NCBI GenBank assembly: GCA_938743325.2 | Contig: OW568861.1 | Span: 124,001 to 188,000 of the forward strand | Direction: 5' to 3' | Source: Pycnococcus provasolii | Lineage: Eukaryota; Chlorophyta; Pseudoscourfieldiophyceae; Pseudoscourfieldiales; Pycnococcaceae | DNA length: 64,000 bases | Program-made: the position numbers and the translations under genes | Notes under the pieces: generated by a model | Told to the model about the DNA's origin: nothing | Seen by the model: the letters and a program-made list of their open reading frames with translations, nothing else | Database searches by the model: none | Part shown: in pieces, positions 1 through 64,000 of the stretch | Position numbering within the stretch: the first letter of the stretch is position 1 | How the letters are laid out: every line of letters begins with the position of its first letter

Positions 1-54
1 TTTTTCGCTATTTGAGAGATCTTGGGGAGAATTTTGGAGAAAAACCTTCCCCAG

Positions 55-197
55 GACATGGTCGGTTGAAGTTTGCAATAAAGCACGTGCTTCTTCTGAT
101 CTGAACAGGTGTGGCTCGCATCAAAAGTTCCCCCAGGCAGTTGCCAGTACACTCTATTATTCCAGGCCTTATATTGCAAACTTCAACCGACCATGTC
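55..197. repeat. 26-bp perfect inverted repeat with 91-bp spacer
   Basis: Bases 55-80 are the exact reverse complement of bases 172-197. The 91-bp spacer encodes nothing recognisable. It could be the remnant of a small foldback or MITE-like element, or the stem of a non-coding transcript. There is no transposase nearby and no target-site duplication was confirmed. Confidence 0.7.
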
Positions 198-869
198 TCT
201 TTTGACGTGCAAATCACGGTAGCATTTCGCGGATTTTGGCACCGCGTGTCGCACAAAGTATCCTGCAAAATATTCTGTTCAAAAAAAAACGAAAAAAGAA
301 AAGAAAAACATGCGAGAAAATGAAAAAAAAAATAAAAAGATGCCAAAACTACAGTAAACTCCTCCGCTCCAACCGCCATCGATACCGGATACGACAACGA
401 ACGTAGGCCAACGCTTCGGGGACCTCTTGCGCCTCTTCACGATCGCGAGGTCGTTTTTAAAGAAGAAATCATCCAAAAAAGATACTGAGTCAAGAGATTT
501 TGCTTCTCAACGCTCTTCAGACAGTCCTGCCCGTCGACCTACCCGTCGAAAGGCTCGGTTCGACGAATGTCGCCAACCCTCAGTAGGAAGTACCTTCCAT
601 GATTGCAATGATGACTGGTGCAATAATGTTGCCAACGCGGTAAATACAGTACGGGTAGGGGATTCACATCGTGCAACAAACCATCCAGATATTCCTACCT
701 TACATGGCAACGTGAATCCAGCCTGCCACGGTTGTGCATCTTACATGGCAACGTGAACACTCGTGCCACCAGACACGAGTGTCACTCACATGTGAAATCA
801 CGCGATACGTTGACGGATCCGCCTTTTTTCCCGTGTGGGGTGGGGTACTGGGGTGGGCGAAATTAACCA

Positions 870-914
870 GCCCCCTTCCCTTCCCCTTCCCCTTCCCCTT
901 CCCCTTCCCCTTCC
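870..914. repeat. TTCCCC hexamer microsatellite
   Basis: About six tandem copies of TTCCCC are visible, ending in diverged copies. The tract lies about 160 bp upstream of the OMA1-like start codon and could be a pyrimidine-rich promoter element or a neutral repeat. Confidence 0.8.
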
Positions 915-1073
915 GATTCCCTTTACCAGGGCTCCCGAACTCCTTCGTCCTTCTCCGGGGAACCCCCTTTGAGCTGTTTGCCGTACGTTCCCTTCCCGTC
1001 TTCCCGTCTCCCGTTCCCGCTCCTTCTCTGCCCCCCTCAGTCGCAGCTCTCAGTCGCAGTCTTAGCTCTCAAC

Positions 1074-2390
1074 ATGCTGACGACGACGACGCTGGTGATG
1101 ATGATGCCCACGGTGCGCCCTTCCGGTATGCGCTTGGCGTATGCGGCATATGCGGCGTGTGCTTCCGGTAGGCTCTTCTCAGCCACTTCAGTACGTGTTG
1201 CTGGCTCAAATAGGGTGGCTATTGGCCAACACTCGACGCACTTGGTGAGGAGCCTGGCCACGTCCACGTCCAACCAGCAGCAGCATATACATAGACATAC
1301 CAAGAGATCGCTGGCGAGGTCGTTCGCATGCACGCCGTCGTCGTCGGAAGTCATCGTCGCGCCGAGACCTTCGTACCAGCGTTTCATGGGAAATAACGGA
1401 CAAGCCACGGCAGGCACACAAGCAACAACAAGTCGGAGCAGATTCAAAACTTGGCACGTCGTGCTCGCCACAACCACCGCGGGCGCAGGCGTCGTGTACC
1501 TTACGCACCTCGAAACGGTTCCCATCACCAACAGGTCGAGGTGCATACTCGTCAGCCGCAAAGGTGAGGTGGAAATGGGACGCGAGGCGTTCGCGCAGGT
1601 GCTGAACGACGCCGCGGCGAAGAAAAGGCTGCTTCCCAACAACCATCCAGACGTTAAGCACGCGAAGGACGTTGCGAGGCGCCTCGTGTCTGGCGCGCGT
1701 AAGCTCAACCTCGTCGACAAGCGCGATAAAAAAAAGAGGAAGACAATGGAAGCCGCTGCCAAGAATGCCGAGGACAAGCAGCATCGCTGGCGCGTCGCCG
1801 TCATCAGAGCCAATGAGCCGAACGCGTTTGCTTTGCCCGGAAATCACATCGTGTGCACAACCGCGCTTCTCGACCTATATCGAGGCGCGCCGGAGGACGA
1901 GCTTGCCGCCGTGCTCGGACACGAGGTGGCACACGTCGTGTGCCGCCATGGCGTGGAGAAGGCGACGAAGAGTATGGTCACGAGCGCCATGTTATTCACG
2001 AGCGTGCTATTCGGCGATTTCATCCTTGCGCTGCTGCTCAGCCAAGCGACGACTCTTGGAATTAATCTGCCATTTAGCAGAGAAATGGAGCGCGAAGCCG
2101 ACCACTTGGGATTGAAGATCGCCGCAGCTGCGTGCTACGACCCACGTGGCGCGATTAACGCGCATCGTCGCCTGCACAACGTGACGCAGGTGATGCAGGC
2201 GGGTATGGCACGCGGTGCAGGTGGTCGCGCCGTTGTCATCGTTGAGCCGCCCACGGTACTTTCGACGCATCCGCCGTACGAGGAGCGTGTTAGGCTGATG
2301 TCAGAATTGATGCCTGAGGCACAGGCGGAATACGCACGTCGTGACTGCGAAGATAAGCGCGCTCGCCTATTTTCGCGGCGTCGCCGCTAA
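1074..2390 (+). CDS. OMA1: OMA1-like mitochondrial metalloendopeptidase (M48 family)
   Basis: This is a 438-aa zinc protease of the M48 family. OMA1 proteins sit in the inner mitochondrial membrane and cut membrane proteins under stress. The HEVAH zinc-binding motif begins at about residue 283 within VLGHEVAHVVCRHG, and the third-ligand region FSREMEREADHLGL follows about 55 residues later. The downstream YDPRGA and STHPPYEERV segments are typical of OMA1. The first 100 residues are Ser/Arg/Thr-rich and fit a mitochondrial presequence; a short hydrophobic segment (WHVVLATTTAGAGVVYL) follows, and a second hydrophobic stretch lies between the two zinc motifs. The ATG at 1074 was chosen because upstream in-frame codons give only a low-complexity extension with no ATG. 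The family is clear; the mitochondrial location is inferred. Confidence 0.9.
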   Translation: MLTTTTLVMMMPTVRPSGMRLAYAAYAACASGRLFSATSVRVAGSNRVAIGQHSTHLVRSLATSTSNQQQHIHRHTKRSLARSFACTPSSSEVIVAPRPSYQRFMGNNGQATAGTQATTSRSRFKTWHVVLATTTAGAGVVYLTHLETVPITNRSRCILVSRKGEVEMGREAFAQVLNDAAAKKRLLPNNHPDVKHAKDVARRLVSGARKLNLVDKRDKKKRKTMEAAAKNAEDKQHRWRVAVIRANEPNAFALPGNHIVCTTALLDLYRGAPEDELAAVLGHEVAHVVCRHGVEKATKSMVTSAMLFTSVLFGDFILALLLSQATTLGINLPFSREMEREADHLGLKIAAAACYDPRGAINAHRRLHNVTQVMQAGMARGAGGRAVVIVEPPTVLSTHPPYEERVRLMSELMPEAQAEYARRDCEDKRARLFSRRRR

Positions 2391-2591
2391 GATCGTCGTT
2401 AGAAGAACTAGTTGTCTAAGATCGCTCATTGAGTAATGGAGTGTACTTTACTTTGCCCAACTGGTCGTCCATCCACACGATTCACACTCACCATTCAGCC
2501 CATTGAGCGGCGCCATTCAGCAGCAGCGCGTACTTTTTACATGGCGCTGGTTTCAAAGCTAAAGTTTACTTTCAGGCCGCTTACTTAAGGA

Positions 2592-2611
2592 TAACCCTAA
2601 CCCTAACCCGA
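2592..2611 (+). repeat. Interstitial telomere-type tract (CCCTAA) at left end of retroelement copy 1
   Basis: Two full AACCCT units plus a degenerate third lie immediately left of the retroelement's first terminal base. The element starts at about 2612 with no intervening sequence, so the tract reads as part of the insertion site. Confidence 0.85.
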
Positions 2612-2779
2612 ATCTTCAGTTCTACTTGTTTAATTGGGGTTTTTGATTAGGGGGAGTCGCTCGCGCAGCTGGTTCTGGGCGGCCGCCCGGCGGGTCTCGA
2701 GACCCTCCGGCGGCCTCTCCCTTAAGGCTGCTCGCGCGTATCCACTCTTGCTGTTGGTTGCTTGCTTCGCAAACAACCT
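2612..2779 (+). repeat. Split direct repeat A1 of copy 1
   Basis: This 168-bp terminal repeat begins ATCTTCAGTTC and ends AAACAACCT. It contains a 14-bp palindrome centred on CTCGAG. By eye it is identical to A2 at 4206-4373, but it differs from the 178-bp A repeats of copy 2 by substitutions and small indels around the CTCGAG region. Confidence 0.9.
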
Positions 2780-2942
2780 AACAGCCGCACTACACGCGAG
2801 TAGTGGGAGGTCGAACACACGCCGAACGCGTCTTCGAGGGACGTAGTTCGTGTACCGAAACGGTCTGAATACCTACGTTTAGATCGAAACATCAGCAACC
2901 TTCGATTGGAAGTTTACTGTTGGATTCTTAATCGATTGATTA

Positions 2943-3761
2943 ATGGGTGACGCGCCGAACGAACTCGAGGTTCTGGAAGCTCGTCGCGAAATATTGCAGC
3001 TGGAGATTGCGCTAGCGCAGGAGCGCCGTGCAGCTGCAGAAGCAGAGCAGAAGGGCAAGAAAGCGGCCGAAGAAGGAGGCGAGCCTACGTTAGATTACGT
3101 GGTGCCGGCCAGCTATCCGGACGCTCGCCACGCGGAGTCGCTACCTACGACTGGGATTCCGCGTCGTGGCAAGCCAACACTGCTTTCCTTGCCGTCGAAC
3201 CCTGTTCTTCAGCACCTAGAGGCTGAATCGGTGAAACAGGGACACGCGTCTTCGCATAACGCGTGGATTTTCCGATCGATTGTGAGTGTCAGCGCATATC
3301 TGGAACTCGGAGTGCTGAGTCTTCAGCAGGAGACTGACGACCGAGTGGAGGAACTAGCGACTTACGTCGAAGAGAACCTGGACGTCGAGCGCGGAGACGA
3401 CGGGAAACCGTTAGATCCAGAAGGAGACGAAGAGAAGCTGGCGCGCTTCAACGAGCTGAACAAGAAGATCGCGAGGATTGACTCCGTTCTGGAGCGCACG
3501 CGCAACACGCTCACAGGCGTCCTGGAGCTCGCCGCGGAGCTGGAAGACTTCTTCGTAGCGAACAAGGGACCGCGTACCGTCATTACGAAGGAGACGGCCG
3601 ACGCTACACTGGCACAGCTGCTGGAGGAGACGACCGCCTACCCACCGCGCTCGAAGCGAACCACCCGCATCCAGAAAGAGATCCGCTCTAACAGGGCGAC
3701 TCAGATTGCCAAGCAAGCGGCTGTTAAGTCGGTGGCAACCAACAAAAAGGATAAACCTTAG
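2943..3761 (+). CDS. Retroelement ORF1, gag-like coiled-coil protein
   Basis: This 272-aa protein is encoded inside retroelement copy 1. The first 50 residues form a heptad-rich helix (EVLEARREILQLEIALAQER), and Glu/Lys-rich helical stretches also occur at about residues 140-215. The C-terminus is basic (RSKRTTRIQKEIRSNRA), fitting a nucleic-acid-binding Gag. The frame is intact from ATG to stop. The first 82 or so residues recur with few changes in copy 2 before a deletion junction. No zinc knuckle is present. The Gag role is inferred from position upstream of the RT frame and from composition, not from a recognised domain. Confidence 0.65.
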   Translation: MGDAPNELEVLEARREILQLEIALAQERRAAAEAEQKGKKAAEEGGEPTLDYVVPASYPDARHAESLPTTGIPRRGKPTLLSLPSNPVLQHLEAESVKQGHASSHNAWIFRSIVSVSAYLELGVLSLQQETDDRVEELATYVEENLDVERGDDGKPLDPEGDEEKLARFNELNKKIARIDSVLERTRNTLTGVLELAAELEDFFVANKGPRTVITKETADATLAQLLEETTAYPPRSKRTTRIQKEIRSNRATQIAKQAAVKSVATNKKDKP

Positions 3762-3837
3762 CGGCGCATGCTGCGCAGCTGGGGGAGGGTTGGAGGGCGG
3801 TTGGCGAGAACGGAAGGAACGGAAGGAATAACAACGG

Positions 3838-4176
3838 ATGTGCCTGGGGAAGCGCATACTGAGGACGAGCGATCGCGTGGGCAGTCGCTTGGCCGCTCAG
3901 GTCAGGGAACAGCTGGAGGAGTGGCGCCGGATCGGCGCGGGCCCGCAGCTGTTGCACTGGATTGCCAAGGGAGTGGCGATCACATTCACGAACGGTCCTC
4001 CCCCGTCGTACGACTTGGGCGCGAGCCTAACGTCGATGACGGAGGAGGAAAACAGCTTCATGCCGCCGCCTCCTGTGGAGGTGCCTGTCGCGCCTGTCGC
4101 ACCTTGGAGCTCGCCGCTGGCCAATTTGGCGTCACGATTGGTGACACTCGTCTCTCCTCTTCGTGGAGATACGTGA
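3838..4176 (+). pseudogene. Truncated reverse-transcriptase frame fused to element tail
   Basis: Residues 20-65 of this 112-aa frame (EQLEEWRRIGAGPQLLHWIAKG, then a PPP segment) match the pattern seen at the start of DIRS/PAT reverse transcriptases, where a Trp and Ile-Gly precede a Leu/Trp-Ile/Gly motif and a Pro run. The reading then jumps at about 4060 into the tail PPPPVEVPVAPVAPW..., which in copy 2 follows the recombinase. All catalytic RT motifs, the RNase H and the recombinase are therefore deleted. The assignment rests on motif spacing read by eye. Confidence 0.6.
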
Positions 4177-4205
4177 CTATGATGGCAATACTGGCCCCCC
4201 CTAAA

Positions 4206-4373
4206 ATCTTCAGTTCTACTTGTTTAATTGGGGTTTTTGATTAGGGGGAGTCGCTCGCGCAGCTGGTTCTGGGCGGCCGCCCGGCGGGTCTCGAGACCCT
4301 CCGGCGGCCTCTCCCTTAAGGCTGCTCGCGCGTATCCACTCTTGCTGTTGGTTGCTTGCTTCGCAAACAACCT
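4206..4373 (+). repeat. Split direct repeat A2 of copy 1
   Basis: This is the second copy of the 168-bp repeat, flanked by the 24-bp B1 on its left and by about 93 bp plus B2 on its right. The apparent lack of differences between A1 and A2 suggests a recent insertion, as with retroviral-type LTRs. Confidence 0.9.
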
Positions 4374-4490
4374 CCCACCCTCCCTCCCTGTTGACTATAG
4401 TTGGTTACTGGAGCAGGAGACCTACTTTTGGTTTTAATTTCGGTTTGTGTAAAAGATGACCTTCATTGGCAATACTGGCCCCCCCTAAAA

Positions 4491-4710
4491 CCCGGAAACC
4501 TTATTAACACCCTCCTCCCCTCGACGTCTGGGGTAGGGTTGACGCACCCCCATGCACTCACGTGTTTTGACGCATCGCTGCGACACAGATAGGTACTGTA
4601 AGTAGTCTCGGCGGATAGAATACTGTACTCCTCTGTCGTGGTCGTGTTTCCCCATCCCCGCCCCAGACACCAGATCAGTCACGGAGGCGGTAACGAAGAA
4701 ACGCCACACC
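4491..4710. other. Promoter region of the ER J-protein gene
   Basis: This short spacer lies between retroelement copy 1 and the next start codon. It holds two TACTGTA heptamers (4594-4600 and 4621-4627), a motif that recurs in many intergenic spaces of this window. No gene is seen. Confidence 0.5.
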
Positions 4711-6234
4711 ATGGCGTCGTCGTCCAGGCTGTTTCTCGTCCTCCAAGCCACCCTACTCGCACTTGTCACGCTCCTCGTTAACACCAGGTCGTTCGCCGCC
4801 GCGCAGTTCCGATTCAACATGGGAGGAGGAGGAGGCGGGTTCGGAGGCGGGCACCACCACCGCCAGCAGCGAAGACCACCGCCAGCCGAACCGGGACGAG
4901 ACTTCTACAAAATACTTGGCGTCAAGCGAAACGCCAAGGAGCCGGATATCAAAAGGGCGTACAAGAAGTTAGCCATGAAGTACCACCCCGACAAAAACCC
5001 AGACGACCCAGAAGGCGCGTCGGCGAAGTTTCAGGATGTTGCCGCGGCGTACGAAGTGCTCAGCGACGAGGATAAGAGGCGCGTCTACGATCAGGGCGGC
5101 GAGGAGGGCGTCAAGCAGCAGACGGCTCAGGAAAACGCAGGCGCGGGACAAGGCAACCCGTTCGGAGGGGGTTTTGGAGGAGGGGGGCAGAGGTTCCACT
5201 TCAGATCAGGAGGCGGGCCGGGCGGAGACCCGTTCCGCATGTTCGAGGAGATGTTCGGAGGAGGTGGTGGTGGCGGCTTTGGGCAGCAGCAGCGCCAGCA
5301 GCAGCACCAGCAGCCTTCCGAGCCTATGTACGAAAAGAAGAGCGGCGTTGCCAACCTGCGAGAGGATAAGTTCCCGGACGCCAACGCGAAGCACATCTGG
5401 ATGGTCGAGTTCTATACGCCTTGGTGTGGACATTGCAAAAATCTCAAGCCGGAGTACGTTGCCCTCGCGCGCGAGCTGCAGGGGTACGCCAAGGTGGGGG
5501 CGGTGGACTGCACGGACGAGGAGCGCCTGTGCGAAGAGCACGGTATCAAGGGGTATCCCACGCTGAAGCTCTTCTACGAGGGTGGTTCCGTGCCGTACGA
5601 AGGAGGCAGGACGATGCGAGATATGAAGGAGTTTGTGCTCGGACATATTCCTGGAACGTCGCTGTACAACGTCAGGCAGCCAAAGAGCGTGGCAAGCGTG
5701 GTCGCGGAGGCGGCCAAGAAAAAGACGAATATGGCTGCCATCTACCTCACTGAGTCGGAGTCGGCCAGCGCCATCGGACGTGCCGTAAGCTTTCAGCTGC
5801 GCAAGGACCTTGCGTTCGGCGAGTCGCGCGGTGCCAAGGTGGGTGCAGGCGTGGCTGCTAAGCTTGGCGTGAACGTACTCCCGCAGCTGGTTGTGCTGTG
5901 CGACGGCGACGTGAATCGCCGCGCTTTCTTGGTCGACAACGTCAAGGGAAAGAAGCCTGATCCATCGAAGTTTTCGCCAGAGAGGATGATTTCTTTCCTA
6001 CAGCGCTATAGCGACCCGAAGCAAAAGGCGTGTGCATCTGTAAAGGCGGAGGAGGTGGTCAAGCCGCGCCTGCCGTTGGATGTCGACTTCGCAAAACTTC
6101 GTGTGAAGGAGCTGCGAGAGATGCTGGAGGCGCAGGAGGTTGACGTTCGCGGGCTCACGGAGAAGCCCGAGTTTGTGACAAGGTTGGAAGCTCTGCGAGC
6201 TGCGCAAAAGGCATCGCCACACATTGAATTATAA
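4711..6234 (+). CDS. ER-lumen J-domain/thioredoxin (PDI-like) fusion protein
   Basis: This 507-aa protein resembles ERdj5-type chaperone-reductases. In order it has a signal peptide (about residues 1-31), a Gly/His-rich linker, a J domain (about 64-126) with the HPD triad at 92-94, a Gly/Phe-rich region (about 140-200), one thioredoxin domain with active site CGHC at 239-242, a long divergent thioredoxin-like stretch, and a C-terminal SAP-like helix pair ([13 protein letters not shown]...). The last four residues are HIEL, a KDEL-type retrieval variant used by some ER carboxylesterases. These features point to an ER-lumen protein that couples BiP-type Hsp70 recruitment with disulfide exchange. 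Mammalian ERdj5 has more thioredoxin domains, so this is a shorter version. The start follows directly from the signal peptide. Confidence 0.9.
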
Positions 6235-6456
6235 CAACAGAAAGTAAAAAACTTTGAACGATTGTTTCGTATTACATCGACGCATTACAAGTAGTACTGT
6301 AGTGTGTACCAACTTATGCATATAGTGCATTCTATGATGAATGGAATGGATTGAAATGGGATTGATCAACAGATTGAATGAATTCGTGAATGCAACTGCA
6401 ACTGCAACTGATGATTGAAGCAACTGATTTTCTTCATTTGCTTGCTTCGTCCATTA

Positions 6457-8295
6457 TCAACCAGCGAGCGGCGACATGGAAGAAGAAGTGGCGGCGGCGG
6501 CGGCACTGGACCGTTCATCACGAAGCCACTGCTGGTACGATGCTTCATATTCGACTCGATTCGTCAATATCGTTCCCAACGCGCTTCGTGCCGCCGAGCG
6601 TCCAGGAGGAGGAGAGGGAGGGCCTCCTCCTCCTTGAAATACACGACGAAATAGACCGCCTGGTCCCATGAAAGCTGCTGGAGGGCGACGATTCCCCTCA
6701 TCATCCTCCAATTCAAAATCCAATTGGCTGTCCATGACGGGAGACATCATCATCATTTCCAGGCGAGCGGCAAGCTCCTCTTCCTCCCTTTCAACTCTTT
6801 CAAGTCGCGCCTTCTCCATCTCCTCCTCCATCTCCTTCTCCCTCTGAAGTCGTGCCTCCTCCTCCTCTTCAACGATTCGATCCCACACGGGAGCAAAGCG
6901 CGTGCGGTTCACAATTTCCTCGCAGAAAGTGCATTGATTCGATCGCATTACCGACGCGAACAGCGGGCTGGCGAGGCTGCTCGCTCGCTGCATGGCCTTG
7001 GAGGTGTCGCCATCGGCACCCCACAGCGCATTCTTCGCAGACTTGTCGTCTTTCAGATAGGCGAGGAACCACGCGGTGATCGAGGCACCGTATCGCCCGA
7101 AAGGCTCGAAGTGGTCGCCCATCTGTCCCACTAGCATCAGCTTCGGCGTCTTTGCCGGGGCATACTGCTGTGTGAGGCTTGACGACATGAGTGGGTCGAG
7201 TGCTCCCGCGGTGTACAGCACCGGCGCTCGTACCGCATCGCCTGGCAGACCACCTCGTCCTGACATGACGTAGGCACCGATGATTGGCGTTCCGCTGTGA
7301 AAAGCTGCAACGGCTCGGATGCAGCCTGGGAGATTCTGCTTTTGATGATGAATGCGGGTACTCGTTGACATCCCACCGAGGGAGGGTTCCTCCTCCTCCG
7401 TCGTCGTCGTGTTTGTCGCCAGGCGTTGAATGATTTCACGCTGCAGAGGCGTGGGTCCATGCCGCAGATCTGGACCGCACGGAAGCATCTGACTTGCGAC
7501 GACGGCGGACGCGCCGCCCAGACTGTAACCAGCAGTACCCCACGCACCACGTTTCAGCTTCCCGTGCAGCAGACGAGACGTCTTGGACGAAGAGTTGGTA
7601 ATTTCTTCCTCTCGTGCGATGCGGTCAAACTCGAGCAAGTCCCACACCTGCTCGTCTGCGAGGCTGTTGGCCGTGAACATTGGATTTAGAGATGCCGTGA
7701 CCACCATGCCATGACTGGCTAAATGATCGTAGCTCTCCTTACGGTCCAGAACCTGCCCTCCCGCACCTCGCGCGTATGCCACAACGGGCAAGTCGCCAGG
7801 AATCTCCCATCGATCCACAGAGCGTTTCGAACTAACTTGGTGCTGGTACGGCGCAAAGCCACGTAGAAAGTCGTATCTCGTTTCGTACACGGGATCGTAC
7901 CTGTACTTGATCCTAACAGGATACGTGACGAGTGTTGTGGAAAAGTCTGAAAGCTGTCCTCCTGTTAGTTGTCCTCCTGCCGTGGTGAGCAGCTCGCCAA
8001 CGCGCAGAGCGATGTTCTCGACGCCCGTGGGAGAGTGCGCGTCGACGTTGCGCTTGTACGTGTGGTAGATGGACCGCGTCTCGTACGGTCCATGTTTCGA
8101 CAAGTTGTGAAGTTGGGAATCCTGCGGATATTCCCACGCAGGATTTTGCTTCGCCCCACACTCGACGGGATTCTCGCACCCTTCCGCCTGCATGGTGACA
8201 AACGCAGAGACAGAAGAGCACAGATTCAGAGACATCATCAATAGGAGCATCATCATCATCATGATTATTATGGGCACCATGGATGTATCCATCAT
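6457..8295 (-). CDS. Secreted alpha/beta hydrolase (dienelactone hydrolase/chlorophyllase-like)
   Basis: This 612-aa protein has a strongly hydrophobic, Met-rich N-terminus (about residues 5-32) that fits a signal peptide or anchor. The hydrolase core contains the nucleophile elbow GYSLGG (Ser about 258), a candidate catalytic Asp in YTAGALDPLMS and a candidate His in GQMGDHFEPFG, with spacing as in dienelactone-hydrolase, chlorophyllase and PET-hydrolase-like enzymes. An earlier DLPVVAYARGAGG segment would carry the oxyanion hole. A C-terminal extension adds a highly charged coiled coil (EEEEEARLQREKEMEEEM...) not usual in the family. The substrate cannot be told. A GTG lies four codons upstream in frame; the ATG at 8295 is the first Met codon. 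Confidence 0.75.
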   Translation of the reverse strand: MMDTSMVPIIIMMMMMLLLMMSLNLCSSVSAFVTMQAEGCENPVECGAKQNPAWEYPQDSQLHNLSKHGPYETRSIYHTYKRNVDAHSPTGVENIALRVGELLTTAGGQLTGGQLSDFSTTLVTYPVRIKYRYDPVYETRYDFLRGFAPYQHQVSSKRSVDRWEIPGDLPVVAYARGAGGQVLDRKESYDHLASHGMVVTASLNPMFTANSLADEQVWDLLEFDRIAREEEITNSSSKTSRLLHGKLKRGAWGTAGYSLGGASAVVASQMLPCGPDLRHGPTPLQREIIQRLATNTTTTEEEEPSLGGMSTSTRIHHQKQNLPGCIRAVAAFHSGTPIIGAYVMSGRGGLPGDAVRAPVLYTAGALDPLMSSSLTQQYAPAKTPKLMLVGQMGDHFEPFGRYGASITAWFLAYLKDDKSAKNALWGADGDTSKAMQRASSLASPLFASVMRSNQCTFCEEIVNRTRFAPVWDRIVEEEEEARLQREKEMEEEMEKARLERVEREEEELAARLEMMMMSPVMDSQLDFELEDDEGNRRPPAAFMGPGGLFRRVFQGGGGPPSPPPGRSAARSALGTILTNRVEYEASYQQWLRDERSSAAAAATSSSMSPLAG

Positions 8296-8726
8296 GGTCA
8301 CTGTCACGAACTAAAAACAGAGTGAAGGAAGTGAAAAGGAAAGCAAAGAAAACATAAGGGGAGGGAAAGTGAAAGAGCACCGGGGAATCAAAGCCCAAAA
8401 GGGGTGGGGGATACCCATCCATACGCGGCAAACAAAGAACGGTACATATGAAATTGTGACGACACGAACCACGTGCCATGATTGGGGGGTGGCCGGGCTC
8501 AAGGCTCAAGCTCAAGGGCGACGTCACAGAGACGAGGTTGATTTGGTTTGGTTTGGTTCCCGTTTGGGGAGTTGGGGATCCGTCGTAGGCTGGCTGTTTT
8601 TCCTAACGTCCTCTTTTAGGACCCATTTCGTTGTTTGTATCGTCGTCGTTTGGTGAAAGGTACCTTCGTGACTTACGTGCAATATCCTCGTTACACATCA
8701 TAGTCTAAGGTATTTGGTTCACCTGT
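8296..8726. other. Spacer between hydrolase start and cathepsin 3' end
   Basis: This is 431 bp without a gene. It should carry the promoter of the hydrolase (leftward) and the 3' end of the cathepsin gene. A TTTGG pentamer run lies near 8540. Nothing else is recognised. Confidence 0.5.
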
Positions 8727-9824
8727 CTACGCCTCGCTGATGACGTCCTTCTCCGAGGGCACGGCGGCGTGGCCTGCGAAAACTTGGCTCTCTGGTGTGT
8801 GGGAAAGGTGTGTGAGAATGGTAAGGTTAGTGCGTGTTGTTTGTTTGCCGTGCCGTTGTTTGTAGTTCAGAGCGACTTGGCCGGACGTACCGATCCCACA
8901 TTCGTTCTTGCCGCGGAGAATGCGGAAGAAGCCATCCTCGCCCCACTGCGTCGACCAGCTGTTCGCGATGATCCAGTACTCGGTGTCGTTCTCGACGCCC
9001 CAGCCGACAATCTTCACGGCGTGGCCACCCTCGACGGTGTCCCACACCTTCCACCAGTGGCGCTCGTAAACGCCGCTCTGGTACGACATGAAGCTCTTGT
9101 ACACCGTGAAGCCAGCCTCAACAGGTCCGTCCGTCATAATAGCCTTCTGGATATCCTCCTCCGTCTCAAGCTGGAACGTGTCCGTCGTCTTGTACTTCGT
9201 GTACGTCTCTCCGTCCACGCACGAGTGCGTGCAATGCGTCGGCTTGCCCGCCCCCGCGCCGTACGGGAAGCAGCCGTCCGTGACGACGCCAGTTTTCTCG
9301 AGGTACTTCCACGCGTTCGCGAGGTAACCTCCGCCGCAGCCGTTGTCCGTCATGTCGCACGACACGAGGTCCTCGGGGCTGAGCACAACGTTCGTCTTGC
9401 CCTGCGTGGCGATAGCCAGGCGGTCAGACAGCGCCTCGGTGGCGGCGAACGCCCAGCACGAGCCGCATCGCTCTTGGTTGCGGATGGGATGAATGTAGTT
9501 CGGCCACTGCTTACGCGCGTCGAAGCTCTCGGGGATGCTGTCGTTGGGGATGTCCTCGTACGACTTCTTCGGGATGCTCTGTCCGACGGGCGCGTCGAGC
9601 TTCGTTCCGAGGAGCTTGCGCGCCTCCTCGCGCAGCCAGCCGTCGAAGTGCTTGTTGTGGCCAGCCTTCCACTTGCTCTTCGGGTCGGCGTTCACGGTGT
9701 CAACGATGAACGGGTCGTTCACGAGCTCGCCCGTCTTCTTGGACACGGCCGCTGTGACGGGCGTGTCGCGTCCGGCCGAGGCGGCGGCCAGGAGCATGGA
9801 GAACACGAGCGTGGTGTACATCAT
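8727..9824 (-). CDS. Cathepsin B-like cysteine protease (papain family C1), one intron
   Basis: The spliced product is 326 aa. A signal peptide (MMYTTLVFSMLLAAASAG) is followed by a propeptide and the mature protease. The catalytic Cys is in QERCGSCWAF (about residue 123), the His in GGHAVKIVGWG and the Asn in ANSWSTQWGEDGFFRI; the CGGG and NECGIG segments are cathepsin B-like. An intron is predicted at 8890-8774 on the minus strand (donor GTACGT, acceptor TTTTCGCAG, possible branch ACTAAC). It is 117 bp with no stop, so unspliced RNA would also be open. Splicing restores ...KNECGIGHAAVPSEKD, which fits the family's C-terminus; the unspliced version inserts 39 unrelated residues. The protein probably acts in a vacuole/lysosome or outside the cell. 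Confidence 0.9.
   Translation of the reverse strand: MMYTTLVFSMLLAAASAGRDTPVTAAVSKKTGELVNDPFIVDTVNADPKSKWKAGHNKHFDGWLREEARKLLGTKLDAPVGQSIPKKSYEDIPNDSIPESFDARKQWPNYIHPIRNQERCGSCWAFAATEALSDRLAIATQGKTNVVLSPEDLVSCDMTDNGCGGGYLANAWKYLEKTGVVTDGCFPYGAGAGKPTHCTHSCVDGETYTKYKTTDTFQLETEEDIQKAIMTDGPVEAGFTVYKSFMSYQSGVYERHWWKVWDTVEGGHAVKIVGWGVENDTEYWIIANSWSTQWGEDGFFRILRGKNECGIGTSGQVALNYKQRHGKQTTRTNLTILTHLSHTPESQVFAGHAAVPSEKDVISEA
8774..8890 (-). other. Predicted 117-bp in-frame intron of cathepsin B
   Basis: On the minus strand the segment begins GTACGT and ends CGCAG, and contains CACTAAC as a possible branch site. It splits a Gly codon. Its length is a multiple of three and it has no in-frame stop, so intron retention would give a longer protein. 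Confidence 0.8.
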
Positions 9825-10535
9825 CTTTCTCAGGTCAGGTGAGTTGTTGCCCAGCGGTTGCAAGACGCAATGCAGCGGAAACAGGACGTTGACGATGACG
9901 GGGAGTGACGCGTCAGGTTCGACGAAAAGGGGAGGGAGAGAGGAGAGGAGAGGAGAGGAGAGCAAAAGCCAGGGAAGGGAAGGGCAGTGGATTTTCAGTC
10001 ACATACATCATGGTCTACGGGATGAGGCCAAGGTTCCTCTTCCTCGCCTTTCCGGAGCTTGATTTTTCCTCCTCAGCGAGAAACGCCGATCATCATCGAT
10101 CGAGGCATCGAGAAAACGGCTCATCAAACTTCAAACTTCAAAGGGGAAAGGGGAGGAGTTGCCGCGTTGCGCTGCGTTCCCCAAAAACAAAAACGAAACC
10201 TGGCTGAGAGGCAACAGACCAAACCCGAAACGGAAAACGCAACCACAAAATCGAAAACGAACAAAACCCCCAAATCGCAGTACCCAAGTCGATGGGTACT
10301 TGGGAAAAAGGAACCGAACAACCACTGAGAAAAAGGAAAGAAAGGTGTTAAAGAAAGGACAGAAGAAGGCTTGTGCGCGTATTCGTATTCGACCAGAGAG
10401 GGTTCCCCGCCTCCAAGTCGGCCCGCCCCTCCCCCCAGTGGATAACCCTCCAACCTGCGCCACGAACTCGGTGAGAACCTCGCCGCCTGCAGCCTTCCGC
10501 GGCGACGCACATTTCCGGTTTTACAAGTCTGCACG
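9825..10535. other. Divergent promoter region, cathepsin B and L24
   Basis: This 711-bp space separates two divergently transcribed genes. It contains a purine-rich GAGAGG tract at about 9938-9962 and A-rich low-complexity sequence. No telomere-type tract and no gene are seen. Confidence 0.5.
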
Positions 10536-11357
10536 ATGATGCTCGCTACTAGCTCCTTCAAGGTACGTTCACGCTCACGTCCGTCTCGGGACGCTTGTGC
10601 TGCTCGTGGTGGTGCTGATGCTGATGCTGCTCATGGTGGTGGTGGCTTCTTCGTGGTGGCTTGGTGCTCCTTTTTTTGGTTTCTTGGTGGTTTCATGTTT
10701 GGTTTGGTTTGGTGGTTTCATCTTTTGCTCGCTTTTTGTTCCTTCTTTTGATGCTGGTGCTCATTTGGACGGGTCGTCTTCACGTTTTGTTCTCTAACAC
10801 GCTCCTCCCGCTGGTACACACCACTACCCAAACATAAACAATAATAAATAATAATACAGGGCGCGCGTGTCAACACAGCACCCCGCGTTAGGCAAGTCGC
10901 CGCCACGCCCCAGCGAATGATCGCTGTTCAGGCGAAAAAGCCATGGATCAAGCAGGAATGCAAGCCAAACAGCAAGCCTGTGCGCATTCCGATGCACGTC
11001 AGGCTCGGGGATACCGTTCAGGTGATTGCGGGAGATGACAAGGGAAAAGTTGGAGAGGTGGTGGAAGTGCTGACGAAAAAGGGAAAGGTGGTGGTGCGCG
11101 AAGTCAACATGACGTACCGCACAGTGCCGCCGCGAGGGGAGGATGCGGCGGGAAGCGTCATCCGCAAGGAGAGCCCCATCCACCACAGCAAGGTGATGCT
11201 CTACAGCACGAAGGAGAAGGTGGCAAGCCGCGTCGGACACAAGATCCTCGACGACGGCCGAAAGGTGCGAATTCTCGTCAAGACGGGAGAGGTTGTCGAG
11301 GCGGCAGAGCGAAGCCGTGAGCCGGAGGCGTCGGAGGAGGGCGAGTCGTCCGAGTAA
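10536..11357 (+). CDS. RPL24: Plastid ribosomal protein L24 (uL24), one intron
   Basis: The body from Met 10917 has a KOW motif (LGDTVQVIAGDDKGKVGEVVEVL) followed by VREVNMTYRTV and ...SPIHHSKVMLYS, as in bacterial and plastid L24, an early assembly protein of the large subunit. A short acidic tail is added. A first exon probably starts at 10536 (MMLATSSFK...), and the intron begins GTACGT at 10563. The best-looking acceptor (AATACAG, ending 10860) keeps the frame only if the donor is shifted to GTTCAC at 10567; that gives a basic transit peptide (...ARVNTAPRVRQVAATPQRM). Alternatively the GTACGT donor joins an acceptor ending at 10913. The exact junction is unresolved; the L24 call is secure. 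Confidence 0.85.
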
Positions 11358-11555
11358 AAAACTAATTCAAAACGAGGATTTACAAAATATGAGCTACAAT
11401 AAAAACTCAGATCGCTCGCACTTCTTTCTGTCCAGCGGTCGTCCATTCATGGACTTGTCATCGCCGCCACATCCGCCACCAAACCGTGCATCAATCAACA
11501 TCAAGACTTAGGAGTTACATTTTACTACTTTTATCCGGAGTATCTAGAGTCGTGT

Positions 11556-12470
11556 TTAGCTGCCTCTCTTCATGAAGCGAGCGCGAAGCTGCTCCGTCTC
11601 CGCGCGAAGCGCAGCCACTTTGGCGTTCACCTCCTTCGTCGCGATTTCCGAAGACGCCTTGACTTCCGCCAACGCCGCCTCGTGCTCGGCATCCGCCGCA
11701 CGTCGCGCATCCGCCTCGCGCGCCTTGCTCGCCGCCAACGCCGCTTCCGAGTCAGACGCGAGCGTGAGCGTGCAAAGCACGCTCGCCATCGCGACGTCCG
11801 CCGTCTTCTCACACAAGTCGAGCGCGCTGATGCCGTCGGCGTTAGGCCTTCTCGCGTCCGCGCCTCGCTCTAGCAGCACCTTGGCGGCGCTGAGATTTCG
11901 CGCCTTCACTGCCGCGTGCAGCGCAGTCATTCCGCTCCGGATCTCCTTGTTTGGGTCCGCACCAAAGCCAAGAAGTAGCGCGGCGGCGGCGGCGTCACCC
12001 TGGTGCCTCGCGTGGTCGACGTCAGCCTGCAAGGCAACGTCTACTTCGCTTCCAGCCGCAGCTCCTTCCTCGTCGTCGACGTTGGACGTGAGTGCGCACG
12101 CCGCTATCAAGCACGTCCCTCTTGAAGTTTCGAGGTCCACGCTTGCCCCTCCCTGTATGAGCGCCTTCATGACGTCCCCGTCGCCAAGTGTCGTCGCGGC
12201 GCGCAGCGCGGTGTTGCCCGTGGATGTGACAAAGTTTGCGGAGCAGTAGTTCTGTGAGAGCAGGGATGTTACCAGGTCAGGCCCGTGTCCCGCGGACGCG
12301 GCTGCAATCAGCGGCGTGGTCTGGTTGATTTCGACGTCGAGCGAAAGCTCCGGAGACGCTGCCGACACGAGTTCAGACGAGACGAGCGTGAGGCAGTCGA
12401 GCGGCGTGAGGGAGGTGTCGAGCAGGATGGCGAGGACGCGAGACGCCGCGGCCGAGGACGAGGGCGCCAT
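11556..12470 (-). CDS. Ankyrin-repeat protein with C-terminal coiled coil
   Basis: This 304-aa protein has about four or five ankyrin-type repeats, recognisable from TTPLIAAASAGH, GNTALRAATTLGD, GMTALHAAVKARN and GISALDLCEKTAD, with a low-complexity insert between the second and third. The last 75 residues (SEAALAASKAREADARRAAD...) form an Ala/Glu/Arg-rich coiled coil ending near a basic C-terminus. Ankyrin repeats mediate protein-protein contacts; no partner can be named. The ATG at 12470 is the first Met codon of the frame. It runs convergently with the L24 gene and divergently from ARMC6. Confidence 0.8.
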   Translation of the reverse strand: MAPSSSAAASRVLAILLDTSLTPLDCLTLVSSELVSAASPELSLDVEINQTTPLIAAASAGHGPDLVTSLLSQNYCSANFVTSTGNTALRAATTLGDGDVMKALIQGGASVDLETSRGTCLIAACALTSNVDDEEGAAAGSEVDVALQADVDHARHQGDAAAAALLLGFGADPNKEIRSGMTALHAAVKARNLSAAKVLLERGADARRPNADGISALDLCEKTADVAMASVLCTLTLASDSEAALAASKAREADARRAADAEHEAALAEVKASSEIATKEVNAKVAALRAETEQLRARFMKRGS

Positions 12471-12546
12471 GGAAAACGGCAACAGGCGACCGACGGGAAT
12501 AATAGTGACAGGTCAAACCAGAGGTCAAACCCCTTCAACAGAGGTA

Positions 12547-12611
12547 GCCCTAACCCTAACCCTTTGGTTTTAAAACCCTAACCTAAGACTCGTAGGGTTA
12601 GGGTTAGGGTG
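12547..12611. repeat. Telomere-type tracts in both orientations between divergent genes
   Basis: CCCTAA units occur at 12548-12562 and 12575-12585, and TTAGGG units at 12593-12611, so the tracts face each other. The cluster sits in the 306-bp space between the divergent ankyrin and ARMC6 genes. Confidence 0.9.
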
Positions 12612-12776
12612 AGCCGTCCTTTTACTTCTACTTCTAGACGTTGTCTCCGTCTTCTTCTCTTTCCCGCGGCATTTCCTTTCCTTTTTTCCCTTCACTTTGG
12701 TTTCACTACAGCATTTCCCCTTGCCCTTGCGTGTGTTTGTGTGTGTGCTGTGATCTTAAAAAACAACCCAACCCTC

Positions 12777-14426
12777 ATGGCGGTTCTCGACGCCGAAACG
12801 CTCGCGCCCGCGACCACGCCGCCGCCCGCGCGCCTCTCCAAGATCTCGCAGGAGGACTTCGACGCCATGGTCCAGGAATCCATAGACACCTTCGACATGG
12901 AACCTGAAGAGGCGGTGGAGTCGGCGCTCGAGGAGTGCGCCATGCAAAAGAGAGACGTCTCCGCCATCTGCAAGAAGGCTGACGGCGTGAACGCGCGCGA
13001 AGCGCTTCCCATCGTCGTCGCGTTCCGCAAACTCGACGCGCAGCTTCCGAAGGGCGTGCCGCTGCCGGGCACCACGGAGCAGACCACCCACGAGCTCGAC
13101 GCCGCGAAGATTGCCGAGGCGATCGACGACGTGCGCAGCGCCATCACCTCGTGCAGCGACGACGACGAACGCGCGAACATGCTCTGCATCGCCGCCGACG
13201 TCGGGCTCACGGGGTGCGCTCTGTATGCGTGCAGGTGTGCCGCCGCCACGGCTGACAGCGCACTCCTCGTCAACGCGCTGCACGCGCTAAAGGACTGCCT
13301 CGGCGCGCAGATGCCGAGAGACGTGTTCGTGCACTGCAAGGGCTCGATCGAGCTCTGTGCGTACCTGACGACGTATGCCGACGACGTTCAGGTGGCAACC
13401 GCGACGTGCGTCGTCGTGGAGGCAGCTGCTAGCAAGCACGAAGCCAGCAAGGATGCGCACGTCAAGGCTGGCATCCCCACAGCTCTCGTGGGCATCTTCG
13501 AAAAGCACGCCGACGACGATGCGGCTTGCCTGGCTTGCGTGGAGGCTATGCGCCGCATTGCCACCGCGGACGACCCGACGCCCATGCAGGCGAGTGGCGC
13601 ATTCCGCTACGCCCGCGATATGGGCAAGGGTGGCGGCGCCGTGGCTGTGCTGAGCGCGATCAAGAGGCGCGCGTCGCGACTGGGCAGCGTCGACCTCGAC
13701 GCCGCGCTCGCGGCAAGCAAGGCGACGGATGCATCTGCATCGGCGGAGGAAGCGGACGCGCGCGAGGACGATGCGGACGCGTCGACGCCGTCCGTGCCGA
13801 CGACTTCAGCCGCTGACGCGAGTTCGCTCGTGTCTCTGCTGGCAAGCCTCGTTGCAACGCTGAAGCGCCTCGCGGCGAACGACGAGGTGGTAATGCTCCT
13901 CTTCGACGCTGGCGTCGTTGCGACGACGCTGAGCCTTATCGCATGGTGCACGGGCCCGCACTCGTTCCAATTCCAGCCTCGTCTGTGCCGTTCCGCGTGC
14001 TCGCTTCTGTGGCAGACGGCGTGTTCGGACGGACCGAAGGAGAGCATTATCAACGACGGCACGACGCTGCTCGGCGACGTTGTGCGCCGCTACCCCAAGC
14101 ACGCCGGCGTTCTCGAGCAGGCTGTCGGCGCGCTGGGCGCAGCGACACTCCGCCAGCCCGCTCTTGCGGAGTCTGCGGCGTCCATGGGTGCGTTCGAGAC
14201 GTGCGCGGACGCGCTCAAGGCTGCGCCGGAGAAGGAGTGGGTGTGCCGGCAAGCGTGCCTCGCGGGCTCGAACATGGTGCGCCGCAGCGATGAGTGCAAG
14301 TCTCGCGCTCACGCCGCGAATCTGGAGGAGCTTGTGAGGAGCGCCCGCGCGAGGCACCCGAAGAGCTGCAAGGACGTGGGAACTGCGTTTTTGCGCGACT
14401 TGGGCATCGAGGACTACAAGAACTAA
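12777..14426 (+). CDS. ARMC6: Armadillo-repeat protein, ARMC6-like
   Basis: The product is 549 aa. The N-terminus KISQEDFDAMVQESIDTFDMEPEEAVESAL closely follows the conserved N-terminal motif of ARMC6 proteins. It is followed by helical ARM-type repeats, for example KAGIPTALVGIFEKHADDDAACLACVEAMRRIA and FDAGVVATTLSLIAWC. An Ala/Asp/Ser-rich linker lies at about residues 325-345. ARMC6 is conserved across eukaryotes but poorly understood. The ATG at 12777 was chosen because the preceding frame is a hydrophobic, telomere-repeat-derived stretch without an ATG. Confidence 0.85.
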   Translation: MAVLDAETLAPATTPPPARLSKISQEDFDAMVQESIDTFDMEPEEAVESALEECAMQKRDVSAICKKADGVNAREALPIVVAFRKLDAQLPKGVPLPGTTEQTTHELDAAKIAEAIDDVRSAITSCSDDDERANMLCIAADVGLTGCALYACRCAAATADSALLVNALHALKDCLGAQMPRDVFVHCKGSIELCAYLTTYADDVQVATATCVVVEAAASKHEASKDAHVKAGIPTALVGIFEKHADDDAACLACVEAMRRIATADDPTPMQASGAFRYARDMGKGGGAVAVLSAIKRRASRLGSVDLDAALAASKATDASASAEEADAREDDADASTPSVPTTSAADASSLVSLLASLVATLKRLAANDEVVMLLFDAGVVATTLSLIAWCTGPHSFQFQPRLCRSACSLLWQTACSDGPKESIINDGTTLLGDVVRRYPKHAGVLEQAVGALGAATLRQPALAESAASMGAFETCADALKAAPEKEWVCRQACLAGSNMVRRSDECKSRAHAANLEELVRSARARHPKSCKDVGTAFLRDLGIEDYKN

Positions 14427-15473
14427 TAATGTTACTTGACCTTCTGAATCCAGGCCAACTCGTCCCTCTCCTCTACGTTCCCCCACAGACGGCCACAGTC
14501 CTTCCAGTCTCAGGGTTTTCCCAAGGCAAGCTGTGAGATGGCGCAGATCGACGCGGCAATCGCGTCAGCGCGCAGAGCCGCACGCACTGAGCTCACCGCC
14601 GCTCATCCCGAACACACGGCGATACAGACACTGATCGCACGCATGATACCAACATCATCGTGCTCACGAGACACGCTCCTCACGATCGCAGATCAGCACA
14701 CGACGCTTCCCGCATTCATCGCCGCCATCGCGACAAGGATGCGCAGCGAGAGCGCAGAAGGATACGCAACGAATCGCGATTACTTCGGTACACGCCACTA
14801 CACGCGAGATCAAGTCGTCATGGTAGTGCAAGAAGCCAAGCAGCGACGGAACAAAACACGCTCTGGCGCTGGCGCACCTACGCATTGCATGGCCTTCACG
14901 GTGCGCGGGCAGCCGGGCACTGCGCGACCTCGTGCCCCGGACCGCCGCACAACGCGCAACGGCGGGCCCCGCCGCCGCCCGGAGGTGGGACGCGCCCAGG
15001 CGCGCCTCCCCCGCCACCATGATGATAGTCCTCGATGCCCAACCGCGGAACCGCCCCAACAAGTCCCGCGTTGCCGAGGTTCCACCAGCATAGCACCGCC
15101 GTGCCACCTTACTCACCTGGCTTGATGGGGTCGAGATACGAGAACTCGAGAAGGCGCCGAACGACGGGAAGCCTTGCCCTTGCTTGGTTGAGTGCGCGCT
15201 GACCTCAAGAACCTCCCCACACAAAGCAAACGCAGGGAAGGAAGTGCGACGCCATTGCACAGTATACTAATTGACAACAAAAGCAGCGCGACCGGGATCC
15301 CACATGTCCCTCCAGGCTCCAGTTCATCGGTACGGACCAACAGCGGATTCCCCAGCAAACGAGGCAACTGCGCGGGATTTCTCCTTTTCCTCCGGGGAAT
15401 CTCCGCCTCTGCTTCTGCGAGGTTTTGAGTTGAGTTTTCGCCATCGTCATCGCTCCATTCTCTTGCACACGTC
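14427..15473. other. About 1 kb spacer with one doubtful ORF
   Basis: Between ARMC6 and HflX there is a single 195-codon frame (14538-15125), listed separately, and a CCHC-like motif on the other strand. Nothing else is recognised. The part nearest 15474 should hold the HflX promoter. Confidence 0.4.
14538..15125 (+). CDS. Hypothetical protein, doubtful
   Basis: This 195-aa frame begins MAQIDAAIASARRAARTEL. Its first 100 residues look moderately helical (IADQHTTLPAFIAAIATRMR, YTRDQVVMVVQEAKQRRNK), while the second half is Arg/Pro-rich and reads like non-coding GC-rich DNA. It is not recognised. The minus strand of the same DNA (14896-15096) carries a Gly-rich stretch with a CX2CX4HX4C zinc-knuckle pattern, so this could be a retroelement relic in either orientation, or no gene. 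Confidence 0.25.
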   Translation: MAQIDAAIASARRAARTELTAAHPEHTAIQTLIARMIPTSSCSRDTLLTIADQHTTLPAFIAAIATRMRSESAEGYATNRDYFGTRHYTRDQVVMVVQEAKQRRNKTRSGAGAPTHCMAFTVRGQPGTARPRAPDRRTTRNGGPRRRPEVGRAQARLPRHHDDSPRCPTAEPPQQVPRCRGSTSIAPPCHLTHLA

Positions 15474-17618
15474 ATGCCGCCTGCTTCGGTCGCCTCTGTC
15501 GCCGCGGCGTCTCGGCGTGGTGGTGGTGGTGGTAGTGGTAGCAGTGGTCACCTGTGTGGTGTTAGTCGTCAACACCTGTGTGGTAGCCGTGTCACCTGTG
15601 TGTCTCGTTCTTGCTCTTCTGGCTCTTCTTTGGGCACATCTTTGTCTTCTCGGCGGGTTTTGGCTCCCTCCCTTCCTCGTGCGCGTCTGTGGTGCGTGGG
15701 ACGTGGAATCATACGGGGTGGTGCGCCGCACGCGTCGTCGTCGTCGTCGTCGTCCTCAGAAGCACCGTCCGAAGAACGGCCAGAGAAGTCTGCAAGTGAC
15801 GATGACTACGCGGACATCACGGAAAACGTCAACGGGCGAGAGGAGGAACAGAAACGCACGCCGTCGTGGTCAGCCGTGCTGCTCGACCAGGCGGCGAAGA
15901 CGATCGACTTGGAAGAGCTCTCCGAATCGGCGGCAAATGCCGCGATGGAGAGGTGGGCAGACGCCGCGGCTAAGGCTGTTGCTTCCGCTGAGCTCTCGAG
16001 CTTCGACAACGTGCGCACGTTTGACGAAGATGATAGAGCAGAGCGAGCCTTCCTCGTCGGCGTGGAGACCAAAAATCTCAATAACGATGCGCCACCATCC
16101 ACATCATCTTCTTCTGCCCCATCGTCGTCGTCGTCATCCTCGTTCCTTTCGCCATCCGTCGACAAAATGCCGCCACGTCAACGGTCGGGAGGCTTGGCGG
16201 CACCCGCTCTGCCTCCCGTGCCCGCGGCCACCAACAAAAACGACAGCGAGCAGGCGCCAAAGCCGAAGCCGAAGCCGAAGTCACCACCTCAGCCTCGCAC
16301 GCCGCGCTTCAACATCGCTGCAAGCTTGGACGAGCTGGGAAGGTTGGCGGATACCGCGGGACTCGAGGTGGTGGGAAGCACGAGCCAGCGACTCGACCCG
16401 CCGAACCCAAAGACGTACGTCGGATCTGGAAAAGTGCAGGAAATCAAGGCGGCGGTGGCGCGATACGGCGTCGACACGGTCATATTCGACGATGCGCTCA
16501 CGCCCGCGCAGCTGCGTGCGCTCGAGGCGGAACTTGCAGGCGAATACCAGGTGGATGGCGTCGACTTTCTCGGAAGGCGAGGGAAAGGTGTGCGCTCGGT
16601 GCGCGTGTGCGATCGTACCGCGCTCATCTTGGACATTTTCAGCCAGCGCGCAGCCACCAGGGAGGCGTCCTTGCAGGTGGAGCTTGCGTCGATCGAGTAC
16701 CAGCTGCCTCGCCTCACGCGCATGTGGACGCACCTCGAGCGACAAAGTGGATCCGGGCAAGTGAAGGGCATGGGAGAGAAACAGATCGAGGTGGATCGTC
16801 GCGTGCTGAAAGATAAGCGCGCGCGCATCCAGAAGGAGCTGAAGAAGACTCGGCAGGAGCGGTTCTACCGTAAGCACCAGCGCGGCGGAAGACGCGAAAC
16901 GCGCGAACCCGTCGTCGCGCTCGTCGGCTACACGAATGCTGGCAAGTCCACCCTGCTGAACGCACTCACACGTACGCAGCGCCCAGCATTCGCCGAGGAT
17001 AAGCTGTTCGCCACGCTCGACCCTACGTCGAGGCGACTCAGGCTTCCGGGAGGTGGACACGTGGTTCTTACAGACACGGTGGGATTCGTGCAGAAGCTCC
17101 CAACGGAGGTGGTAGAGGCGTTTCGAGCCACGCTCGAGGAGGTGGTGGAGGCGGACCTGATTGTGCGCGTCGTGGACATCAGCGACACTGCGGCGGCGGC
17201 GCAGCTCGATGCCGTTGACGCTGTGCTCGAGTCGCTGTTTACCAACAAAAGTCGAGCACCGCGATGGCAACGCAAGTGGCTCGACAGCCAGGGCTTGTCG
17301 GAGGAATACGAGGAGAATGCTCCCGGCCGTCGTGCTCGTCCGCCGACGCTCAGCGTGTGGAACAAGGTGGATGCGGCTGCAAGTCCAGACGAACTCAAGA
17401 TGGCTGCGTCGCGCGTTTCAACGCTGGCCGCCGCGAAGGCGCGCATGAGTGGTGGTGCAATTTGCGTGAGCGCGACTGAGCGGACGGGATTTGACGACCT
17501 GCTGCAGCGCATCGAGGACATTCTGGCTGCGAACGACATTGACGCGCCCGTGCCAGAGTACATAACGGAACGTCAGCACTACGAGCGATACATGGAGGAC
17601 ATGGAGGAAGACGTGTAA
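15474..17618 (+). CDS. HFLX: HflX-type GTPase, probably plastid-targeted
   Basis: This 714-aa protein has a long Ser/Gly/Arg-rich N-terminus fitting a transit peptide plus linker, then the HflX N-terminal domain (about 280-440; VGSGKVQEIKAAV, DRTALILDIFSQRA, LQVELASIEYQLPRL) and the G domain. G1 is GYTNAGKST (about 485), the switch II motif is DTVGF and G4 is NKVD (about 630). HflX binds the large ribosomal subunit and can split stalled or hibernating ribosomes. An insert of about 40 residues lies just before G4. The organelle is inferred from the transit-like N-terminus. A plastid hibernation factor, which would act on the same target, lies at the right end of the window. Confidence 0.93.
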   Translation: MPPASVASVAAASRRGGGGGSGSSGHLCGVSRQHLCGSRVTCVSRSCSSGSSLGTSLSSRRVLAPSLPRARLWCVGRGIIRGGAPHASSSSSSSSEAPSEERPEKSASDDDYADITENVNGREEEQKRTPSWSAVLLDQAAKTIDLEELSESAANAAMERWADAAAKAVASAELSSFDNVRTFDEDDRAERAFLVGVETKNLNNDAPPSTSSSSAPSSSSSSSFLSPSVDKMPPRQRSGGLAAPALPPVPAATNKNDSEQAPKPKPKPKSPPQPRTPRFNIAASLDELGRLADTAGLEVVGSTSQRLDPPNPKTYVGSGKVQEIKAAVARYGVDTVIFDDALTPAQLRALEAELAGEYQVDGVDFLGRRGKGVRSVRVCDRTALILDIFSQRAATREASLQVELASIEYQLPRLTRMWTHLERQSGSGQVKGMGEKQIEVDRRVLKDKRARIQKELKKTRQERFYRKHQRGGRRETREPVVALVGYTNAGKSTLLNALTRTQRPAFAEDKLFATLDPTSRRLRLPGGGHVVLTDTVGFVQKLPTEVVEAFRATLEEVVEADLIVRVVDISDTAAAAQLDAVDAVLESLFTNKSRAPRWQRKWLDSQGLSEEYEENAPGRRARPPTLSVWNKVDAAASPDELKMAASRVSTLAAAKARMSGGAICVSATERTGFDDLLQRIEDILAANDIDAPVPEYITERQHYERYMEDMEEDV

Positions 17619-17728
17619 TTTTTAATTTTAAGCAAATATTTGTTTTTTCAATTTCAGCAATGCATTTGGTGTTTACGTTTTTTTTTTCTTGCTACTATCG
17701 TTCTGATGGTTGTTCCTATGTCGTCCAT

Positions 17729-19270
17729 TCAAATCACACCTGCATCGCCTCCATTGCCACCTCCAAATACAGCCCCAACAACGGCACCGACGAATGCACA
17801 CAAGCCTCCTACGACGAAGCTATAAGCAAATGTCAGGCACACCGTCGCAATCTGGACGCCCGTCTGGCTAGCCGCGGTGAGCGGCGTGCCCGTGCCATAG
17901 AACGGAGCTGCGGGCGAAGCCACGAGACCGAGCAAGATTGCTCCGGCCGCACCTCCCATGCAGTGCACGGCACCGGCGCCCATGCCTCGCACGATGCGTG
18001 CTGCCGCGGCAGCAACAATGCCAATTAGGATACCACCATTCACGGTGATAAATCCTGCGACACCGGAAGCCGCGGCGAGGCCGGCAACCGCACCCAGGCT
18101 CGTGTGCATGGTCGCGTCCATGCCCCTCGCGCCCTCAGCCTCGGGCATCACCGTCGGCGGAAACACGAAGTCCACAAGCTGCCACGTCAGCAGACCCGCC
18201 GCGGCCGCGGCGTGCGTCGAGAGTATCGCAGTGGCTGCGGATGCGCCAGCAACCACGGTTGATCCTCCCACGAGCGCGAGCGTCGTCAGCCACAGCAGCG
18301 CAACGCCGATGGCGTGCGCGTTGGACGCCGCGCTGCGCGTCGTCTCGGTGAGCGGCGCCGCCATCTCAGCCGGCTTGGCAGAACGCGCACTGAGCGTTCC
18401 ACCGAAGACGTAGTATCCCATCGCTGCGGCACCACCCGCGACGTGAACGACGATACTTCCCGAGAAGTCGAGCGCGTTCCAGCGCGTGGCAAAGAAGCCT
18501 CCAGCCCACAGCAGGCGGCATATGGGCGCGTAGACGACTGCAACGAAGAGTGCGGCGAACACGGCGGAGACGGCCCCTCCCGCCCTGTGATTTTGCAGCT
18601 GCCGGAACGACGGCGTGCCCGCGATGGCTGCCGCAAGCACCGCGTGCGCAAGCTGCAGCGCGGCCCACGCGAGCTCGGGCACGCCGTCGACGAGCGCATC
18701 CGTGCTGACGTTGACCATGGACGCGAGGTCGAGCGCGCCGAACCACCTGAGCGGGAAGGTTGTCGGCGCGAGGCTGTTGAAGGCGAACGCGAGGCTGTAA
18801 CCCACCCCGAGGAAGCTCAGGCTGGCCGCGGCCATGTTTGCGAGCGCGCGCGCGGGTGCTGCAGCAGCGTCGCCTCGCCTCTTGTGCGCGAGCGCAATGC
18901 CCGGCGCGCCGGCGACGAGGGCGATGGCAGCGCACGCGAGTACCCACGACGAGCTTGCGCTGATGGCTGCCGCCTCCGCCGCCGCCTTGGCGAGCGCCAC
19001 CTGAGACGCCTTTGTTGTGAGCGCGTCGCCCCTTTTTTTCCTCCGACCGTGCTCGAGAACGAGAGAGCTGAACATGTTGTGGTTAAGGGGCTGTTGTTGT
19101 TGTGGTTGTCGAGCGCGGCACGCTGTGCATAGTTGCAAGGCCGCCGCGGGAGACGAGAGAGGGGAGAGAGGCCGAGGCGCCACCGCCCTGGATGCTGAAG
19201 TCTTGCAAGGCGAGGTGCTCGACGTGGCCAAGCCGGCCAAGCCTCGACGTGGCCGGAGACCCGCTGACAT
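17729..19270 (-). CDS. Divergent ammonium transporter (Amt/Rh family)
   Basis: This 513-aa membrane protein has about ten or eleven hydrophobic segments. The segment WNALDFSGSIVVHVAGGAAAMG matches the Amt motif with the conserved Asp and first pore His, and GAGAVHCMGGAAGAILLGL carries the second pore His. The rest is strongly Ala-enriched and diverges from typical Amt proteins. The N-terminus from Met 19270 (MSAGLRPRRGLAGLATSSTSPCKTSASRAV...) looks like a plastid transit peptide; other candidate starts are upstream in frame at 19441 and downstream at 19075. Plastid location is therefore only a possibility. The family call is fairly secure because both pore His regions are visible. Confidence 0.75.
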   Translation of the reverse strand: MSAGLRPRRGLAGLATSSTSPCKTSASRAVAPRPLSPLSSPAAALQLCTACRARQPQQQQPLNHNMFSSLVLEHGRRKKRGDALTTKASQVALAKAAAEAAAISASSSWVLACAAIALVAGAPGIALAHKRRGDAAAAPARALANMAAASLSFLGVGYSLAFAFNSLAPTTFPLRWFGALDLASMVNVSTDALVDGVPELAWAALQLAHAVLAAAIAGTPSFRQLQNHRAGGAVSAVFAALFVAVVYAPICRLLWAGGFFATRWNALDFSGSIVVHVAGGAAAMGYYVFGGTLSARSAKPAEMAAPLTETTRSAASNAHAIGVALLWLTTLALVGGSTVVAGASAATAILSTHAAAAAGLLTWQLVDFVFPPTVMPEAEGARGMDATMHTSLGAVAGLAAASGVAGFITVNGGILIGIVAAAAARIVRGMGAGAVHCMGGAAGAILLGLVASPAAPFYGTGTPLTAASQTGVQIATVCLTFAYSFVVGGLCAFVGAVVGAVFGGGNGGDAGVI

Positions 19271-19459
19271 GTTTGTTTTCGGAGAGTGCAAGGGCGGGCG
19301 GGGCGCCCCTTTGAGGTTTCGAATAAAATGACCCACCTGGTTTGAACACAAGACAGCGACGAGGAGGGAAAACCAAAAAAACTGAAAACGCAAAGCAAGT
19401 CTGCAACTGGGGGTCCCGGCCGGTAACTTTAGCAAGGCCAAGTGGCCAACCTACGAGGC

Positions 19460-19540
19460 AACCCTAACCCTAACGGTAACAAAAACAAAACCGTCCCCCA
19501 CCCTAACCCTAACTGAAAACCCTAACTGAAACCCCTAACT
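19460..19540 (+). repeat. Telomere-type (CCCTAA) tract between divergent genes
   Basis: Short CCCTAA runs are separated by variants such as CCCTAACTGAAA, the latter repeated three times. The tract lies between the divergent ammonium-transporter and FAM185A-like genes, close to both promoters. Confidence 0.9.
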
Positions 19541-19653
19541 GAAAGCCCTCCCCGATGCCTCTCTTCTGGTGTGGTCCCCCTTTCCTTTTCCTTTTATCCT
19601 TTTGTCTCTTCCGACGTGGACGAAAATCCTTTTCTCACCTTAGTCAGTCTAGC

Positions 19654-21129
19654 ATGCCTCGCCTCTGGCCTGCTCTCGCGGGCTATGTCGCTCGTGCCAC
19701 TGCAAGCAGAAGGATCTGGTACTCCACCGTCTCGCGCATACCAGCACCGCCAGGCGCACTCCTGCGCGTATCCATACCCGCAGACTGCAAACCGCTCAAC
19801 GTCGTCATCAACACAACGTCGCCACTCGACGCTGACGCGGGAGGGGCGGAGAGTGCCACGTTCGACGTGCCTGACGGGTGCGCAGTCGAGCGCGACGGAG
19901 GCGACGTCGTCGTCACGAGACAGGGAGACCACGGAACGGCGAAGGAAATCAACATCACCATTCCAGAGCGATACGTCGGCGTGCACCTCGCAACGCACGC
20001 AGGATCCGTCATCTTCAAAGGGTCCATCAAGGAAGCTGCCGTGAGCGTCGTCGCGCCGAGCGGGTCCATCGTCGCGCAGAAAGGTACAAGCATACAAGGG
20101 TCAAGCGTCGTGCTCGCGGCTGGGGAACTGCCGGGCATCGACTTCTCCGCCGGAACGCTCGCCGCTACGCCGCTGCGTCTCGAGGCGACGTCGGGAGGGT
20201 CGGTGTTTGCCAAAAAGGTTGTCAGCGGCGACGCCATCGTCGGTGCGACCAAGGGACCAGGAACCGTTCACATAAACACGATGTTCGCCCACACGGCTGT
20301 TGTCGCGACGGACTCGGGAACGCTCACAATTAAGGCGGGGCGCTACGGCGCAAGTCTAGCAGGTGGGGTGGACGGTGGACCGTTGAGAACCGAAGGCGAA
20401 GAAGGCGGCGGCGGCGACGGCGAAGGTGGTGGTGGAGGAAAAGGCGACAAAATGTTCGAGGGGAGTGTTCGCGAGTTCGCGGTGCCATCCGCAAAAAGTG
20501 CCGACGCCTACGCCGCCCACAAGTGGGAGGCGTACAGCCTGCGTGGCTCGCCGCCGCCGCTCGATGCGGAGGGTGGCCTGCTCGCTATTTCCAAGGGTGG
20601 CGGCATACATGTCGACGGCATCGAGGGTGCTGCCGCCGCTGTTCGCGCAGGTTCCCCAGGTTTGCTGGGATTTGCCTTCCCCTCCTTCCGTCGAACGGAC
20701 GTTCGAGTCAGCGCGACGACGGAGTGCACACGCCTGACGGCAATGAATCGCGGCGACGGCGAAGTGTATCTGAGCATCCCTCCGCCGGCAGATTTGGAGG
20801 AAGACGCGGGAGGCAATCACAGCCGCGCGGGGCGCGGCGTGCCCGTCGAATCCGCCGTATCCGAGTGGAAGTTGAGGATTGTTGCGGCACGAGGGGTGAG
20901 GTACACATCTGAGAATGTCGCGAATGCGCTAAATTGGTGCGGTGCCCCTCACGCTCCTCTCACATCCCTGCCGTACGGACCGCGATGGGTTGCACAAAGG
21001 CAGAGCGTGAGGAAGGATACCACATACAAGGTATCGGGCAGTTCGAACGATGTTGAGCTGAAGGTGGAAGCTGAACGTGGCACTCTCATCATTGGAGAGC
21101 ACACGTGGAAACCGAATTGGAGTGCATGA
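19654..21129 (+). CDS. FAM185A-like DUF4097 beta-helix protein, probably mitochondrial
   Basis: The 491-aa product starts MPRLWPALAGYVARATASRRIWYS, a basic amphipathic N-terminus that fits a mitochondrial presequence. The body is made of short beta-strand repeats (VHLATHAGSVIFKGSIKEAAVSV, SGSIVAQKGTSIQGSSVVLAAGE, ATKGPGTVHINTMFAHTAVV) typical of DUF4097 adhesin-like beta helices such as FAM185A. A Gly-rich linker (about residues 245-265) interrupts it. The molecular role of this family is not established. An earlier in-frame ATG at 19555 would add a hydrophobic 33-residue leader; 19654 was preferred for its targeting sequence. Confidence 0.65.
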   Translation: MPRLWPALAGYVARATASRRIWYSTVSRIPAPPGALLRVSIPADCKPLNVVINTTSPLDADAGGAESATFDVPDGCAVERDGGDVVVTRQGDHGTAKEINITIPERYVGVHLATHAGSVIFKGSIKEAAVSVVAPSGSIVAQKGTSIQGSSVVLAAGELPGIDFSAGTLAATPLRLEATSGGSVFAKKVVSGDAIVGATKGPGTVHINTMFAHTAVVATDSGTLTIKAGRYGASLAGGVDGGPLRTEGEEGGGGDGEGGGGGKGDKMFEGSVREFAVPSAKSADAYAAHKWEAYSLRGSPPPLDAEGGLLAISKGGGIHVDGIEGAAAAVRAGSPGLLGFAFPSFRRTDVRVSATTECTRLTAMNRGDGEVYLSIPPPADLEEDAGGNHSRAGRGVPVESAVSEWKLRIVAARGVRYTSENVANALNWCGAPHAPLTSLPYGPRWVAQRQSVRKDTTYKVSGSSNDVELKVEAERGTLIIGEHTWKPNWSA

Positions 21130-21233
21130 CATGACAAGTGCGTGAGTGTGAGTGAGTGAGTGTGTGTGTGTGTGTGTGTGTACGACTTTTTGGAACATCT
21201 ACAACAAGTAATACAGTATTATGCAAATTACAT
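21130..21233. other. Convergent 3' ends with GT microsatellite
   Basis: This short space between convergent genes holds a (GTGA/GT)n microsatellite at about 21142-21180 and a TACAGTA heptamer at 21212-21218. Confidence 0.7.
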
Positions 21234-22514
21234 CTACCACGATTGAATGCCAGTTGTCTTTAGAGCTGCGCGCAGGGCGGCTGCACCCGCAGGCATTGAC
21301 GAAGCAGCTTTACTTCGGTTCTTATTTTGGATCACTCGCATTTTTAGCTCACGTTGTCGCGACGGTTCGCCAATTTCATCGGAGGTGGCGGCCGGTATCG
21401 CAGTGCTAGATGGATCGTCGCGAAACTCGACAGCTCCTTCAGCTCCTCCATCTTGTTGGCGTCTCTCCTTCTTCCTCTTCTTCTTGGGCGGGTGTGGTTC
21501 TTCCTTCGTCGTTCTCTTGCCATCCTCATCGTCGCGACGATTTCGCCCATCCTTTTGCACGCGCTTGTTTCTCTTTTCAGGAACCACTCCTGCAGCCCGT
21601 TGCTTCTCGACCCAGTCCTTACCTCTCTGATGAGTGGGTTTCGCTCGTCCAGGAACAGCCGTGTTGTCAATGTGCGTGACTGTCGGACATCCGGCCATCA
21701 CAACGCGAGGGTACTTGTCAGTGTCTTCCGTGAATGGATTTCCTTTGAGACTGACGCGCAGCAGACGGCGCAGCGTCTTCAGAGCGTCACCCACGTCGTT
21801 CCAGCTGCCAATTCGGTTGTTTGTCATTTCCAGCAATTCGAGTGACGGGCACGCCTCTCCAAACGACGCGGGAACTCGCTTGATCAGATTGTGGCTCAGG
21901 CGTAGCTCCGTGAGGTTCCCAAAAGGCTCGTTCGAGAGCAGCGGTTTGATACTTTTGATTGAATTTGTCGAAGCTGAGAGTTTGCGCAGGTGTTCGGCTG
22001 GTAGGTTCGTCGGCAGTTCACTGAGCGCGCAATGACTGACAACGATGGTCTCGAGGCTGGATAAGGCTGCCACATCAATGCTTCTTAGATTTTCGTTGTG
22101 GCTCGCGACGAAAGCGACGACGTTGCGTAGAGCTCTTTCGTCTGTACTCAGGTCAAGGTGTTCCTCCAGCTTGTTGTGGGAGACGTCAAGCACACGTATG
22201 GTTGCGTTCTCTTTTTTCTTCTTCTTGCCTGACTCCTTTTCGCTCGCGAGTATGGCGACTTCTTCAAGACTGTTGCCCTTGGCATCGACGTGTTTGACAA
22301 GCGGCAGGACATCAATGCCCGCGAGTGATGTCCACGCGCAGTTGGGTGCGTCGATGCGCTCAAGGCGTGGCGCGGCGGTTGCGAGAGCGCGCCAGAACGA
22401 CACGGGCGGCGTCGAGGCGTCAGGAGTGAACGTCAGGCGCTTCACGGAGGGCAGGTCTTCGACGCGTGCGCTTGCGGGCAAGTGCTGACGCAGAAGCGGA
22501 GCGTGGTTCGCCAT
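21234..22514 (-). CDS. Leucine-rich-repeat protein with basic nuclear-type tail
   Basis: This 426-aa protein has leucine-rich repeats across about residues 40-275 (IRVLDVSHNKLEEHLDL, LETIVVSHCALSELPTNL, LTELRLSHNLIKRVPASF, LELLEMTNNRIGSW), ended by a cap (LRVSLKGNPFTEDTDKYPRVVMAGCPTVTHID) like that of SDS22 or U2A'-type proteins. The last 130 residues are strongly basic (KEEPHPPKKKRKKERRQQ) with a likely nuclear localisation signal. It resembles LRR adaptors of nuclear complexes, but no specific orthologue was recognised. Confidence 0.8.
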   Translation of the reverse strand: MANHAPLLRQHLPASARVEDLPSVKRLTFTPDASTPPVSFWRALATAAPRLERIDAPNCAWTSLAGIDVLPLVKHVDAKGNSLEEVAILASEKESGKKKKKENATIRVLDVSHNKLEEHLDLSTDERALRNVVAFVASHNENLRSIDVAALSSLETIVVSHCALSELPTNLPAEHLRKLSASTNSIKSIKPLLSNEPFGNLTELRLSHNLIKRVPASFGEACPSLELLEMTNNRIGSWNDVGDALKTLRRLLRVSLKGNPFTEDTDKYPRVVMAGCPTVTHIDNTAVPGRAKPTHQRGKDWVEKQRAAGVVPEKRNKRVQKDGRNRRDDEDGKRTTKEEPHPPKKKRKKERRQQDGGAEGAVEFRDDPSSTAIPAATSDEIGEPSRQRELKMRVIQNKNRSKAASSMPAGAAALRAALKTTGIQSW

Positions 22515-22661
22515 CGCTTATGTACTTTCTGGTCGCAAGCAAGGTGTCACACCTGGTGCCTGGCGGCGGTGCTGTCCAAGAACAGTCCATGAAGGGAGGG
22601 GCGGATTATTCGGGTTTTGCGTTAGGGGTTTCAATTACAGATGAAAAAAATGGAACTTGCC

Positions 22662-23216
22662 TTAAGCGACGTACTCGCTGTTCACGTCCCTCGTCCGTCT
22701 CTTGCGAATCAAGTCCAAGAACTCGCGGTTGTGATGGCCAGGCACGCTGTCACGCTCCGCGCGGTACGTCTTTTTCTCCGCGCGCGCACGGTGGCGCTGG
22801 TCCCGACGAAACACCGTCATGGCGTCCACCCGCGGCTGAATCGCCGCCTGTCTAGGGAGCACGTTGTCGCGCAGGAGCATGGGCTTAGGCAGCTTGGTTT
22901 TCCACTGGTGTAAGGCACGCCGCGGCGCTGCTGAGAACACGTCGAGCTCGACGGGTCGCGCACTCGCCGGCCTTTCCGCAGGTTGCACAGTGTGCGCTGC
23001 GGAGACGGCGGGGAAGAGGCACGCCGCTACGGATAGGATCGTCGTGAGAACGCCAATCCACCGGCGGCGTGCGTGCGTGCCCATCCCCCTTGCGTGTTGT
23101 CGTTTTCCCCGAGCCTGTAACGTACATGAGCACACCTTGGAGGCACTCTCCAAGTCGGCACTCGACAAGACGGAAGACACACGGAAAGGCACAGAAGACC
23201 GAGGCATGACAGACAT
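22662..23216 (-). CDS. Hypothetical protein with targeting region and one membrane segment
   Basis: The 184-aa product is not recognised. The first 50 residues are Ser/Arg/Val-rich and transit-like. They are followed by RRRWIGVLTTILSVAACLFPAVSAA, an Arg-Arg motif plus hydrophobic segment ending in a signal-peptidase-like VSAA. This resembles the bipartite transit and Tat signal of a thylakoid-lumen protein. The C-terminal half is highly basic (FRRDQRHRARAEKKTYRAERD). An alternative start is the Met of MGTHARRRW. Function and location are uncertain. Confidence 0.5.
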   Translation of the reverse strand: MSVMPRSSVPFRVSSVLSSADLESASKVCSCTLQARGKRQHARGMGTHARRRWIGVLTTILSVAACLFPAVSAAHTVQPAERPASARPVELDVFSAAPRRALHQWKTKLPKPMLLRDNVLPRQAAIQPRVDAMTVFRRDQRHRARAEKKTYRAERDSVPGHHNREFLDLIRKRRTRDVNSEYVA

Positions 23217-23297
23217 GTGGCCTCTAAAATACAAGTGTTACTACGATGACCATACGCACGAAGGGAAACGCGAGAGCCGAGAGGAGATCAGGCACGG

Positions 23298-23345
23298 TAA
23301 CCCTAACCCTAACCCTAACCCTAACCCTAACCCTAGCCCTAACCC
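23298..23345 (+). repeat. Telomere-type (CCCTAA)n tract
   Basis: About seven near-perfect CCCTAA units plus diverged copies lie in the 600-bp space between the divergent genes at 23216 (minus) and 23817 (plus). It is one of the two longest such tracts in the window. Confidence 0.95.
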
Positions 23346-23816
23346 CGACCTACACCAGACCACCAGCACACATCAAGCTCGTGGTAATTGTAAACCCCTA
23401 AACCGACTAGGGTAAGTACTACTGTAACACTAGCCGAGTCGGACTCCGATCCTAGTCTAAGAAGTACTTATCCTTTGCCGACGTTGTCTGTGATCTTTTG
23501 CTCGTAGTTGGGCGGGTGGATGCGATTGCTCCTGGAGCCTCAGCGAGCGATCATCAGGCGAGGGGACGGGACCCGGGAGGTGCATGACCTCGGTGCATGT
23601 GATGGGGAAGGGTGATGGGTCCAGCCCATTTTATCGTCGGTCTGTCTGTCGCTTGCTCCAACCTTGGTGTTGCGTTCTCTCTTCCTCCATCAGTCGCGTT
23701 GTTGCCTTGGCTCTAGCTCTTGGCTCTTCGCTCGTCCTTTTACTTGCCTCCCTCTCGCTTGTGTCTCGTGTGCACTCTTGTTGCTGGCTCTTGTTCATTC
23801 CCCCCTCCCATTGTGC

Positions 23817-25865
23817 ATGGCGCTCACCAACAAGTCTCGTACGCCTAACAGTGCCTCCGCGTCGCGCAGACACACACTAACACGACACGTGCACTTAGCC
23901 GCGAAGAAGGCGCGACGAAACACCAGCGCAACCTGCAGCGCCATGGAGGTGCCCATCAGCAAGGACGCCGCGTGGAAGGACCTCGAGGAACATGTCAACG
24001 CGATCGAGGAAACGCACCTCAGAGGTAAGATGGGAATCACGAACAAACGCGCGGCGCAAACGCGCGCGTGTGCGAGCGCGCGGCTTGCTCGTGTCGATTG
24101 ATCGCTCCGCCTTTTCCTACGCAACATAGCGCAAGCAAGCAAGTCACTCATGAAACCCCACCCACCCACCCACCACCTCCCCTGTCAACCAACCACAGAT
24201 CTCATGACGGACGAGGAGCGTGTCATGAGCATGATCAAGGAGTCGGAGGGCATTGTCGTCGACTACAGCCGCCAGCGTGTGCTGCCGGAGACGATGACCA
24301 AGCTGCTTAAGCTCGCGGAAGCTGCCAAGCTGCGCGAGAAGATCGACTCTATGTTCAGTGGTGAGCACATCAACAGCACGGAAGACCGTGCCGTCCTTCA
24401 CGTCGCACTGCGTGCGCCAACCACGGAAAAGATTGTCGTCGACGGGAAGGATGTTGTCCCCGACGTTCACGAGGTGCTCGAGAAGATCAAGGTGTTCAGC
24501 GAACGTGTGCGCAACGGAGAGTGGCTCGGTGCCACGGGAAAGCCGCTGACGAACGTCGTCTGCGTCGGCATCGGAGGGTCGTTCCTGGGACCTCTCTTTG
24601 TTCACACGGCGATCGAGACGAACCAGGAGGCGATGGACAAGGCGCAAGGACGCGAGCTGCGCTTCCTCGCCAACGTCGACCCCGTCGACGTCGCGCGAGC
24701 TCTCAGCGGTCTCGATCCCGAGACGACGCTCGTGGTCGTCGTGTCTAAGACGTTCACCACCGCCGAGACGATGCTGAACGCGCGCACCGTGCGTACGTGG
24801 ATTACATCCGCGCTCGGACAAGATGCGGTTGCCAAGCACATGGTGGCTGTGAGCACGAACCTGAAGTTGGTCAAGGAGTTTGGCATTGACCCGGAGAATG
24901 CCTTCGCCTTCTGGGACTGGGTGGGTGGCCGCTACTCCGTCTGCTCCGCAGTTGGCATCCTGCCGCTCGCACTTCAGTATGGCTACGAAACGACGGATCT
25001 GTTCCTTCAGGGTGCGTGGAGCATTGACAAGCACTTCCGCGACACGCCGTTCGACCAGAATCTTCCCGTGCTGCTCGGAATGATTGCAGTCTGGAACGTC
25101 AGCTTCCTGCACTGCCCCGCGCGCGCCATCCTGCCGTACTGCCAGGCTCTGGCGAAGCTTGCTCCTCACATCCAGCAGGTGTCCATGGAGAGCAACGGAA
25201 AGGGAGTTGCGATTGACGGAACGACTCTCGACTTCGAGACGGGCGAGATTGACTTTGGCGAGCCAGGAACGAACGGACAGCACTCGTTCTACCAGCTCAT
25301 CCACCAAGGTCGTGTCGTCCCGTGCGACTTCATCGGCACGATCAAGAGCCAGCAGAGTGTTTACCTGAAGGGCGAGGTGGTGTCGAACCACGACGAGCTG
25401 ATGTGCAACTTCTTCGCACAGGCGGATGCGCTCGCTCAGGGCAAGTCTGCCACCGATCTTCGCGCGGAGAACGTTCCCGACGCGCTCATCCCGCACAAAA
25501 CGTTCACGGGTAACCGCCCCAGCTCGAGTATCCTTTTGCCCGAGCTAAACGCGTACACCACGGGCCAGATTCTCGCGCTTTACGAGCACCGCGTCGCGGT
25601 GCAGGGCTTCGTGTGGGGACTCAACTCGTTCGACCAGTGGGGAGTGGAGCTTGGCAAGGTTCTCGCGAGCCAGATCCGCAAGCAGATGAACGAGGCGCGT
25701 ACGAAGGGACGACTGATGAGCTCGCAAGATGGGCACAATGCGTCAACGACATACCTGATGAACAAGTACCTGAGCGGCAAGGCGCAGCTCAAGTACGCCG
25801 ACGCGAAGGACGTGTTCCCGTGCGACATCATTGCGTCGGAGGACTGCAAGGTTCCGTCTGATTGA
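23817..25865 (+). CDS. GPI: Glucose-6-phosphate isomerase, plastid-type N-terminus, one intron
   Basis: Exon 1 is 23817-24024 and exon 2 is 24199-25865, giving 624 aa. The intron (24025-24198) begins GTAAGA and ends CCACAG. The junction restores [14 protein letters not shown], the conserved N-terminal segment. Core motifs include [43 protein letters not shown] and the family signature around SNGKGV...[15 protein letters not shown]. The enzyme interconverts glucose-6-phosphate and fructose-6-phosphate. The N-terminal 45 residues ([21 protein letters not shown]...) fit a plastid transit peptide. An in-frame ATG at 23664 would add a hydrophobic leader and is less likely. Confidence 0.95.
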
Positions 25866-26627
25866 AGCCTCGGCGCATGTCGCGTGCATCGCGTTGCATG
25901 GGGAGACGACGTGATCGGCCAGGCCCGTGATTGAGTAATCATTTCTTTCATCAGAGTTTTCGTGTTGAGCATTTGTTTTTTTAGACAAAAGGTCCTACCG
26001 TAAGTTAGCCTGCAGCATATACAGTACCGGTACAAACTACCGTAGTACTGTACTACTAAGTTTTCCTGAGGACATATGGCGTGCTGCGTGACCACTTAAA
26101 GTCCTGTACCCGCCTAGACTAGTAATAGGGTGGTAGGAGTCGTGCGGCGTGCGCTCCCTCCCCCCCCCACCTTTTTACCACAAGACCCGGGCAGTGTTTT
26201 CGACCCAGTCCGGCAGTGCTTGGCCATCACACCACCACCACATACCACATACCAAACATGCTGGCCTCGGAAAGCTAAACGCCCAAACGAAACCCCGAAC
26301 TCGAATTGTTCGCTATGACGCTATCCTATACCAGTACAACCAGGCCTACAGTACAACCCCTGGGCCTAGGTGGGCCTTTCCGTTTCGGATAGATACATAC
26401 CACGTTGCCCTGTGGTGCCATCCGTGGCGGCCATTCCACTCCACTCCACTCCCGCGTTTCGTCGCCCTGCCCTGCTCGCTCCGCCTGGTGGCCGCACCCG
26501 CCTCACCCTCCTGCGCCTTCTCTCTGCCTGGAGCCTAGTACACGCCTCCTGCGTTGCGTGCCTTAAGGTGGCCTAAGCGCATATGTCGCCGGCCGGCCGG
26601 CGGCAGGCCGGGGCGCGAGGGAGCAAC
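25866..26627. other. 762-bp intergenic region
   Basis: No gene is seen between the isomerase and the next gene. The region holds three TACWGTA heptamers (26020, 26046 and 26347) set in short palindromic sequence, and C-rich low-complexity sequence. It should include the 3' UTR of the isomerase and the promoter of the gene at 26628. Confidence 0.6.
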
Positions 26628-29144
26628 ATGCGCGTGTTCGTGCCGCTGGCAATCGTCATGTATGCGCTGTGCGGCGTGGCATACGTGCGGATGCGATATG
26701 CGACAAACGAAGTCGCGCTGGACGAGGGTGACGACTCGATGCTTGAGGGAGAGTCGCTCGATTCCGTTCTCGACGCCTCGACGGACGACGCGGACGGCAG
26801 CGGCGACGACGGTGGCTACCAGCACGATCGCGAGGCAGAAGTGGAGATGACAGGGGGCTGGAGCTCCGGCCGCGAAGAACAGAGTCAGACAATAGTGGAT
26901 GAGGGTGCACAACCTGAAAAGAATGCAGATGGCACCTTTGACGGAGATAGAATTGTGAATGCCGAGTCTGACGACGGCGACGGCGACGGTGACAGCAACC
27001 GCAGCGGCGACGGCGACGGCGATAACGACTCGCTAGAGGATAATAACAACATGAGTCTTGATGATGAGCTGAACGAGGACGCGCCTATTTTCCTTGACGG
27101 CGAAGGCGAAGGTGGTCAGCAAGGAGAGGGCGACGCCGACGCCGACACTGACGCCGACGGTGGAGCTGCGGACATCGAAGACGACAGCGGTAAGACGATC
27201 TCCTCTGAAGCGCCCAACACAAAGGATGCGACGCACGATCAAGGCAGAGTGTCGTCTACGCGCAGTACGACAAAAGCCTCCAGTACGAAACACACAACGT
27301 TATACGCTGTTCACACGGAGGCGGATGCGCGCAAGGAGAAGCGCTTGGAGGAACGCAAGATCCGGAATGCGTGGACGGCTGAGAAACGCCGCGAGGAGCT
27401 GAAGCGCAATGGGCAGAGCGTAAGGTCGTACTACCGGCAGCAGGAAACATCGACTCTGCTACAAAGCTTGCTAACTGTTTCCGCGCGTAAGGTTGTGGGC
27501 GACACATTCGTCGGCCTTGACCCGGTACCGAGCGTTGCAGAGACTGAACCCTTCGTGAAGACCGGACGGCGCGTCGTTGACATTGGCGAGCTTGTTCGGA
27601 CGCAGAATAAGGGCTACCCCGCATTCGACTACGAAGGATGCGGGCGTGTGCACGTACGTCTGACGGGAAGCGACAATGCCACCGCGGCGGAGATGGCGCA
27701 GCAATTCGTGTGGCCGCCACGCGCGAGCGCTGTGAAAGACCAGTCGCCGCTGCCGTGGCCCGACGGCGCGAAAAATGTGAAGGTTCTCGTGATTGACGGA
27801 TCAACGATGGATGGCGTGAAAGTGCTTCATTTGGAAGATTTGTGCGATCGCCTCGATACACTGAAAAATACCGACGTGGTGGCAGGCGAGGTGGAAGGTG
27901 ACGCGACGCCTTGTATCGTCTCCGTCGCGCACTACACGCTGAACTACGGCTTTTACGACGCGGGGGCGTTTCGTGGAAATGTGAGCAGCCTGCTGTACGA
28001 GCGTGGATGTCAGCGGTGCAATATGGCACCGAGTGTCTTCCTTGCCAAAGCGGAACGCCTGCAGACACTCGTGGGGAGATGGCCAACCACGCTGCGCCCG
28101 TACGCTCGCCTCGCATTTTTTCTTAAGGCGCGCGGCAAGCTGCGCGTTTTGCGATGCCGTGGTGTTGCAGCATTTACGCGGCCACGAACGAGTATGCTCG
28201 ACCGCATGCGGCAGGATGGCTACGCACGTGCTCATGCGGTGGGTGATCTCTACGGCTTCCGCCGAATCCTTTCCGCAGGCGGTTACGTGCGATGGCTTGG
28301 GTGCGCTCGCACTTCCAAGCACTGTCTGCAGCGCGACCCGATGGCGCGCCCGTCGAACCCAAAGGACCTCGTATGCTGCGCTCATTTGATCAAACATATG
28401 ATTGACCAGATCTCGGAGGCTTTTGATGCGGCTGGCGCGAGTGTGCCGTCGTCTTCTGCCGTGCCCGCGGGTGGCCGATCGAGGGGTGCACCACCACCGG
28501 TTGAGGTGGGACCACGTTGGAGTCTATGGCGTTCGAGCCTTCTTGGAATGGTCCGCGACGGCGCGCTGCTACCGTGGAAAGCAAAAGGTGCAGTTGCTGT
28601 GTCACGCCCCATGGAGCGTCTTCTTGGTTCGATGGTTGCGCCACTCACCGCGGCGAAAAGCACATATATCTTGACGAAGGTTGATGGCACGTGGCGCATG
28701 ATTTATCAAGCTCCTCTTCCTCTTTACTTCAAGCGTGATCAGTGGAGAGGATTCAGCCTCTCCGCTGGTATTGAGACAGGAGGTGGCGGTGGAGGCACGG
28801 CAGCCGCGAAGTGGAACAGTCCATTCGTGCTTCGCAATGCCGCAATTAAGTGCACGAGCTCGTCGCGATGCCGAACTGCTTTGACGCCCACCTTCTTAGA
28901 CGTCTTGGCGGAGGAACGCACGTCACCACCCTCGCGCTTGGCGAAAGTTCTGCCAAGGAACGATAGCTCCGTTGCAACGGCGTTCCGAGAGGCGGGCCTG
29001 CACGGCGTCGTCGTAGATGCAGAATCGCCCAAGGGTTGGTACGTGCGGCAGGACCGTCTAAGGTTGTTGTCTCAATTTTATGGCAAATCGTGGAGAACAC
29101 CCGCGTGCGATTGGCGTTCGGGCGCAGGCGACTGTGGCGCTTGA
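26628..29144 (+). CDS. Type II membrane protein, LicD/fukutin-like, degenerate active site
   Basis: This 838-aa protein has a short N-terminal anchor (MRVFVPLAIVMYALCGVAYV) and then about 200 acidic low-complexity residues, as in Golgi type II enzymes. The C-terminal half has conserved-looking cysteines. At about residues 635-655 SSLLGMVRDGALLPWKAKGAVAVS matches the LicD/fukutin pattern in which a TLLG-VR-G-IPW motif precedes an acidic DDDxD cluster. Here that cluster is replaced by KAKGA. If related, the protein may be an inactive or altered transferase. The relationship rests on one motif and is uncertain; Golgi location is inferred. The ATG at 26628 was chosen over one 15 codons upstream because it places the anchor at the N-terminus. 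Confidence 0.5.
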   Translation: MRVFVPLAIVMYALCGVAYVRMRYATNEVALDEGDDSMLEGESLDSVLDASTDDADGSGDDGGYQHDREAEVEMTGGWSSGREEQSQTIVDEGAQPEKNADGTFDGDRIVNAESDDGDGDGDSNRSGDGDGDNDSLEDNNNMSLDDELNEDAPIFLDGEGEGGQQGEGDADADTDADGGAADIEDDSGKTISSEAPNTKDATHDQGRVSSTRSTTKASSTKHTTLYAVHTEADARKEKRLEERKIRNAWTAEKRREELKRNGQSVRSYYRQQETSTLLQSLLTVSARKVVGDTFVGLDPVPSVAETEPFVKTGRRVVDIGELVRTQNKGYPAFDYEGCGRVHVRLTGSDNATAAEMAQQFVWPPRASAVKDQSPLPWPDGAKNVKVLVIDGSTMDGVKVLHLEDLCDRLDTLKNTDVVAGEVEGDATPCIVSVAHYTLNYGFYDAGAFRGNVSSLLYERGCQRCNMAPSVFLAKAERLQTLVGRWPTTLRPYARLAFFLKARGKLRVLRCRGVAAFTRPRTSMLDRMRQDGYARAHAVGDLYGFRRILSAGGYVRWLGCARTSKHCLQRDPMARPSNPKDLVCCAHLIKHMIDQISEAFDAAGASVPSSSAVPAGGRSRGAPPPVEVGPRWSLWRSSLLGMVRDGALLPWKAKGAVAVSRPMERLLGSMVAPLTAAKSTYILTKVDGTWRMIYQAPLPLYFKRDQWRGFSLSAGIETGGGGGGTAAAKWNSPFVLRNAAIKCTSSSRCRTALTPTFLDVLAEERTSPPSRLAKVLPRNDSSVATAFREAGLHGVVVDAESPKGWYVRQDRLRLLSQFYGKSWRTPACDWRSGAGDCGA

Positions 29145-29337
29145 AGCGCAGCGGCGTTGTACAGCTTTCTATATAATGTATCGTTCTTCTTCAATACAAA
29201 ATAGTTGATTGTTAAAGCAATAAAATATTTACTTGACATATGCACACACACACACCCGCACGCACACAAAGAGAAAGAGAAGACATCACACATTGTTGTC
29301 GCAACCAAAAAGAAGCAAAATTATACTCCGTTGCACG
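29145..29337. other. Convergent 3' ends with CA microsatellite
   Basis: This short AT-rich space between convergent genes carries a (CA)n tract at about 29242-29256. No gene is seen. Confidence 0.6.
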
Positions 29338-32300
29338 TCACCGACGCTGACGAGCTTGCGCGTGTCCACTGTGACCACGGCCGCCGCCAACGCTCCGCCC
29401 ACCGCCAGCGTAGCTTGGCGTCGCACCCCACACGGGAGGTGCCTGATATGGCTGAGCTGAGCTTGCAATAATCGTGTCGACATCATTCGCGTAAATCTCA
29501 AATGGATTTTTTGGAACGACTGGCTCCACCATGCTCCCCATCCATGCACCTGTCGACGGATGCGAGATCGCACCGGTGATGTCGTCCACCTTCAGCCGCG
29601 TTGTGACTGCCGTATCCACTGCCGCTGAAGGTGGATCAAGGCCAATCACTGTTGCCGCGGCAGCCATTGCGACATTTGCAGCATTCTCAGCTTCGTGAGC
29701 CGCAGTGGATGCCGCTATCGCATCCGCGGTCTCAACAGCAAGTTGGTCGCGTAGCTGATTTAGCTCATCTACAGGCGAGTCAAGCGCTGTGTCGAGCACC
29801 ATCTCCGGCGGCTCCGGTGGTTCATCCATTGATTCCACAGGCGGCAATGGAGGTGATGGGGGAGGGAGTGGCAAAGCACCTGTATCGTCGTCTTCCGTCA
29901 CGTCGTCATCGGAGAGCTCTGCAATCGCCGCGGCAGCTGCCTTGCGGAGGCGAAGCTGGCGTGCCTCGTCGTCCTCGTCGTCCTCGTCGACCTCCTCCTC
30001 CTCGTTGTCGACATTGTTGTTGTCCTCAGCCTGCTGCTGCTGCTCTTCCTCGTCCTGTGGCTCTTCCATTGCCACATCTGGCTCCTCGCCATCCTCCTCC
30101 TCCTCTTCCTCCTCAAGTGCAGGGGCAATGCTAGCGGCTGCGGTTAGGGTTGCTGCATTCGCGGTGGGTGTATCGACGATGCTAGGTAAAGCAGCAGCCT
30201 CAGCCGCTGCTGCAAATGCAAATGCAGCGGCTGCAGCGGCAGCTGCAGCATCGCACATCTCCACGTCGCCACCAGCACTCGCACCCTCGCGATCGTCGTT
30301 GTCCTGCACCTCCATTGCCTTTGGCAGACTGCCCTTTTCATTTGCCATGGTGGTAGCTGCGGCGTTGGCACCTGCCGCCGTTGCAACGACTTCGATCTCT
30401 GCTTCCTCCTCGTCCTTCTGTGCCGTTCGAGCACGCTTGCGCGACGGTGCTGTAGATTTGCTGCCACCAGACTTGCTGCCACCAGACTTGCTGCCACCGG
30501 ACTTGCTGCCGCCAAGACGAGGACTTGGGGAGCTTTCCGCAGCCTTCGATTTGGGTGACTGCAGGTGTTTCTCCAGCATTTCAGCCGTTTCATACATGCT
30601 GCACCGGAACAGGTGGTTCAGAAGCAGCCTATCCTCGCGACGCCAATGATCCTCCGGAAGTTTACGCGCACGTTGCATAACTTCCGCAGCCCTCAGGCAG
30701 CTCTCTGGACCAAGGAAGTCGATCACAGCCCGCGTGTTTGCACGCACATTCAGGATTTGGTACACGCATCCAGCTGGTATGATCACCGCCTCTCCGACAT
30801 TCTGGTAGATAATGAGTGGCGTGATGCCCAGTTCCTGGCTGATACGCTCAAGCTCACGGGGTTGCAGGTATACGGCGCTGTCGAAGAGCGGGTCGTTCAA
30901 CTTCCCTGTCGTAAGCCAAGCTTCCTGTGTGCTCTTGACGAGGCTGCTCCTGTTGCGAAGAATCCAGTCGTTGAGCGGGGCCGCTTCGTGCGGCGTAAAA
31001 ATGTGCCAAACGCAAGCCGGCTCGTGGCTTCTTTGCGACGTCTCGTGAGATGGCTTGGGCAGTTCGGACAACTTTGACTTGCTGGCACTCGACGACTTTG
31101 TGGCGTGCATCACAATGGCGCAGATGTCCGCTTCAACGACAGAGAGTTTCTCCACAGACGCTCCGAGGCCCATCGGAAGCTTCGGAGGCGTCGGGCCTCG
31201 GCCCATGGAGAAGTGAAGTTTAGGTCCCACATCGGGCCCGCCATCCTGGCCCCACAACTCCTTGCCCCTGCTCGTTGCAGTTCCTCCTGCCGCGAGTATG
31301 TTGCGTGAGCCTGGCAGCCATGTCTCCGAAAGTGCATCCGCGCCTCGACTAGTCGACTTGAGGGTGCACGATGGGCTTGTGTACGGTAGAAATGGCAGCA
31401 CACGCTGCACCAAGTCCTCGTACTGCTCTGGCAGCATCTCGGCAAGCGTGCTATCCACAGGCCAGTCCTTCAGATTGTAGCACGACGGTTTCGAGAAGTA
31501 GGTGTCCCCGGTGGTGTATCCTTTCCAGAAGTCATCCGTTGCGATGGTCACCACGGCGCCGTCGTCGCAGTCGTCCACGTCCACCTTGGACGACTTGTAC
31601 AGCCGCCTATGGTAAGCTTGGAAAAAGCCGGGGTCCCACTGAGCGGTGGAAGCTCCGAGGCAACCGCACACGAGCACTGGAGATCCATCGGCAAGGCAAT
31701 TGCGCAGCGCATGCAGATGCGTCACCGCGGTGGTCGGTCGATCAGTGGACGTGCGCTCGCGCGTGTGAAAGCCCGTGTGAATGCTATGAATGCCCGCGCC
31801 ACCACCACCGCTCGATCGCCTGCTGCTCTGCAGAGACGATCCGCGTGGTGGGACAAGCTTCACAACGAGGATGCCGTTCGGCTCACCCACGCCACGGCTG
31901 CGCACTGTGGGTACGCAGAGACTGCCCATTGTCTCCTTGTTGTTGTCGTCGGCGTCGGCGTCGTTGACACCGCCCGGTACGACGAGAAGTCCGGGCAGTA
32001 TGGTGCCCCCCGGCGGGTTGTGTAAACGTCGAAGTCTTGGCAGCGAAATTTCGCAGCTCGCGGGCCCTGGCGCGGTTGCCAGCGGCAGTGGTGCAGGCCA
32101 CGGCAGACCTAGTAGGCGGTAAAGCTGCCTGCGTTGCGTTCCCGCCGTGCGCTGCTGGATGCTTAGCAGCTGCCGGCGTGCAGTCTTCTTCGCGTCTCTC
32201 GCGCAGCACGGGCAAGGCGGCGACGACGCAGGCATGGGAAGCGCGCCGCTCGCCGCGCTTCCATTTTGGGTCTCTCCTGGCCACTGCTCACCGCGGAAAA

Positions 32301-32880
32301 TGCCGAGCAGCGCGGTTGGTATGCCCAGGCCTAGGGCGGCTGCACCACCCGCGTTCGCAAGTCTCCTCGCCGCAGCTCCGCTTCGCGCAATGTCTCGCGC
32401 GGTGGCCATGGCGCGTGGTGCCGCAGCGGTTGTCATGGGAAGCTCGTCGACGCCTTTCCCTTTATCGTTAGCGTCCTTGGCGTCGTCGATGCGCGCCTCC
32501 GCCGCGCAGAAGGGGCAGAAGTCGCTCTCGCACTTCGCGCATGTAAAGTACAGGTCGAATATGCCAGCTTCGCAGCCGTCGCACAACACGCGTTCACCGT
32601 CGGTGAGGTCGGCTGTGGTTGTTGGCATGTCTTTCCCGGTGTTTTCTTTGCTTCGGAACCACGCGCGTTCCTCGGCGTGCTCGACTTGCAAGAGTGGCGT
32701 CGCCGCCTGTGCGCAGAGCACGAACGTCTCGACGGCGCGCTGCACGGCAAGGGATCGTGCGCCTCGTGCCCCCGATGCGGCGTGCGGGTCCAGGATGGAC
32801 GACACGCGCCGGTGCCGTTCCAGGGGCGACGCGTCGAAGAGCGCATCATTGTCGTTGCCGTTCGCCGCCGGCGCCCCCAT
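29338..32880 (-). CDS. KDM3/JMJ25-like JmjC protein, probably catalytically dead
   Basis: This 1180-aa nuclear-type protein has a cysteine-rich finger near residue 100 (CDGCEAGIFDLYFTCAKC, then CPFC) like the one preceding KDM3 JmjC domains. A JmjC region follows (about 440-740) with the family segments NLKDWP, VWHIFTPHEAAPLNDWI, ELGITPLIIYQNVGEAVIIPAG and VIDFLGPESCLRAAEVM. KDM3 enzymes remove H3K9 methyl groups using Fe(II) and 2-oxoglutarate. Here the HxD iron-binding position reads SVV (579-581), and the third His position reads Tyr (about 707, AGCVYQIL). The tail carries GGSKS repeats, poly-Ala and long acidic runs. It is most likely a chromatin-binding pseudoenzyme. Confidence 0.8.
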   Translation of the reverse strand: MGAPAANGNDNDALFDASPLERHRRVSSILDPHAASGARGARSLAVQRAVETFVLCAQAATPLLQVEHAEERAWFRSKENTGKDMPTTTADLTDGERVLCDGCEAGIFDLYFTCAKCESDFCPFCAAEARIDDAKDANDKGKGVDELPMTTAAAPRAMATARDIARSGAAARRLANAGGAAALGLGIPTALLGIFRGEQWPGETQNGSAASGALPMPASSPPCPCCARDAKKTARRQLLSIQQRTAGTQRRQLYRLLGLPWPAPLPLATAPGPASCEISLPRLRRLHNPPGGTILPGLLVVPGGVNDADADDNNKETMGSLCVPTVRSRGVGEPNGILVVKLVPPRGSSLQSSRRSSGGGGAGIHSIHTGFHTRERTSTDRPTTAVTHLHALRNCLADGSPVLVCGCLGASTAQWDPGFFQAYHRRLYKSSKVDVDDCDDGAVVTIATDDFWKGYTTGDTYFSKPSCYNLKDWPVDSTLAEMLPEQYEDLVQRVLPFLPYTSPSCTLKSTSRGADALSETWLPGSRNILAAGGTATSRGKELWGQDGGPDVGPKLHFSMGRGPTPPKLPMGLGASVEKLSVVEADICAIVMHATKSSSASKSKLSELPKPSHETSQRSHEPACVWHIFTPHEAAPLNDWILRNRSSLVKSTQEAWLTTGKLNDPLFDSAVYLQPRELERISQELGITPLIIYQNVGEAVIIPAGCVYQILNVRANTRAVIDFLGPESCLRAAEVMQRARKLPEDHWRREDRLLLNHLFRCSMYETAEMLEKHLQSPKSKAAESSPSPRLGGSKSGGSKSGGSKSGGSKSTAPSRKRARTAQKDEEEAEIEVVATAAGANAAATTMANEKGSLPKAMEVQDNDDREGASAGGDVEMCDAAAAAAAAAFAFAAAAEAAALPSIVDTPTANAATLTAAASIAPALEEEEEEEDGEEPDVAMEEPQDEEEQQQQAEDNNNVDNEEEEVDEDDEDDEARQLRLRKAAAAAIAELSDDDVTEDDDTGALPLPPPSPPLPPVESMDEPPEPPEMVLDTALDSPVDELNQLRDQLAVETADAIAASTAAHEAENAANVAMAAAATVIGLDPPSAAVDTAVTTRLKVDDITGAISHPSTGAWMGSMVEPVVPKNPFEIYANDVDTIIASSAQPYQAPPVWGATPSYAGGGRSVGGGRGHSGHAQARQRR

Positions 32881-33075
32881 GACACCGGATATAGCACGGA
32901 TGGGTCGGAATGTTCGACGAGCCCCTTTTCGTCAGGACTTTTCGTCCCCCCGAAGATCCCCCCGGACTTCGGAAGCCCTCTCGGCAGGCCGGCAAAAAGT
33001 TGGGGGTTTGGGGTTCGGGGTCCATGCCAACCTTTCATGCCATGGTGGGCGTCGTAAGCTTAGTTTACAAGGGCT

Positions 33076-33579
33076 CTACCAGAACCTCCACCACACCTTG
33101 GTGGGCGCCGTGGTGGGTGCAGGAGGCGGCGGCGGCGGCGGCGGTGCCTCTGCGGTGTTCTCTGTCTCCCAAACTACTATAGGCTTTAGCACGCCTCCAA
33201 ACATGTCTCTGTGAATGCCCAAGGACCGAACCCACCGGCTCCAAAACGCGTACTCGGGAACAGGCGTGTCCATCGAGAACGCAGCGTCATTCGCAGGATT
33301 CTGCAAGGGACCGCGCGCCGCGTGGTAGCAGTCCGAGAAGGCCTTGAACTCGTCGTTGCACATACCGCCGCTCTGCATGGCCCGAAAATAGCTTATGTAG
33401 TCCATGTTGTTCAGACACTTGATGTACTTCAGCTGGCAATCGTCGCACGCGTCGATCGCCTTTTGTTTTCTCTCCCTGTTGACGAGGACGCGGTGGACGG
33501 ACCGCGCTTGCTCGCTGTCCGGGCCCATGCCGTGCGTGGGCAGGTTGCGGCCGCGCGGTGGCTGCTGCTCTTCGCTCAT
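33076..33579 (-). CDS. Twin CX9C protein, probably mitochondrial intermembrane space
   Basis: This 167-aa protein has two CX9C motifs, Cys45-Cys55 and Cys74-Cys84, the pattern of CHCH-fold proteins imported into the intermembrane space by Mia40/Erv1. An additional Cys lies at 48. The C-terminal third is Pro-rich, with nine consecutive prolines, and ends KVWWRFW. Many such proteins help assemble cytochrome oxidase or complex I. The exact orthologue is not recognised. The gene is divergent from TAF5, with about 250 bp between start codons. Confidence 0.65.
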   Translation of the reverse strand: MSEEQQPPRGRNLPTHGMGPDSEQARSVHRVLVNRERKQKAIDACDDCQLKYIKCLNNMDYISYFRAMQSGGMCNDEFKAFSDCYHAARGPLQNPANDAAFSMDTPVPEYAFWSRWVRSLGIHRDMFGGVLKPIVVWETENTAEAPPPPPPPPAPTTAPTKVWWRFW

Positions 33580-33826
33580 GATCTGACAATGCTCAGCGGA
33601 ATGTGTGGCAAATGCGGAGCCGAGTTGGCCCCGACCAAACCTGCGGGAAATGCAAACCCGACTTCGGATTATTCGGGGACTTCCACCCTGGTTCGGTTTC
33701 GCTCATTCTCCCTCCGCCGCCGCCGGTGCGTCGCGCGTCGCTTTTGGCGTGTTGCGTGTCGCGTGCTGCCACCCGCGTGAGTCCAGTCCGTGCGTGCGCG
33801 CGTCACGCCTGGTACTGCACCGTCTA

Positions 33827-36097
33827 ATGAGAGAGACGGACTTCCAGGCGCTCGTCGTGCGGTACTTCCAGGCGTGCGGGTTCACGCAGGCGGAGGACGC
33901 ACTGCGCTCGGAAATCCTCGCTCGCTCGCAAAATTTAGCGGCGGGTGCAGCAGCAGCCGGAGCATCAGCGGCGGTTGGAGCTCCTGCCCCGGCACTGGAC
34001 GACGCCGTGATGGCGCTCAGCGCGAATCTCGGGCGCTGGGACGCTGGCGGTGGCGCGGCGGCGATCGCAGACCACGTTTCGCTCGTGGATGCACGCCGGA
34101 GCTCGCCCGAGGCACTCGTGCAGGGCTACGGGAGACTGTACGACTTTGTAGATGCGACGCTCGACCGATATCGACCCGCACTCGCGGGAGTACTCTATCC
34201 TCTGTACGTGCACGTCTTTCTAGAGCTCGTGCTGCGCGAACATGCTACGGAGGCTTTGGAATTCCTACGAGAGTTTGAGACCCGGTTCTCGGACGCCAAC
34301 AGCACCGCGTCGCGACCTGGCGCGAGATCGAAGGAGCTGAAGGAGCTGCAAATGGTGAGTTTGCCCGAGCACCTGCGCGAGAACCCGACGAGCCTGCGAT
34401 ACCTCGAGGAGCGAACGCCCGTTCCCGTGGATGCGTACGCGCTCGACATCCTCCTGCACTTCTTGCAGTCGCCCGACGTGCCACGCGATATCCTGCTTCT
34501 CGTCAATCGGCGGCTCGACGTGCACGTCGTCGGCTCCGATGACGCGGACGGTGAGGCAGCGGCAAAGCGGCAGCGCGTTACCGACGACGGCCACGGCGAC
34601 GATGTCGCGGACGCGCCGCAGCTGTCGCTGGGTCTGAACGCGTCGAACCTCGAGGACCGGCTCGCCGAGGAGCTGGCGGGGAGGGAGGCTGAGGAGCAGG
34701 CTGGCGGTGACGCGGATGGCGGAGCCGCAAGACGCAAGGCGAAGGAGGCTGGGAAGCTTGCAGTACTCGGCGTCGATGGCGCACATCTCTCACGTGTTCG
34801 AGAGCCTCGCGTGCCTCTTCCCACGCACGACGCCGTGTGGGAGGCTAGGAGACTTGCTCACATGCGGAGGCGCATTTCTCTCGGCGGACCGGAGGACAAG
34901 ACGCCGGACTGTGTCTTCTTCACCGTCACGCACGCGGGTGCAGGAGGAGGCGCGATGACATCCGCCAGCGTGCACCCTGACGGCAGCGCCATGGCTGCAG
35001 CGTTTGGCGATGGGCTCGTGCGCGTTTGGCACATGAATCCGCGCGAGACTACGGGCAACTTGCACAGTCCCGCGGTAGACGCGTGGAAGGATGGTGTGCG
35101 AGATGCCGCTGCGGCCAATGGCGGCGGCGGGAGTTCCAGTACCGTTGGGGGAGCGCCGCGAGGCGTTGTGCTGGCTGGCGCGAATGGCGCGAGCTACTCG
35201 GTGGACTGGTGCTCGGAGCACGGCCTGCTTCTCTCCGCAGGCCGCGACGGCTGTGCGCGCGTGTGGGCCCCTGGCGTGGTTGGCGATGACGAGCACCCTG
35301 TGGGCGCATGTCTGCACGTATACTCTTGGGGACACCGTCAGGGTCAACCAATCTGGGATGCACGGTGGCACCCGAGCTCTTGCTCGTCTTTCTGCACCGC
35401 GGGGGCTGATCGCATCGCAGCGCTATGGAGCGCCGAACGTGCGAGCGGCCCGGTGCGCATCTTCGGTGGACGCGTGGGTCACGTGAGCGACGTGAATGCC
35501 GTCGCGTGGCACCCAAACGGGTCTTACGTTGCCACGGCGTCGGATGACAGATGCGTCAAGCTATGGGACATTCGATCCGGTGGCTGTGTGCGCACGCTCG
35601 GTGGAGCGGCAGACGCCGTCACATGCGTGGCGGTGACGCCAGGCGGCGGATGGATTGTGGCTGGTGATGCCGCGGGCGACTTAGCAGTGTTCGACCTAGC
35701 GGCGGGTAAGTTGCTGAAGCGCGTCACTGGCGTCTCCAGATCTGGTCCCATCTGGTCCGTCTGCACGTCGGCGGGAGAGCACGGCCCTCTTCTGACGACA
35801 GGCAGCGCGGACGGACACGTTCGCACCTTCCACGGCCCCAGGCTTGTGAGCGAGGGATCGAATGTCCGCCTGCATGCTCCCGCTCCGATCTCCACGCCCG
35901 CATTCCCAGGTAGCCAAATAGCGTTCCCAGCAAGTGGCTGGGTAGTTGGCGACTACCTCACGAAATGCACTCCCGTGCACCATGTTAGCTACACCTGGTC
36001 TAATTTACTAGTTGGCGCTGGCCCGTTGTCTTTGCCGACGACGGCGGCGCCGGCGTCGACAGCAACGCCGATGGTGTTGACGACGACGACAATATGA
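33827..36097 (+). CDS. TAF5: Transcription initiation factor TFIID subunit 5 (TAF5)
   Basis: This 756-aa protein has an N-terminal LisH-like helix pair (DFQALVVRYFQACGFTQAEDALRSE), then the TAF5 NTD2 domain (about 90-215; LVQGYGRLYDFVDATLDRYRPALAGVLYPLYVHVFLELV) and a C-terminal WD40 propeller (about 365-700). The clearest blades are HVSDVNAVAWHPNGSYVATASDDRCVKLWD and the blade after it. TAF5 scaffolds TFIID and, in many organisms, SAGA. The propeller carries Gly-rich insertions, for example a Gly/Ser run near residue 430. The ATG at 33827 directly precedes the LisH; the upstream frame has no family similarity. Confidence 0.92.
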   Translation: MRETDFQALVVRYFQACGFTQAEDALRSEILARSQNLAAGAAAAGASAAVGAPAPALDDAVMALSANLGRWDAGGGAAAIADHVSLVDARRSSPEALVQGYGRLYDFVDATLDRYRPALAGVLYPLYVHVFLELVLREHATEALEFLREFETRFSDANSTASRPGARSKELKELQMVSLPEHLRENPTSLRYLEERTPVPVDAYALDILLHFLQSPDVPRDILLLVNRRLDVHVVGSDDADGEAAAKRQRVTDDGHGDDVADAPQLSLGLNASNLEDRLAEELAGREAEEQAGGDADGGAARRKAKEAGKLAVLGVDGAHLSRVREPRVPLPTHDAVWEARRLAHMRRRISLGGPEDKTPDCVFFTVTHAGAGGGAMTSASVHPDGSAMAAAFGDGLVRVWHMNPRETTGNLHSPAVDAWKDGVRDAAAANGGGGSSSTVGGAPRGVVLAGANGASYSVDWCSEHGLLLSAGRDGCARVWAPGVVGDDEHPVGACLHVYSWGHRQGQPIWDARWHPSSCSSFCTAGADRIAALWSAERASGPVRIFGGRVGHVSDVNAVAWHPNGSYVATASDDRCVKLWDIRSGGCVRTLGGAADAVTCVAVTPGGGWIVAGDAAGDLAVFDLAAGKLLKRVTGVSRSGPIWSVCTSAGEHGPLLTTGSADGHVRTFHGPRLVSEGSNVRLHAPAPISTPAFPGSQIAFPASGWVVGDYLTKCTPVHHVSYTWSNLLVGAGPLSLPTTAAPASTATPMVLTTTTI

Positions 36098-36323
36098 AAG
36101 AATTTCTTTCTCCTTCTGTTACACACTCAATTTCATTACCATAGATAAAATTCATATTCGTATGATTTTTCATGCATGAGAAAAAATGCTCCCTGGTTAG
36201 GGCCCGATTCGGTAGGCACTAAAGTCTTTCCCTCCTCAAGATGCTGAAATAAACCCAGTTTGGTCTTATCGAAGACAGCAATGGTCACATTTCTCAGAAT
36301 CTGCCAGTACTCGGAACTTTGGC

Positions 36324-37418
36324 TCAACGCGTCGGAATAAAGTATAAAGGGACTGGCTGGAAAGGCTCGCTAAGGAACGGCTCGATGCCACGTCCGATGG
36401 GCACGACGGCGTAGTGATTCAGAACTGGATGGCTCGTGTAGTAGTGGACACGAATATGTTCGCTGTTGATGCTTTGCGCAATCTCTGGATGGAGCTGACA
36501 CAGGCGTCGGCAGTAGTTGAGAATCGCGGGAAAGTCTGTTCTGATTGCTCCTCCAGTTGCCTTAAAGTACACAGTGTACACGTCGTCGAAACGCGCCAAT
36601 GTGACGAATAGGCGAACATCAACTTCGGTGAGCGTGTCGCCAGCGACGTAAGGGCTGTCCGTGAGCAACTTCTCGAGGCGATTCAGACTTTCGTACAGAT
36701 TGTTGTACGCCTCCTCGTAAGCCTCCTGCGAGGTTGCGAAGCCACACTTGTACACGCCGTTGTTGATTCCGTCGTAGATCCACTCGTTCGCCTCGTCGAT
36801 TGCCGCACGCTTCGCTTCGGGATACAGGTCGAGGGACGTGTCGACGCCTTCGAGGTTGTCAAACTCGGTGTTCAGCATGCGTATGATCTCGGAGCTTTCG
36901 TTATTCACGATGACGCCAAGCTTCTTATCCCACAGGATGGGAACTGTGAACCGCACTTGCGCGGGAAACGCGCTTCGCTCTTCGTCGGTGAGCTTGCTCA
37001 AGGAGAGGTCGTACAGGTCTCGCACGAATTTGCAGTTGTTGACGGTGTCAGGCACGACATCTTTGCACGCAAACGACCCGAAACCTGACGGGCTTGTGAA
37101 CGGCGCATCTGACTCGCTTGCGAAAGCCCATCCGCAGTGCGTGTCTTCCGGGTCATCTGGTCTCGTTCTCTGCCACGTCGGGTGCACGACTGAGATGCTG
37201 AGGTGCTTTGGGGAGAGCTTTTTGAGCGCGGCGACGATGACGGCACGATTTGCCCACGGGCACGCGTGTGAGACGTAGAGGTGGTACCTCTGCGACTCAG
37301 GCGGGTGCTTGGCGTCTGGCTCGGACGAGACGCACTTGCGGAAGGGCGAGACTGTTCGTACGAAGGCGCCACGCTTGGAGACGTCAGCGAGCGCGGTGGA
37401 TCGGGCGGCGGTGGCCAT
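36324..37418 (-). CDS. Glutathionyl-hydroquinone reductase (Xi-class GST)
   Basis: The 364-aa product has the CPWA active site at Cys53 (YVSHACPWANRAVIVAALKKL), the hallmark of Xi-class enzymes (YqjG/ECM4), which reduce glutathionyl-hydroquinones. Downstream segments such as FTVPILWDKKLGVIVNNESSEIIRMLN and the C-terminal helical domain (NEWIYDGINNGVYKCGFA, LTEVDVRLFVTLARFD) match the family. The last 20 residues differ from the usual end. The ATG at 37418 was chosen because the upstream frame contains repetitive CTCGAGAC sequence. Confidence 0.93.
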   Translation of the reverse strand: MATAARSTALADVSKRGAFVRTVSPFRKCVSSEPDAKHPPESQRYHLYVSHACPWANRAVIVAALKKLSPKHLSISVVHPTWQRTRPDDPEDTHCGWAFASESDAPFTSPSGFGSFACKDVVPDTVNNCKFVRDLYDLSLSKLTDEERSAFPAQVRFTVPILWDKKLGVIVNNESSEIIRMLNTEFDNLEGVDTSLDLYPEAKRAAIDEANEWIYDGINNGVYKCGFATSQEAYEEAYNNLYESLNRLEKLLTDSPYVAGDTLTEVDVRLFVTLARFDDVYTVYFKATGGAIRTDFPAILNYCRRLCQLHPEIAQSINSEHIRVHYYTSHPVLNHYAVVPIGRGIEPFLSEPFQPVPLYFIPTR

Positions 37419-37793
37419 TGTAAGGTGGCGGAGGTGAGAATGACGGGTGGTCACACACGGGTGGATTAGGAGGGGCTTCACGAGACCAACCTCTCGAGAC
37501 AACCTCTCGAGACCAGTCAGCCAGTCGCGAGATGGATCATCTTGTGGCACACGTTGATGGCACCCATCATCCACAACAATTCCACAATTCGACAATTCGA
37601 CATCTTCACCGGCTCTTATCAGGCGTTCAGAAAGGTGGTCAAGAAGAAGCGCTGGCCGGCAAGCTCAACACCACTCAACATTTTATGCTTGGCAAGCCGG
37701 TGAATGGAGTGAATGGGAAAATGGTGCACGACTATCCTATGTAAGATACCTGTATTCGACGAAGTTAACTCTATTACATTGACATGCGCGATC
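37419..37793. other. 375-bp spacer with small tandem repeats
   Basis: No gene is seen. A perfect 13-bp tandem duplication (AACCTCTCGAGAC) occupies 37488-37513, and an ACAATTC repeat lies near 37575-37600. The left part should contain the promoter of the GST gene. Confidence 0.6.
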
Positions 37794-39002
37794 TTAGCCT
37801 TCAGCGTCGGCGTCATCATCAGCATTGCCAGTGACGCTCAACACACTCGCCGAGTACCGAATGCTCTTCTCGCGGAAGTAGCTATACGTGTTGTCAAAGT
37901 GCAGAACAAGCGTTCCTTTCGTGGGACAGGCCACCACACCCTCGTGCAAGCCATCCTCAGCCTTGTGCTTTCTCGGCTGCACCAACGTGAGCTCGCCTCC
38001 ATCTTCATCCTTGAGCACAACGGAAATCTCCACGCCTCGCTCTTCCACCTGAAGGCTGTACCCAACCTTGTCGCCGGCGTCCACTTCCAAATACACGTCA
38101 TGCTTGTCGCGCGCAGCCACCTTGCAGAGCGACATGCCGTCGCCTCCAACGCGGCACACGTTCTCGGTTTGGTCATTAGGAACTTCACTGATGCACCCAG
38201 GCTTGCACCGGCATCGTCCACCGAGAAATGTGGGCAGTGTGTCGAGGTTCACCACCTTGCTTGCAAATGGGCAGCGCGAAATGTCCTCCGTCAGCGTGCG
38301 GCCGGGGCAGATGGCGATTTTCGCGAGCATCTTCTTGCTTAATATAAGCTTGAAGGCGGAAAAGAGCGCGCTGAATAGACGCGGCACGTTGATAAGGACG
38401 CTGCGACCTAACAGCTGCGGATAGTACACCTCTGACATTTTGCTCACCTTTGCTAGGACTGCTCGAAAGCGCGGATCCTGGCCACTGACCAGGCTGACGT
38501 GGTTGAGGTCGTTGACGACGAGCATGCGGTGCATCGTCCCCGTCTCACGCGTGAGTCGGTCGCACGTTTGAAACCCTTGCTCGCGCTTCCACAGCATCCA
38601 CCGCACGACGTCCTCCTCCTTACATGCATCCATCAGAGCGACGGCGTTCGATATCCCGGCTCGAACGATGTAGAGCGGATTTCCTTCGTGGGTTGCGCCA
38701 TGGTATCCCGCGGCGACAAACCGCTCGATGGCGTTGAAGTCCTCATTTTTTGTCGCCGTGAGCCACGACGCATTCTCGCGCCTCCACTTGATTGTCTTGA
38801 TCAAATTGTCCGCGGTGACGTTCGGACCTTCCTTCATGTTGGAGAGCACGAATCGCAGCGCGAACGTTTCATCGTAGGGCCCTTCTTCTTTCAGGTCGTC
38901 GAGTGTGTTTGCGAGGGCCTTGGTCGCCATTGCGAGCGTTGCCGCTACTGCGTCGGCGTGTGTGGCGAGCAGACACACGACGTTCGCGACGTCGTTGGGC
39001 AT
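37794..39002 (-). CDS. Sec14/CRAL-TRIO-GOLD lipid-transfer protein
   Basis: This 402-aa protein has a CRAL-TRIO N-terminal region (ALRFVLSNMKEGPNVTADNLIKTIKWRREN), a lipid-binding lobe (about 100-240; VNDLNHVSLVSGQDPRFRAVL, EVYYPQLLGRSVLINVPRLF and LPTFLGGRCRC) and a C-terminal GOLD-type beta domain (about 280-390; VYLEVDAGDKVGYSLQVEERGVEISV, LVLHFDNTYSYFREKSIRYSASV). The order matches Sec14-GOLD/patellin proteins, which exchange phosphoinositides and act in membrane traffic. It is divergent from CLN3 across retroelement copy 2. Confidence 0.9.
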   Translation of the reverse strand: MPNDVANVVCLLATHADAVAATLAMATKALANTLDDLKEEGPYDETFALRFVLSNMKEGPNVTADNLIKTIKWRRENASWLTATKNEDFNAIERFVAAGYHGATHEGNPLYIVRAGISNAVALMDACKEEDVVRWMLWKREQGFQTCDRLTRETGTMHRMLVVNDLNHVSLVSGQDPRFRAVLAKVSKMSEVYYPQLLGRSVLINVPRLFSALFSAFKLILSKKMLAKIAICPGRTLTEDISRCPFASKVVNLDTLPTFLGGRCRCKPGCISEVPNDQTENVCRVGGDGMSLCKVAARDKHDVYLEVDAGDKVGYSLQVEERGVEISVVLKDEDGGELTLVQPRKHKAEDGLHEGVVACPTKGTLVLHFDNTYSYFREKSIRYSASVLSVTGNADDDADAEG

Positions 39003-39245
39003 GCTTGGAGGTCGGTAAGTTGTGGATAGATAGTATCGGACTCCGAGTCTACCAACACAGGGTGGAATGTACAGTAAAGTTTATGTGAGGTGGCACAGCA
39101 GCGGAACAGATTCGGCGGGATGGTTAGGGTTTTAGGGGGGGCCAGTATTGCCAATGAAGGTCATCTTTTACACAAACCGAAATTAAACCAAAAGTAGGTC
39201 TCCTGCTCCAAGTACCAACTATAGTCAACAGGGAGGGAGGGTGGG

Positions 39246-39423
39246 AGGTTGTTTGCGAAGCAAGCAACCAACAGCAAGAGTGGATACGCGCGCGCAGCCC
39301 TAAGGGAGAGGCCACTCGAGGGTCTCGAGAGGGGCCGTGACCCTCCTGGCGGCCGCCCAGAACCAGCAGCGCGAGCGACTCCCCCCAATCAAAAACCCCA
39401 ATTAAACAAGTAGAACTGAAGAT
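39246..39423 (-). repeat. Split direct repeat A2 of copy 2
   Basis: This second 178-bp copy lies between B1 and B2 at the 3' end of the element. Between it and B2 is a unique stretch of about 92 bp that is also present in copy 1. Confidence 0.9.
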
Positions 39424-39452
39424 TTTAGGGGGGGCCAGTATTGCCATCATAG

Positions 39453-39805
39453 TCACGTATCTCCACGAAGAGGAGAGACGAGTGTCACCAATCGTGACGC
39501 CAAATTGGCCAGCGGCGAGCTCCAAGGCGCGACAGGCGCGACAGGCACCTCCACAGGAGGCGGCGGCAAGCCGATGAGATGGCCAAAAAGGAAGCGGGCG
39601 GCGTCGTCAACGACGACACTGTTGTCGACGTAGTGAGTGCCGACCGCATGCGAGTTTGCAGCCCAGCCCGCGATGTAGTTTCGTCTATCGGGTGAGACGT
39701 TCATCGCGGTCACCGCGGACGCGAACCCAGAGCGAAAGCTCTTGGGCGCGTAGTGTCCGTTGGGCGGGGCTGCAGCTCCCACAGCTCGCAGCGCTACCGG
39801 CAGCC
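39453..39805 (-). pseudogene. Tyrosine recombinase C-terminal fragment plus element tail
   Basis: The frame contains HYAPKSFRSGFASAVTAMNV, then AGWAANSHAVGTHYVDNSV. The Arg, the Trp and the terminal Tyr follow the order of the catalytic C-terminus of tyrosine recombinases, with Trp at a position often occupied by His or Trp. The tail PPPPVEVPVAPVAPW...RGDT follows, as in copy 1. The N-terminal half of the recombinase and its first catalytic Arg are missing. Confidence 0.7.
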
Positions 39806-40065
39806 GGGTTCGACGGCAAAGAAAGCAGGGTTGGCTTGCCGCGACGCAGAATCCCAGCCGTAGGTAGCGACTCCGCGTGGCGAGCGTCCGGGTAGATGGC
39901 AGGCACCACGTAATCTAACGTGGGCTCGCCTCCTTCGTCGACAGCCTTCTTGCCTTTCTGCTCAGCTTCTGCAGCTGCGCGGCGCTCCTGTGCAAGCGTA
40001 ATCTCCAGCTGCAATATTTCGCGACGAGCTTCCAGAACCTCGAGTTCGTTCGGCGCGTCAGCCAT
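39806..40065 (-). pseudogene. Retroelement ORF1 (gag-like) fragment
   Basis: The frame matches the first 82 or so residues of the copy 1 protein at 2943-3761 with a handful of substitutions (for example Ala to Thr in EITLAQ). It then meets the deletion junction after the Leu-Pro-Ser-Asn-Pro segment and continues out of frame into the recombinase region. Confidence 0.8.
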
Positions 40066-40229
40066 TAATCAATCGATTAAGGATCTGCACAGTAAACTTC
40101 CAATCGAAGATTGCTGATGCCTAGATCTAAGCGTAGATACTTAGACCGTTTCGGTGTACAAACTACGTCCCTCGAAGACGCGTCCGACGTGTGTTCGACC
40201 TCCCACTACTCGTGTGTAGTGCGGCTGTT

Positions 40230-40407
40230 AGGTTGTTTGCGAAGCAAGCAACCAACAGCAAGAGTGGATACGCGCGCGCAGCCCTAAGGGAGAGGCCACT
40301 CGAGGGTCTCGAGAGGGGCCGTGACCCTCCTGGCGGCCGCCCAGAACCAGCAGCGCGAGCGACTCCCCCCAATCAAAAACCCCAATTAAACAAGTAGAAC
40401 TGAAGAT
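40230..40407 (-). repeat. Split direct repeat A1 of copy 2
   Basis: This 178-bp repeat is identical by eye to A2 at 39246-39423. It is 10 bp longer than the A repeats of copy 1, with differences clustered around the CTCGAG palindrome. Confidence 0.9.
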
Positions 40408-40430
40408 TAGGGTTAGGGTTAGGGTTAGGG
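40407..40430 (-). repeat. Telomere-type tract (TTAGGG x4) abutting copy 2
   Basis: Four TTAGGG units start at the last base of the element's A1 repeat. A further short GGTTAGGG lies at the opposite end (39122-39129), so the element appears to be inserted inside a telomere-type tract. Confidence 0.95.
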
Positions 40431-40437
40431 GTACTGT

Positions 40438-40488
40438 GCGCCCAAGGGGAATTAACATCTACTAGATGTTAACTCCCCTTGGTGCGCC
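40438..40488. repeat. Near-perfect palindrome, about 23-bp arms, 3-nt loop
   Basis: Arms 40438-40460 and 40464-40488 are reverse complements except for one mismatch and one inserted base. The structure lies between the telomere-type tract and the CLN3 start codon, 55 bp upstream of the ATG. It could extrude as a cruciform or form a strong hairpin in a 5' UTR. Confidence 0.85.
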
Positions 40489-40542
40489 ACCCTGGAGTTG
40501 GGCGTGTTCCAACCTCACTGTTGTCACTCTTTGTGTCGTGCC

Positions 40543-41934
40543 ATGACGACGCGCCTCCCGTCGCAGCGCCACGCTCGGTCCTCCGCGGCGGGGACGGCTA
40601 TGGGTGGTGGTGCACAGGGAAACGACACGCGCCACGGCTCCACGGACAACCTGGCTGACCACGCAGAGAGGGAGAGAGAGGAAACGCCCCTGCTCGTCTT
40701 GAACGAAAGTGGGGAGGATGCGCCGGGCGACGCAGCCATCGCACAACGCAAACAGAAAGGATACTACGCCTACCTCGTGGGGTGGGCACTGTGCGGCCTG
40801 CTGAACAACACGCCGTACGTGCTCTTCCTCGCGGCGGCGGAGAGGCTTCTCACAGGAAAGTCCGGTGTCGTACTCATGTGCGACGTCGCGCCAAGCTTGG
40901 CCATCAAGGTGGTTGGAGGGGCGATTCTCTACTCTACGCCGTACTCGCCACGCATCGCCACCACAGCGCTGCTAGCAAGTGCAGCTCTTGCCGCTGTTGC
41001 GTACGCTCAAAATCCGACGCAGGCGCTTACCGGCGTCGCCGTGGCATCGCTCGCCAGCGGACTCGGCGAGTTTACATTTCTCGCGCTTGCCGGGCGTTGC
41101 TTCGCAGAGAATGCCGGCGGCGCGAAGGCTGAGTTTGCCGCCTGGGGCGCAGGAACGGGCGCTGCTGGCATCGCCGGAACTCTCATCTGGATCGTGGCCA
41201 CGCAGGTGATGAAATTGACGGCGCGTGCGACCATGCTCGTGGCCATGCCGCTTCCCTTGCTGCAGTACGTCGCCTTTGCGCACCTCGTGCGCCCCGTCGC
41301 CCTAGGAGGGAACAAGGCGGACGACGACGACGGAGACGACGCCGACGACGATGATTCGCCACTTTCGTGGCATGTACGGATGGACACGGCGCGTAAAATT
41401 TTCGTGCCATTTATCGGACCTCTGCTACTCGTGTACTTTGCGGAGTACAGCATCAACCAGGCGATGTACCTCCCCTTGGGTCTCGTCGCGCATCACGGCG
41501 ACGAGGCGCGCGCTTGCTCCATGTACCCTCGCCTGCAGCTCACATACCAGATTGGAGTGCTCATCAGCCGCAGCTCGCTCTTCCTCGTCGTGTGCCCGTA
41601 CCTGTGGCCGATGTCATTGTTGCAGGCGGCAAACTTCGCGATGGGAATGATGCAGATCATCAAGCTGCAATCGTCGGGATCGTTCGTGGTGTTGGCAACG
41701 TTTGTTTTTGCAGTTTGGGAAGGCATACTTGGCGGAGGCGTTTACGTGAATGCGATGAATGCGCTGGGCTTGTCGCTATCCCATTCGCGCAAGTTGCGCG
41801 AGTTTGCATTGAGCATCGTGGGATTGGGCGATACGACGGGCATTCTTCTGGCTGGCTTGCTATCGAGCTGGATGGAGCATTGGCTTCTTTCAAGTTATAT
41901 GGGTGCGGCAGCTTCACGATCTTTGAAGTGCTGA
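40543..41934 (+). CDS. CLN3: CLN3/battenin-family membrane protein
   Basis: The 463-aa product has about ten or eleven membrane segments and the family signatures GWALCGLLNNTPYVLFLAAAE near the N-terminus, ASGLGEFTFLALAG in the middle, FAEYSINQAMYLPLG and YQIGVLISRSSLFLV. CLN3 acts at lysosomes or vacuoles; its loss causes Batten disease in humans, and recent work links it to glycerophosphodiester export. An acidic Asp-rich loop (DDDDGDDADDDD) lies between the two halves. The ATG at 40543 is the first Met codon of the frame. Confidence 0.92.
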   Translation: MTTRLPSQRHARSSAAGTAMGGGAQGNDTRHGSTDNLADHAEREREETPLLVLNESGEDAPGDAAIAQRKQKGYYAYLVGWALCGLLNNTPYVLFLAAAERLLTGKSGVVLMCDVAPSLAIKVVGGAILYSTPYSPRIATTALLASAALAAVAYAQNPTQALTGVAVASLASGLGEFTFLALAGRCFAENAGGAKAEFAAWGAGTGAAGIAGTLIWIVATQVMKLTARATMLVAMPLPLLQYVAFAHLVRPVALGGNKADDDDGDDADDDDSPLSWHVRMDTARKIFVPFIGPLLLVYFAEYSINQAMYLPLGLVAHHGDEARACSMYPRLQLTYQIGVLISRSSLFLVVCPYLWPMSLLQAANFAMGMMQIIKLQSSGSFVVLATFVFAVWEGILGGGVYVNAMNALGLSLSHSRKLREFALSIVGLGDTTGILLAGLLSSWMEHWLLSSYMGAAASRSLKC

Positions 41935-42036
41935 TTGATTCATGTTCAAAGACTTTCTGCGGTAAACATTATTGGTACATTTTGTAACTTATTCATTCAT
42001 TCATTACTTACTTACTTTATTCATTCATACTTTCCT

Positions 42037-42693
42037 TCATTCGAAGTCATTCGCGTTCTTCGGCAAAGTTGAGCGAATCATAGACCATCCAATGACGTAC
42101 TTGAAGTCGCTCATGCCACCCTCAGAGGCGTACTGTCGTGTGGTTTCATGCCGGTTTATCAGCGCCGTGGCCTCGCCATACGGGCCTGTGCCATAGTCGT
42201 GCGCGACTTGGACAGCAACGCCGACCTTGCCGACGTTTGCGACGGCGAGGGCATCCGCAAGCTTGCGGACGAACTGCATGGCCTTGGCAACCTTGGCGTC
42301 AATGGCGTCGAGCTCGGCGTCGATTGGAAGAGCACCGTCGATCACTGCCGCAATCTCGCGCGAGAGATTGCCGCGCTGCATACTCGACCACGCCTTGTGG
42401 TTCGCCCTTTGTTCCAGGACTTTTGGGTCCGAAGAACTTGCGCCACCGGCGCCGTATATGTTGTAAGTCGCCTTCTTGACGCAAATCACGCAATCCAGCG
42501 CTGCAGGTGTCGACCTTCGGTATCTTTTGCAAGCGCGATACTTCTCACACTCATCGTTCTCTCGTTTGCAGTACTTGATGCTGCAGTACTTCGCTGTACC
42601 CGCGTCGTTTACAAACCATGTACTTGTATTGTACGCTCGCTCGCACGCACGACGAATTATTGCAAGACTTTCCTGGCTTGTCATGTTACTCAT
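42037..42693 (-). CDS. Hypothetical Cys-containing protein
   Basis: The 218-aa product starts MSNMTSQESLAIIRRACERAY. It contains a cysteine-rich stretch (CSIKYCKRENDECEKYRACKRYRR, then CVICVKKATY), followed by a helical region (DAELDAIDAKVAKAMQFVRKLADALAVA). No domain was recognised. The frame remains open upstream of the ATG to about 42984 without another Met, so a spliced upstream exon is possible. The region upstream contains GC-rich palindromic sequence and no clear second gene. Confidence 0.5.
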   Translation of the reverse strand: MSNMTSQESLAIIRRACERAYNTSTWFVNDAGTAKYCSIKYCKRENDECEKYRACKRYRRSTPAALDCVICVKKATYNIYGAGGASSSDPKVLEQRANHKAWSSMQRGNLSREIAAVIDGALPIDAELDAIDAKVAKAMQFVRKLADALAVANVGKVGVAVQVAHDYGTGPYGEATALINRHETTRQYASEGGMSDFKYVIGWSMIRSTLPKNANDFE

Positions 42694-43056
42694 GTCACTC
42701 TTTTTGTGCGCGTGGGCGAGGCTGAAGGCGGCGCGGTGGGCGCCAACGAGGATGAGCTGCCGCACACGATATGAGCGGTGATTATCTAGACTCCCGCCGC
42801 GGTGACGGCGCCATTGAACTTGATCCTTTTGGTTATGATCGGTTTTCGACCGGGATCCCCAAAGTCCCTTTTTTTGTAACCAAAGGTGGATCGATCTACA
42901 GCGGATCCCTGAATCTGGCTTTTTCCAGGGACTCACTTGACGAGTCCGTAGGGCGTAGGGGCCCCTCTTGAGAGAGACAACCAAGGTTTCAAGGAACGCA
43001 TAGGCTCCCTGCGCTGTAACCTTTTGGATCGCCCCCCTCGCGCCACTTTCTGCAGC
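42694..43056. other. 363-bp divergent spacer
   Basis: This lies between divergent genes and should hold both promoters. A GGACTC/GAGTCC hairpin with a 7-nt loop lies at 42929-42947. No telomere-type tract and no gene are seen. Confidence 0.5.
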
Positions 43057-44184
43057 ATGGGAAAGCCTTCACGCCGTCGTGACGGAGCTGGGAGCTCCGA
43101 TGCGGATGCCTCTGCCTCAGGCTCGTCTGGCCCAGGGTCGCTCTACAGCGCGTTCAAGGCGGGAGTCGGCAACCTCGACGACAACCAAATCTGGTTCATC
43201 AAGCTTTCAGCAGCATGTCTGGTGCTCTACCTAGTGGCGTTCCACACACCCGCGTGGGTTCTCAGACTCGTGTGGGGACTCATCATACTCGCGTACTTCA
43301 TACCGCACCTATACGCGTCGTTCGGATCCACGCAGAACCTCGCAACGCGGTACGCATCCACCGGTCCCGCCGTCGACAAGAAGTGGGCGTTCGTCAGTGG
43401 AGCGTCGAGCGGCATCGGACTGGCGATCGCCAAGAGCCTCGCGAACGACGGAATCAACGTCGTCATCGCCGCTATTCCAGACCAGCTGCTTGACGATGCG
43501 GTTGACCATCTCACGGCAGAGTACGGACCGAAGGGTGTTCACGTGCGCAAGTGTCCCGTGAACCTTGGAAAGGGCGACGGAAGCTACATGGACGAAATAG
43601 AGAAGTGCACCAGCGACATCGACGTGCAGCTCGTGTACAACAACGCAGGCTTCATTGTCACCGGCTTCTTCCACAAAACGCCGCTTGAAAAGTGGATGGC
43701 AAATCTCGAGTGCAACGCCACCGCGCAGGTGCGAATCACGTACCACTTCGTGACAAAGATGGTGGACAAGTCTCTGAAGGGCGCCGTCGTCTTCACGAGT
43801 TCCGCCGCCGCTTGCATGCCAAGCCCGTTCGCGTCCATCTACGGATCGTCCAAGGCGTTCCTCAGCGCGTTTGCGCAGAACATTGCAACGGAGCTGAAGC
43901 CGAAGGGCATTGACGTTTGCGTGATTCACCCATCGCCCGTGGCGAGTCGATTCTACGATAAGGCTGACAAGATTGACTTGATGGATTTCTTCAAGCAGTT
44001 CTCCGTGGAGGCTGACGAGCTGCCGAGCGAGTTTTCCAAGGCGGTGGGACGTTCCGTGTGGAAGGACGTGGGTCCCACCGCGATTATTTTCCGCTTCGTC
44101 AGCAAGCTCATCGACCTGAATTTCATGGGACTGCTCATGGGAGTGCTTGGAAAGCATTTGCCAGACTACAAGAGGTATGCGTGA
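43057..44184 (+). CDS. KCR: Very-long-chain 3-ketoacyl-CoA reductase (SDR, HSD17B12-like)
   Basis: This 375-aa short-chain dehydrogenase has N-terminal membrane segments (about 45-95), the cofactor motif GASSGIG (about 120), VYNNAGF and the catalytic YGSSK (about 268), preceded by a Ser-rich strand (VVFTSSAAACMPSPF). The arrangement matches ER-bound 3-ketoacyl-CoA reductases, which carry out the second step of fatty-acid elongation with NADPH; the related HSD17B12 and HSD17B3 share it. There is no clear dilysine ER signal at the C-terminus (DYKRYA). Confidence 0.88.
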   Translation: MGKPSRRRDGAGSSDADASASGSSGPGSLYSAFKAGVGNLDDNQIWFIKLSAACLVLYLVAFHTPAWVLRLVWGLIILAYFIPHLYASFGSTQNLATRYASTGPAVDKKWAFVSGASSGIGLAIAKSLANDGINVVIAAIPDQLLDDAVDHLTAEYGPKGVHVRKCPVNLGKGDGSYMDEIEKCTSDIDVQLVYNNAGFIVTGFFHKTPLEKWMANLECNATAQVRITYHFVTKMVDKSLKGAVVFTSSAAACMPSPFASIYGSSKAFLSAFAQNIATELKPKGIDVCVIHPSPVASRFYDKADKIDLMDFFKQFSVEADELPSEFSKAVGRSVWKDVGPTAIIFRFVSKLIDLNFMGLLMGVLGKHLPDYKRYA

Positions 44185-44428
44185 TGGATTTGATTTGTGA
44201 GGACGATTGGATGGTTGTGTGTTGAGAAGGACGCGGCGGCGGTACGGTGGTGGTGGTGGTGGTGGATTCTTTTGTGAACATTTCTTTTTTATTCCTTTTT
44301 TCTTTTTTCACAAAAAAATAGAGAATGACTCTTCTTTTTGTTACTGTTCAAATTTATTTTTTTTTGCATGGAAGAGAACCCTACTCCAACCCCAAAGCAA
44401 CATTCACCAAAAAAGGTTGTGGCGCTTT
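44185..44428. other. Convergent 3' region
   Basis: T- and A-rich low-complexity sequence including a (GGT)n run near 44243-44263 separates two convergent genes. No gene is seen. Confidence 0.5.
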
Positions 44429-45103
44429 TTACGGAGCGAACGTGTTCGCGAGCGAGGGCGAGGTGATGTTCACGTGGACCGGGTCGCTGACGTGCGCGGA
44501 CCAGTTGGCGATGGGTCCCTCCTTCGTGGCAATGGCCTGCACAATGAGTCCGAGCCACGCGCCCATGGCGAGGCGGCAGTGCTTGAGCTCCTTGATCTTG
44601 AGCTCCTCAAGGTCCTGCGACTCGGAGAGTCCGAGCGGGTCGAAGCGGCCTCCCGGGTTGACGTCTCCCACAGTCAGCTCCGGGAAGGGGTTCTCCACGA
44701 TACCCGTGCGGTAGCACTCCGCGAGTCCAACGGTGAAGATCTCGATGATGATGACGTTCCAGAAGGACGGGAAGCCGCTGCCCTCCGGCGCGAGCGGTCC
44801 GACGGCACCCGGGAAGACGAAGTTCGTGCACTCGTCCGGCGTGCAGAGCTCGCCAGCCTTGAACCACGGCACGCCCGTGCCCACCTCGGCGCTCCACGCT
44901 CCCGTGACTCCGAGCATGGCCCAGCGTCCGTGGATGATTTCGCGCTCGGCGTTCTTGGCGTCGCCGAACGGCACGATGGGCGACTCCTCGCCGGATCCGG
45001 GGTACGTTCCGAACTCGGGGAAGAGGTCGGCGCGGGCCGTCATGCGCGCGCGGCAGGAGGCGCGGGCCGTCGTGGGCTTAACGTTGAGCGTGCGTGCCAT
45101 CAT
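44429..45103 (-). CDS. Chlorophyll a/b-binding light-harvesting protein 1
   Basis: The 224-aa precursor has a short basic plastid transit peptide (MMARTLNVKPTTARASCRARMTARA). Helix 1 contains NAEREIIHGRWAMLGVTGAW, helix 2 is WNVIIIEIFTVGLAECYRTG, and helix 3 contains LKIKELKHCRLAMGAWLG; the Glu and Arg of helices 1 and 3 form the usual ion pairs that hold chlorophylls. The GDVNPGGRFDPLGL and GPIANWSAHVSDPVH segments are typical. The WFKAGELCTPDEC loop suggests an LHCI-like (Lhca) antenna, but the subgroup is not certain. It is divergently paired with a close paralogue at 45573. Confidence 0.95.
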   Translation of the reverse strand: MMARTLNVKPTTARASCRARMTARADLFPEFGTYPGSGEESPIVPFGDAKNAEREIIHGRWAMLGVTGAWSAEVGTGVPWFKAGELCTPDECTNFVFPGAVGPLAPEGSGFPSFWNVIIIEIFTVGLAECYRTGIVENPFPELTVGDVNPGGRFDPLGLSESQDLEELKIKELKHCRLAMGAWLGLIVQAIATKEGPIANWSAHVSDPVHVNITSPSLANTFAP

Positions 45104-45572
45104 CTTTGCAAATATATTCTATATCAGTAAATAATGAGAGAAGGAGGAGGCGGGGGGTGACGATAGCGAGGAGCACAGAGAGAGGGAGGAGATAGCACAG
45201 AGAGAGGAGGAGAGAGAGGGGAGAGGGGAGAGGGCGGATTCCCCTCCAACAAGAGACTTGCTTGCATGCGAAGAGCGTTGTAGCCTCGATGCGTCGTCGA
45301 TGCTCTCGCCTATCGGGTAGGGTGGGGAGGAAATCTCACCTGCTAAAAGATAAACTCATCGCGCGGAAAGATCTCCCTGTTCCTCGAGCCCGCCCATCCC
45401 CCTGGATTTCCGGATGAAAACGATAAGGTTGGGATTTTCTGCTTGGAAAATCTCACCGAAGGGAGGGGGGGTGGGGGCTGTGCCCCTGGTGGGGGGGGGG
45501 GGGCTGTGTGCCCTCCCTCTCTCTCCCTTCTCCCGTCTGTTGGTGTGTCATTTTACCATAACCACATCAAAC
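45104..45572. promoter_or_regulatory. Shared promoter region of divergent LHC pair
   Basis: These 469 bp separate the start codons of two closely related, divergently transcribed antenna genes. The space contains a GAGAGGAG purine tract (about 45160-45235) and a G-rich then pyrimidine-rich stretch just before the plus-strand gene. No individual light-responsive site could be assigned. Confidence 0.5.
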
Positions 45573-46256
45573 ATGCTCGCCAAGTCGTCGCTGTCCGTTC
45601 GCTCTGTCCGCGCCTCCAGCCGCGCCATGAAGGTGCGCGCCGACCTCATGCCCGAGTTCGGCTCCTACCCCGGCGGCCCGCGCGAGTCGCCGCTCGTGCC
45701 CTTCACCGATGAGAAGAACGCCGAGCGCGAAATCATCCACGGACGCTGGGCCATGCTCGGAGTCACTGGCGCGTGGGCGGCGGAGAACGGAACGGGAGTG
45801 CCGTGGTTCAAGGCTGGCGAGCTCTGCACGCCGGACGACTGCACTGGCATCCAGTTCCCGGGTGCGCCCGCCCCCCTCGCGCCGGAGGGCAGCGGCTTCC
45901 CGTCCTTCTGGAACGTGCTCGTCATCGAGCTGTTCACGATCGGATTCGCCGAGTCGTACCGCACGGGCCTGCTCGACAACCCCTTCCCGGAGCTCACGCA
46001 GGGAGATGTCTCCCCCGGAGGACGCTTCGACCCGCTCAACCTCGCGGAGAAGTACGACCTCGAGGAGCTCAAGGTGAAGGAGATCAAGCACTGCCGCCTC
46101 GCCATGGGCGCGTGGCTCGGATGCATCTCCCAGGCGCTCGTGACGAAGGAGGGCCCCATCGCCAACTGGTCCGCGCACGTTGCCGACCCGGTCCACCAGA
46201 ACCTCCTCGCCCCCGGCTGGTGCAAGGACTTCGGCCTCTACTGCCAGGCGTACTAA
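45573..46256 (+). CDS. Chlorophyll a/b-binding light-harvesting protein 2
   Basis: The 227-aa precursor starts MLAKSSLSVRSVRASSRAMKVRA, a plastid transit peptide. It shares long near-identical stretches with the protein at 44429-45103, such as AEREIIHGRWAMLGVTGAW and PLAPEGSGFPSFWNV. Helix 3 reads LKVKEIKHCRLAMGAWLG with a His at the central chlorophyll-ligand site. Its C-terminus (APGWCKDFGLYCQAY) differs from the paralogue's. It is probably an LHCI-type antenna in the thylakoid membrane. The two genes most likely arose by inverted duplication and share a promoter region. Confidence 0.95.
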   Translation: MLAKSSLSVRSVRASSRAMKVRADLMPEFGSYPGGPRESPLVPFTDEKNAEREIIHGRWAMLGVTGAWAAENGTGVPWFKAGELCTPDDCTGIQFPGAPAPLAPEGSGFPSFWNVLVIELFTIGFAESYRTGLLDNPFPELTQGDVSPGGRFDPLNLAEKYDLEELKVKEIKHCRLAMGAWLGCISQALVTKEGPIANWSAHVADPVHQNLLAPGWCKDFGLYCQAY

Positions 46257-46797
46257 ATGCTTTCGTCATCGCGCTTTTAGTGTTGATCATGCTTCCTCGC
46301 GGTGGGTTTCGTATGATTTGGGGATTGACAAAATTTGCAGTAATGGCATTAATAGTTTGACAAAAATTATTGCATATACATAATAATAAACTAGACAACT
46401 GTTATGTTGGTCGGTCGTCCATCATTACTCTCGAGCTGGAAAAAAAAAAGTTTTCGTCCATGGCGATCATAATACCCGTACGTAGTGCAAAAAAATAGAT
46501 ACAAGTGCAATGCTCTAACCACTGAGCTAAAAGTGCGCGGCGCTTCAGCGCCGCGAAAAAAATTCGCGGAAAAGTTTTTCCGAAGGGAAATAATGGATGC
46601 ACCATCCGTGGTTCGAACACGGGACCCTTGCATAGATTAGTAGGCTGAACCGGTATCCCCGTCTGCGATGGTGACACTGGATAGTAACAATACTTCGCAT
46701 TCCCTTCTCCTCCTTTATCTTCTTTTCCGCCTCTTTGGCCTTTGCGCTACGATAGGCCTGTCCGTCTATTTATGTCAACCTCATCACCACACGACGC
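46257..46797. other. Spacer containing the permuted tRNA
   Basis: Apart from the tRNA, this space holds the AT-rich 3' UTR of the LHC gene to about 46400 and the promoter region of the TPR-like gene from about 46640. No protein gene is seen. Confidence 0.6.
46500..46633 (-). tRNA. trnT-UGU: Circularly permuted tRNA-Thr (anticodon UGU)
   Basis: On the minus strand the 3' half (46633-46598, bases 38-73) comes before the 5' half (46536-46500, bases 1-37), with a 61-bp spacer between. Joining 5' half to 3' half gives 73 nt. The acceptor stem is GCACTTT with ATGGTGC (one U-U mismatch and one G-U pair). The D arm is GCTC-AGTGGTTA-GAGC, the anticodon stem TTGCA/TGCAA, the loop CTTGTAA (anticodon UGU), the variable loop GGGTC and the T arm CCGTG-TTCGAAC-CACGG; the discriminator is A and no CCA is encoded. 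The break lies between bases 37 and 38, where eukaryotic tRNA introns sit, so the splicing machinery could cut and circularise the transcript. The spacer holds hairpins such as GGCGCTGAAGCGCC. Confidence 0.9.
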
Positions 46798-47865
46798 ATG
46801 TCGCCGCCGCCGTCACAACAACAAGAACAACATCCTGAGCAACACGGTCAACAACACGGTCAACTCCAGTCCATCTACGCACGCCTCCTCAGCTCAGAAA
46901 AACCAAAACTCGCTCTCGTGCTCACCTCCGTCGACGAGACTTCGTCCTCACCGTACTCCTTCCACCCTCAGGGAGTTGGCGTCGTGTGGTTTGAGGACGA
47001 CTCCGACTCACCAAGCAGCAGCACAACAACATGCGACATTCTCTTCCAAGATGGCACTGTTCTCGATGAGGTTCCTTCGTGGCGCATGTCGCACCTCACA
47101 TCATCAACCGACATGCTAACCAGTATGTCGTACGATGCGCACCTGGCGCTCGCATCGTCGCATCACACGCAAGGCAGGTACGCGCTCGCCGCAGCAGAGT
47201 TCCTCGCCGCGTCCGAGCACGTCGAGCCGGAAACGTCGACAGATGCCAAGCTTTTGTTTCGAGCTGGGGACGCCGTTGACGTCAAGTTACAAAGCGGAAG
47301 GTGGCGTCGTCGCGGCGTCGTCACGTACACCGACGAGGATGACGAGACGGCGGACGTTATGTTCAACGACGACGACGACGAATACGATACCGCGGACGAT
47401 ACTTCGCAAGACGAAGGTGGTGGTGGTGGTTCTTCTTCGTCAGACGCGAGCGAAATGGACGGTGTTTCGTTTGCCAACTTGAGACACGCGCAAGCAACAA
47501 CGTCTGCCACATCATCCTCCACGACTGCGCCGCTCTATGCCAAGGCTCTTCTGAACGCCGCATTGTGCCACATGCACGCATCTCGCCCGCTACCCGCGCT
47601 GCGGCAAGCCTCTCAAGGCTCACATGCACTTGCACGTCTCGGACAGTCTCGCCTGCTTGCGAAATCGCACTTCGTTCGCGCTCTTGCGCACGCTCGCATG
47701 GGCGACTTTGCGGAGGCGCGCCTTGCCGCGGACATGTGCGAGGACGGTGCATCCACCGCCCGCCTGCGCCATCAGATTGCGTCGTTGCAGCGCGAGCGGC
47801 GTGCGTCTGACGCGCGGATCGCCAAGGCTGTGCGCGAGCTGCTCGAGGGCGTCAACAAGCTGTGA
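46798..47865 (+). CDS. TPR-like protein with N-terminal low-complexity and acidic linker
   Basis: The 355-aa product has a Gln-rich start, a short beta-rich segment (FHPQGVGVVWFEDDSDS...CDILFQDGTVLDEVP) resembling a Tudor-like fold, and helical repeats (YDAHLALASSHHTQGRYALAAAEFLAASEH; LYAKALLNAALCHMHASRPLPALRQASQGSHAL; LAKSHFVRALAHARMGDFAEARLAADMCE) with TPR character. A second barrel-like segment (AGDAVDVKLQSGRWRRRGVVTYTD) lies between the TPR blocks, before a Ser/Asp-rich linker. TPR domains bind Hsp70/Hsp90 or other partners. No specific orthologue is recognised. Confidence 0.6.
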   Translation: MSPPPSQQQEQHPEQHGQQHGQLQSIYARLLSSEKPKLALVLTSVDETSSSPYSFHPQGVGVVWFEDDSDSPSSSTTTCDILFQDGTVLDEVPSWRMSHLTSSTDMLTSMSYDAHLALASSHHTQGRYALAAAEFLAASEHVEPETSTDAKLLFRAGDAVDVKLQSGRWRRRGVVTYTDEDDETADVMFNDDDDEYDTADDTSQDEGGGGGSSSSDASEMDGVSFANLRHAQATTSATSSSTTAPLYAKALLNAALCHMHASRPLPALRQASQGSHALARLGQSRLLAKSHFVRALAHARMGDFAEARLAADMCEDGASTARLRHQIASLQRERRASDARIAKAVRELLEGVNKL

Positions 47866-47997
47866 CTTATTACATGTAAAATGCAAGAAAAATCTGTACT
47901 TGTAAACCCCGAAAGAAGCGAAACCCCGAAACCCCAGTGGTCGTGGTCAGACGAGCCCCCTGGTAGTCGGGGCCCCCGCCGCCATACCCCTCCCATC

Positions 47998-48732
47998 ATG
48001 CTCCCCGCGCCCGGCTTCGGCGCACCGCGCTCCGCCGCCGCCGCTCCTCCTCTCGCGCCACAGCCACGACAGCAACAACTCCACCCTAACCGTCACAACG
48101 AGTACTCGTCGGATGAGGACGAAGATAATAATCCTGCTCCTGGACGGGGGGGAGTAGGGGGCTTACCCTTACCCTCTCCTCCTCCTGCTCGTCCTGGTGC
48201 ACATGCCGCCCTTGACTTGACCAATGACCAATTTGCCAACAATACCACCACAGCAGCAGCAGCAGCTCTTTCTGAACCCGATGTCGAGCAAGTCCGAATT
48301 ATGCGCAAACGCGTGCAAAACCTCTACCGCAAACAGGGGCGATCCGACGTCTACGCGCCGTGCTCGTTTCCCAGATTTGTCACCATGCACATGACGCAAG
48401 CCGCGACGAGCGCACTCCTGCGAACTCCTTCATTCAACCAGGAAACCGCCACATCGCAGGCGCCATTTGTAACGAGCGCGTACGCCACCCCAAGCGACCT
48501 CTACAGCGTCTACTGCCGACTCGCGGAAGGAAGGCAGAATACGCCAGAGTTGCACTGCGCAATGCTCAACAACGACAACGAACAAACAAACAATCGTGGC
48601 GTGTACTTTATCACGTGCGACGCCGCGACGCTCGCGGACATCGCGCATAGGCCTGACAAGACGAAGCGCTCGAAAACGCTCGCGGGACTTGCGTCGAATG
48701 CAGCGGCGGCGGAAGCAGCGGCGGCGGAAGCG

Positions 48733-48763
<31 letters not shown>

Positions 48764-49050
48764 AGCCACGTGAACGGCTTCGCGTCGTCCCGCTGGGAAC
48801 CAGGGAAAATGCGTACAGTCCCGCGGCACTCTTCCGGCTGTTTGAGCTTGTGAGCGCGGCGGAGCAGGTGCCAACCAACTCATTAAGTCTCGTGCTTGCT
48901 CTCGTGAGCCCCGGTGGCTGGGTCGCGCTCTCACACTGGAAGCGTGGCGATCCAGTGAACCCAGGTGAGGCGGAGTACGTCGACGCAGCCATTGGAGAAG
49001 ATGATGACGACGGTGGTGGCGGCGAATTTGCTGAAGACGACGACGACTGA
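47998..49050 (+). CDS. Hypothetical protein with poly-Ala and acidic tail
   Basis: The 350-aa product is not recognised. The N-terminal 90 residues are Pro/Ala-rich and disordered. A folded-looking centre (EQVRIMRKRVQNLYRKQG, YAPCSFPRFVTMHMTQAATSALL, DLYSVYCRLAEGRQNTPELHCAML, RGVYFITCDAATLADIA) is interrupted by an Ala-rich block of about 27 residues, then continues (SPAALFRLFELVSAAEQ, LSLVLALVSPGGWVALSHW). The tail is acidic. An in-frame ATG at 47881 lies only 15 bp after the previous stop codon, so 47998 is preferred. Confidence 0.55.
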
Positions 49051-49195
49051 AAGAAACTTTTCAAAAACAAAAAAGACTTGTACCTTGTTGTGAAAACACA
49101 CACACACACATACACACACAAATTTAAATACTGTATTGTGTTGTTGTAAAAGAAAATCTTCTACCACAAAATGAAATGAAATGAAATGAATTGAA

Positions 49196-50139
49196 TTAAT
49201 TGTTCGCTGCTCTGCTAGAATTTCTCATCATGAAAATCTGCGCAGTTTCCCGATCGAGCGGCGCAAGCGCGTATTCCATGCCAGGGAGCATTACCGCCGC
49301 CGCTTCGCGTGCCAGCTGAGCATTCCACAATGGCGGTGTCACCATGCCCTCGCATCTCTGTATGGGCGTGCGACTGCCACCCGGAACGAGATCCTCGTAA
49401 GTGCCAGCCTTGTTTGATGCACGGCGCTTCAGCACCTCGTTCGCAGCGCGCACCTCGGAATACCGTTTTGCAGCCTCGTCGCTCCCCGCGTTCACGTCAG
49501 GGTGATACTTGGCGGACAGCTTGCGGTACGCCCGTCGAATCTCCTCGTGCGTCGCACCAGACTCGAGGTTGAGCGCACGCAGCGCGTCGCCGACGCTGCC
49601 GACGCCGCTCCCGTCCGTTGTCGCCCCAGCAGCACCAGTCTTCAGCGCCTCCTCGGCAAGGTAGTACGAATGAGTCTCCTCCACCGCCCACGACAGCGGC
49701 GGGATCTCCGCCGTCGCCGTCTTCTTCTTCGACGACGACGCGCCAAACGCGAAGCCCTTGCGCCCGATAATATAGTCGAGCGACGCGTGCGCCTCCAAGC
49801 ACAAACCTTGCAAAGCGGCGGAAGCAAGCTCGACCGAAGGTGGGCGTGACGGTGCGCCGGCAGGAGGCTCCGGTATGTCGAGCGTCATCTCCGCCACAGG
49901 AAGCCAGTCACTGAGCCGGCTGTCGAACCCTGGTGTGTCCGCCGAGCACGCGCTTCGAGAGAGCACGACAAACGTGCGAAGCGTGTCGCTCCTCTCTTTC
50001 AGAAGTTTGCGGTGAAATTTCTCGCACGACTTCAGTGTCGTCGCCGCCTCCTTGACGAGCGAGTCTGCCGTGCGCGGCTTTTGGGACGATGCCGACGATG
50101 CCGATGCGCCAAATCCGGAACCAGCCGTCCGTTTGCTCT

Positions 50140-50171
<32 letters not shown>

Positions 50172-51058
50172 TTCTTCTCCTGCTTAGGCTCGGGCTCGGG
50201 CTCGGGCTCAGGCTCAAGTGGCGGCGGCTTTGACAAGGTTTCCTCAACGATGGCGTCAATCACCGACGCTGACACGGTTCCGCCGTCGCGGTCATTGTCA
50301 CCGTCTGAGTCGGCGGCATCCTCAAACTCAGCCACGATGGGCGCGTCGTGTAAGGAAGTGCCTTCTCCCTCCTCTCCGTTGCCCTCAACGATGGACACTT
50401 CCGCAGCCTCCAATTCCTGCGCCAGCTGGTGCGTGCGTGCCACCACCTCGTGCAGCCCGTCCAGCACGTCGCCAACGAACCCCACGAGTGTGAGACCGTT
50501 GTCCAGAGCCGCCATCTGCGCGGACGAGTCTTGCAGGTCGCCGTATACCTGCCGTACGCCTTGTCCGTGCACGCTTCGCACGGCGGACGCGAGCCCCTTG
50601 AGTTTCGCCGCTGTTCGCGACGGCATGTTCGTGTCAAGTTCGTTCTCTTCGTCGTACAGGAAGTGGCCAAGCACGTCCCGCGTCGGCTCAGTCGTCAGCA
50701 GGTACGCGAGCATCGTTGGGAGCGGTTCCGCGAGCGAGTTGGCGACGTCGACGCCATATCTTCCTTCGAGTGCTTTCGCGAGCTCGTCCGCCTCCTTGAG
50801 AAACTTTTTCTCGTCCCCTCCGACTGCACCGAGGCATACGCGCGCGAGCGTTTCGTGCACGAGCGGCGTGAGGATGGCTGACTCGTCAGGAGGGGAAGGT
50901 GGCCCCCCCGAAGACGACGAGGTTGTTGACGAGGAGCCTGAGGATGGTAACGTCACACGGCACGCACCTGAGCTCCGACGAGAACGAGAGTGAGCATAAG
51001 AAAAAGAGCGAGAATGGGAGTGGGCGGAAGAGCGCATGGATGCCGCCGCCGCCGCCAT
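49196..51058 (-). CDS. Protein with C-terminal J domain
   Basis: This 620-aa protein has a Ser/Arg-rich N-terminus that could be a plastid transit peptide, a helical region (about 60-215) not recognised, an EPEPEPEPKQEKKAKKAKKAKK linker, a second helical region, and a J domain near residues 500-555 (GDALRALNLESGATHEEIRRAYRKLSAKYHPDVNAGSDEAAKRY) with the HPD triad intact. It would recruit an Hsp70. A C-terminal extension (GMVTPPLWNAQLAREAAAVMLPGMEYALAPLDRETAQIF) follows. The ATG at 51058 is preferred because the frame upstream has only a TTG. Confidence 0.75.
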
Positions 51059-51460
51059 TTCTTCTTCTTGTTGACTGGTGTTGAAGTGGTTGGGGGAAAA
51101 GTGTGGCGGAAAAAAGTTCAAAGAAGGGCGACGGAAAAAGGGCTCCCATTCATTGGTCGCTTTTTCTTATCCCCTAATTCACCCCTAATTGCTGCCAAAG
51201 GGTTAGGGTTAGGGTTAGGGTTAGGGTTAGGGTTAGGGTTAGGGTTAGGGTTAGGGTTACGGCTACGGCTACTCTCCCTCCTCCGAAGTACGAAGTCCTC
51301 CCTGTCTGGCATCTCTCCTTCTCTCTCTCTCTCATTTAGATTTCTGGCGCCATACATACAGTAGTTTTCATCTTTTAAAAGGCTCGTCCAGTCGTCCTCG
51401 TCTCATCCATCCCATTATCTGGGGCACAGACAGCAAGACACTGCTGCCACTGCTGAAGAT
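51059..51460. other. Divergent promoter region with telomere-type tract
   Basis: This is 402 bp between divergent genes. It carries the TTAGGG tract listed separately, a CTCTCTCTC run near 51330 and a TACAGTA heptamer at 51357-51363. Confidence 0.6.
51199..51259 (-). repeat. Telomere-type (TTAGGG)10 tract
   Basis: About ten perfect TTAGGG units make this the longest such tract in the window. It lies in the 402-bp space between the divergent J-protein and ARM-protein genes and grades into a short GGCTAC repeat on its right. Confidence 0.95.
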
Positions 51461-53050
51461 ATGAGCTTTCTTCTAGGGAAGAGAAGAAGTAGCATGTTTC
51501 TCGCGCCTGCTTGTCTGCCTCACTCTCTCAGTAGTAGTAAAAGTGGTGGTTGTTGTACTTGGTTTTGTAGTGTGAGACCTTTCGCAGTTGCAACGTCGTC
51601 GTTGACTGCGTGGCTCCAAAGAGGACCACACGCTTCATCCTCGTCGTTGCAGCAAACGCAAAAAACAAACAGGCAGACGCAAGACAGGCGTGGCAAATCG
51701 AAAAATCAGCACCATCATAATCCCTCATCATCACCCTCAAAACAGTCAATTCAGTCAACACCATCAACGGTGCGTCAACTCGTCAACTCGTTGCTACGAA
51801 GCGACGGAACACAACACCAGCTAGCTCATGCCGCACGAGCGATCAATGCCGCAACCAAAAAAACGCAACACGACCGCGACGCCGTTGTCCGTGCTGGCGC
51901 GCTCAAGCCGCTCGTGCAGCTGCTGCGCACCCACAGGTGCGCAGGTGGGAGTGGGAAGAACGAAGCAGCGGCTGCGCTTGCGAGGCTCGCAGGGAACGGA
52001 TATGCCGACGCCGTCGCCGCGGCGGGTGCCCTGAAGCCACTTGTTCAGCAGCTGAGCAGTGGCGACGTCATGGAAAAATCAAACGCGGCACTTGCCATCG
52101 CAAACGTGGCGAGCTGTCAATCAAACGCCTCGCTTCATAAGGACAGAATACTCGAAATCGGCGCTCTGAACCCGCTCGTCGATTTGCTGCATGCTGGGCA
52201 CAGGCATGGCAGCGCGAACGCCGCGGTGGCTCTCGCGAACCTCGTGCGTGGGAGCCAGTCCCGTCGAGATGCCGTGATAAACGCAAGGGGTGCACTCGAG
52301 AAGCTTTGTGATATGGCGTGCGACACCGACTGTGATGCGCGAATGCAGATGCAGGCATCTCGTGCTCTTTCGTACATGCTGATGGGCGGGAATGAGGCAC
52401 TCCTCGACGCATTGTTGGCGGATGGCACACTGTCTAAGCTAGTATCGAGGTTGCACGATACAGCCGGCCGCGGCCGAGAGTACGTCGTCGATTGTATGAG
52501 TACGCTCAAATCAGACAGGCAGCGCGATGCGGCGTTCGCGGCAGGTGCGATGGATGCTCTTGTGGCGCTGCTCCGCGGTGGCAGTGTCGATTGCAAGACC
52601 AGGGTGGTACGTGCCCTTTCGCAGCTTTCGTACGGAGACAACGCCGCGCGCGTTGAAGCCATCATGGATACTGGAGCACTTGACGACTTGGTGGCAATGC
52701 TTCATGATGCCGAGGCGAATCTCAACCAAGGCAGGATGCATGCATCCCATCTCATCGCGGAGATGGCGTACAACGGCGGCGCCGATGCAGTGGTGGAGGC
52801 TGGTGCTGTTGCGCCGCTGGTGTCCCTGCTGAGTGATCACACGTCACGAGGGATGGCTGCGCTTGCACTTGCTAACATTGCTCGGTCACGTCACCAGCGT
52901 GACGCCATCGTAGCAGCCGACGGCGTCGTGCCGCTCGAGAGACTGGCGGCGGCTTCTCCTCCAGCAGCAGAAGGAGCTGCTAACGACGATCTTCACGCGT
53001 CACTCGCGCAGAAACAAGCGCAGAAAGCACTAACGTTTCTTGCAGATTGA
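51461..53050 (+). CDS. Armadillo-repeat protein
   Basis: The 529-aa product has a Ser/Thr/Gln-rich N-terminus (about 1-100; possibly a transit peptide) and then eight or nine ARM repeats, for example DAVVRAGALKPLVQLLRTH, DAVAAAGALKPLVQQLSSGD, DRILEIGALNPLVDLLHAG, AFAAGAMDALVALLRGG, IMDTGALDDLVAMLHDA and DAVVEAGAVAPLVSLLSDH. The regular GALKPLV motif is that of plant-type ARM proteins with scaffold roles. No U-box or other enzyme domain is present. The start codon is the first ATG of the frame. Confidence 0.85.
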   Translation: MSFLLGKRRSSMFLAPACLPHSLSSSKSGGCCTWFCSVRPFAVATSSLTAWLQRGPHASSSSLQQTQKTNRQTQDRRGKSKNQHHHNPSSSPSKQSIQSTPSTVRQLVNSLLRSDGTQHQLAHAARAINAATKKTQHDRDAVVRAGALKPLVQLLRTHRCAGGSGKNEAAAALARLAGNGYADAVAAAGALKPLVQQLSSGDVMEKSNAALAIANVASCQSNASLHKDRILEIGALNPLVDLLHAGHRHGSANAAVALANLVRGSQSRRDAVINARGALEKLCDMACDTDCDARMQMQASRALSYMLMGGNEALLDALLADGTLSKLVSRLHDTAGRGREYVVDCMSTLKSDRQRDAAFAAGAMDALVALLRGGSVDCKTRVVRALSQLSYGDNAARVEAIMDTGALDDLVAMLHDAEANLNQGRMHASHLIAEMAYNGGADAVVEAGAVAPLVSLLSDHTSRGMAALALANIARSRHQRDAIVAADGVVPLERLAAASPPAAEGAANDDLHASLAQKQAQKALTFLAD

Positions 53051-53150
53051 ATGTATATATTTGTTGTTGTTGTTGTTGTTGTTGTTGTGTAAAATAAAAT
53101 GTATTTGAATATGAATTTCTCGCAATTACAGATCATCATCATCATCATCA
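53051..53150. other. Convergent 3' ends with trinucleotide repeats
   Basis: A (GTT)n tract at 53062-53087 and a (CAT)n tract at 53131-53153 lie in this 100-bp space, the second abutting the stop codon of the minus-strand gene. Confidence 0.7.
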
Positions 53151-54063
53151 TCATTTTTCTTCCTCTTGTAGCTTCCTCCTCGCTTGTTGCCTAGCTTTCT
53201 TTATGAAAACGGCAATCTCCAAATCGTACATCTCAGGAGCTACGTTTTCATGTCCAACCACAAGATTATTTGCAAGCAGATACTTGAGCGCATCATTGAA
53301 TTGCTCAGCCAAATCCTTGTTGTAGGCAAGGGTGATCACGTCACCCTTGCCCTCCTTCTTCTCTTCCTTCAACGCGGGAGGATCCTCTTCAGGCTTCTCC
53401 TCCTTCTTTGTCGACGCTGACGCTGACGCTGACGCTGAATCCACCTCCGGATCCGACGTAGCAGCAGCAGCAGCAGCAGCCTCCTGTTGCTTCTGCTTCA
53501 CAGTCTTTCTCTCCGGCTTGCGAGGCTTCCCCTCCTCCACCTTCACATTCTCATTCGCATCTTCCTTTTTCTTTGTCAAGTCCTTCACCGGAGGGAGCCA
53601 GAACTTGCCGCTGCGTCGCCATCCGCCAGCTGGTGGCGTGAATCCAGTGCTGTCTCGCGAAGGCAGCGTTGGCTGACGAGCAGGGCCGTCATTCGCCTTG
53701 CGAGACATCATCTCGTCAGGCACGGGTAGCCCAAGGCGGCGCTGTGTTTCGATGTACTCGTTTAACTTCGACGTCCAGTCGAGTGGCGGCGGACCAATGA
53801 GAGAAGCCTTCGGCTTCGGCTTGGGAGGTGGCGCCTTCGCCTCCTCCTTCACCTTTGAGACGTCCTTCTTATCCTCCTTCTTGCTGTTCTCCTTTTTCTT
53901 CTCCTTCACCGTCTGCCACTCGTCCTTTGGTGCAGCCGCGGGTGCAGGTTGCAACGGGCGCAACGGCTCTTCCTGCTTCCGAGTCCTGCTTCCTGCTTCT
54001 GGAGGTGCTGGCTGCTGCTGCTGCTGCTGCTGCTGCTGCGTTGGCTGTTGGTGTTGATGGTGA

Positions 54064-54094
<31 letters not shown>

Positions 54095-54408
54095 GTGGTG
54101 GTGGTTGTGGTGGTAGTGGTTGCATCTGCGGCGGTGGCTGTTGAAGGTGCGGAGGCGGCTGATGTACAGGGGGCGGTCCGACAAGACTTTGGCCAGATAG
54201 GTGTGGTGCAAGCGGATGGTGCTGTGCCTGTGGTTGTGGCTGTAGCGGCTGATGCAGTGGTGGCTGTGCATGTGGCTGTGGCGGAAGCTGCTGCTGCTGC
54301 TGCATTTGCCGCTGGTGTTGCTGCTGCTGAAGCATCATCAGAAGTTGTTGACTCTGTTGCTGCTGACTATGCTGCTGACTGTGCTGCTGGTGCTGCTGCA
54401 TCTGTAGC

Positions 54409-54491
<83 letters not shown>

Positions 54492-55120
54492 TAGCATCAT
54501 CATAAGTTGCTGCTGCTGCTGGTGGATCTGCGGCGGCATAGGCTGTTGCATCGGGGGCATCATAGGGTGTTGTTGTTGCTGCTGCTGCTGCTGCTGCATC
54601 GGCGGTGGCTGTTGGTGTGCAGGTGGTGGTGCCGGCGCGTGTGGCTGTGGACTTTGCCCAGGCTTGGCAAGCGCGCAAACGGGGCACTGCCTGTTTCTCC
54701 ACATTACGGCACGGAGCACAACACACGCACCTTGCCTCACGAGCTGTTCGAGTAGGCCCTCGTTGCCCTGTCCCGTCTATACAGGTGGTGATTTTTTGTT
54801 TGTTTGTTTGTTTTGGTAAGGGAAGAAGATGTGAGTGGATTGTTTCAATATTCCTCGCAACCTTTTGAGGTATGTAGGTCACGAAGTGACGTTGCAAGTT
54901 AGTTGCGCAAAGCGAAAGGCGTACGTACCTTGAATAGAAACTCGCCCGTGGAGAGAGGCGGGTTGATTTCGCCGTCGCCGACGTTCTCCGAGAGGATGAA
55001 CCGCCCCGACGATCCGGAGAGCAGCACGGCGAGCGCGCCGTTGCTGTACGGCCGCGTCGTGAGCGTCATGTCCTGCGCGTCGTTCAAGGGGGTGCCTGGC
55101 GGCGCGACGCGGAGCGACAT
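53151..55120 (-). CDS. Poly-Gln protein with conserved-looking N-terminus, one intron
   Basis: Exon 1 is 55120-54929 and exon 2 is 54776-53151, giving 605 aa. The 152-bp intron begins GTACGT and ends TGTATAG; the acceptor's TAG is the stop that closes exon 2 upstream, which supports the junction. The spliced N-terminus (...LSTGEFLFK, TGQGNEGLLEQLVRQGACVVL, then MWRNRQCPVC) is compact and ordered, with a CxxC pair. Then come about 200 residues of poly-Q and Pro/His repeats, a basic-acidic linker and a C-terminal segment (TLAYNKDLAEQFNDALKYLLANN...). The segment DWTSKLNEYIETQRRLGLPVP also looks structured. The family is not recognised. Confidence 0.7.
54777..54928 (-). other. Predicted 152-bp intron of the poly-Gln gene
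   Basis: On the minus strand it starts GTACGTAC after an AAG codon and ends CTGTATAG. Removing it joins two open frames in phase 0. Confidence 0.75.
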
Positions 55121-55451
55121 GGTGTGGTGTGGTGGGGATCGCACTTCTGTGGGGGGTCCGCGGGGGGGGAGTTGGGAAGGGCCGAAGGGGAAGGGGAGAA
55201 ACCCAAAAACGTTTACTCGGGAGTTGGTGTGGGGGGCCTTGTTGTTGGTTAGGGTTTCTAAGGAAGTAACCAACCAAACTAGGGTTACTGCCCGGATTTT
55301 TGACGCGCTTTGGTTTCTTACCTTTTTTTCCTGTTTGGCGATGTATGTTTGGAAAAAAAAAAGAATGGTGTTGAAGGTGTGTTACTCGTGTCGTGGTCTT
55401 TCTTCTGATTTTGTATGTAGACTTTCTACTCTACCCGTTTTTTGTCTTCGT
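55121..55451. other. 331-bp spacer
   Basis: This lies between the start of the poly-Gln gene and the 3' end of the Nudix gene. It contains isolated telo-box-like sequences (GGTTAGGGTTT near 55248 and CTAGGGTTAC near 55279), consistent with a promoter. No gene is seen. Confidence 0.5.
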
Positions 55452-56387
55452 CTACTTGCTACTCCTCGCGCTCCGGCGCTCCTTCTCCAGCCACGTGTCG
55501 TCGTCCATGTCGATCGACATCAGCGAGAACGTGAGCCCAAACTCGTCCGCGACACGGCGATACACGCTTCGCTTGAATGGCGGCACTTGGTCGGGAATGT
55601 TGCTCAAATCCATCCAGCGCCACTCGGTGAACTCGGGTGCCTCGAGCCCTCCCGTGCGTTTCCACTCCGCCTCGAGGTCGATGCTCGCCTCGGCGCCAGG
55701 ACGAAGGCGGAAGAGAAACCAGCGCTGGCTTTGGCCGTCAAAGTCTGTGAACTTTCCAGTCAGGTCGTCGTGGCACGAGAAGTCGTGGCAGTAGCGAAGC
55801 CAGCGCCTCGACTCCTGCACGAACTCGACGTGCTCGCCCCGAAGCCCCGTCTCTTCCGTGAGCTCGCGTATGCACGCATCCAGCGGACTTTCCCCGAGGC
55901 GGATACCACCCTGCGGCATCTGCCAGCTCGCGCCGTCGTCGCTGCGCCTCGCGACGAACACCTCGTTGTACTCGTTGCACAGGCATATTCCGATGTTGAG
56001 GCGGTACAGCTTGTGGTGCCTCGGTTTTGCCGCGGTGGGGAGCGTTACGACGTTGTTGTGCGGCGCGTCGCGCACCGCCGTGGGCACTCTCCTTCGTTCC
56101 GCCGTCTCAGCCGCGGGCGGCGTGTACCTTCTGAGCATCTCGAAGTACTTCCACCCCGCGAGTGCGGGGTGCGAGCCTGCGTCGTCGCCGTAGAACGCGT
56201 CGTCTGCGTGTTGTTCTTTGGCATGGTTGTTGTTTCCTCTGTATCCTCCACCGGTTCTTGTTTGTGTTGTTCGCGGCAGCTGCGCGACTTGCACGGAGAC
56301 GTCTCTGAGACGCCCCAAGGAAGCCCGAGGACCAAAGGGAGCCTTAGACGACAATGTAAACGAGGGAGTACGAGGGTGTGTATTCAT
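55452..56387 (-). CDS. Nudix hydrolase, RppH/Ap4A-hydrolase type, organelle-targeted
   Basis: The 311-aa product has an N-terminal extension of about 125 residues with transit-like composition and a Nudix domain with a complete box at about 160-182 (GGIRLGESPLDACIRELTEETGL, matching GX5EX7REUXEEXGU). The flanking ASWQMPQGGI and the later QRWFLFRL and APEFTEWRWMDLSNIP segments match bacterial RppH and plant NUDX25/26/27 enzymes, which cleave diadenosine polyphosphates or ppGpp-like nucleotides. Plastid or mitochondrial location is inferred from the extension. The start is the first ATG. Confidence 0.88.
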   Translation of the reverse strand: MNTHPRTPSFTLSSKAPFGPRASLGRLRDVSVQVAQLPRTTQTRTGGGYRGNNNHAKEQHADDAFYGDDAGSHPALAGWKYFEMLRRYTPPAAETAERRRVPTAVRDAPHNNVVTLPTAAKPRHHKLYRLNIGICLCNEYNEVFVARRSDDGASWQMPQGGIRLGESPLDACIRELTEETGLRGEHVEFVQESRRWLRYCHDFSCHDDLTGKFTDFDGQSQRWFLFRLRPGAEASIDLEAEWKRTGGLEAPEFTEWRWMDLSNIPDQVPPFKRSVYRRVADEFGLTFSLMSIDMDDDTWLEKERRSARSSK

Positions 56388-57304
56388 TCCTCCTAAAGGT
56401 ATAAACTCCTGGTGACAAGAAGAAGAATGGCCAACACAAAAGGAAATAAAAGAAAAGGGGAGTGGGAGAGGGAGAGGGATGGGATGTCGTGCATGACGTG
56501 ACTTCTATAGGGAGGGAGACCGCGGCAAACGGAGGAAGGGAAGGGAAGGGGAAGGGGGGGGACCAGGTCCAGGTCCACGTCCAGGTGGGACCATCTAGAT
56601 TCCCGCGGCAAACCAAGAGATTCGGCGACAGAGAGGTGGAACCAGTGGTGGAACCTTGGGACCAATAATTGGGGGGGGAGATGGAGAAGGAGCAGGAGAA
56701 GAGCCTATTTCGATCAAATTGAGGATGCCGAATAACGGAATAAGGCATTGGCAACCCCTTCCATGCAAATGCCCCTTGGGCCTTCCTTTCCGAACCTGCC
56801 CCTTCCGCCTAGGTGGGGAAGTTCCGTTTCCGTGATTGATTGAAGGGTTCTCCTTCAATGCGGATCTTGCGAGAAAAGATTTTCCAAAGCGTGTTGGATT
56901 TTTTTCACGCGGATGACAGAAGTGCGGTTGTCTGCAAGCCCAGAGGTGGGGGTTATTAGCCTGGCGGTTGGAAATCAAAAAACACCAAATAGGGGTTTTG
57001 GATTCTCGAGTAGTTGGGGTTTCTGCTAAAGGTAAGGTTAGGTGTGTCTACTTCAAACCCCTATCGTAACTTCAAACCCCTCCCTTCAAAGTTCAAACCC
57101 TGTCAGTCTGTGTTTGAAACCCCAACTCGGGAACCTGCTCGAGTGCTCGGGAATGGAAGATGATAAAGTATAAACCTAAAACTAAAAGGAGATTGCCGCC
57201 CAATACAAGCGGTCAAGGGGGGCCCCCCCTTTTTCCTGTCCTTTTCTCTCCTCCCTCCTCCCCCCTTTTTGCTCGCGGAAACGAAACTCCAGCAGACCCC
57301 TCCC
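56388..57304. other. 917-bp divergent spacer
   Basis: This long space lies between the divergent Nudix and PP4R3 genes. It contains purine-rich GGGAGA sequence (about 56457-56520), a CCAGGT hexamer repeat (about 56564-56586), a TGGAACC duplication and several poorly conserved open frames judged non-coding. Unlike several other divergent spacers it has no clear telomere-type tract, only a GGTTAGG near 57036. Confidence 0.55.
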
Positions 57305-58250
57305 ATGGAGCCTGCCTCCTCGAGCCCGGTCATGGAAATGGAGACGCCTTCCAAGCCGTCCTCCTCGCCTCCTTCGAACCTGGCCTCTATCAGCAACAAT
57401 AAAACAACCACCGCGCCTGCTCCGCCTAATGCAAACGCTCATGCTCACTGCCTGGCAGTAGCAGCAACATCAGCCGCTCCGTCTTTGGTGGCGCATCACA
57501 CCACGGCTGCTGCTTCACTACTCACTGCGGCTGCTGCGCCCTCGTCAGCACCTGCTCCTGCTGCTGCTGCTGCTGCTGCTGCCATCCAAGCCACCCACCA
57601 CTCGATGGGGGTCCCAGTTGGGGAATTGCCCTCGTCGTCAGCACCGTCGTCGTCAGAAGCGCACCTGGAAGAAAATGTCGCGCAGGCTCCCGACAACAGC
57701 TCCGCACCAGTAGCAGCAGCAGCAGCAGCACCCATCACCACCTCCTCCGACTCCGCTCCTACTACTACTACTGCTGCAGCCGGCGCAAAACCACCAGAAG
57801 AGGACCAGCAGGATGGCTTTTGGACAGCTGCTGCTGCCGCAGAACACTCAGCACAACTCAACAACGCTAACGCGGCAGCAGCAACAGCCGCGGCAGCAGC
57901 TGCACACGACGCCAACCCTCTGCACCGAGTCAAAGTGTACATTCTCGACGAGATGGGTGCTTGGCGTGACCTGGGAACAGGCCAAGTATCCATGGAGTTT
58001 GTCGAGCACCTCAACAGCGCGTGTCTCGTCGTGCTCAGAGAAGATGACAGCGCTAGCACAATTCTCGTGCACCGTGTGGATGCGGAAATCTCGTACCATA
58101 AGCAGGCACCCACCATCTTAACGTGGAACGACGCGGAGCAGCAGACGGAGGTGGCACTTTCGTTTGCCGAGATGGAGGGTTGCGAGTGGGTGCACGAGTA
58201 CATTTCCAAGGCGCAGCACTACCACCAGCGACGTGCAGCCGATGCGGCAA

Positions 58251-58282
<32 letters not shown>

Positions 58283-58334
58283 ACAACGAACGACAGACAG
58301 TTCAATGCACTGCAGCATCAGCCTGCTAGACCTG

Positions 58335-58369
<35 letters not shown>

Positions 58370-59364
58370 CCACAGTTCCCAGCGAGACATCAGCAACAGC
58401 AACAACAACAACAGGCTGCTGAGATCGACGACGATGAGGAGGAGGCTGCCGCTGCAGCGGCACTCCTCCATCCGCAGGATAACTACGAACATCTCGACAA
58501 TCATCACAACTCGCATCCGCATCAGCCACATGGTGATGCGGAGCAGCAGCAACAGCAACAACAACAACAACAGCAGCCGCCTCACCACCACCACCACCAC
58601 CATCACCACCACCACCACACGTTTCACATTGCAACGAACGGGGCGCACTTTGCTGATCACCTGTACAATACCAACGACTCGCCGCGACCATCTTCGTCCA
58701 TGGAAATTCAGTACGTGGATGCTCATCCGAACGACTTTTTGCCACTGCGAGCTGCAATGGGTTACCCTCACGTGCAAAATGTGCCTCCGTGCGAGCTACC
58801 TTCGCCGCCGACTCGAGAGAACGTGCATCTCATCGCATCCATGTGCCAGGAAGGAACCAACTGGCAGCGTGAACAATGCTCGCAATCCGCATTGCGTCGT
58901 CCTGGCTTCCTGCCGAAGCTTCTCGCCTTATTCAAGACTTGCGAGGCGGGGCGCGACGGGGAGGGTGTTCAGCTTTGCGTTTCCGTGGTGACTTCGCTAA
59001 TTTTTATGAACGAACCCAATCTGGTCGACGCGATGATGGAAGAGGAGGTGGCATACGATGTATTCTCCGCACTCGAGTACGATCCGGATGCAACCGCCAT
59101 GCATGACGCGGCACCGCTTGGCAATCCCATGACGACAGACCATGAGATTGCAGCTGCTGTCACCACCACTACCACCACCACCATCACCACCACGAACATG
59201 CAGATGGATACAACACCGACAGCCTCGGAGGGTGACAACGATAACAACAATGATGAAGAGCAGCCCGCCGCTGTCACAGCCACGGAAGAAATGACGACGG
59301 CAGGAATAACAACTGCTCGTACCACCGCCGACGCCGACGCCGACGCAGCGGCAGCAGAAGCATC

Positions 59365-59396
<32 letters not shown>

Positions 59397-61321
59397 CGCC
59401 AATGAATGATGATGCTGACGCAACCACGACAGACACGGTCCCATTAGACGACAACAATAACACAACAACAACAACAACAACTCCCGCGACAGCCGATGTC
59501 GAAGCGGCAGTGGATGGTACACAAAACCAGGAGAATAACAACAACAACAACAATTCTCCTCCTCCTCCTCCTCCTCCACCACCTCCTCCTCCTCCTCCTC
59601 CCTTCGAGCCGCTGACAAGCTACCGTTGGCAGGTGGAGCTCGGCAGTGGCACCAACCAGCGCCCGGTAGGAACGCTGGTCTGGGATACGCCGCCGTGCTT
59701 AGCACCGCTCGTTCCCGAGGAGATTTGCACGAAGATTAGGCACACGCAGCGTATCGTCTACCTGAAGGATGTCGTGCTCGCGCGGTGCCTCGATGACGCC
59801 ACGTACAGCACCCTCGCATCGCTGCTTCTCTTTCGGAACGTTGAGGTGGTCACAAGCCTGCAGAAGGAACCGCACTTCGTTCAGGGGCTCATGTACGCGC
59901 TAAAGATGGCGGTGGAGCTGCTCGGCGGACCGGAGGCGACGTCGTCTCCACCTCCGTCGATGCAAAGCTTGCCGCCTAAGCCTGCGAGCGCTAAAGAGGC
60001 GGCGTGCCTGCTTCGCTTCCTCTCCGAGCTGTGCAGCATGGCGCGCCACCTTCAGCACAATCAGCGGGCGGATCTGTACGCGTCGCTTGCGCGCGAGGGA
60101 ATCTTCGCGGTGCTCGCGGGTTGCATCGGATGCGGCGATGCTAGGGAAAAGGCGGTAGCCTCGCCAAGTCGTGCTGCGTCGGATGCCGATACCTCCGGCG
60201 AGGCTCTTACGCGTGGCGTGGATATCCTACTCACCATGCTGAACCATGACCCGGCGCTCGTTCGACGGAACATTGTGGAGAAGAAGCAGGAGGAGGGCAG
60301 CCTTCTGCTTTCCGCTCTGGTGACGCGAATGCTCGGCTGCGAGCCGGACGCTCGCAGCAATGCGCCCGACTCGAGCAGCAAGGTGCAGCTGCTGGAGGCG
60401 CTTCGCACTCTGTTCGACCCCGAGACGATGATGGACGTCGGCGGCGTGGAGAAGAGCGAGCTGCTGGAGATGTTCTACGGCGAAGAGCACTGCGACAATT
60501 TTTTGGCGCGCATCGAAACGTTTGCACGCGACGGCGCGGGGTCCTTCCCTTCAGCGCTCACCTACGAGTATGCCGTGGAAAGCGTTCTGTGCATCGTCGA
60601 GCTGCTCTGCTTCTGCGTCATGAGGCACGGGTTCCGGATCAAGTACTACGTCGTTCGCACGAGCGCACTCGAGAAGGTGCTGATGCTGCTGAGGCGACGC
60701 GAGGGAACGCTGAAGGCGGCGGCGGTGCGCTTTTTGAAGAGCTGCATCTCCGCCCGGCTGGCGGCACGCACGCTCGGACCCGCTGGCGGCGGCGCCGGAG
60801 AGACGCTCAGCCTGTTCGCGCACGGAGGTCTGTTTGTGGGTGGCGAGGGTGCAAACCCATTTCGATCGGCGCTAGGAGGCGCGCTCGGCGGCGTCGGCGG
60901 CGTTGTCGTCAGCGGAGGTGCGAGGTACGACAGCGACGGCGCGTCGAATGCTGACTCGCACGGCGAGACGTACTACCTGAAGTACATCGTGAACAATGCG
61001 CTGCTCGACTCCGTCGTTGATGCGCTTCGAAGGCAGCGGCACCGGTACAACGTCTTCACGAGCGCGGTGTTCGACCTGATTGAGACCGCGCGCAGGGAGG
61101 AGCTCAAGCCTCTGGTGATTCACATCGTAGAGAAGCATGGCGCGGCGCTGTCTGAAATCTGTTCTGAGGTTGGCATGTCGGGAACGTATGATAGGCTCCT
61201 TACGAAGTACGAGCAGTACATGGCGCAAGGTGGAATCACGCAGACACGCCGGCGAAAGCGCGAGGAGGAGCAAGACGGACCTCCTGAAGACGGTGACGGT
61301 GGTTTTGTTAACAATTTGTAA
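57305..61321 (+). CDS. PP4R3: Protein phosphatase 4 regulatory subunit 3 (SMEK/PP4R3), greatly expanded
   Basis: At 1338 aa this is much larger than typical PP4R3 (about 800-850 aa). After an Ala/Ser-rich N-terminus comes the EVH1/RanBD-like domain (about 205-310; HRVKVYILDEMGAWRDLGTGQVS, ALSFAEMEGCEWVHEYISKAQ). The SMEK helical-repeat region begins at about 496 (ELPSPPTRENVHLIASMCQE). It is split by about 170 residues of Thr-, Asn- and Pro-runs (about 600-770), then resumes (SYRWQVELG, YLKDVVLARCLDDATYSTLASLLLFRN) and runs to ARREELKPLVIHIVEKHG. PP4R3 directs PP4 to DNA-repair and other substrates. Poly-Gln and poly-His runs fill the first linker. No intron is needed to keep the frame. Confidence 0.92.
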
Positions 61322-61397
61322 CTGTATTTTTACGTTCAGAAAATTTCGTTCGGGGTTTGGGTTTCCTTTTTCCGCTCACCCATCCCTGAGAGAAGGA

Positions 61398-62702
61398 ATG
61401 GCGGTGCTCATGGCGGCGCACTGCCTCTCCGTCGCGCGCAGGTGCCTCTCGTGCCGCCACGCACGACAAGCTCAGTCACGATGCAAGCGCCGGGAACACC
61501 AACCTTGTGGCGTGTCTGGTACATCGCCTGCTAGCACTGCCGAACCACCAGTCGGACCGTTTCCGCCAATCTGGCCACCCACGTTCCTTGCACAAACAGG
61601 AGACAGAGTTGGTCGCGACGACGAAGGCGAGAGCGACGACTGTTTACCACAGCCAGGAACTGACATCGTGCACGCGGTCGTCGACGCACGCGCAACGGCT
61701 GCTGCCCAAGTCGCGAGACACGCGGCAATCTCGCCCGAACATGCGGGACAGCTGTTCCTATTGGGGGCGGTGCACCACGCGATGCGCGCGCCGACGCCTC
61801 CGCCAGGCGTCGCACCGCGGCCCTTTGCCCCGACGAGCTATGATGCCGTCACAGGACATCTTCACCCGCCACCGCCAGCACAGGACGCCGTTCGAGCGAG
61901 CAAGACGCGACGCGTGTACGACCCCCACGAGGTGCTCGAGCCAGGCACGTACCTGCGAATACACGTCACGCCGAAGCGGTTCGCGGCTGCTCACACTCGC
62001 GACGCGGCGGAGTACCGCCGTCGCATCATACACGAAGACGACTGCTACGTCGTCGTGGATAAGCCGAGTGGCGTGCAGGTGGTTAGCCGAGTCGACAACG
62101 TGTGTGAGAATCTCTCTTACGTGTACGGCGCGCTCACGGGCTCCGAGAACGCGCTGTTCCCGTGCCATCGTCTCGACGAGCCAACGGAGGGAGTGCTCGT
62201 TCTGGCGAAGAATGGTCAGGCGGCTGGCGCATTTGCGAGGGTGATGGGTACGATGGAGAAACGTTACCGCGCCCTAGCCGTTCGTGCGCCGCCATTGGGC
62301 CGGCTTACTAATTGGATGAAGCAGATGCCTCGCGCGAAGGGCGAGACGCAGCGCATGAGAGTGTACGACGACGAGAGCGCGGACACGGATGCGGTTGTAG
62401 CAAGTTTGGTGGTGGAGGATGTTCGCGAGCTTAACTCGTATTTCGAGGTGGACATTCTGCTCGAGACGGGTCGTACGCACCAGATCCGCGCACAGCTCAG
62501 TCACGTGGGATGTCCGCTGGTGGGCGAGACGCTGTATTGTCGTGGAGCCCTTGCACGTTCCGACGGCCCGACACGTCTCGGGTTGCACGCATACTCGCTT
62601 CGCTTTGCGGAAGGATCTCCGGGAGCAAAGGAGTGCTCCCTGCAAGGCTTGCACCTTCGCAGCCGGGAGGCGCCCTGGTGGAGCAGGAAAGAAGAAGAGT
62701 GA
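61398..62702 (+). CDS. RluA-family pseudouridine synthase
   Basis: The 434-aa product has a Cys/Arg-rich N-terminus that may be an organelle presequence, an S4-like segment (HEVLEPGTYLRIHVTPKRFAAA) and the catalytic domain. The active-site loop is HRLDEPTEGVLVLAK with Asp at about 260; RluA enzymes usually have HRLDxxTSG, so the Ser is replaced by Glu here. The downstream GRTHQIRAQLSHVGCPLVGETLY is the second family signature. It converts uridine to pseudouridine in rRNA or tRNA; the target cannot be named. The ATG at 61398 lies 76 bp after PP4R3 ends. Confidence 0.88.
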   Translation: MAVLMAAHCLSVARRCLSCRHARQAQSRCKRREHQPCGVSGTSPASTAEPPVGPFPPIWPPTFLAQTGDRVGRDDEGESDDCLPQPGTDIVHAVVDARATAAAQVARHAAISPEHAGQLFLLGAVHHAMRAPTPPPGVAPRPFAPTSYDAVTGHLHPPPPAQDAVRASKTRRVYDPHEVLEPGTYLRIHVTPKRFAAAHTRDAAEYRRRIIHEDDCYVVVDKPSGVQVVSRVDNVCENLSYVYGALTGSENALFPCHRLDEPTEGVLVLAKNGQAAGAFARVMGTMEKRYRALAVRAPPLGRLTNWMKQMPRAKGETQRMRVYDDESADTDAVVASLVVEDVRELNSYFEVDILLETGRTHQIRAQLSHVGCPLVGETLYCRGALARSDGPTRLGLHAYSLRFAEGSPGAKECSLQGLHLRSREAPWWSRKEEE

Positions 62703-63292
62703 GCACATCATATAGGTGTGTCTCTTTGTAAATACATATCAGTAAGTGTATTAAATATCAACTGCCATGATTTATTATACAACAACAACAGCAACACTAC
62801 CTATACTGTGATATCTGATCTGATCCAGACAGCCTGGCTTGCCTCCAGTAAGGGTACATAGACTAAGAAAGGGAGAGACGACGACATACCCAAAAAAACA
62901 TGAAGACAAGAAGCGAACCCCGAAAGGTAACATATGTAACCCCGAAAGGTAGAACTAACCCCCAAACAAACTTGGGAGACTGACTGACGTGGCATGTTGA
63001 CGTCGACGAAACAAGGAAGTTTGGTGGACCCCAGATCAAAAGATCAACGCCCGGGCAGTTAGGTTTTTGATCGTACTACCCGTAGATAAACTTTAATGGG
63101 TCGAAAAATCTTTTCCCACCCAAAAGGGGGGAAAAGATCCCTGCTCGACCAAAACGCTCGACCAAAGCAAACCAAACCACGATAGTTAACTAAAAGCTGA
63201 AGGGTTTCTCTTTGTCCGCGTCACCTCCCCCCCTGCCCCTGCCCCCTCCTCTTCATTCTCTCTCACTTAAGTCTTACGTGCGTGTTAGTAGT
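62703..63292. other. 590-bp intergenic region
   Basis: No gene is seen. The region holds a duplicated 14-mer (AACCCCGAAAGGTA at 62916-62929 and 62938-62951) and a hairpin with 10-bp arms (63108-63117 and 63129-63138). The right part should be the promoter of the hibernation-factor gene. Confidence 0.55.
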
Positions 63293-64000
63293 ATGATCGC
63301 CGCTCGCTCATTCGCTCCTGTGCGCTCCGTGCCCCGTCCGCGCGCATCTCGGGCTCCTTTCAGTCTCTCAGCATCAGCTGCCACACAGCAGGCATCCCAG
63401 AGCGATGCCCCTGAGGGTGCCCTCAATGACGACGCCAGTGGTGCCCTCGGGGACGCTGCTTCGCAGCAGGCAGAGGTTCGCGTGAACATCGTCGCGGGAA
63501 AGGACCTCGCGTCAAGCCCTGTGCAGGAACACATTCGCGACCGCATCGCGCACGCCGTGCGCCACCTCCCGCAAGCCGTCAGGTACGTGGACGTCAAGCT
63601 CACGTCGCGTGAGGCGAAGAAGAACAGAGGACGCCCGGACCGTAAGGCGGAAATAAACGTCCACCTCGCAAAGAGCGTTGGGGGGCTTGTGCGAAGCGAG
63701 AGGATAAACTACGACGCAAACCTCTACGCCGCGATCGACGGCGCGTGCGAGGCGGTGGAGCGAAAGCTGCGCAAGATCAAGGAGCGCAAGGAGGACATGG
63801 ACCTGCACGGCGGTACTATGAAGAAGCACATGAAAAAGGAGGGGTACGCTCTCGACGACCCGCAGGAGGGCTTGCTGCTCGACGAAGACGGCAACGTCAC
63901 CGCCGCCTCCGTGGGAGGTCGCCGACTCGTCGTCAGCGAGGTGCTGGACCATGAAACGCTCATCGACAACGAGACGCTGCCATTCAACGGCTCGAGCAAC
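63293..64000 (+). CDS. PSRP1: Plastid ribosome hibernation factor (HPF/PSRP1), cut by window edge
   Basis: Translation from the ATG at 63293 stays open through the last base (236 codons). The first 70 residues (MIAARSFAPVRSVPRPRASR...) are a plastid transit peptide plus Ala/Gln/Asp-rich linker. The S30AE/HPF domain follows (VRVNIVAGKDLASSPVQEHI, KAEINVHLAKSV, NLYAAIDGACEAVERKLRKIKERK). The sequence continues toward the C-terminal dimerisation domain of long-form HPF, which lies beyond the edge. The protein binds the small-subunit decoding centre and inactivates or dimerises plastid ribosomes in stress or darkness. The 3' end is missing. Confidence 0.9.
   Translation, partial: MIAARSFAPVRSVPRPRASRAPFSLSASAATQQASQSDAPEGALNDDASGALGDAASQQAEVRVNIVAGKDLASSPVQEHIRDRIAHAVRHLPQAVRYVDVKLTSREAKKNRGRPDRKAEINVHLAKSVGGLVRSERINYDANLYAAIDGACEAVERKLRKIKERKEDMDLHGGTMKKHMKKEGYALDDPQEGLLLDEDGNVTAASVGGRRLVVSEVLDHETLIDNETLPFNGSSN

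Follow-up and report, generated by a model that had tools for sequence, protein, structure and literature searches.

The tRNA-Thr(UGU) locus

The two halves of a tRNA-Thr(UGU) gene lie in swapped order on the minus strand of the window, by which we mean the whole 64-kb stretch of DNA analysed here. Both the coordinates and a covariance-model alignment confirm the layout of the original prediction, in which the T arm and the 3' acceptor strand stand upstream of the D arm and the 5' acceptor strand at a distance of 61 nt (Table 1). The gene encodes no CCA at its 3' end and carries no GT-AG intron. It adjoins a gene for a chlorophyll a/b-binding protein (45354-46256), whose named relatives include Bathycoccus, Pycnococcus and Micromonas.

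Table 1. Features of the permuted tRNA-Thr(UGU) gene and its flanks in the window
Feature	Position	Strand	Content or basis
Second candidate upstream element, GTGTCAC	46671..46677	-	Upstream of 7 of the 27 nuclear tRNA genes
Candidate external promoter element, GGGGATACCGGTTC	46647..46660	-	Not specific to tRNA genes
3' half, tRNA positions 38-73	46598..46633	-	3' anticodon strand, variable loop, T arm with B-box sequence, 3' acceptor strand, A73; covariance-model alignment, 100% genome match
Spacer between the acceptor strands	46537..46597	-	61 nt; hairpins and a T7 run
5' half, tRNA positions 1-37	46500..46536	-	5' acceptor strand, D arm with A-box sequence, 5' anticodon strand, anticodon TGT, A37; covariance-model alignment, 100% genome match
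T7 run, probable Pol III terminator	46489..46495	-	Starts 4 nt past base 37

Neither ARAGORN nor Rfam (at gathering scores) reported a tRNA in the window, as is expected because the gene order is permuted. We therefore used a covariance model built from organellar class I tRNAs of the same assembly, which were rotated at 37/38 and supplied with random 10-nt spacers. The model kept 13 of the 18 rotated tRNAs; four were dropped for a variable loop of 4 nt and a fifth for its odd D arm. The window gene was left out of the training set. The model aligned over its full length to 46633-46500 with 51.6 bits (E 5e-17, on a rough calibration), and this was the only match at E up to 10 in the 64 kb. A good score in such a search had been proposed as a check on the prediction, and so had a look for a conventional tRNA-Thr(UGU) elsewhere. 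When the normal-order 73-mer was searched against the 32.3-Mb assembly, no conventional gene was found; the only matches were the two permuted halves at the window locus (37 and 36 nt, both 100%). A 141-base stretch of the window likewise has a single match in the assembly.

Put back in order, the halves give the claimed 73 nt with one U-U mismatch in the acceptor stem (U6-U67), all other stems being complete and the conserved bases intact. ARAGORN read the rearranged 73-mer as tRNA-Thr(tgt), in agreement with the anticodon first assigned, and in the covariance alignment the halves correspond to positions 38-73 and 1-37, which puts the break between bases 37 and 38 where it had been placed. 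The permuted gene at 46500-46633 is confirmed as an observation, and its interpretation as a tRNA-Thr(UGU) gene is supported. The minimum-energy fold of the bare rearranged 73-mer is not the cloverleaf, a weak argument where an unmodified tRNA is concerned. The spacer folds better than most of its shuffled versions (z -2.4; 4 of 200 as good). By eye, a GCGGAAAAA/TTTTC-like hairpin motif is common to this spacer and the Trp intron, and the spacer of the Leu(CAA) gene also has a strong GC hairpin.

Nuclear tRNA genes across the assembly

The assembly comprises 46 contigs and 32.3 Mb, with two organelle-type contigs of 24,277 and 80,243 bp. Of at least 120 hits listed for the plastid uS4 protein, the best one that bears a species name is 55% identical. 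The organism is here called a prasinophyte-type green alga. An Rfam tRNA search, in which 63 of 587 first-look candidates were scored, gave at least 27 matches, 24 of them organellar and only three nuclear (Tyr and, in two copies, Trp, all intron-bearing). Further nuclear genes were sought with sequence patterns for the D arm and B box. The first such search hit 24 places against 49 in a reversed control, so that pattern counts alone prove nothing and a gene was recognised only by reconstruction of its tRNA; 20 of these places were nuclear, and 16 of the 20 lay in tRNA genes. A second search gave 17 places, eight of them in tRNA genes. Another yielded 10 places, nine of them nuclear, of which six were tRNA genes by sequence and one more was, by coordinates, the mirror copy of a gene on contig C18; places on C5 and C32 were left out. 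The last search found 44 places, 33 of them nuclear; nine were genes already found, and six of the 24 others were tRNA genes. A D-arm pattern for Val/Gln-type tRNAs was rejected, none of its 20 places being recognised as a tRNA gene.

With mirror and tandem copies collapsed, the reconstruction gave 27 distinct nuclear tRNA genes, which cover 15 amino acids. All 27 reconstructed tRNAs were read as tRNA by ARAGORN once GT-AG stretches, where present, had been excised; for Ser(GCT), the D arm and the 3' half were assigned by hand in the ARAGORN, junction, motif and T-run analyses. Twenty-four of the 27 are permuted, every one at 37/38. The other three, Met with a CAT anticodon, Tyr and Trp, are in normal order and each has an intron at 37/38, so that there is no plain contiguous gene among the 27. 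The patterns favour intact arms, which should make conventional intact genes the easiest to detect and means that genes broken in both arms would have been missed. Among the nuclear tRNA genes found, permutation is the norm. The pattern searches, which were not exhaustive, gave no nuclear gene for tRNA-Asn, -Asp, -Glu, -His or -Ile.

The Met(CAT) gene of normal order, on C23, has a 17-nt intron at 37/38 as well as a GT-AG intron and occurs twice, the copies being separated by about 22 kb; an ARAGORN-called Met(CAT) gene on C9 is doubtful (A32, U-U at 31-39). Three Val genes and two Ala genes have a T loop that starts with A54 and not T54. Many tRNA genes (on C3, C7, C9, C15, C26 and C34) are situated in near-identical inverted repeats, which lie 5-8 kb apart and are 97.9-99.95% identical over a length of 1.2-2.2 kb.

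GT-AG introns in tRNA genes

Thirteen of the 27 nuclear tRNA genes carry GT-AG introns, 31 in total, with lengths of 69-80 nt and one to five introns per gene. Twelve of the carriers are among the 24 permuted genes: Ala(AGC) has five introns, Phe(GAA) and Arg(ACG) four each, Ala(CGC), Lys(CTT) and Gln(TTG) three each, Ser(GCT) and Gln(CTG) two each, and Ser(AGA), Thr(AGT), Cys(GCA) and Arg(TCT) one each. The thirteenth is the normal-order Met(CAT) gene, with one. The insertion sites are spread over the acceptor, D, anticodon, variable and T regions, and removal of the introns restores the stems; in the reconstructed sequences both Ala genes keep the G3-U70 pair.

The intron borders were set by hand from the sequence, and an excision test in which GT-AG was not imposed served as a check. 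In this test every 60-85-nt segment within 150 nt was removed in turn, the other introns of the gene being fixed at their hand-set borders. For 27 of the 31 introns, no tRNA was found unless the intron was excised. The GT-AG excision was the sole full-score product for 10 introns and one of two to four such products for 10 more, and the remaining 11 had six or more. Weak cases among these 11 are three anticodon-loop introns that are invisible to the score (intron 3 of Ala(CGC), intron 3 of Lys and intron 5 of Ala(AGC)), intron 1 of Ser(GCT), with 195 full-score products, and intron 1 of Arg(ACG), where a slightly poorer tRNA is still found without excision.

Part of these introns belong to a family that is also present in protein genes. 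With its own copy counted, the Arg(TCT) intron matches no fewer than 28 places in the genome, nearly end to end at 25 of them. The same family takes in intron 2 of Ala(CGC) and the Ser(AGA) intron, the latter along with its mirror copy, so that only 3 of the 31 tRNA introns are tied to it. All 12 sampled family copies outside the known tRNA loci split reading frames, and in each the removal of the GTAAGT...AAACAG segment opens a frame of 90-101 codons that spans the join. Of nine joined pieces that were scanned, five match Pfam families, including two domains of dynein heavy chains and the region of Prp8 that binds U5, and the tRNA-Ala(CGC) intron is identical (73/73) to the copy in one dynein gene. 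A second tRNA intron used as query was found at four places in the genome, all of them the mirrored Lys and Phe tRNA loci, and nowhere else. Since near-identical copies of the family occur at unrelated sites and split the reading frames of protein genes, we infer that the GT-AG stretches in the tRNA genes are spliceosomal introns of the introner type.

It has to be considered whether they might instead be atypical introns that are cut by the tRNA endonuclease. This is unlikely in our view. In its favour are the facts that Tyr, Trp and Met do have 37/38 introns, that so small a part of the 31 introns is linked to the family in protein genes, and that there are precedents in the scattered tRNA introns of Cyanidioschyzon merolae (PMC3978253). 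The C. merolae introns likewise sit at many cloverleaf positions and are in some genes combined with permutation, but they measure 11-69 bp and are of the bulge-helix-bulge type (PMC3978253). Against removal by the endonuclease stand the GT...AG ends of all 31 introns, the 10 introns for which the GT-AG excision was the only one to give the full-score tRNA, the complete identity of the Ala intron to the dynein-gene intron, and the position of every sampled family copy elsewhere within a reading frame. The spliceosomal reading is preferred.

Junction and transcription signals

In the introns of eukaryotic tRNAs, the pairing partner of base 32 is the third base ahead of the 3' cut. In the permuted genes, base 32 and position -3 of the leader form a Watson-Crick pair in 20 of 24 cases (0.83); when leaders were swapped among the genes the pairing fell to 0.44, and none of 5000 permutations reached the observed value. 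Four offsets were tried and -3 stood out: the excess at -4 was weaker (0.38 vs 0.20, p about 0.01), and at -1 and -2 the 24 genes showed no excess of pairing with base 32. Among the three normal-order genes, Met, Tyr and Trp, only Met has the 32:-3 pair. The pairing across the permuted set is as expected for the tRNA splicing endonuclease, and the genome contains two loci above the cut-off for PF01974 (tRNA_int_endo). The energy of the leader-trailer duplex was tried as a test for a bulge-helix-bulge and discarded, as it showed no excess over the 24 permuted genes (p 0.61).

Downstream of 25 of the 27 nuclear tRNA genes, a run of seven or more T residues begins no more than 60 nt away; for the other two the distance is 63 and 83 nt. 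The run of Gln(TTG) was taken from the ARAGORN-stage sequences and not from the set used for motif counts. By comparison, such runs occur in 27 of 3458 stretches of 60 nt sampled from the window. Within the gene bodies, 26 of the 27 have no T run longer than 6, the exception being the window gene with its T7 in the spacer. Upstream, ACCGGTT precedes 9 of the 27 genes and GTGTCAC seven, against 0.1 and 0.2 expected from random stretches of the window, in a count that for two genes covered less than 50 nt of upstream sequence. The GGGGATACCGGTTC element has 62 exact sites in the genome, the one at 46647-46660 in the window among them, and, with up to one mismatch, 230 against 4 in the reversed control. 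As a tRNA-specific promoter it was rejected: when 11 further exact sites were sampled, just two proved to be tRNA genes. In two places a 5S-rRNA-like stretch, judged by eye, has a GGTTCGATTCC motif close behind it. These signals suggest that the nuclear tRNA genes may be transcribed by Pol III from an external promoter, which, if real, would leave the gene body open to permutation and introns.

For the window gene itself, it could be argued that this copy is decaying or silent while the set as a whole is functional, ACA codons being read by tRNA-Thr(AGU) with inosine. Inosine reads ACA, and a permuted tRNA-Thr(AGT) gene that could take over exists at C1:441357. The window gene is moreover one of the four exceptions among the 24 permuted genes that have no 32:-3 pair, it has the U6-U67 mismatch, and the T7 run in its spacer is as long as that of its own terminator. 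These features, the internal T7 being unique among the 27 genes, are also among the points that count against our preferred explanation. Nevertheless, the other stems, the conserved bases, the upstream elements and the terminator are all present, and no other tRNA-Thr(UGU) or tRNA-Thr(CGU) that would read ACG was found in the 73-mer and pattern searches, non-exhaustive as these were. We consider a decaying copy improbable and retain the reading of the window gene as a probably functional member of the set.

It is very unlikely that the intron-bearing loci are pseudogenes or tRNA-derived debris. All 27 genes read as tRNAs by ARAGORN after excision, the two Met copies differ in both their GT-AG and their 17-nt canonical intron but are identical in the exon parts that were compared, and the Rfam and D-arm/B-box pattern matches include no intact nuclear copies. 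That the swapped order is an assembly artefact can practically be dismissed: although several sister loci lie in near-identical inverted repeats, which are error-prone for assembly, the layout is common to 24 genes that differ in anticodon and spacer and are distributed over many contigs, and the 141-base window stretch is present only once.

Proposed processing pathway and its significance

Taken together, 46500-46633 is very probably a circularly permuted tRNA-Thr(UGU) gene that belongs to a genome-wide set and whose transcript would be processed as follows. Pol III would initiate at an external upstream promoter, which we propose because the order of the internal A and B boxes is reversed, and would stop at the T-run. 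In those sister genes that bear GT-AG introns, though not in the window gene, the spliceosome would then remove them. The tRNA splicing endonuclease would cleave on the 5' side of base 38 and on the 3' side of base 37, and the two bases would be joined by a ligase to give a circle. Finally, RNase P and RNase Z would excise the 61-nt spacer, and CCA would be added. Transcription, each of these RNA processing steps and the function of the permuted genes are what we infer from the sequences. The pathway is that described for other algae in a 2014 review (PMC3978253).

The same review counts 34 permuted tRNA genes from seven species, with spacers of 1-74 bp and, in green algae, mostly type II junctions (PMC3978253). 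Type II genes, joined at 37/38, are given there for Ostreococcus, Micromonas, the Bigelowiella nucleomorph and Cyanidioschyzon merolae (PMC3978253, Table 1). The window gene resembles them in its upstream 3' half, its 37/38 junction, a spacer within this range, a downstream T-run and the lack of an encoded CCA, and on its own it is a further example of an already known gene type. The green algae listed have 2-6 permuted genes each, and Table 1 of the review gives no permuted tRNA-Thr for them (PMC3978253). The genome differs in that permutation affects 24 of the 27 nuclear tRNA genes found and that half of the permuted genes (12 of 24) also carry GT-AG introns. Permuted tRNA genes have also been described in Auxenochlorella, likewise a green alga outside the Mamiellales, in a paper whose accessible text makes no mention of GT-AG introns in tRNA genes (PMC12633428).

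The family of introns reported here shares with introners the occurrence of near-identical copies at unrelated sites and element ends that coincide with splice sites (PMC12730881). Our search of the open-licence literature found no earlier report of spliceosomal introns in tRNA genes, though one may exist elsewhere, and the sections of the 2014 review that were covered bring up spliceosomal introns only as a contrast (PMC3978253).

In some yeasts, the U6 snRNA gene has an mRNA-type intron, and there, as would be the case here, a Pol III transcript carries a spliceosomal intron; that example, however, concerns a single snRNA gene and not a tRNA, and involves no permutation. Introners, or intron-generating elements, are present in Micromonas. 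To our knowledge they are known only in protein-coding genes, whereas here they would be present in tRNA genes as well. What is new in this genome is permutation as the rule among the genes found, together with GT-AG introns that look spliceosomal.

In summary, it is likely that most nuclear tRNAs of this organism come from permuted genes and that about half of these require the spliceosome to remove up to five introner-type introns from a Pol III transcript before the endonuclease circularises it, so that two splicing systems would act in series. In such an organism, standard tRNA finders miss most of the nuclear tRNAs, as the three nuclear matches of the Rfam search illustrate. The set lets one ask how permutation arises, and whether it does so from giving up internal Pol III promoters, and also whether the spliceosome routinely acts on tRNA precursors.
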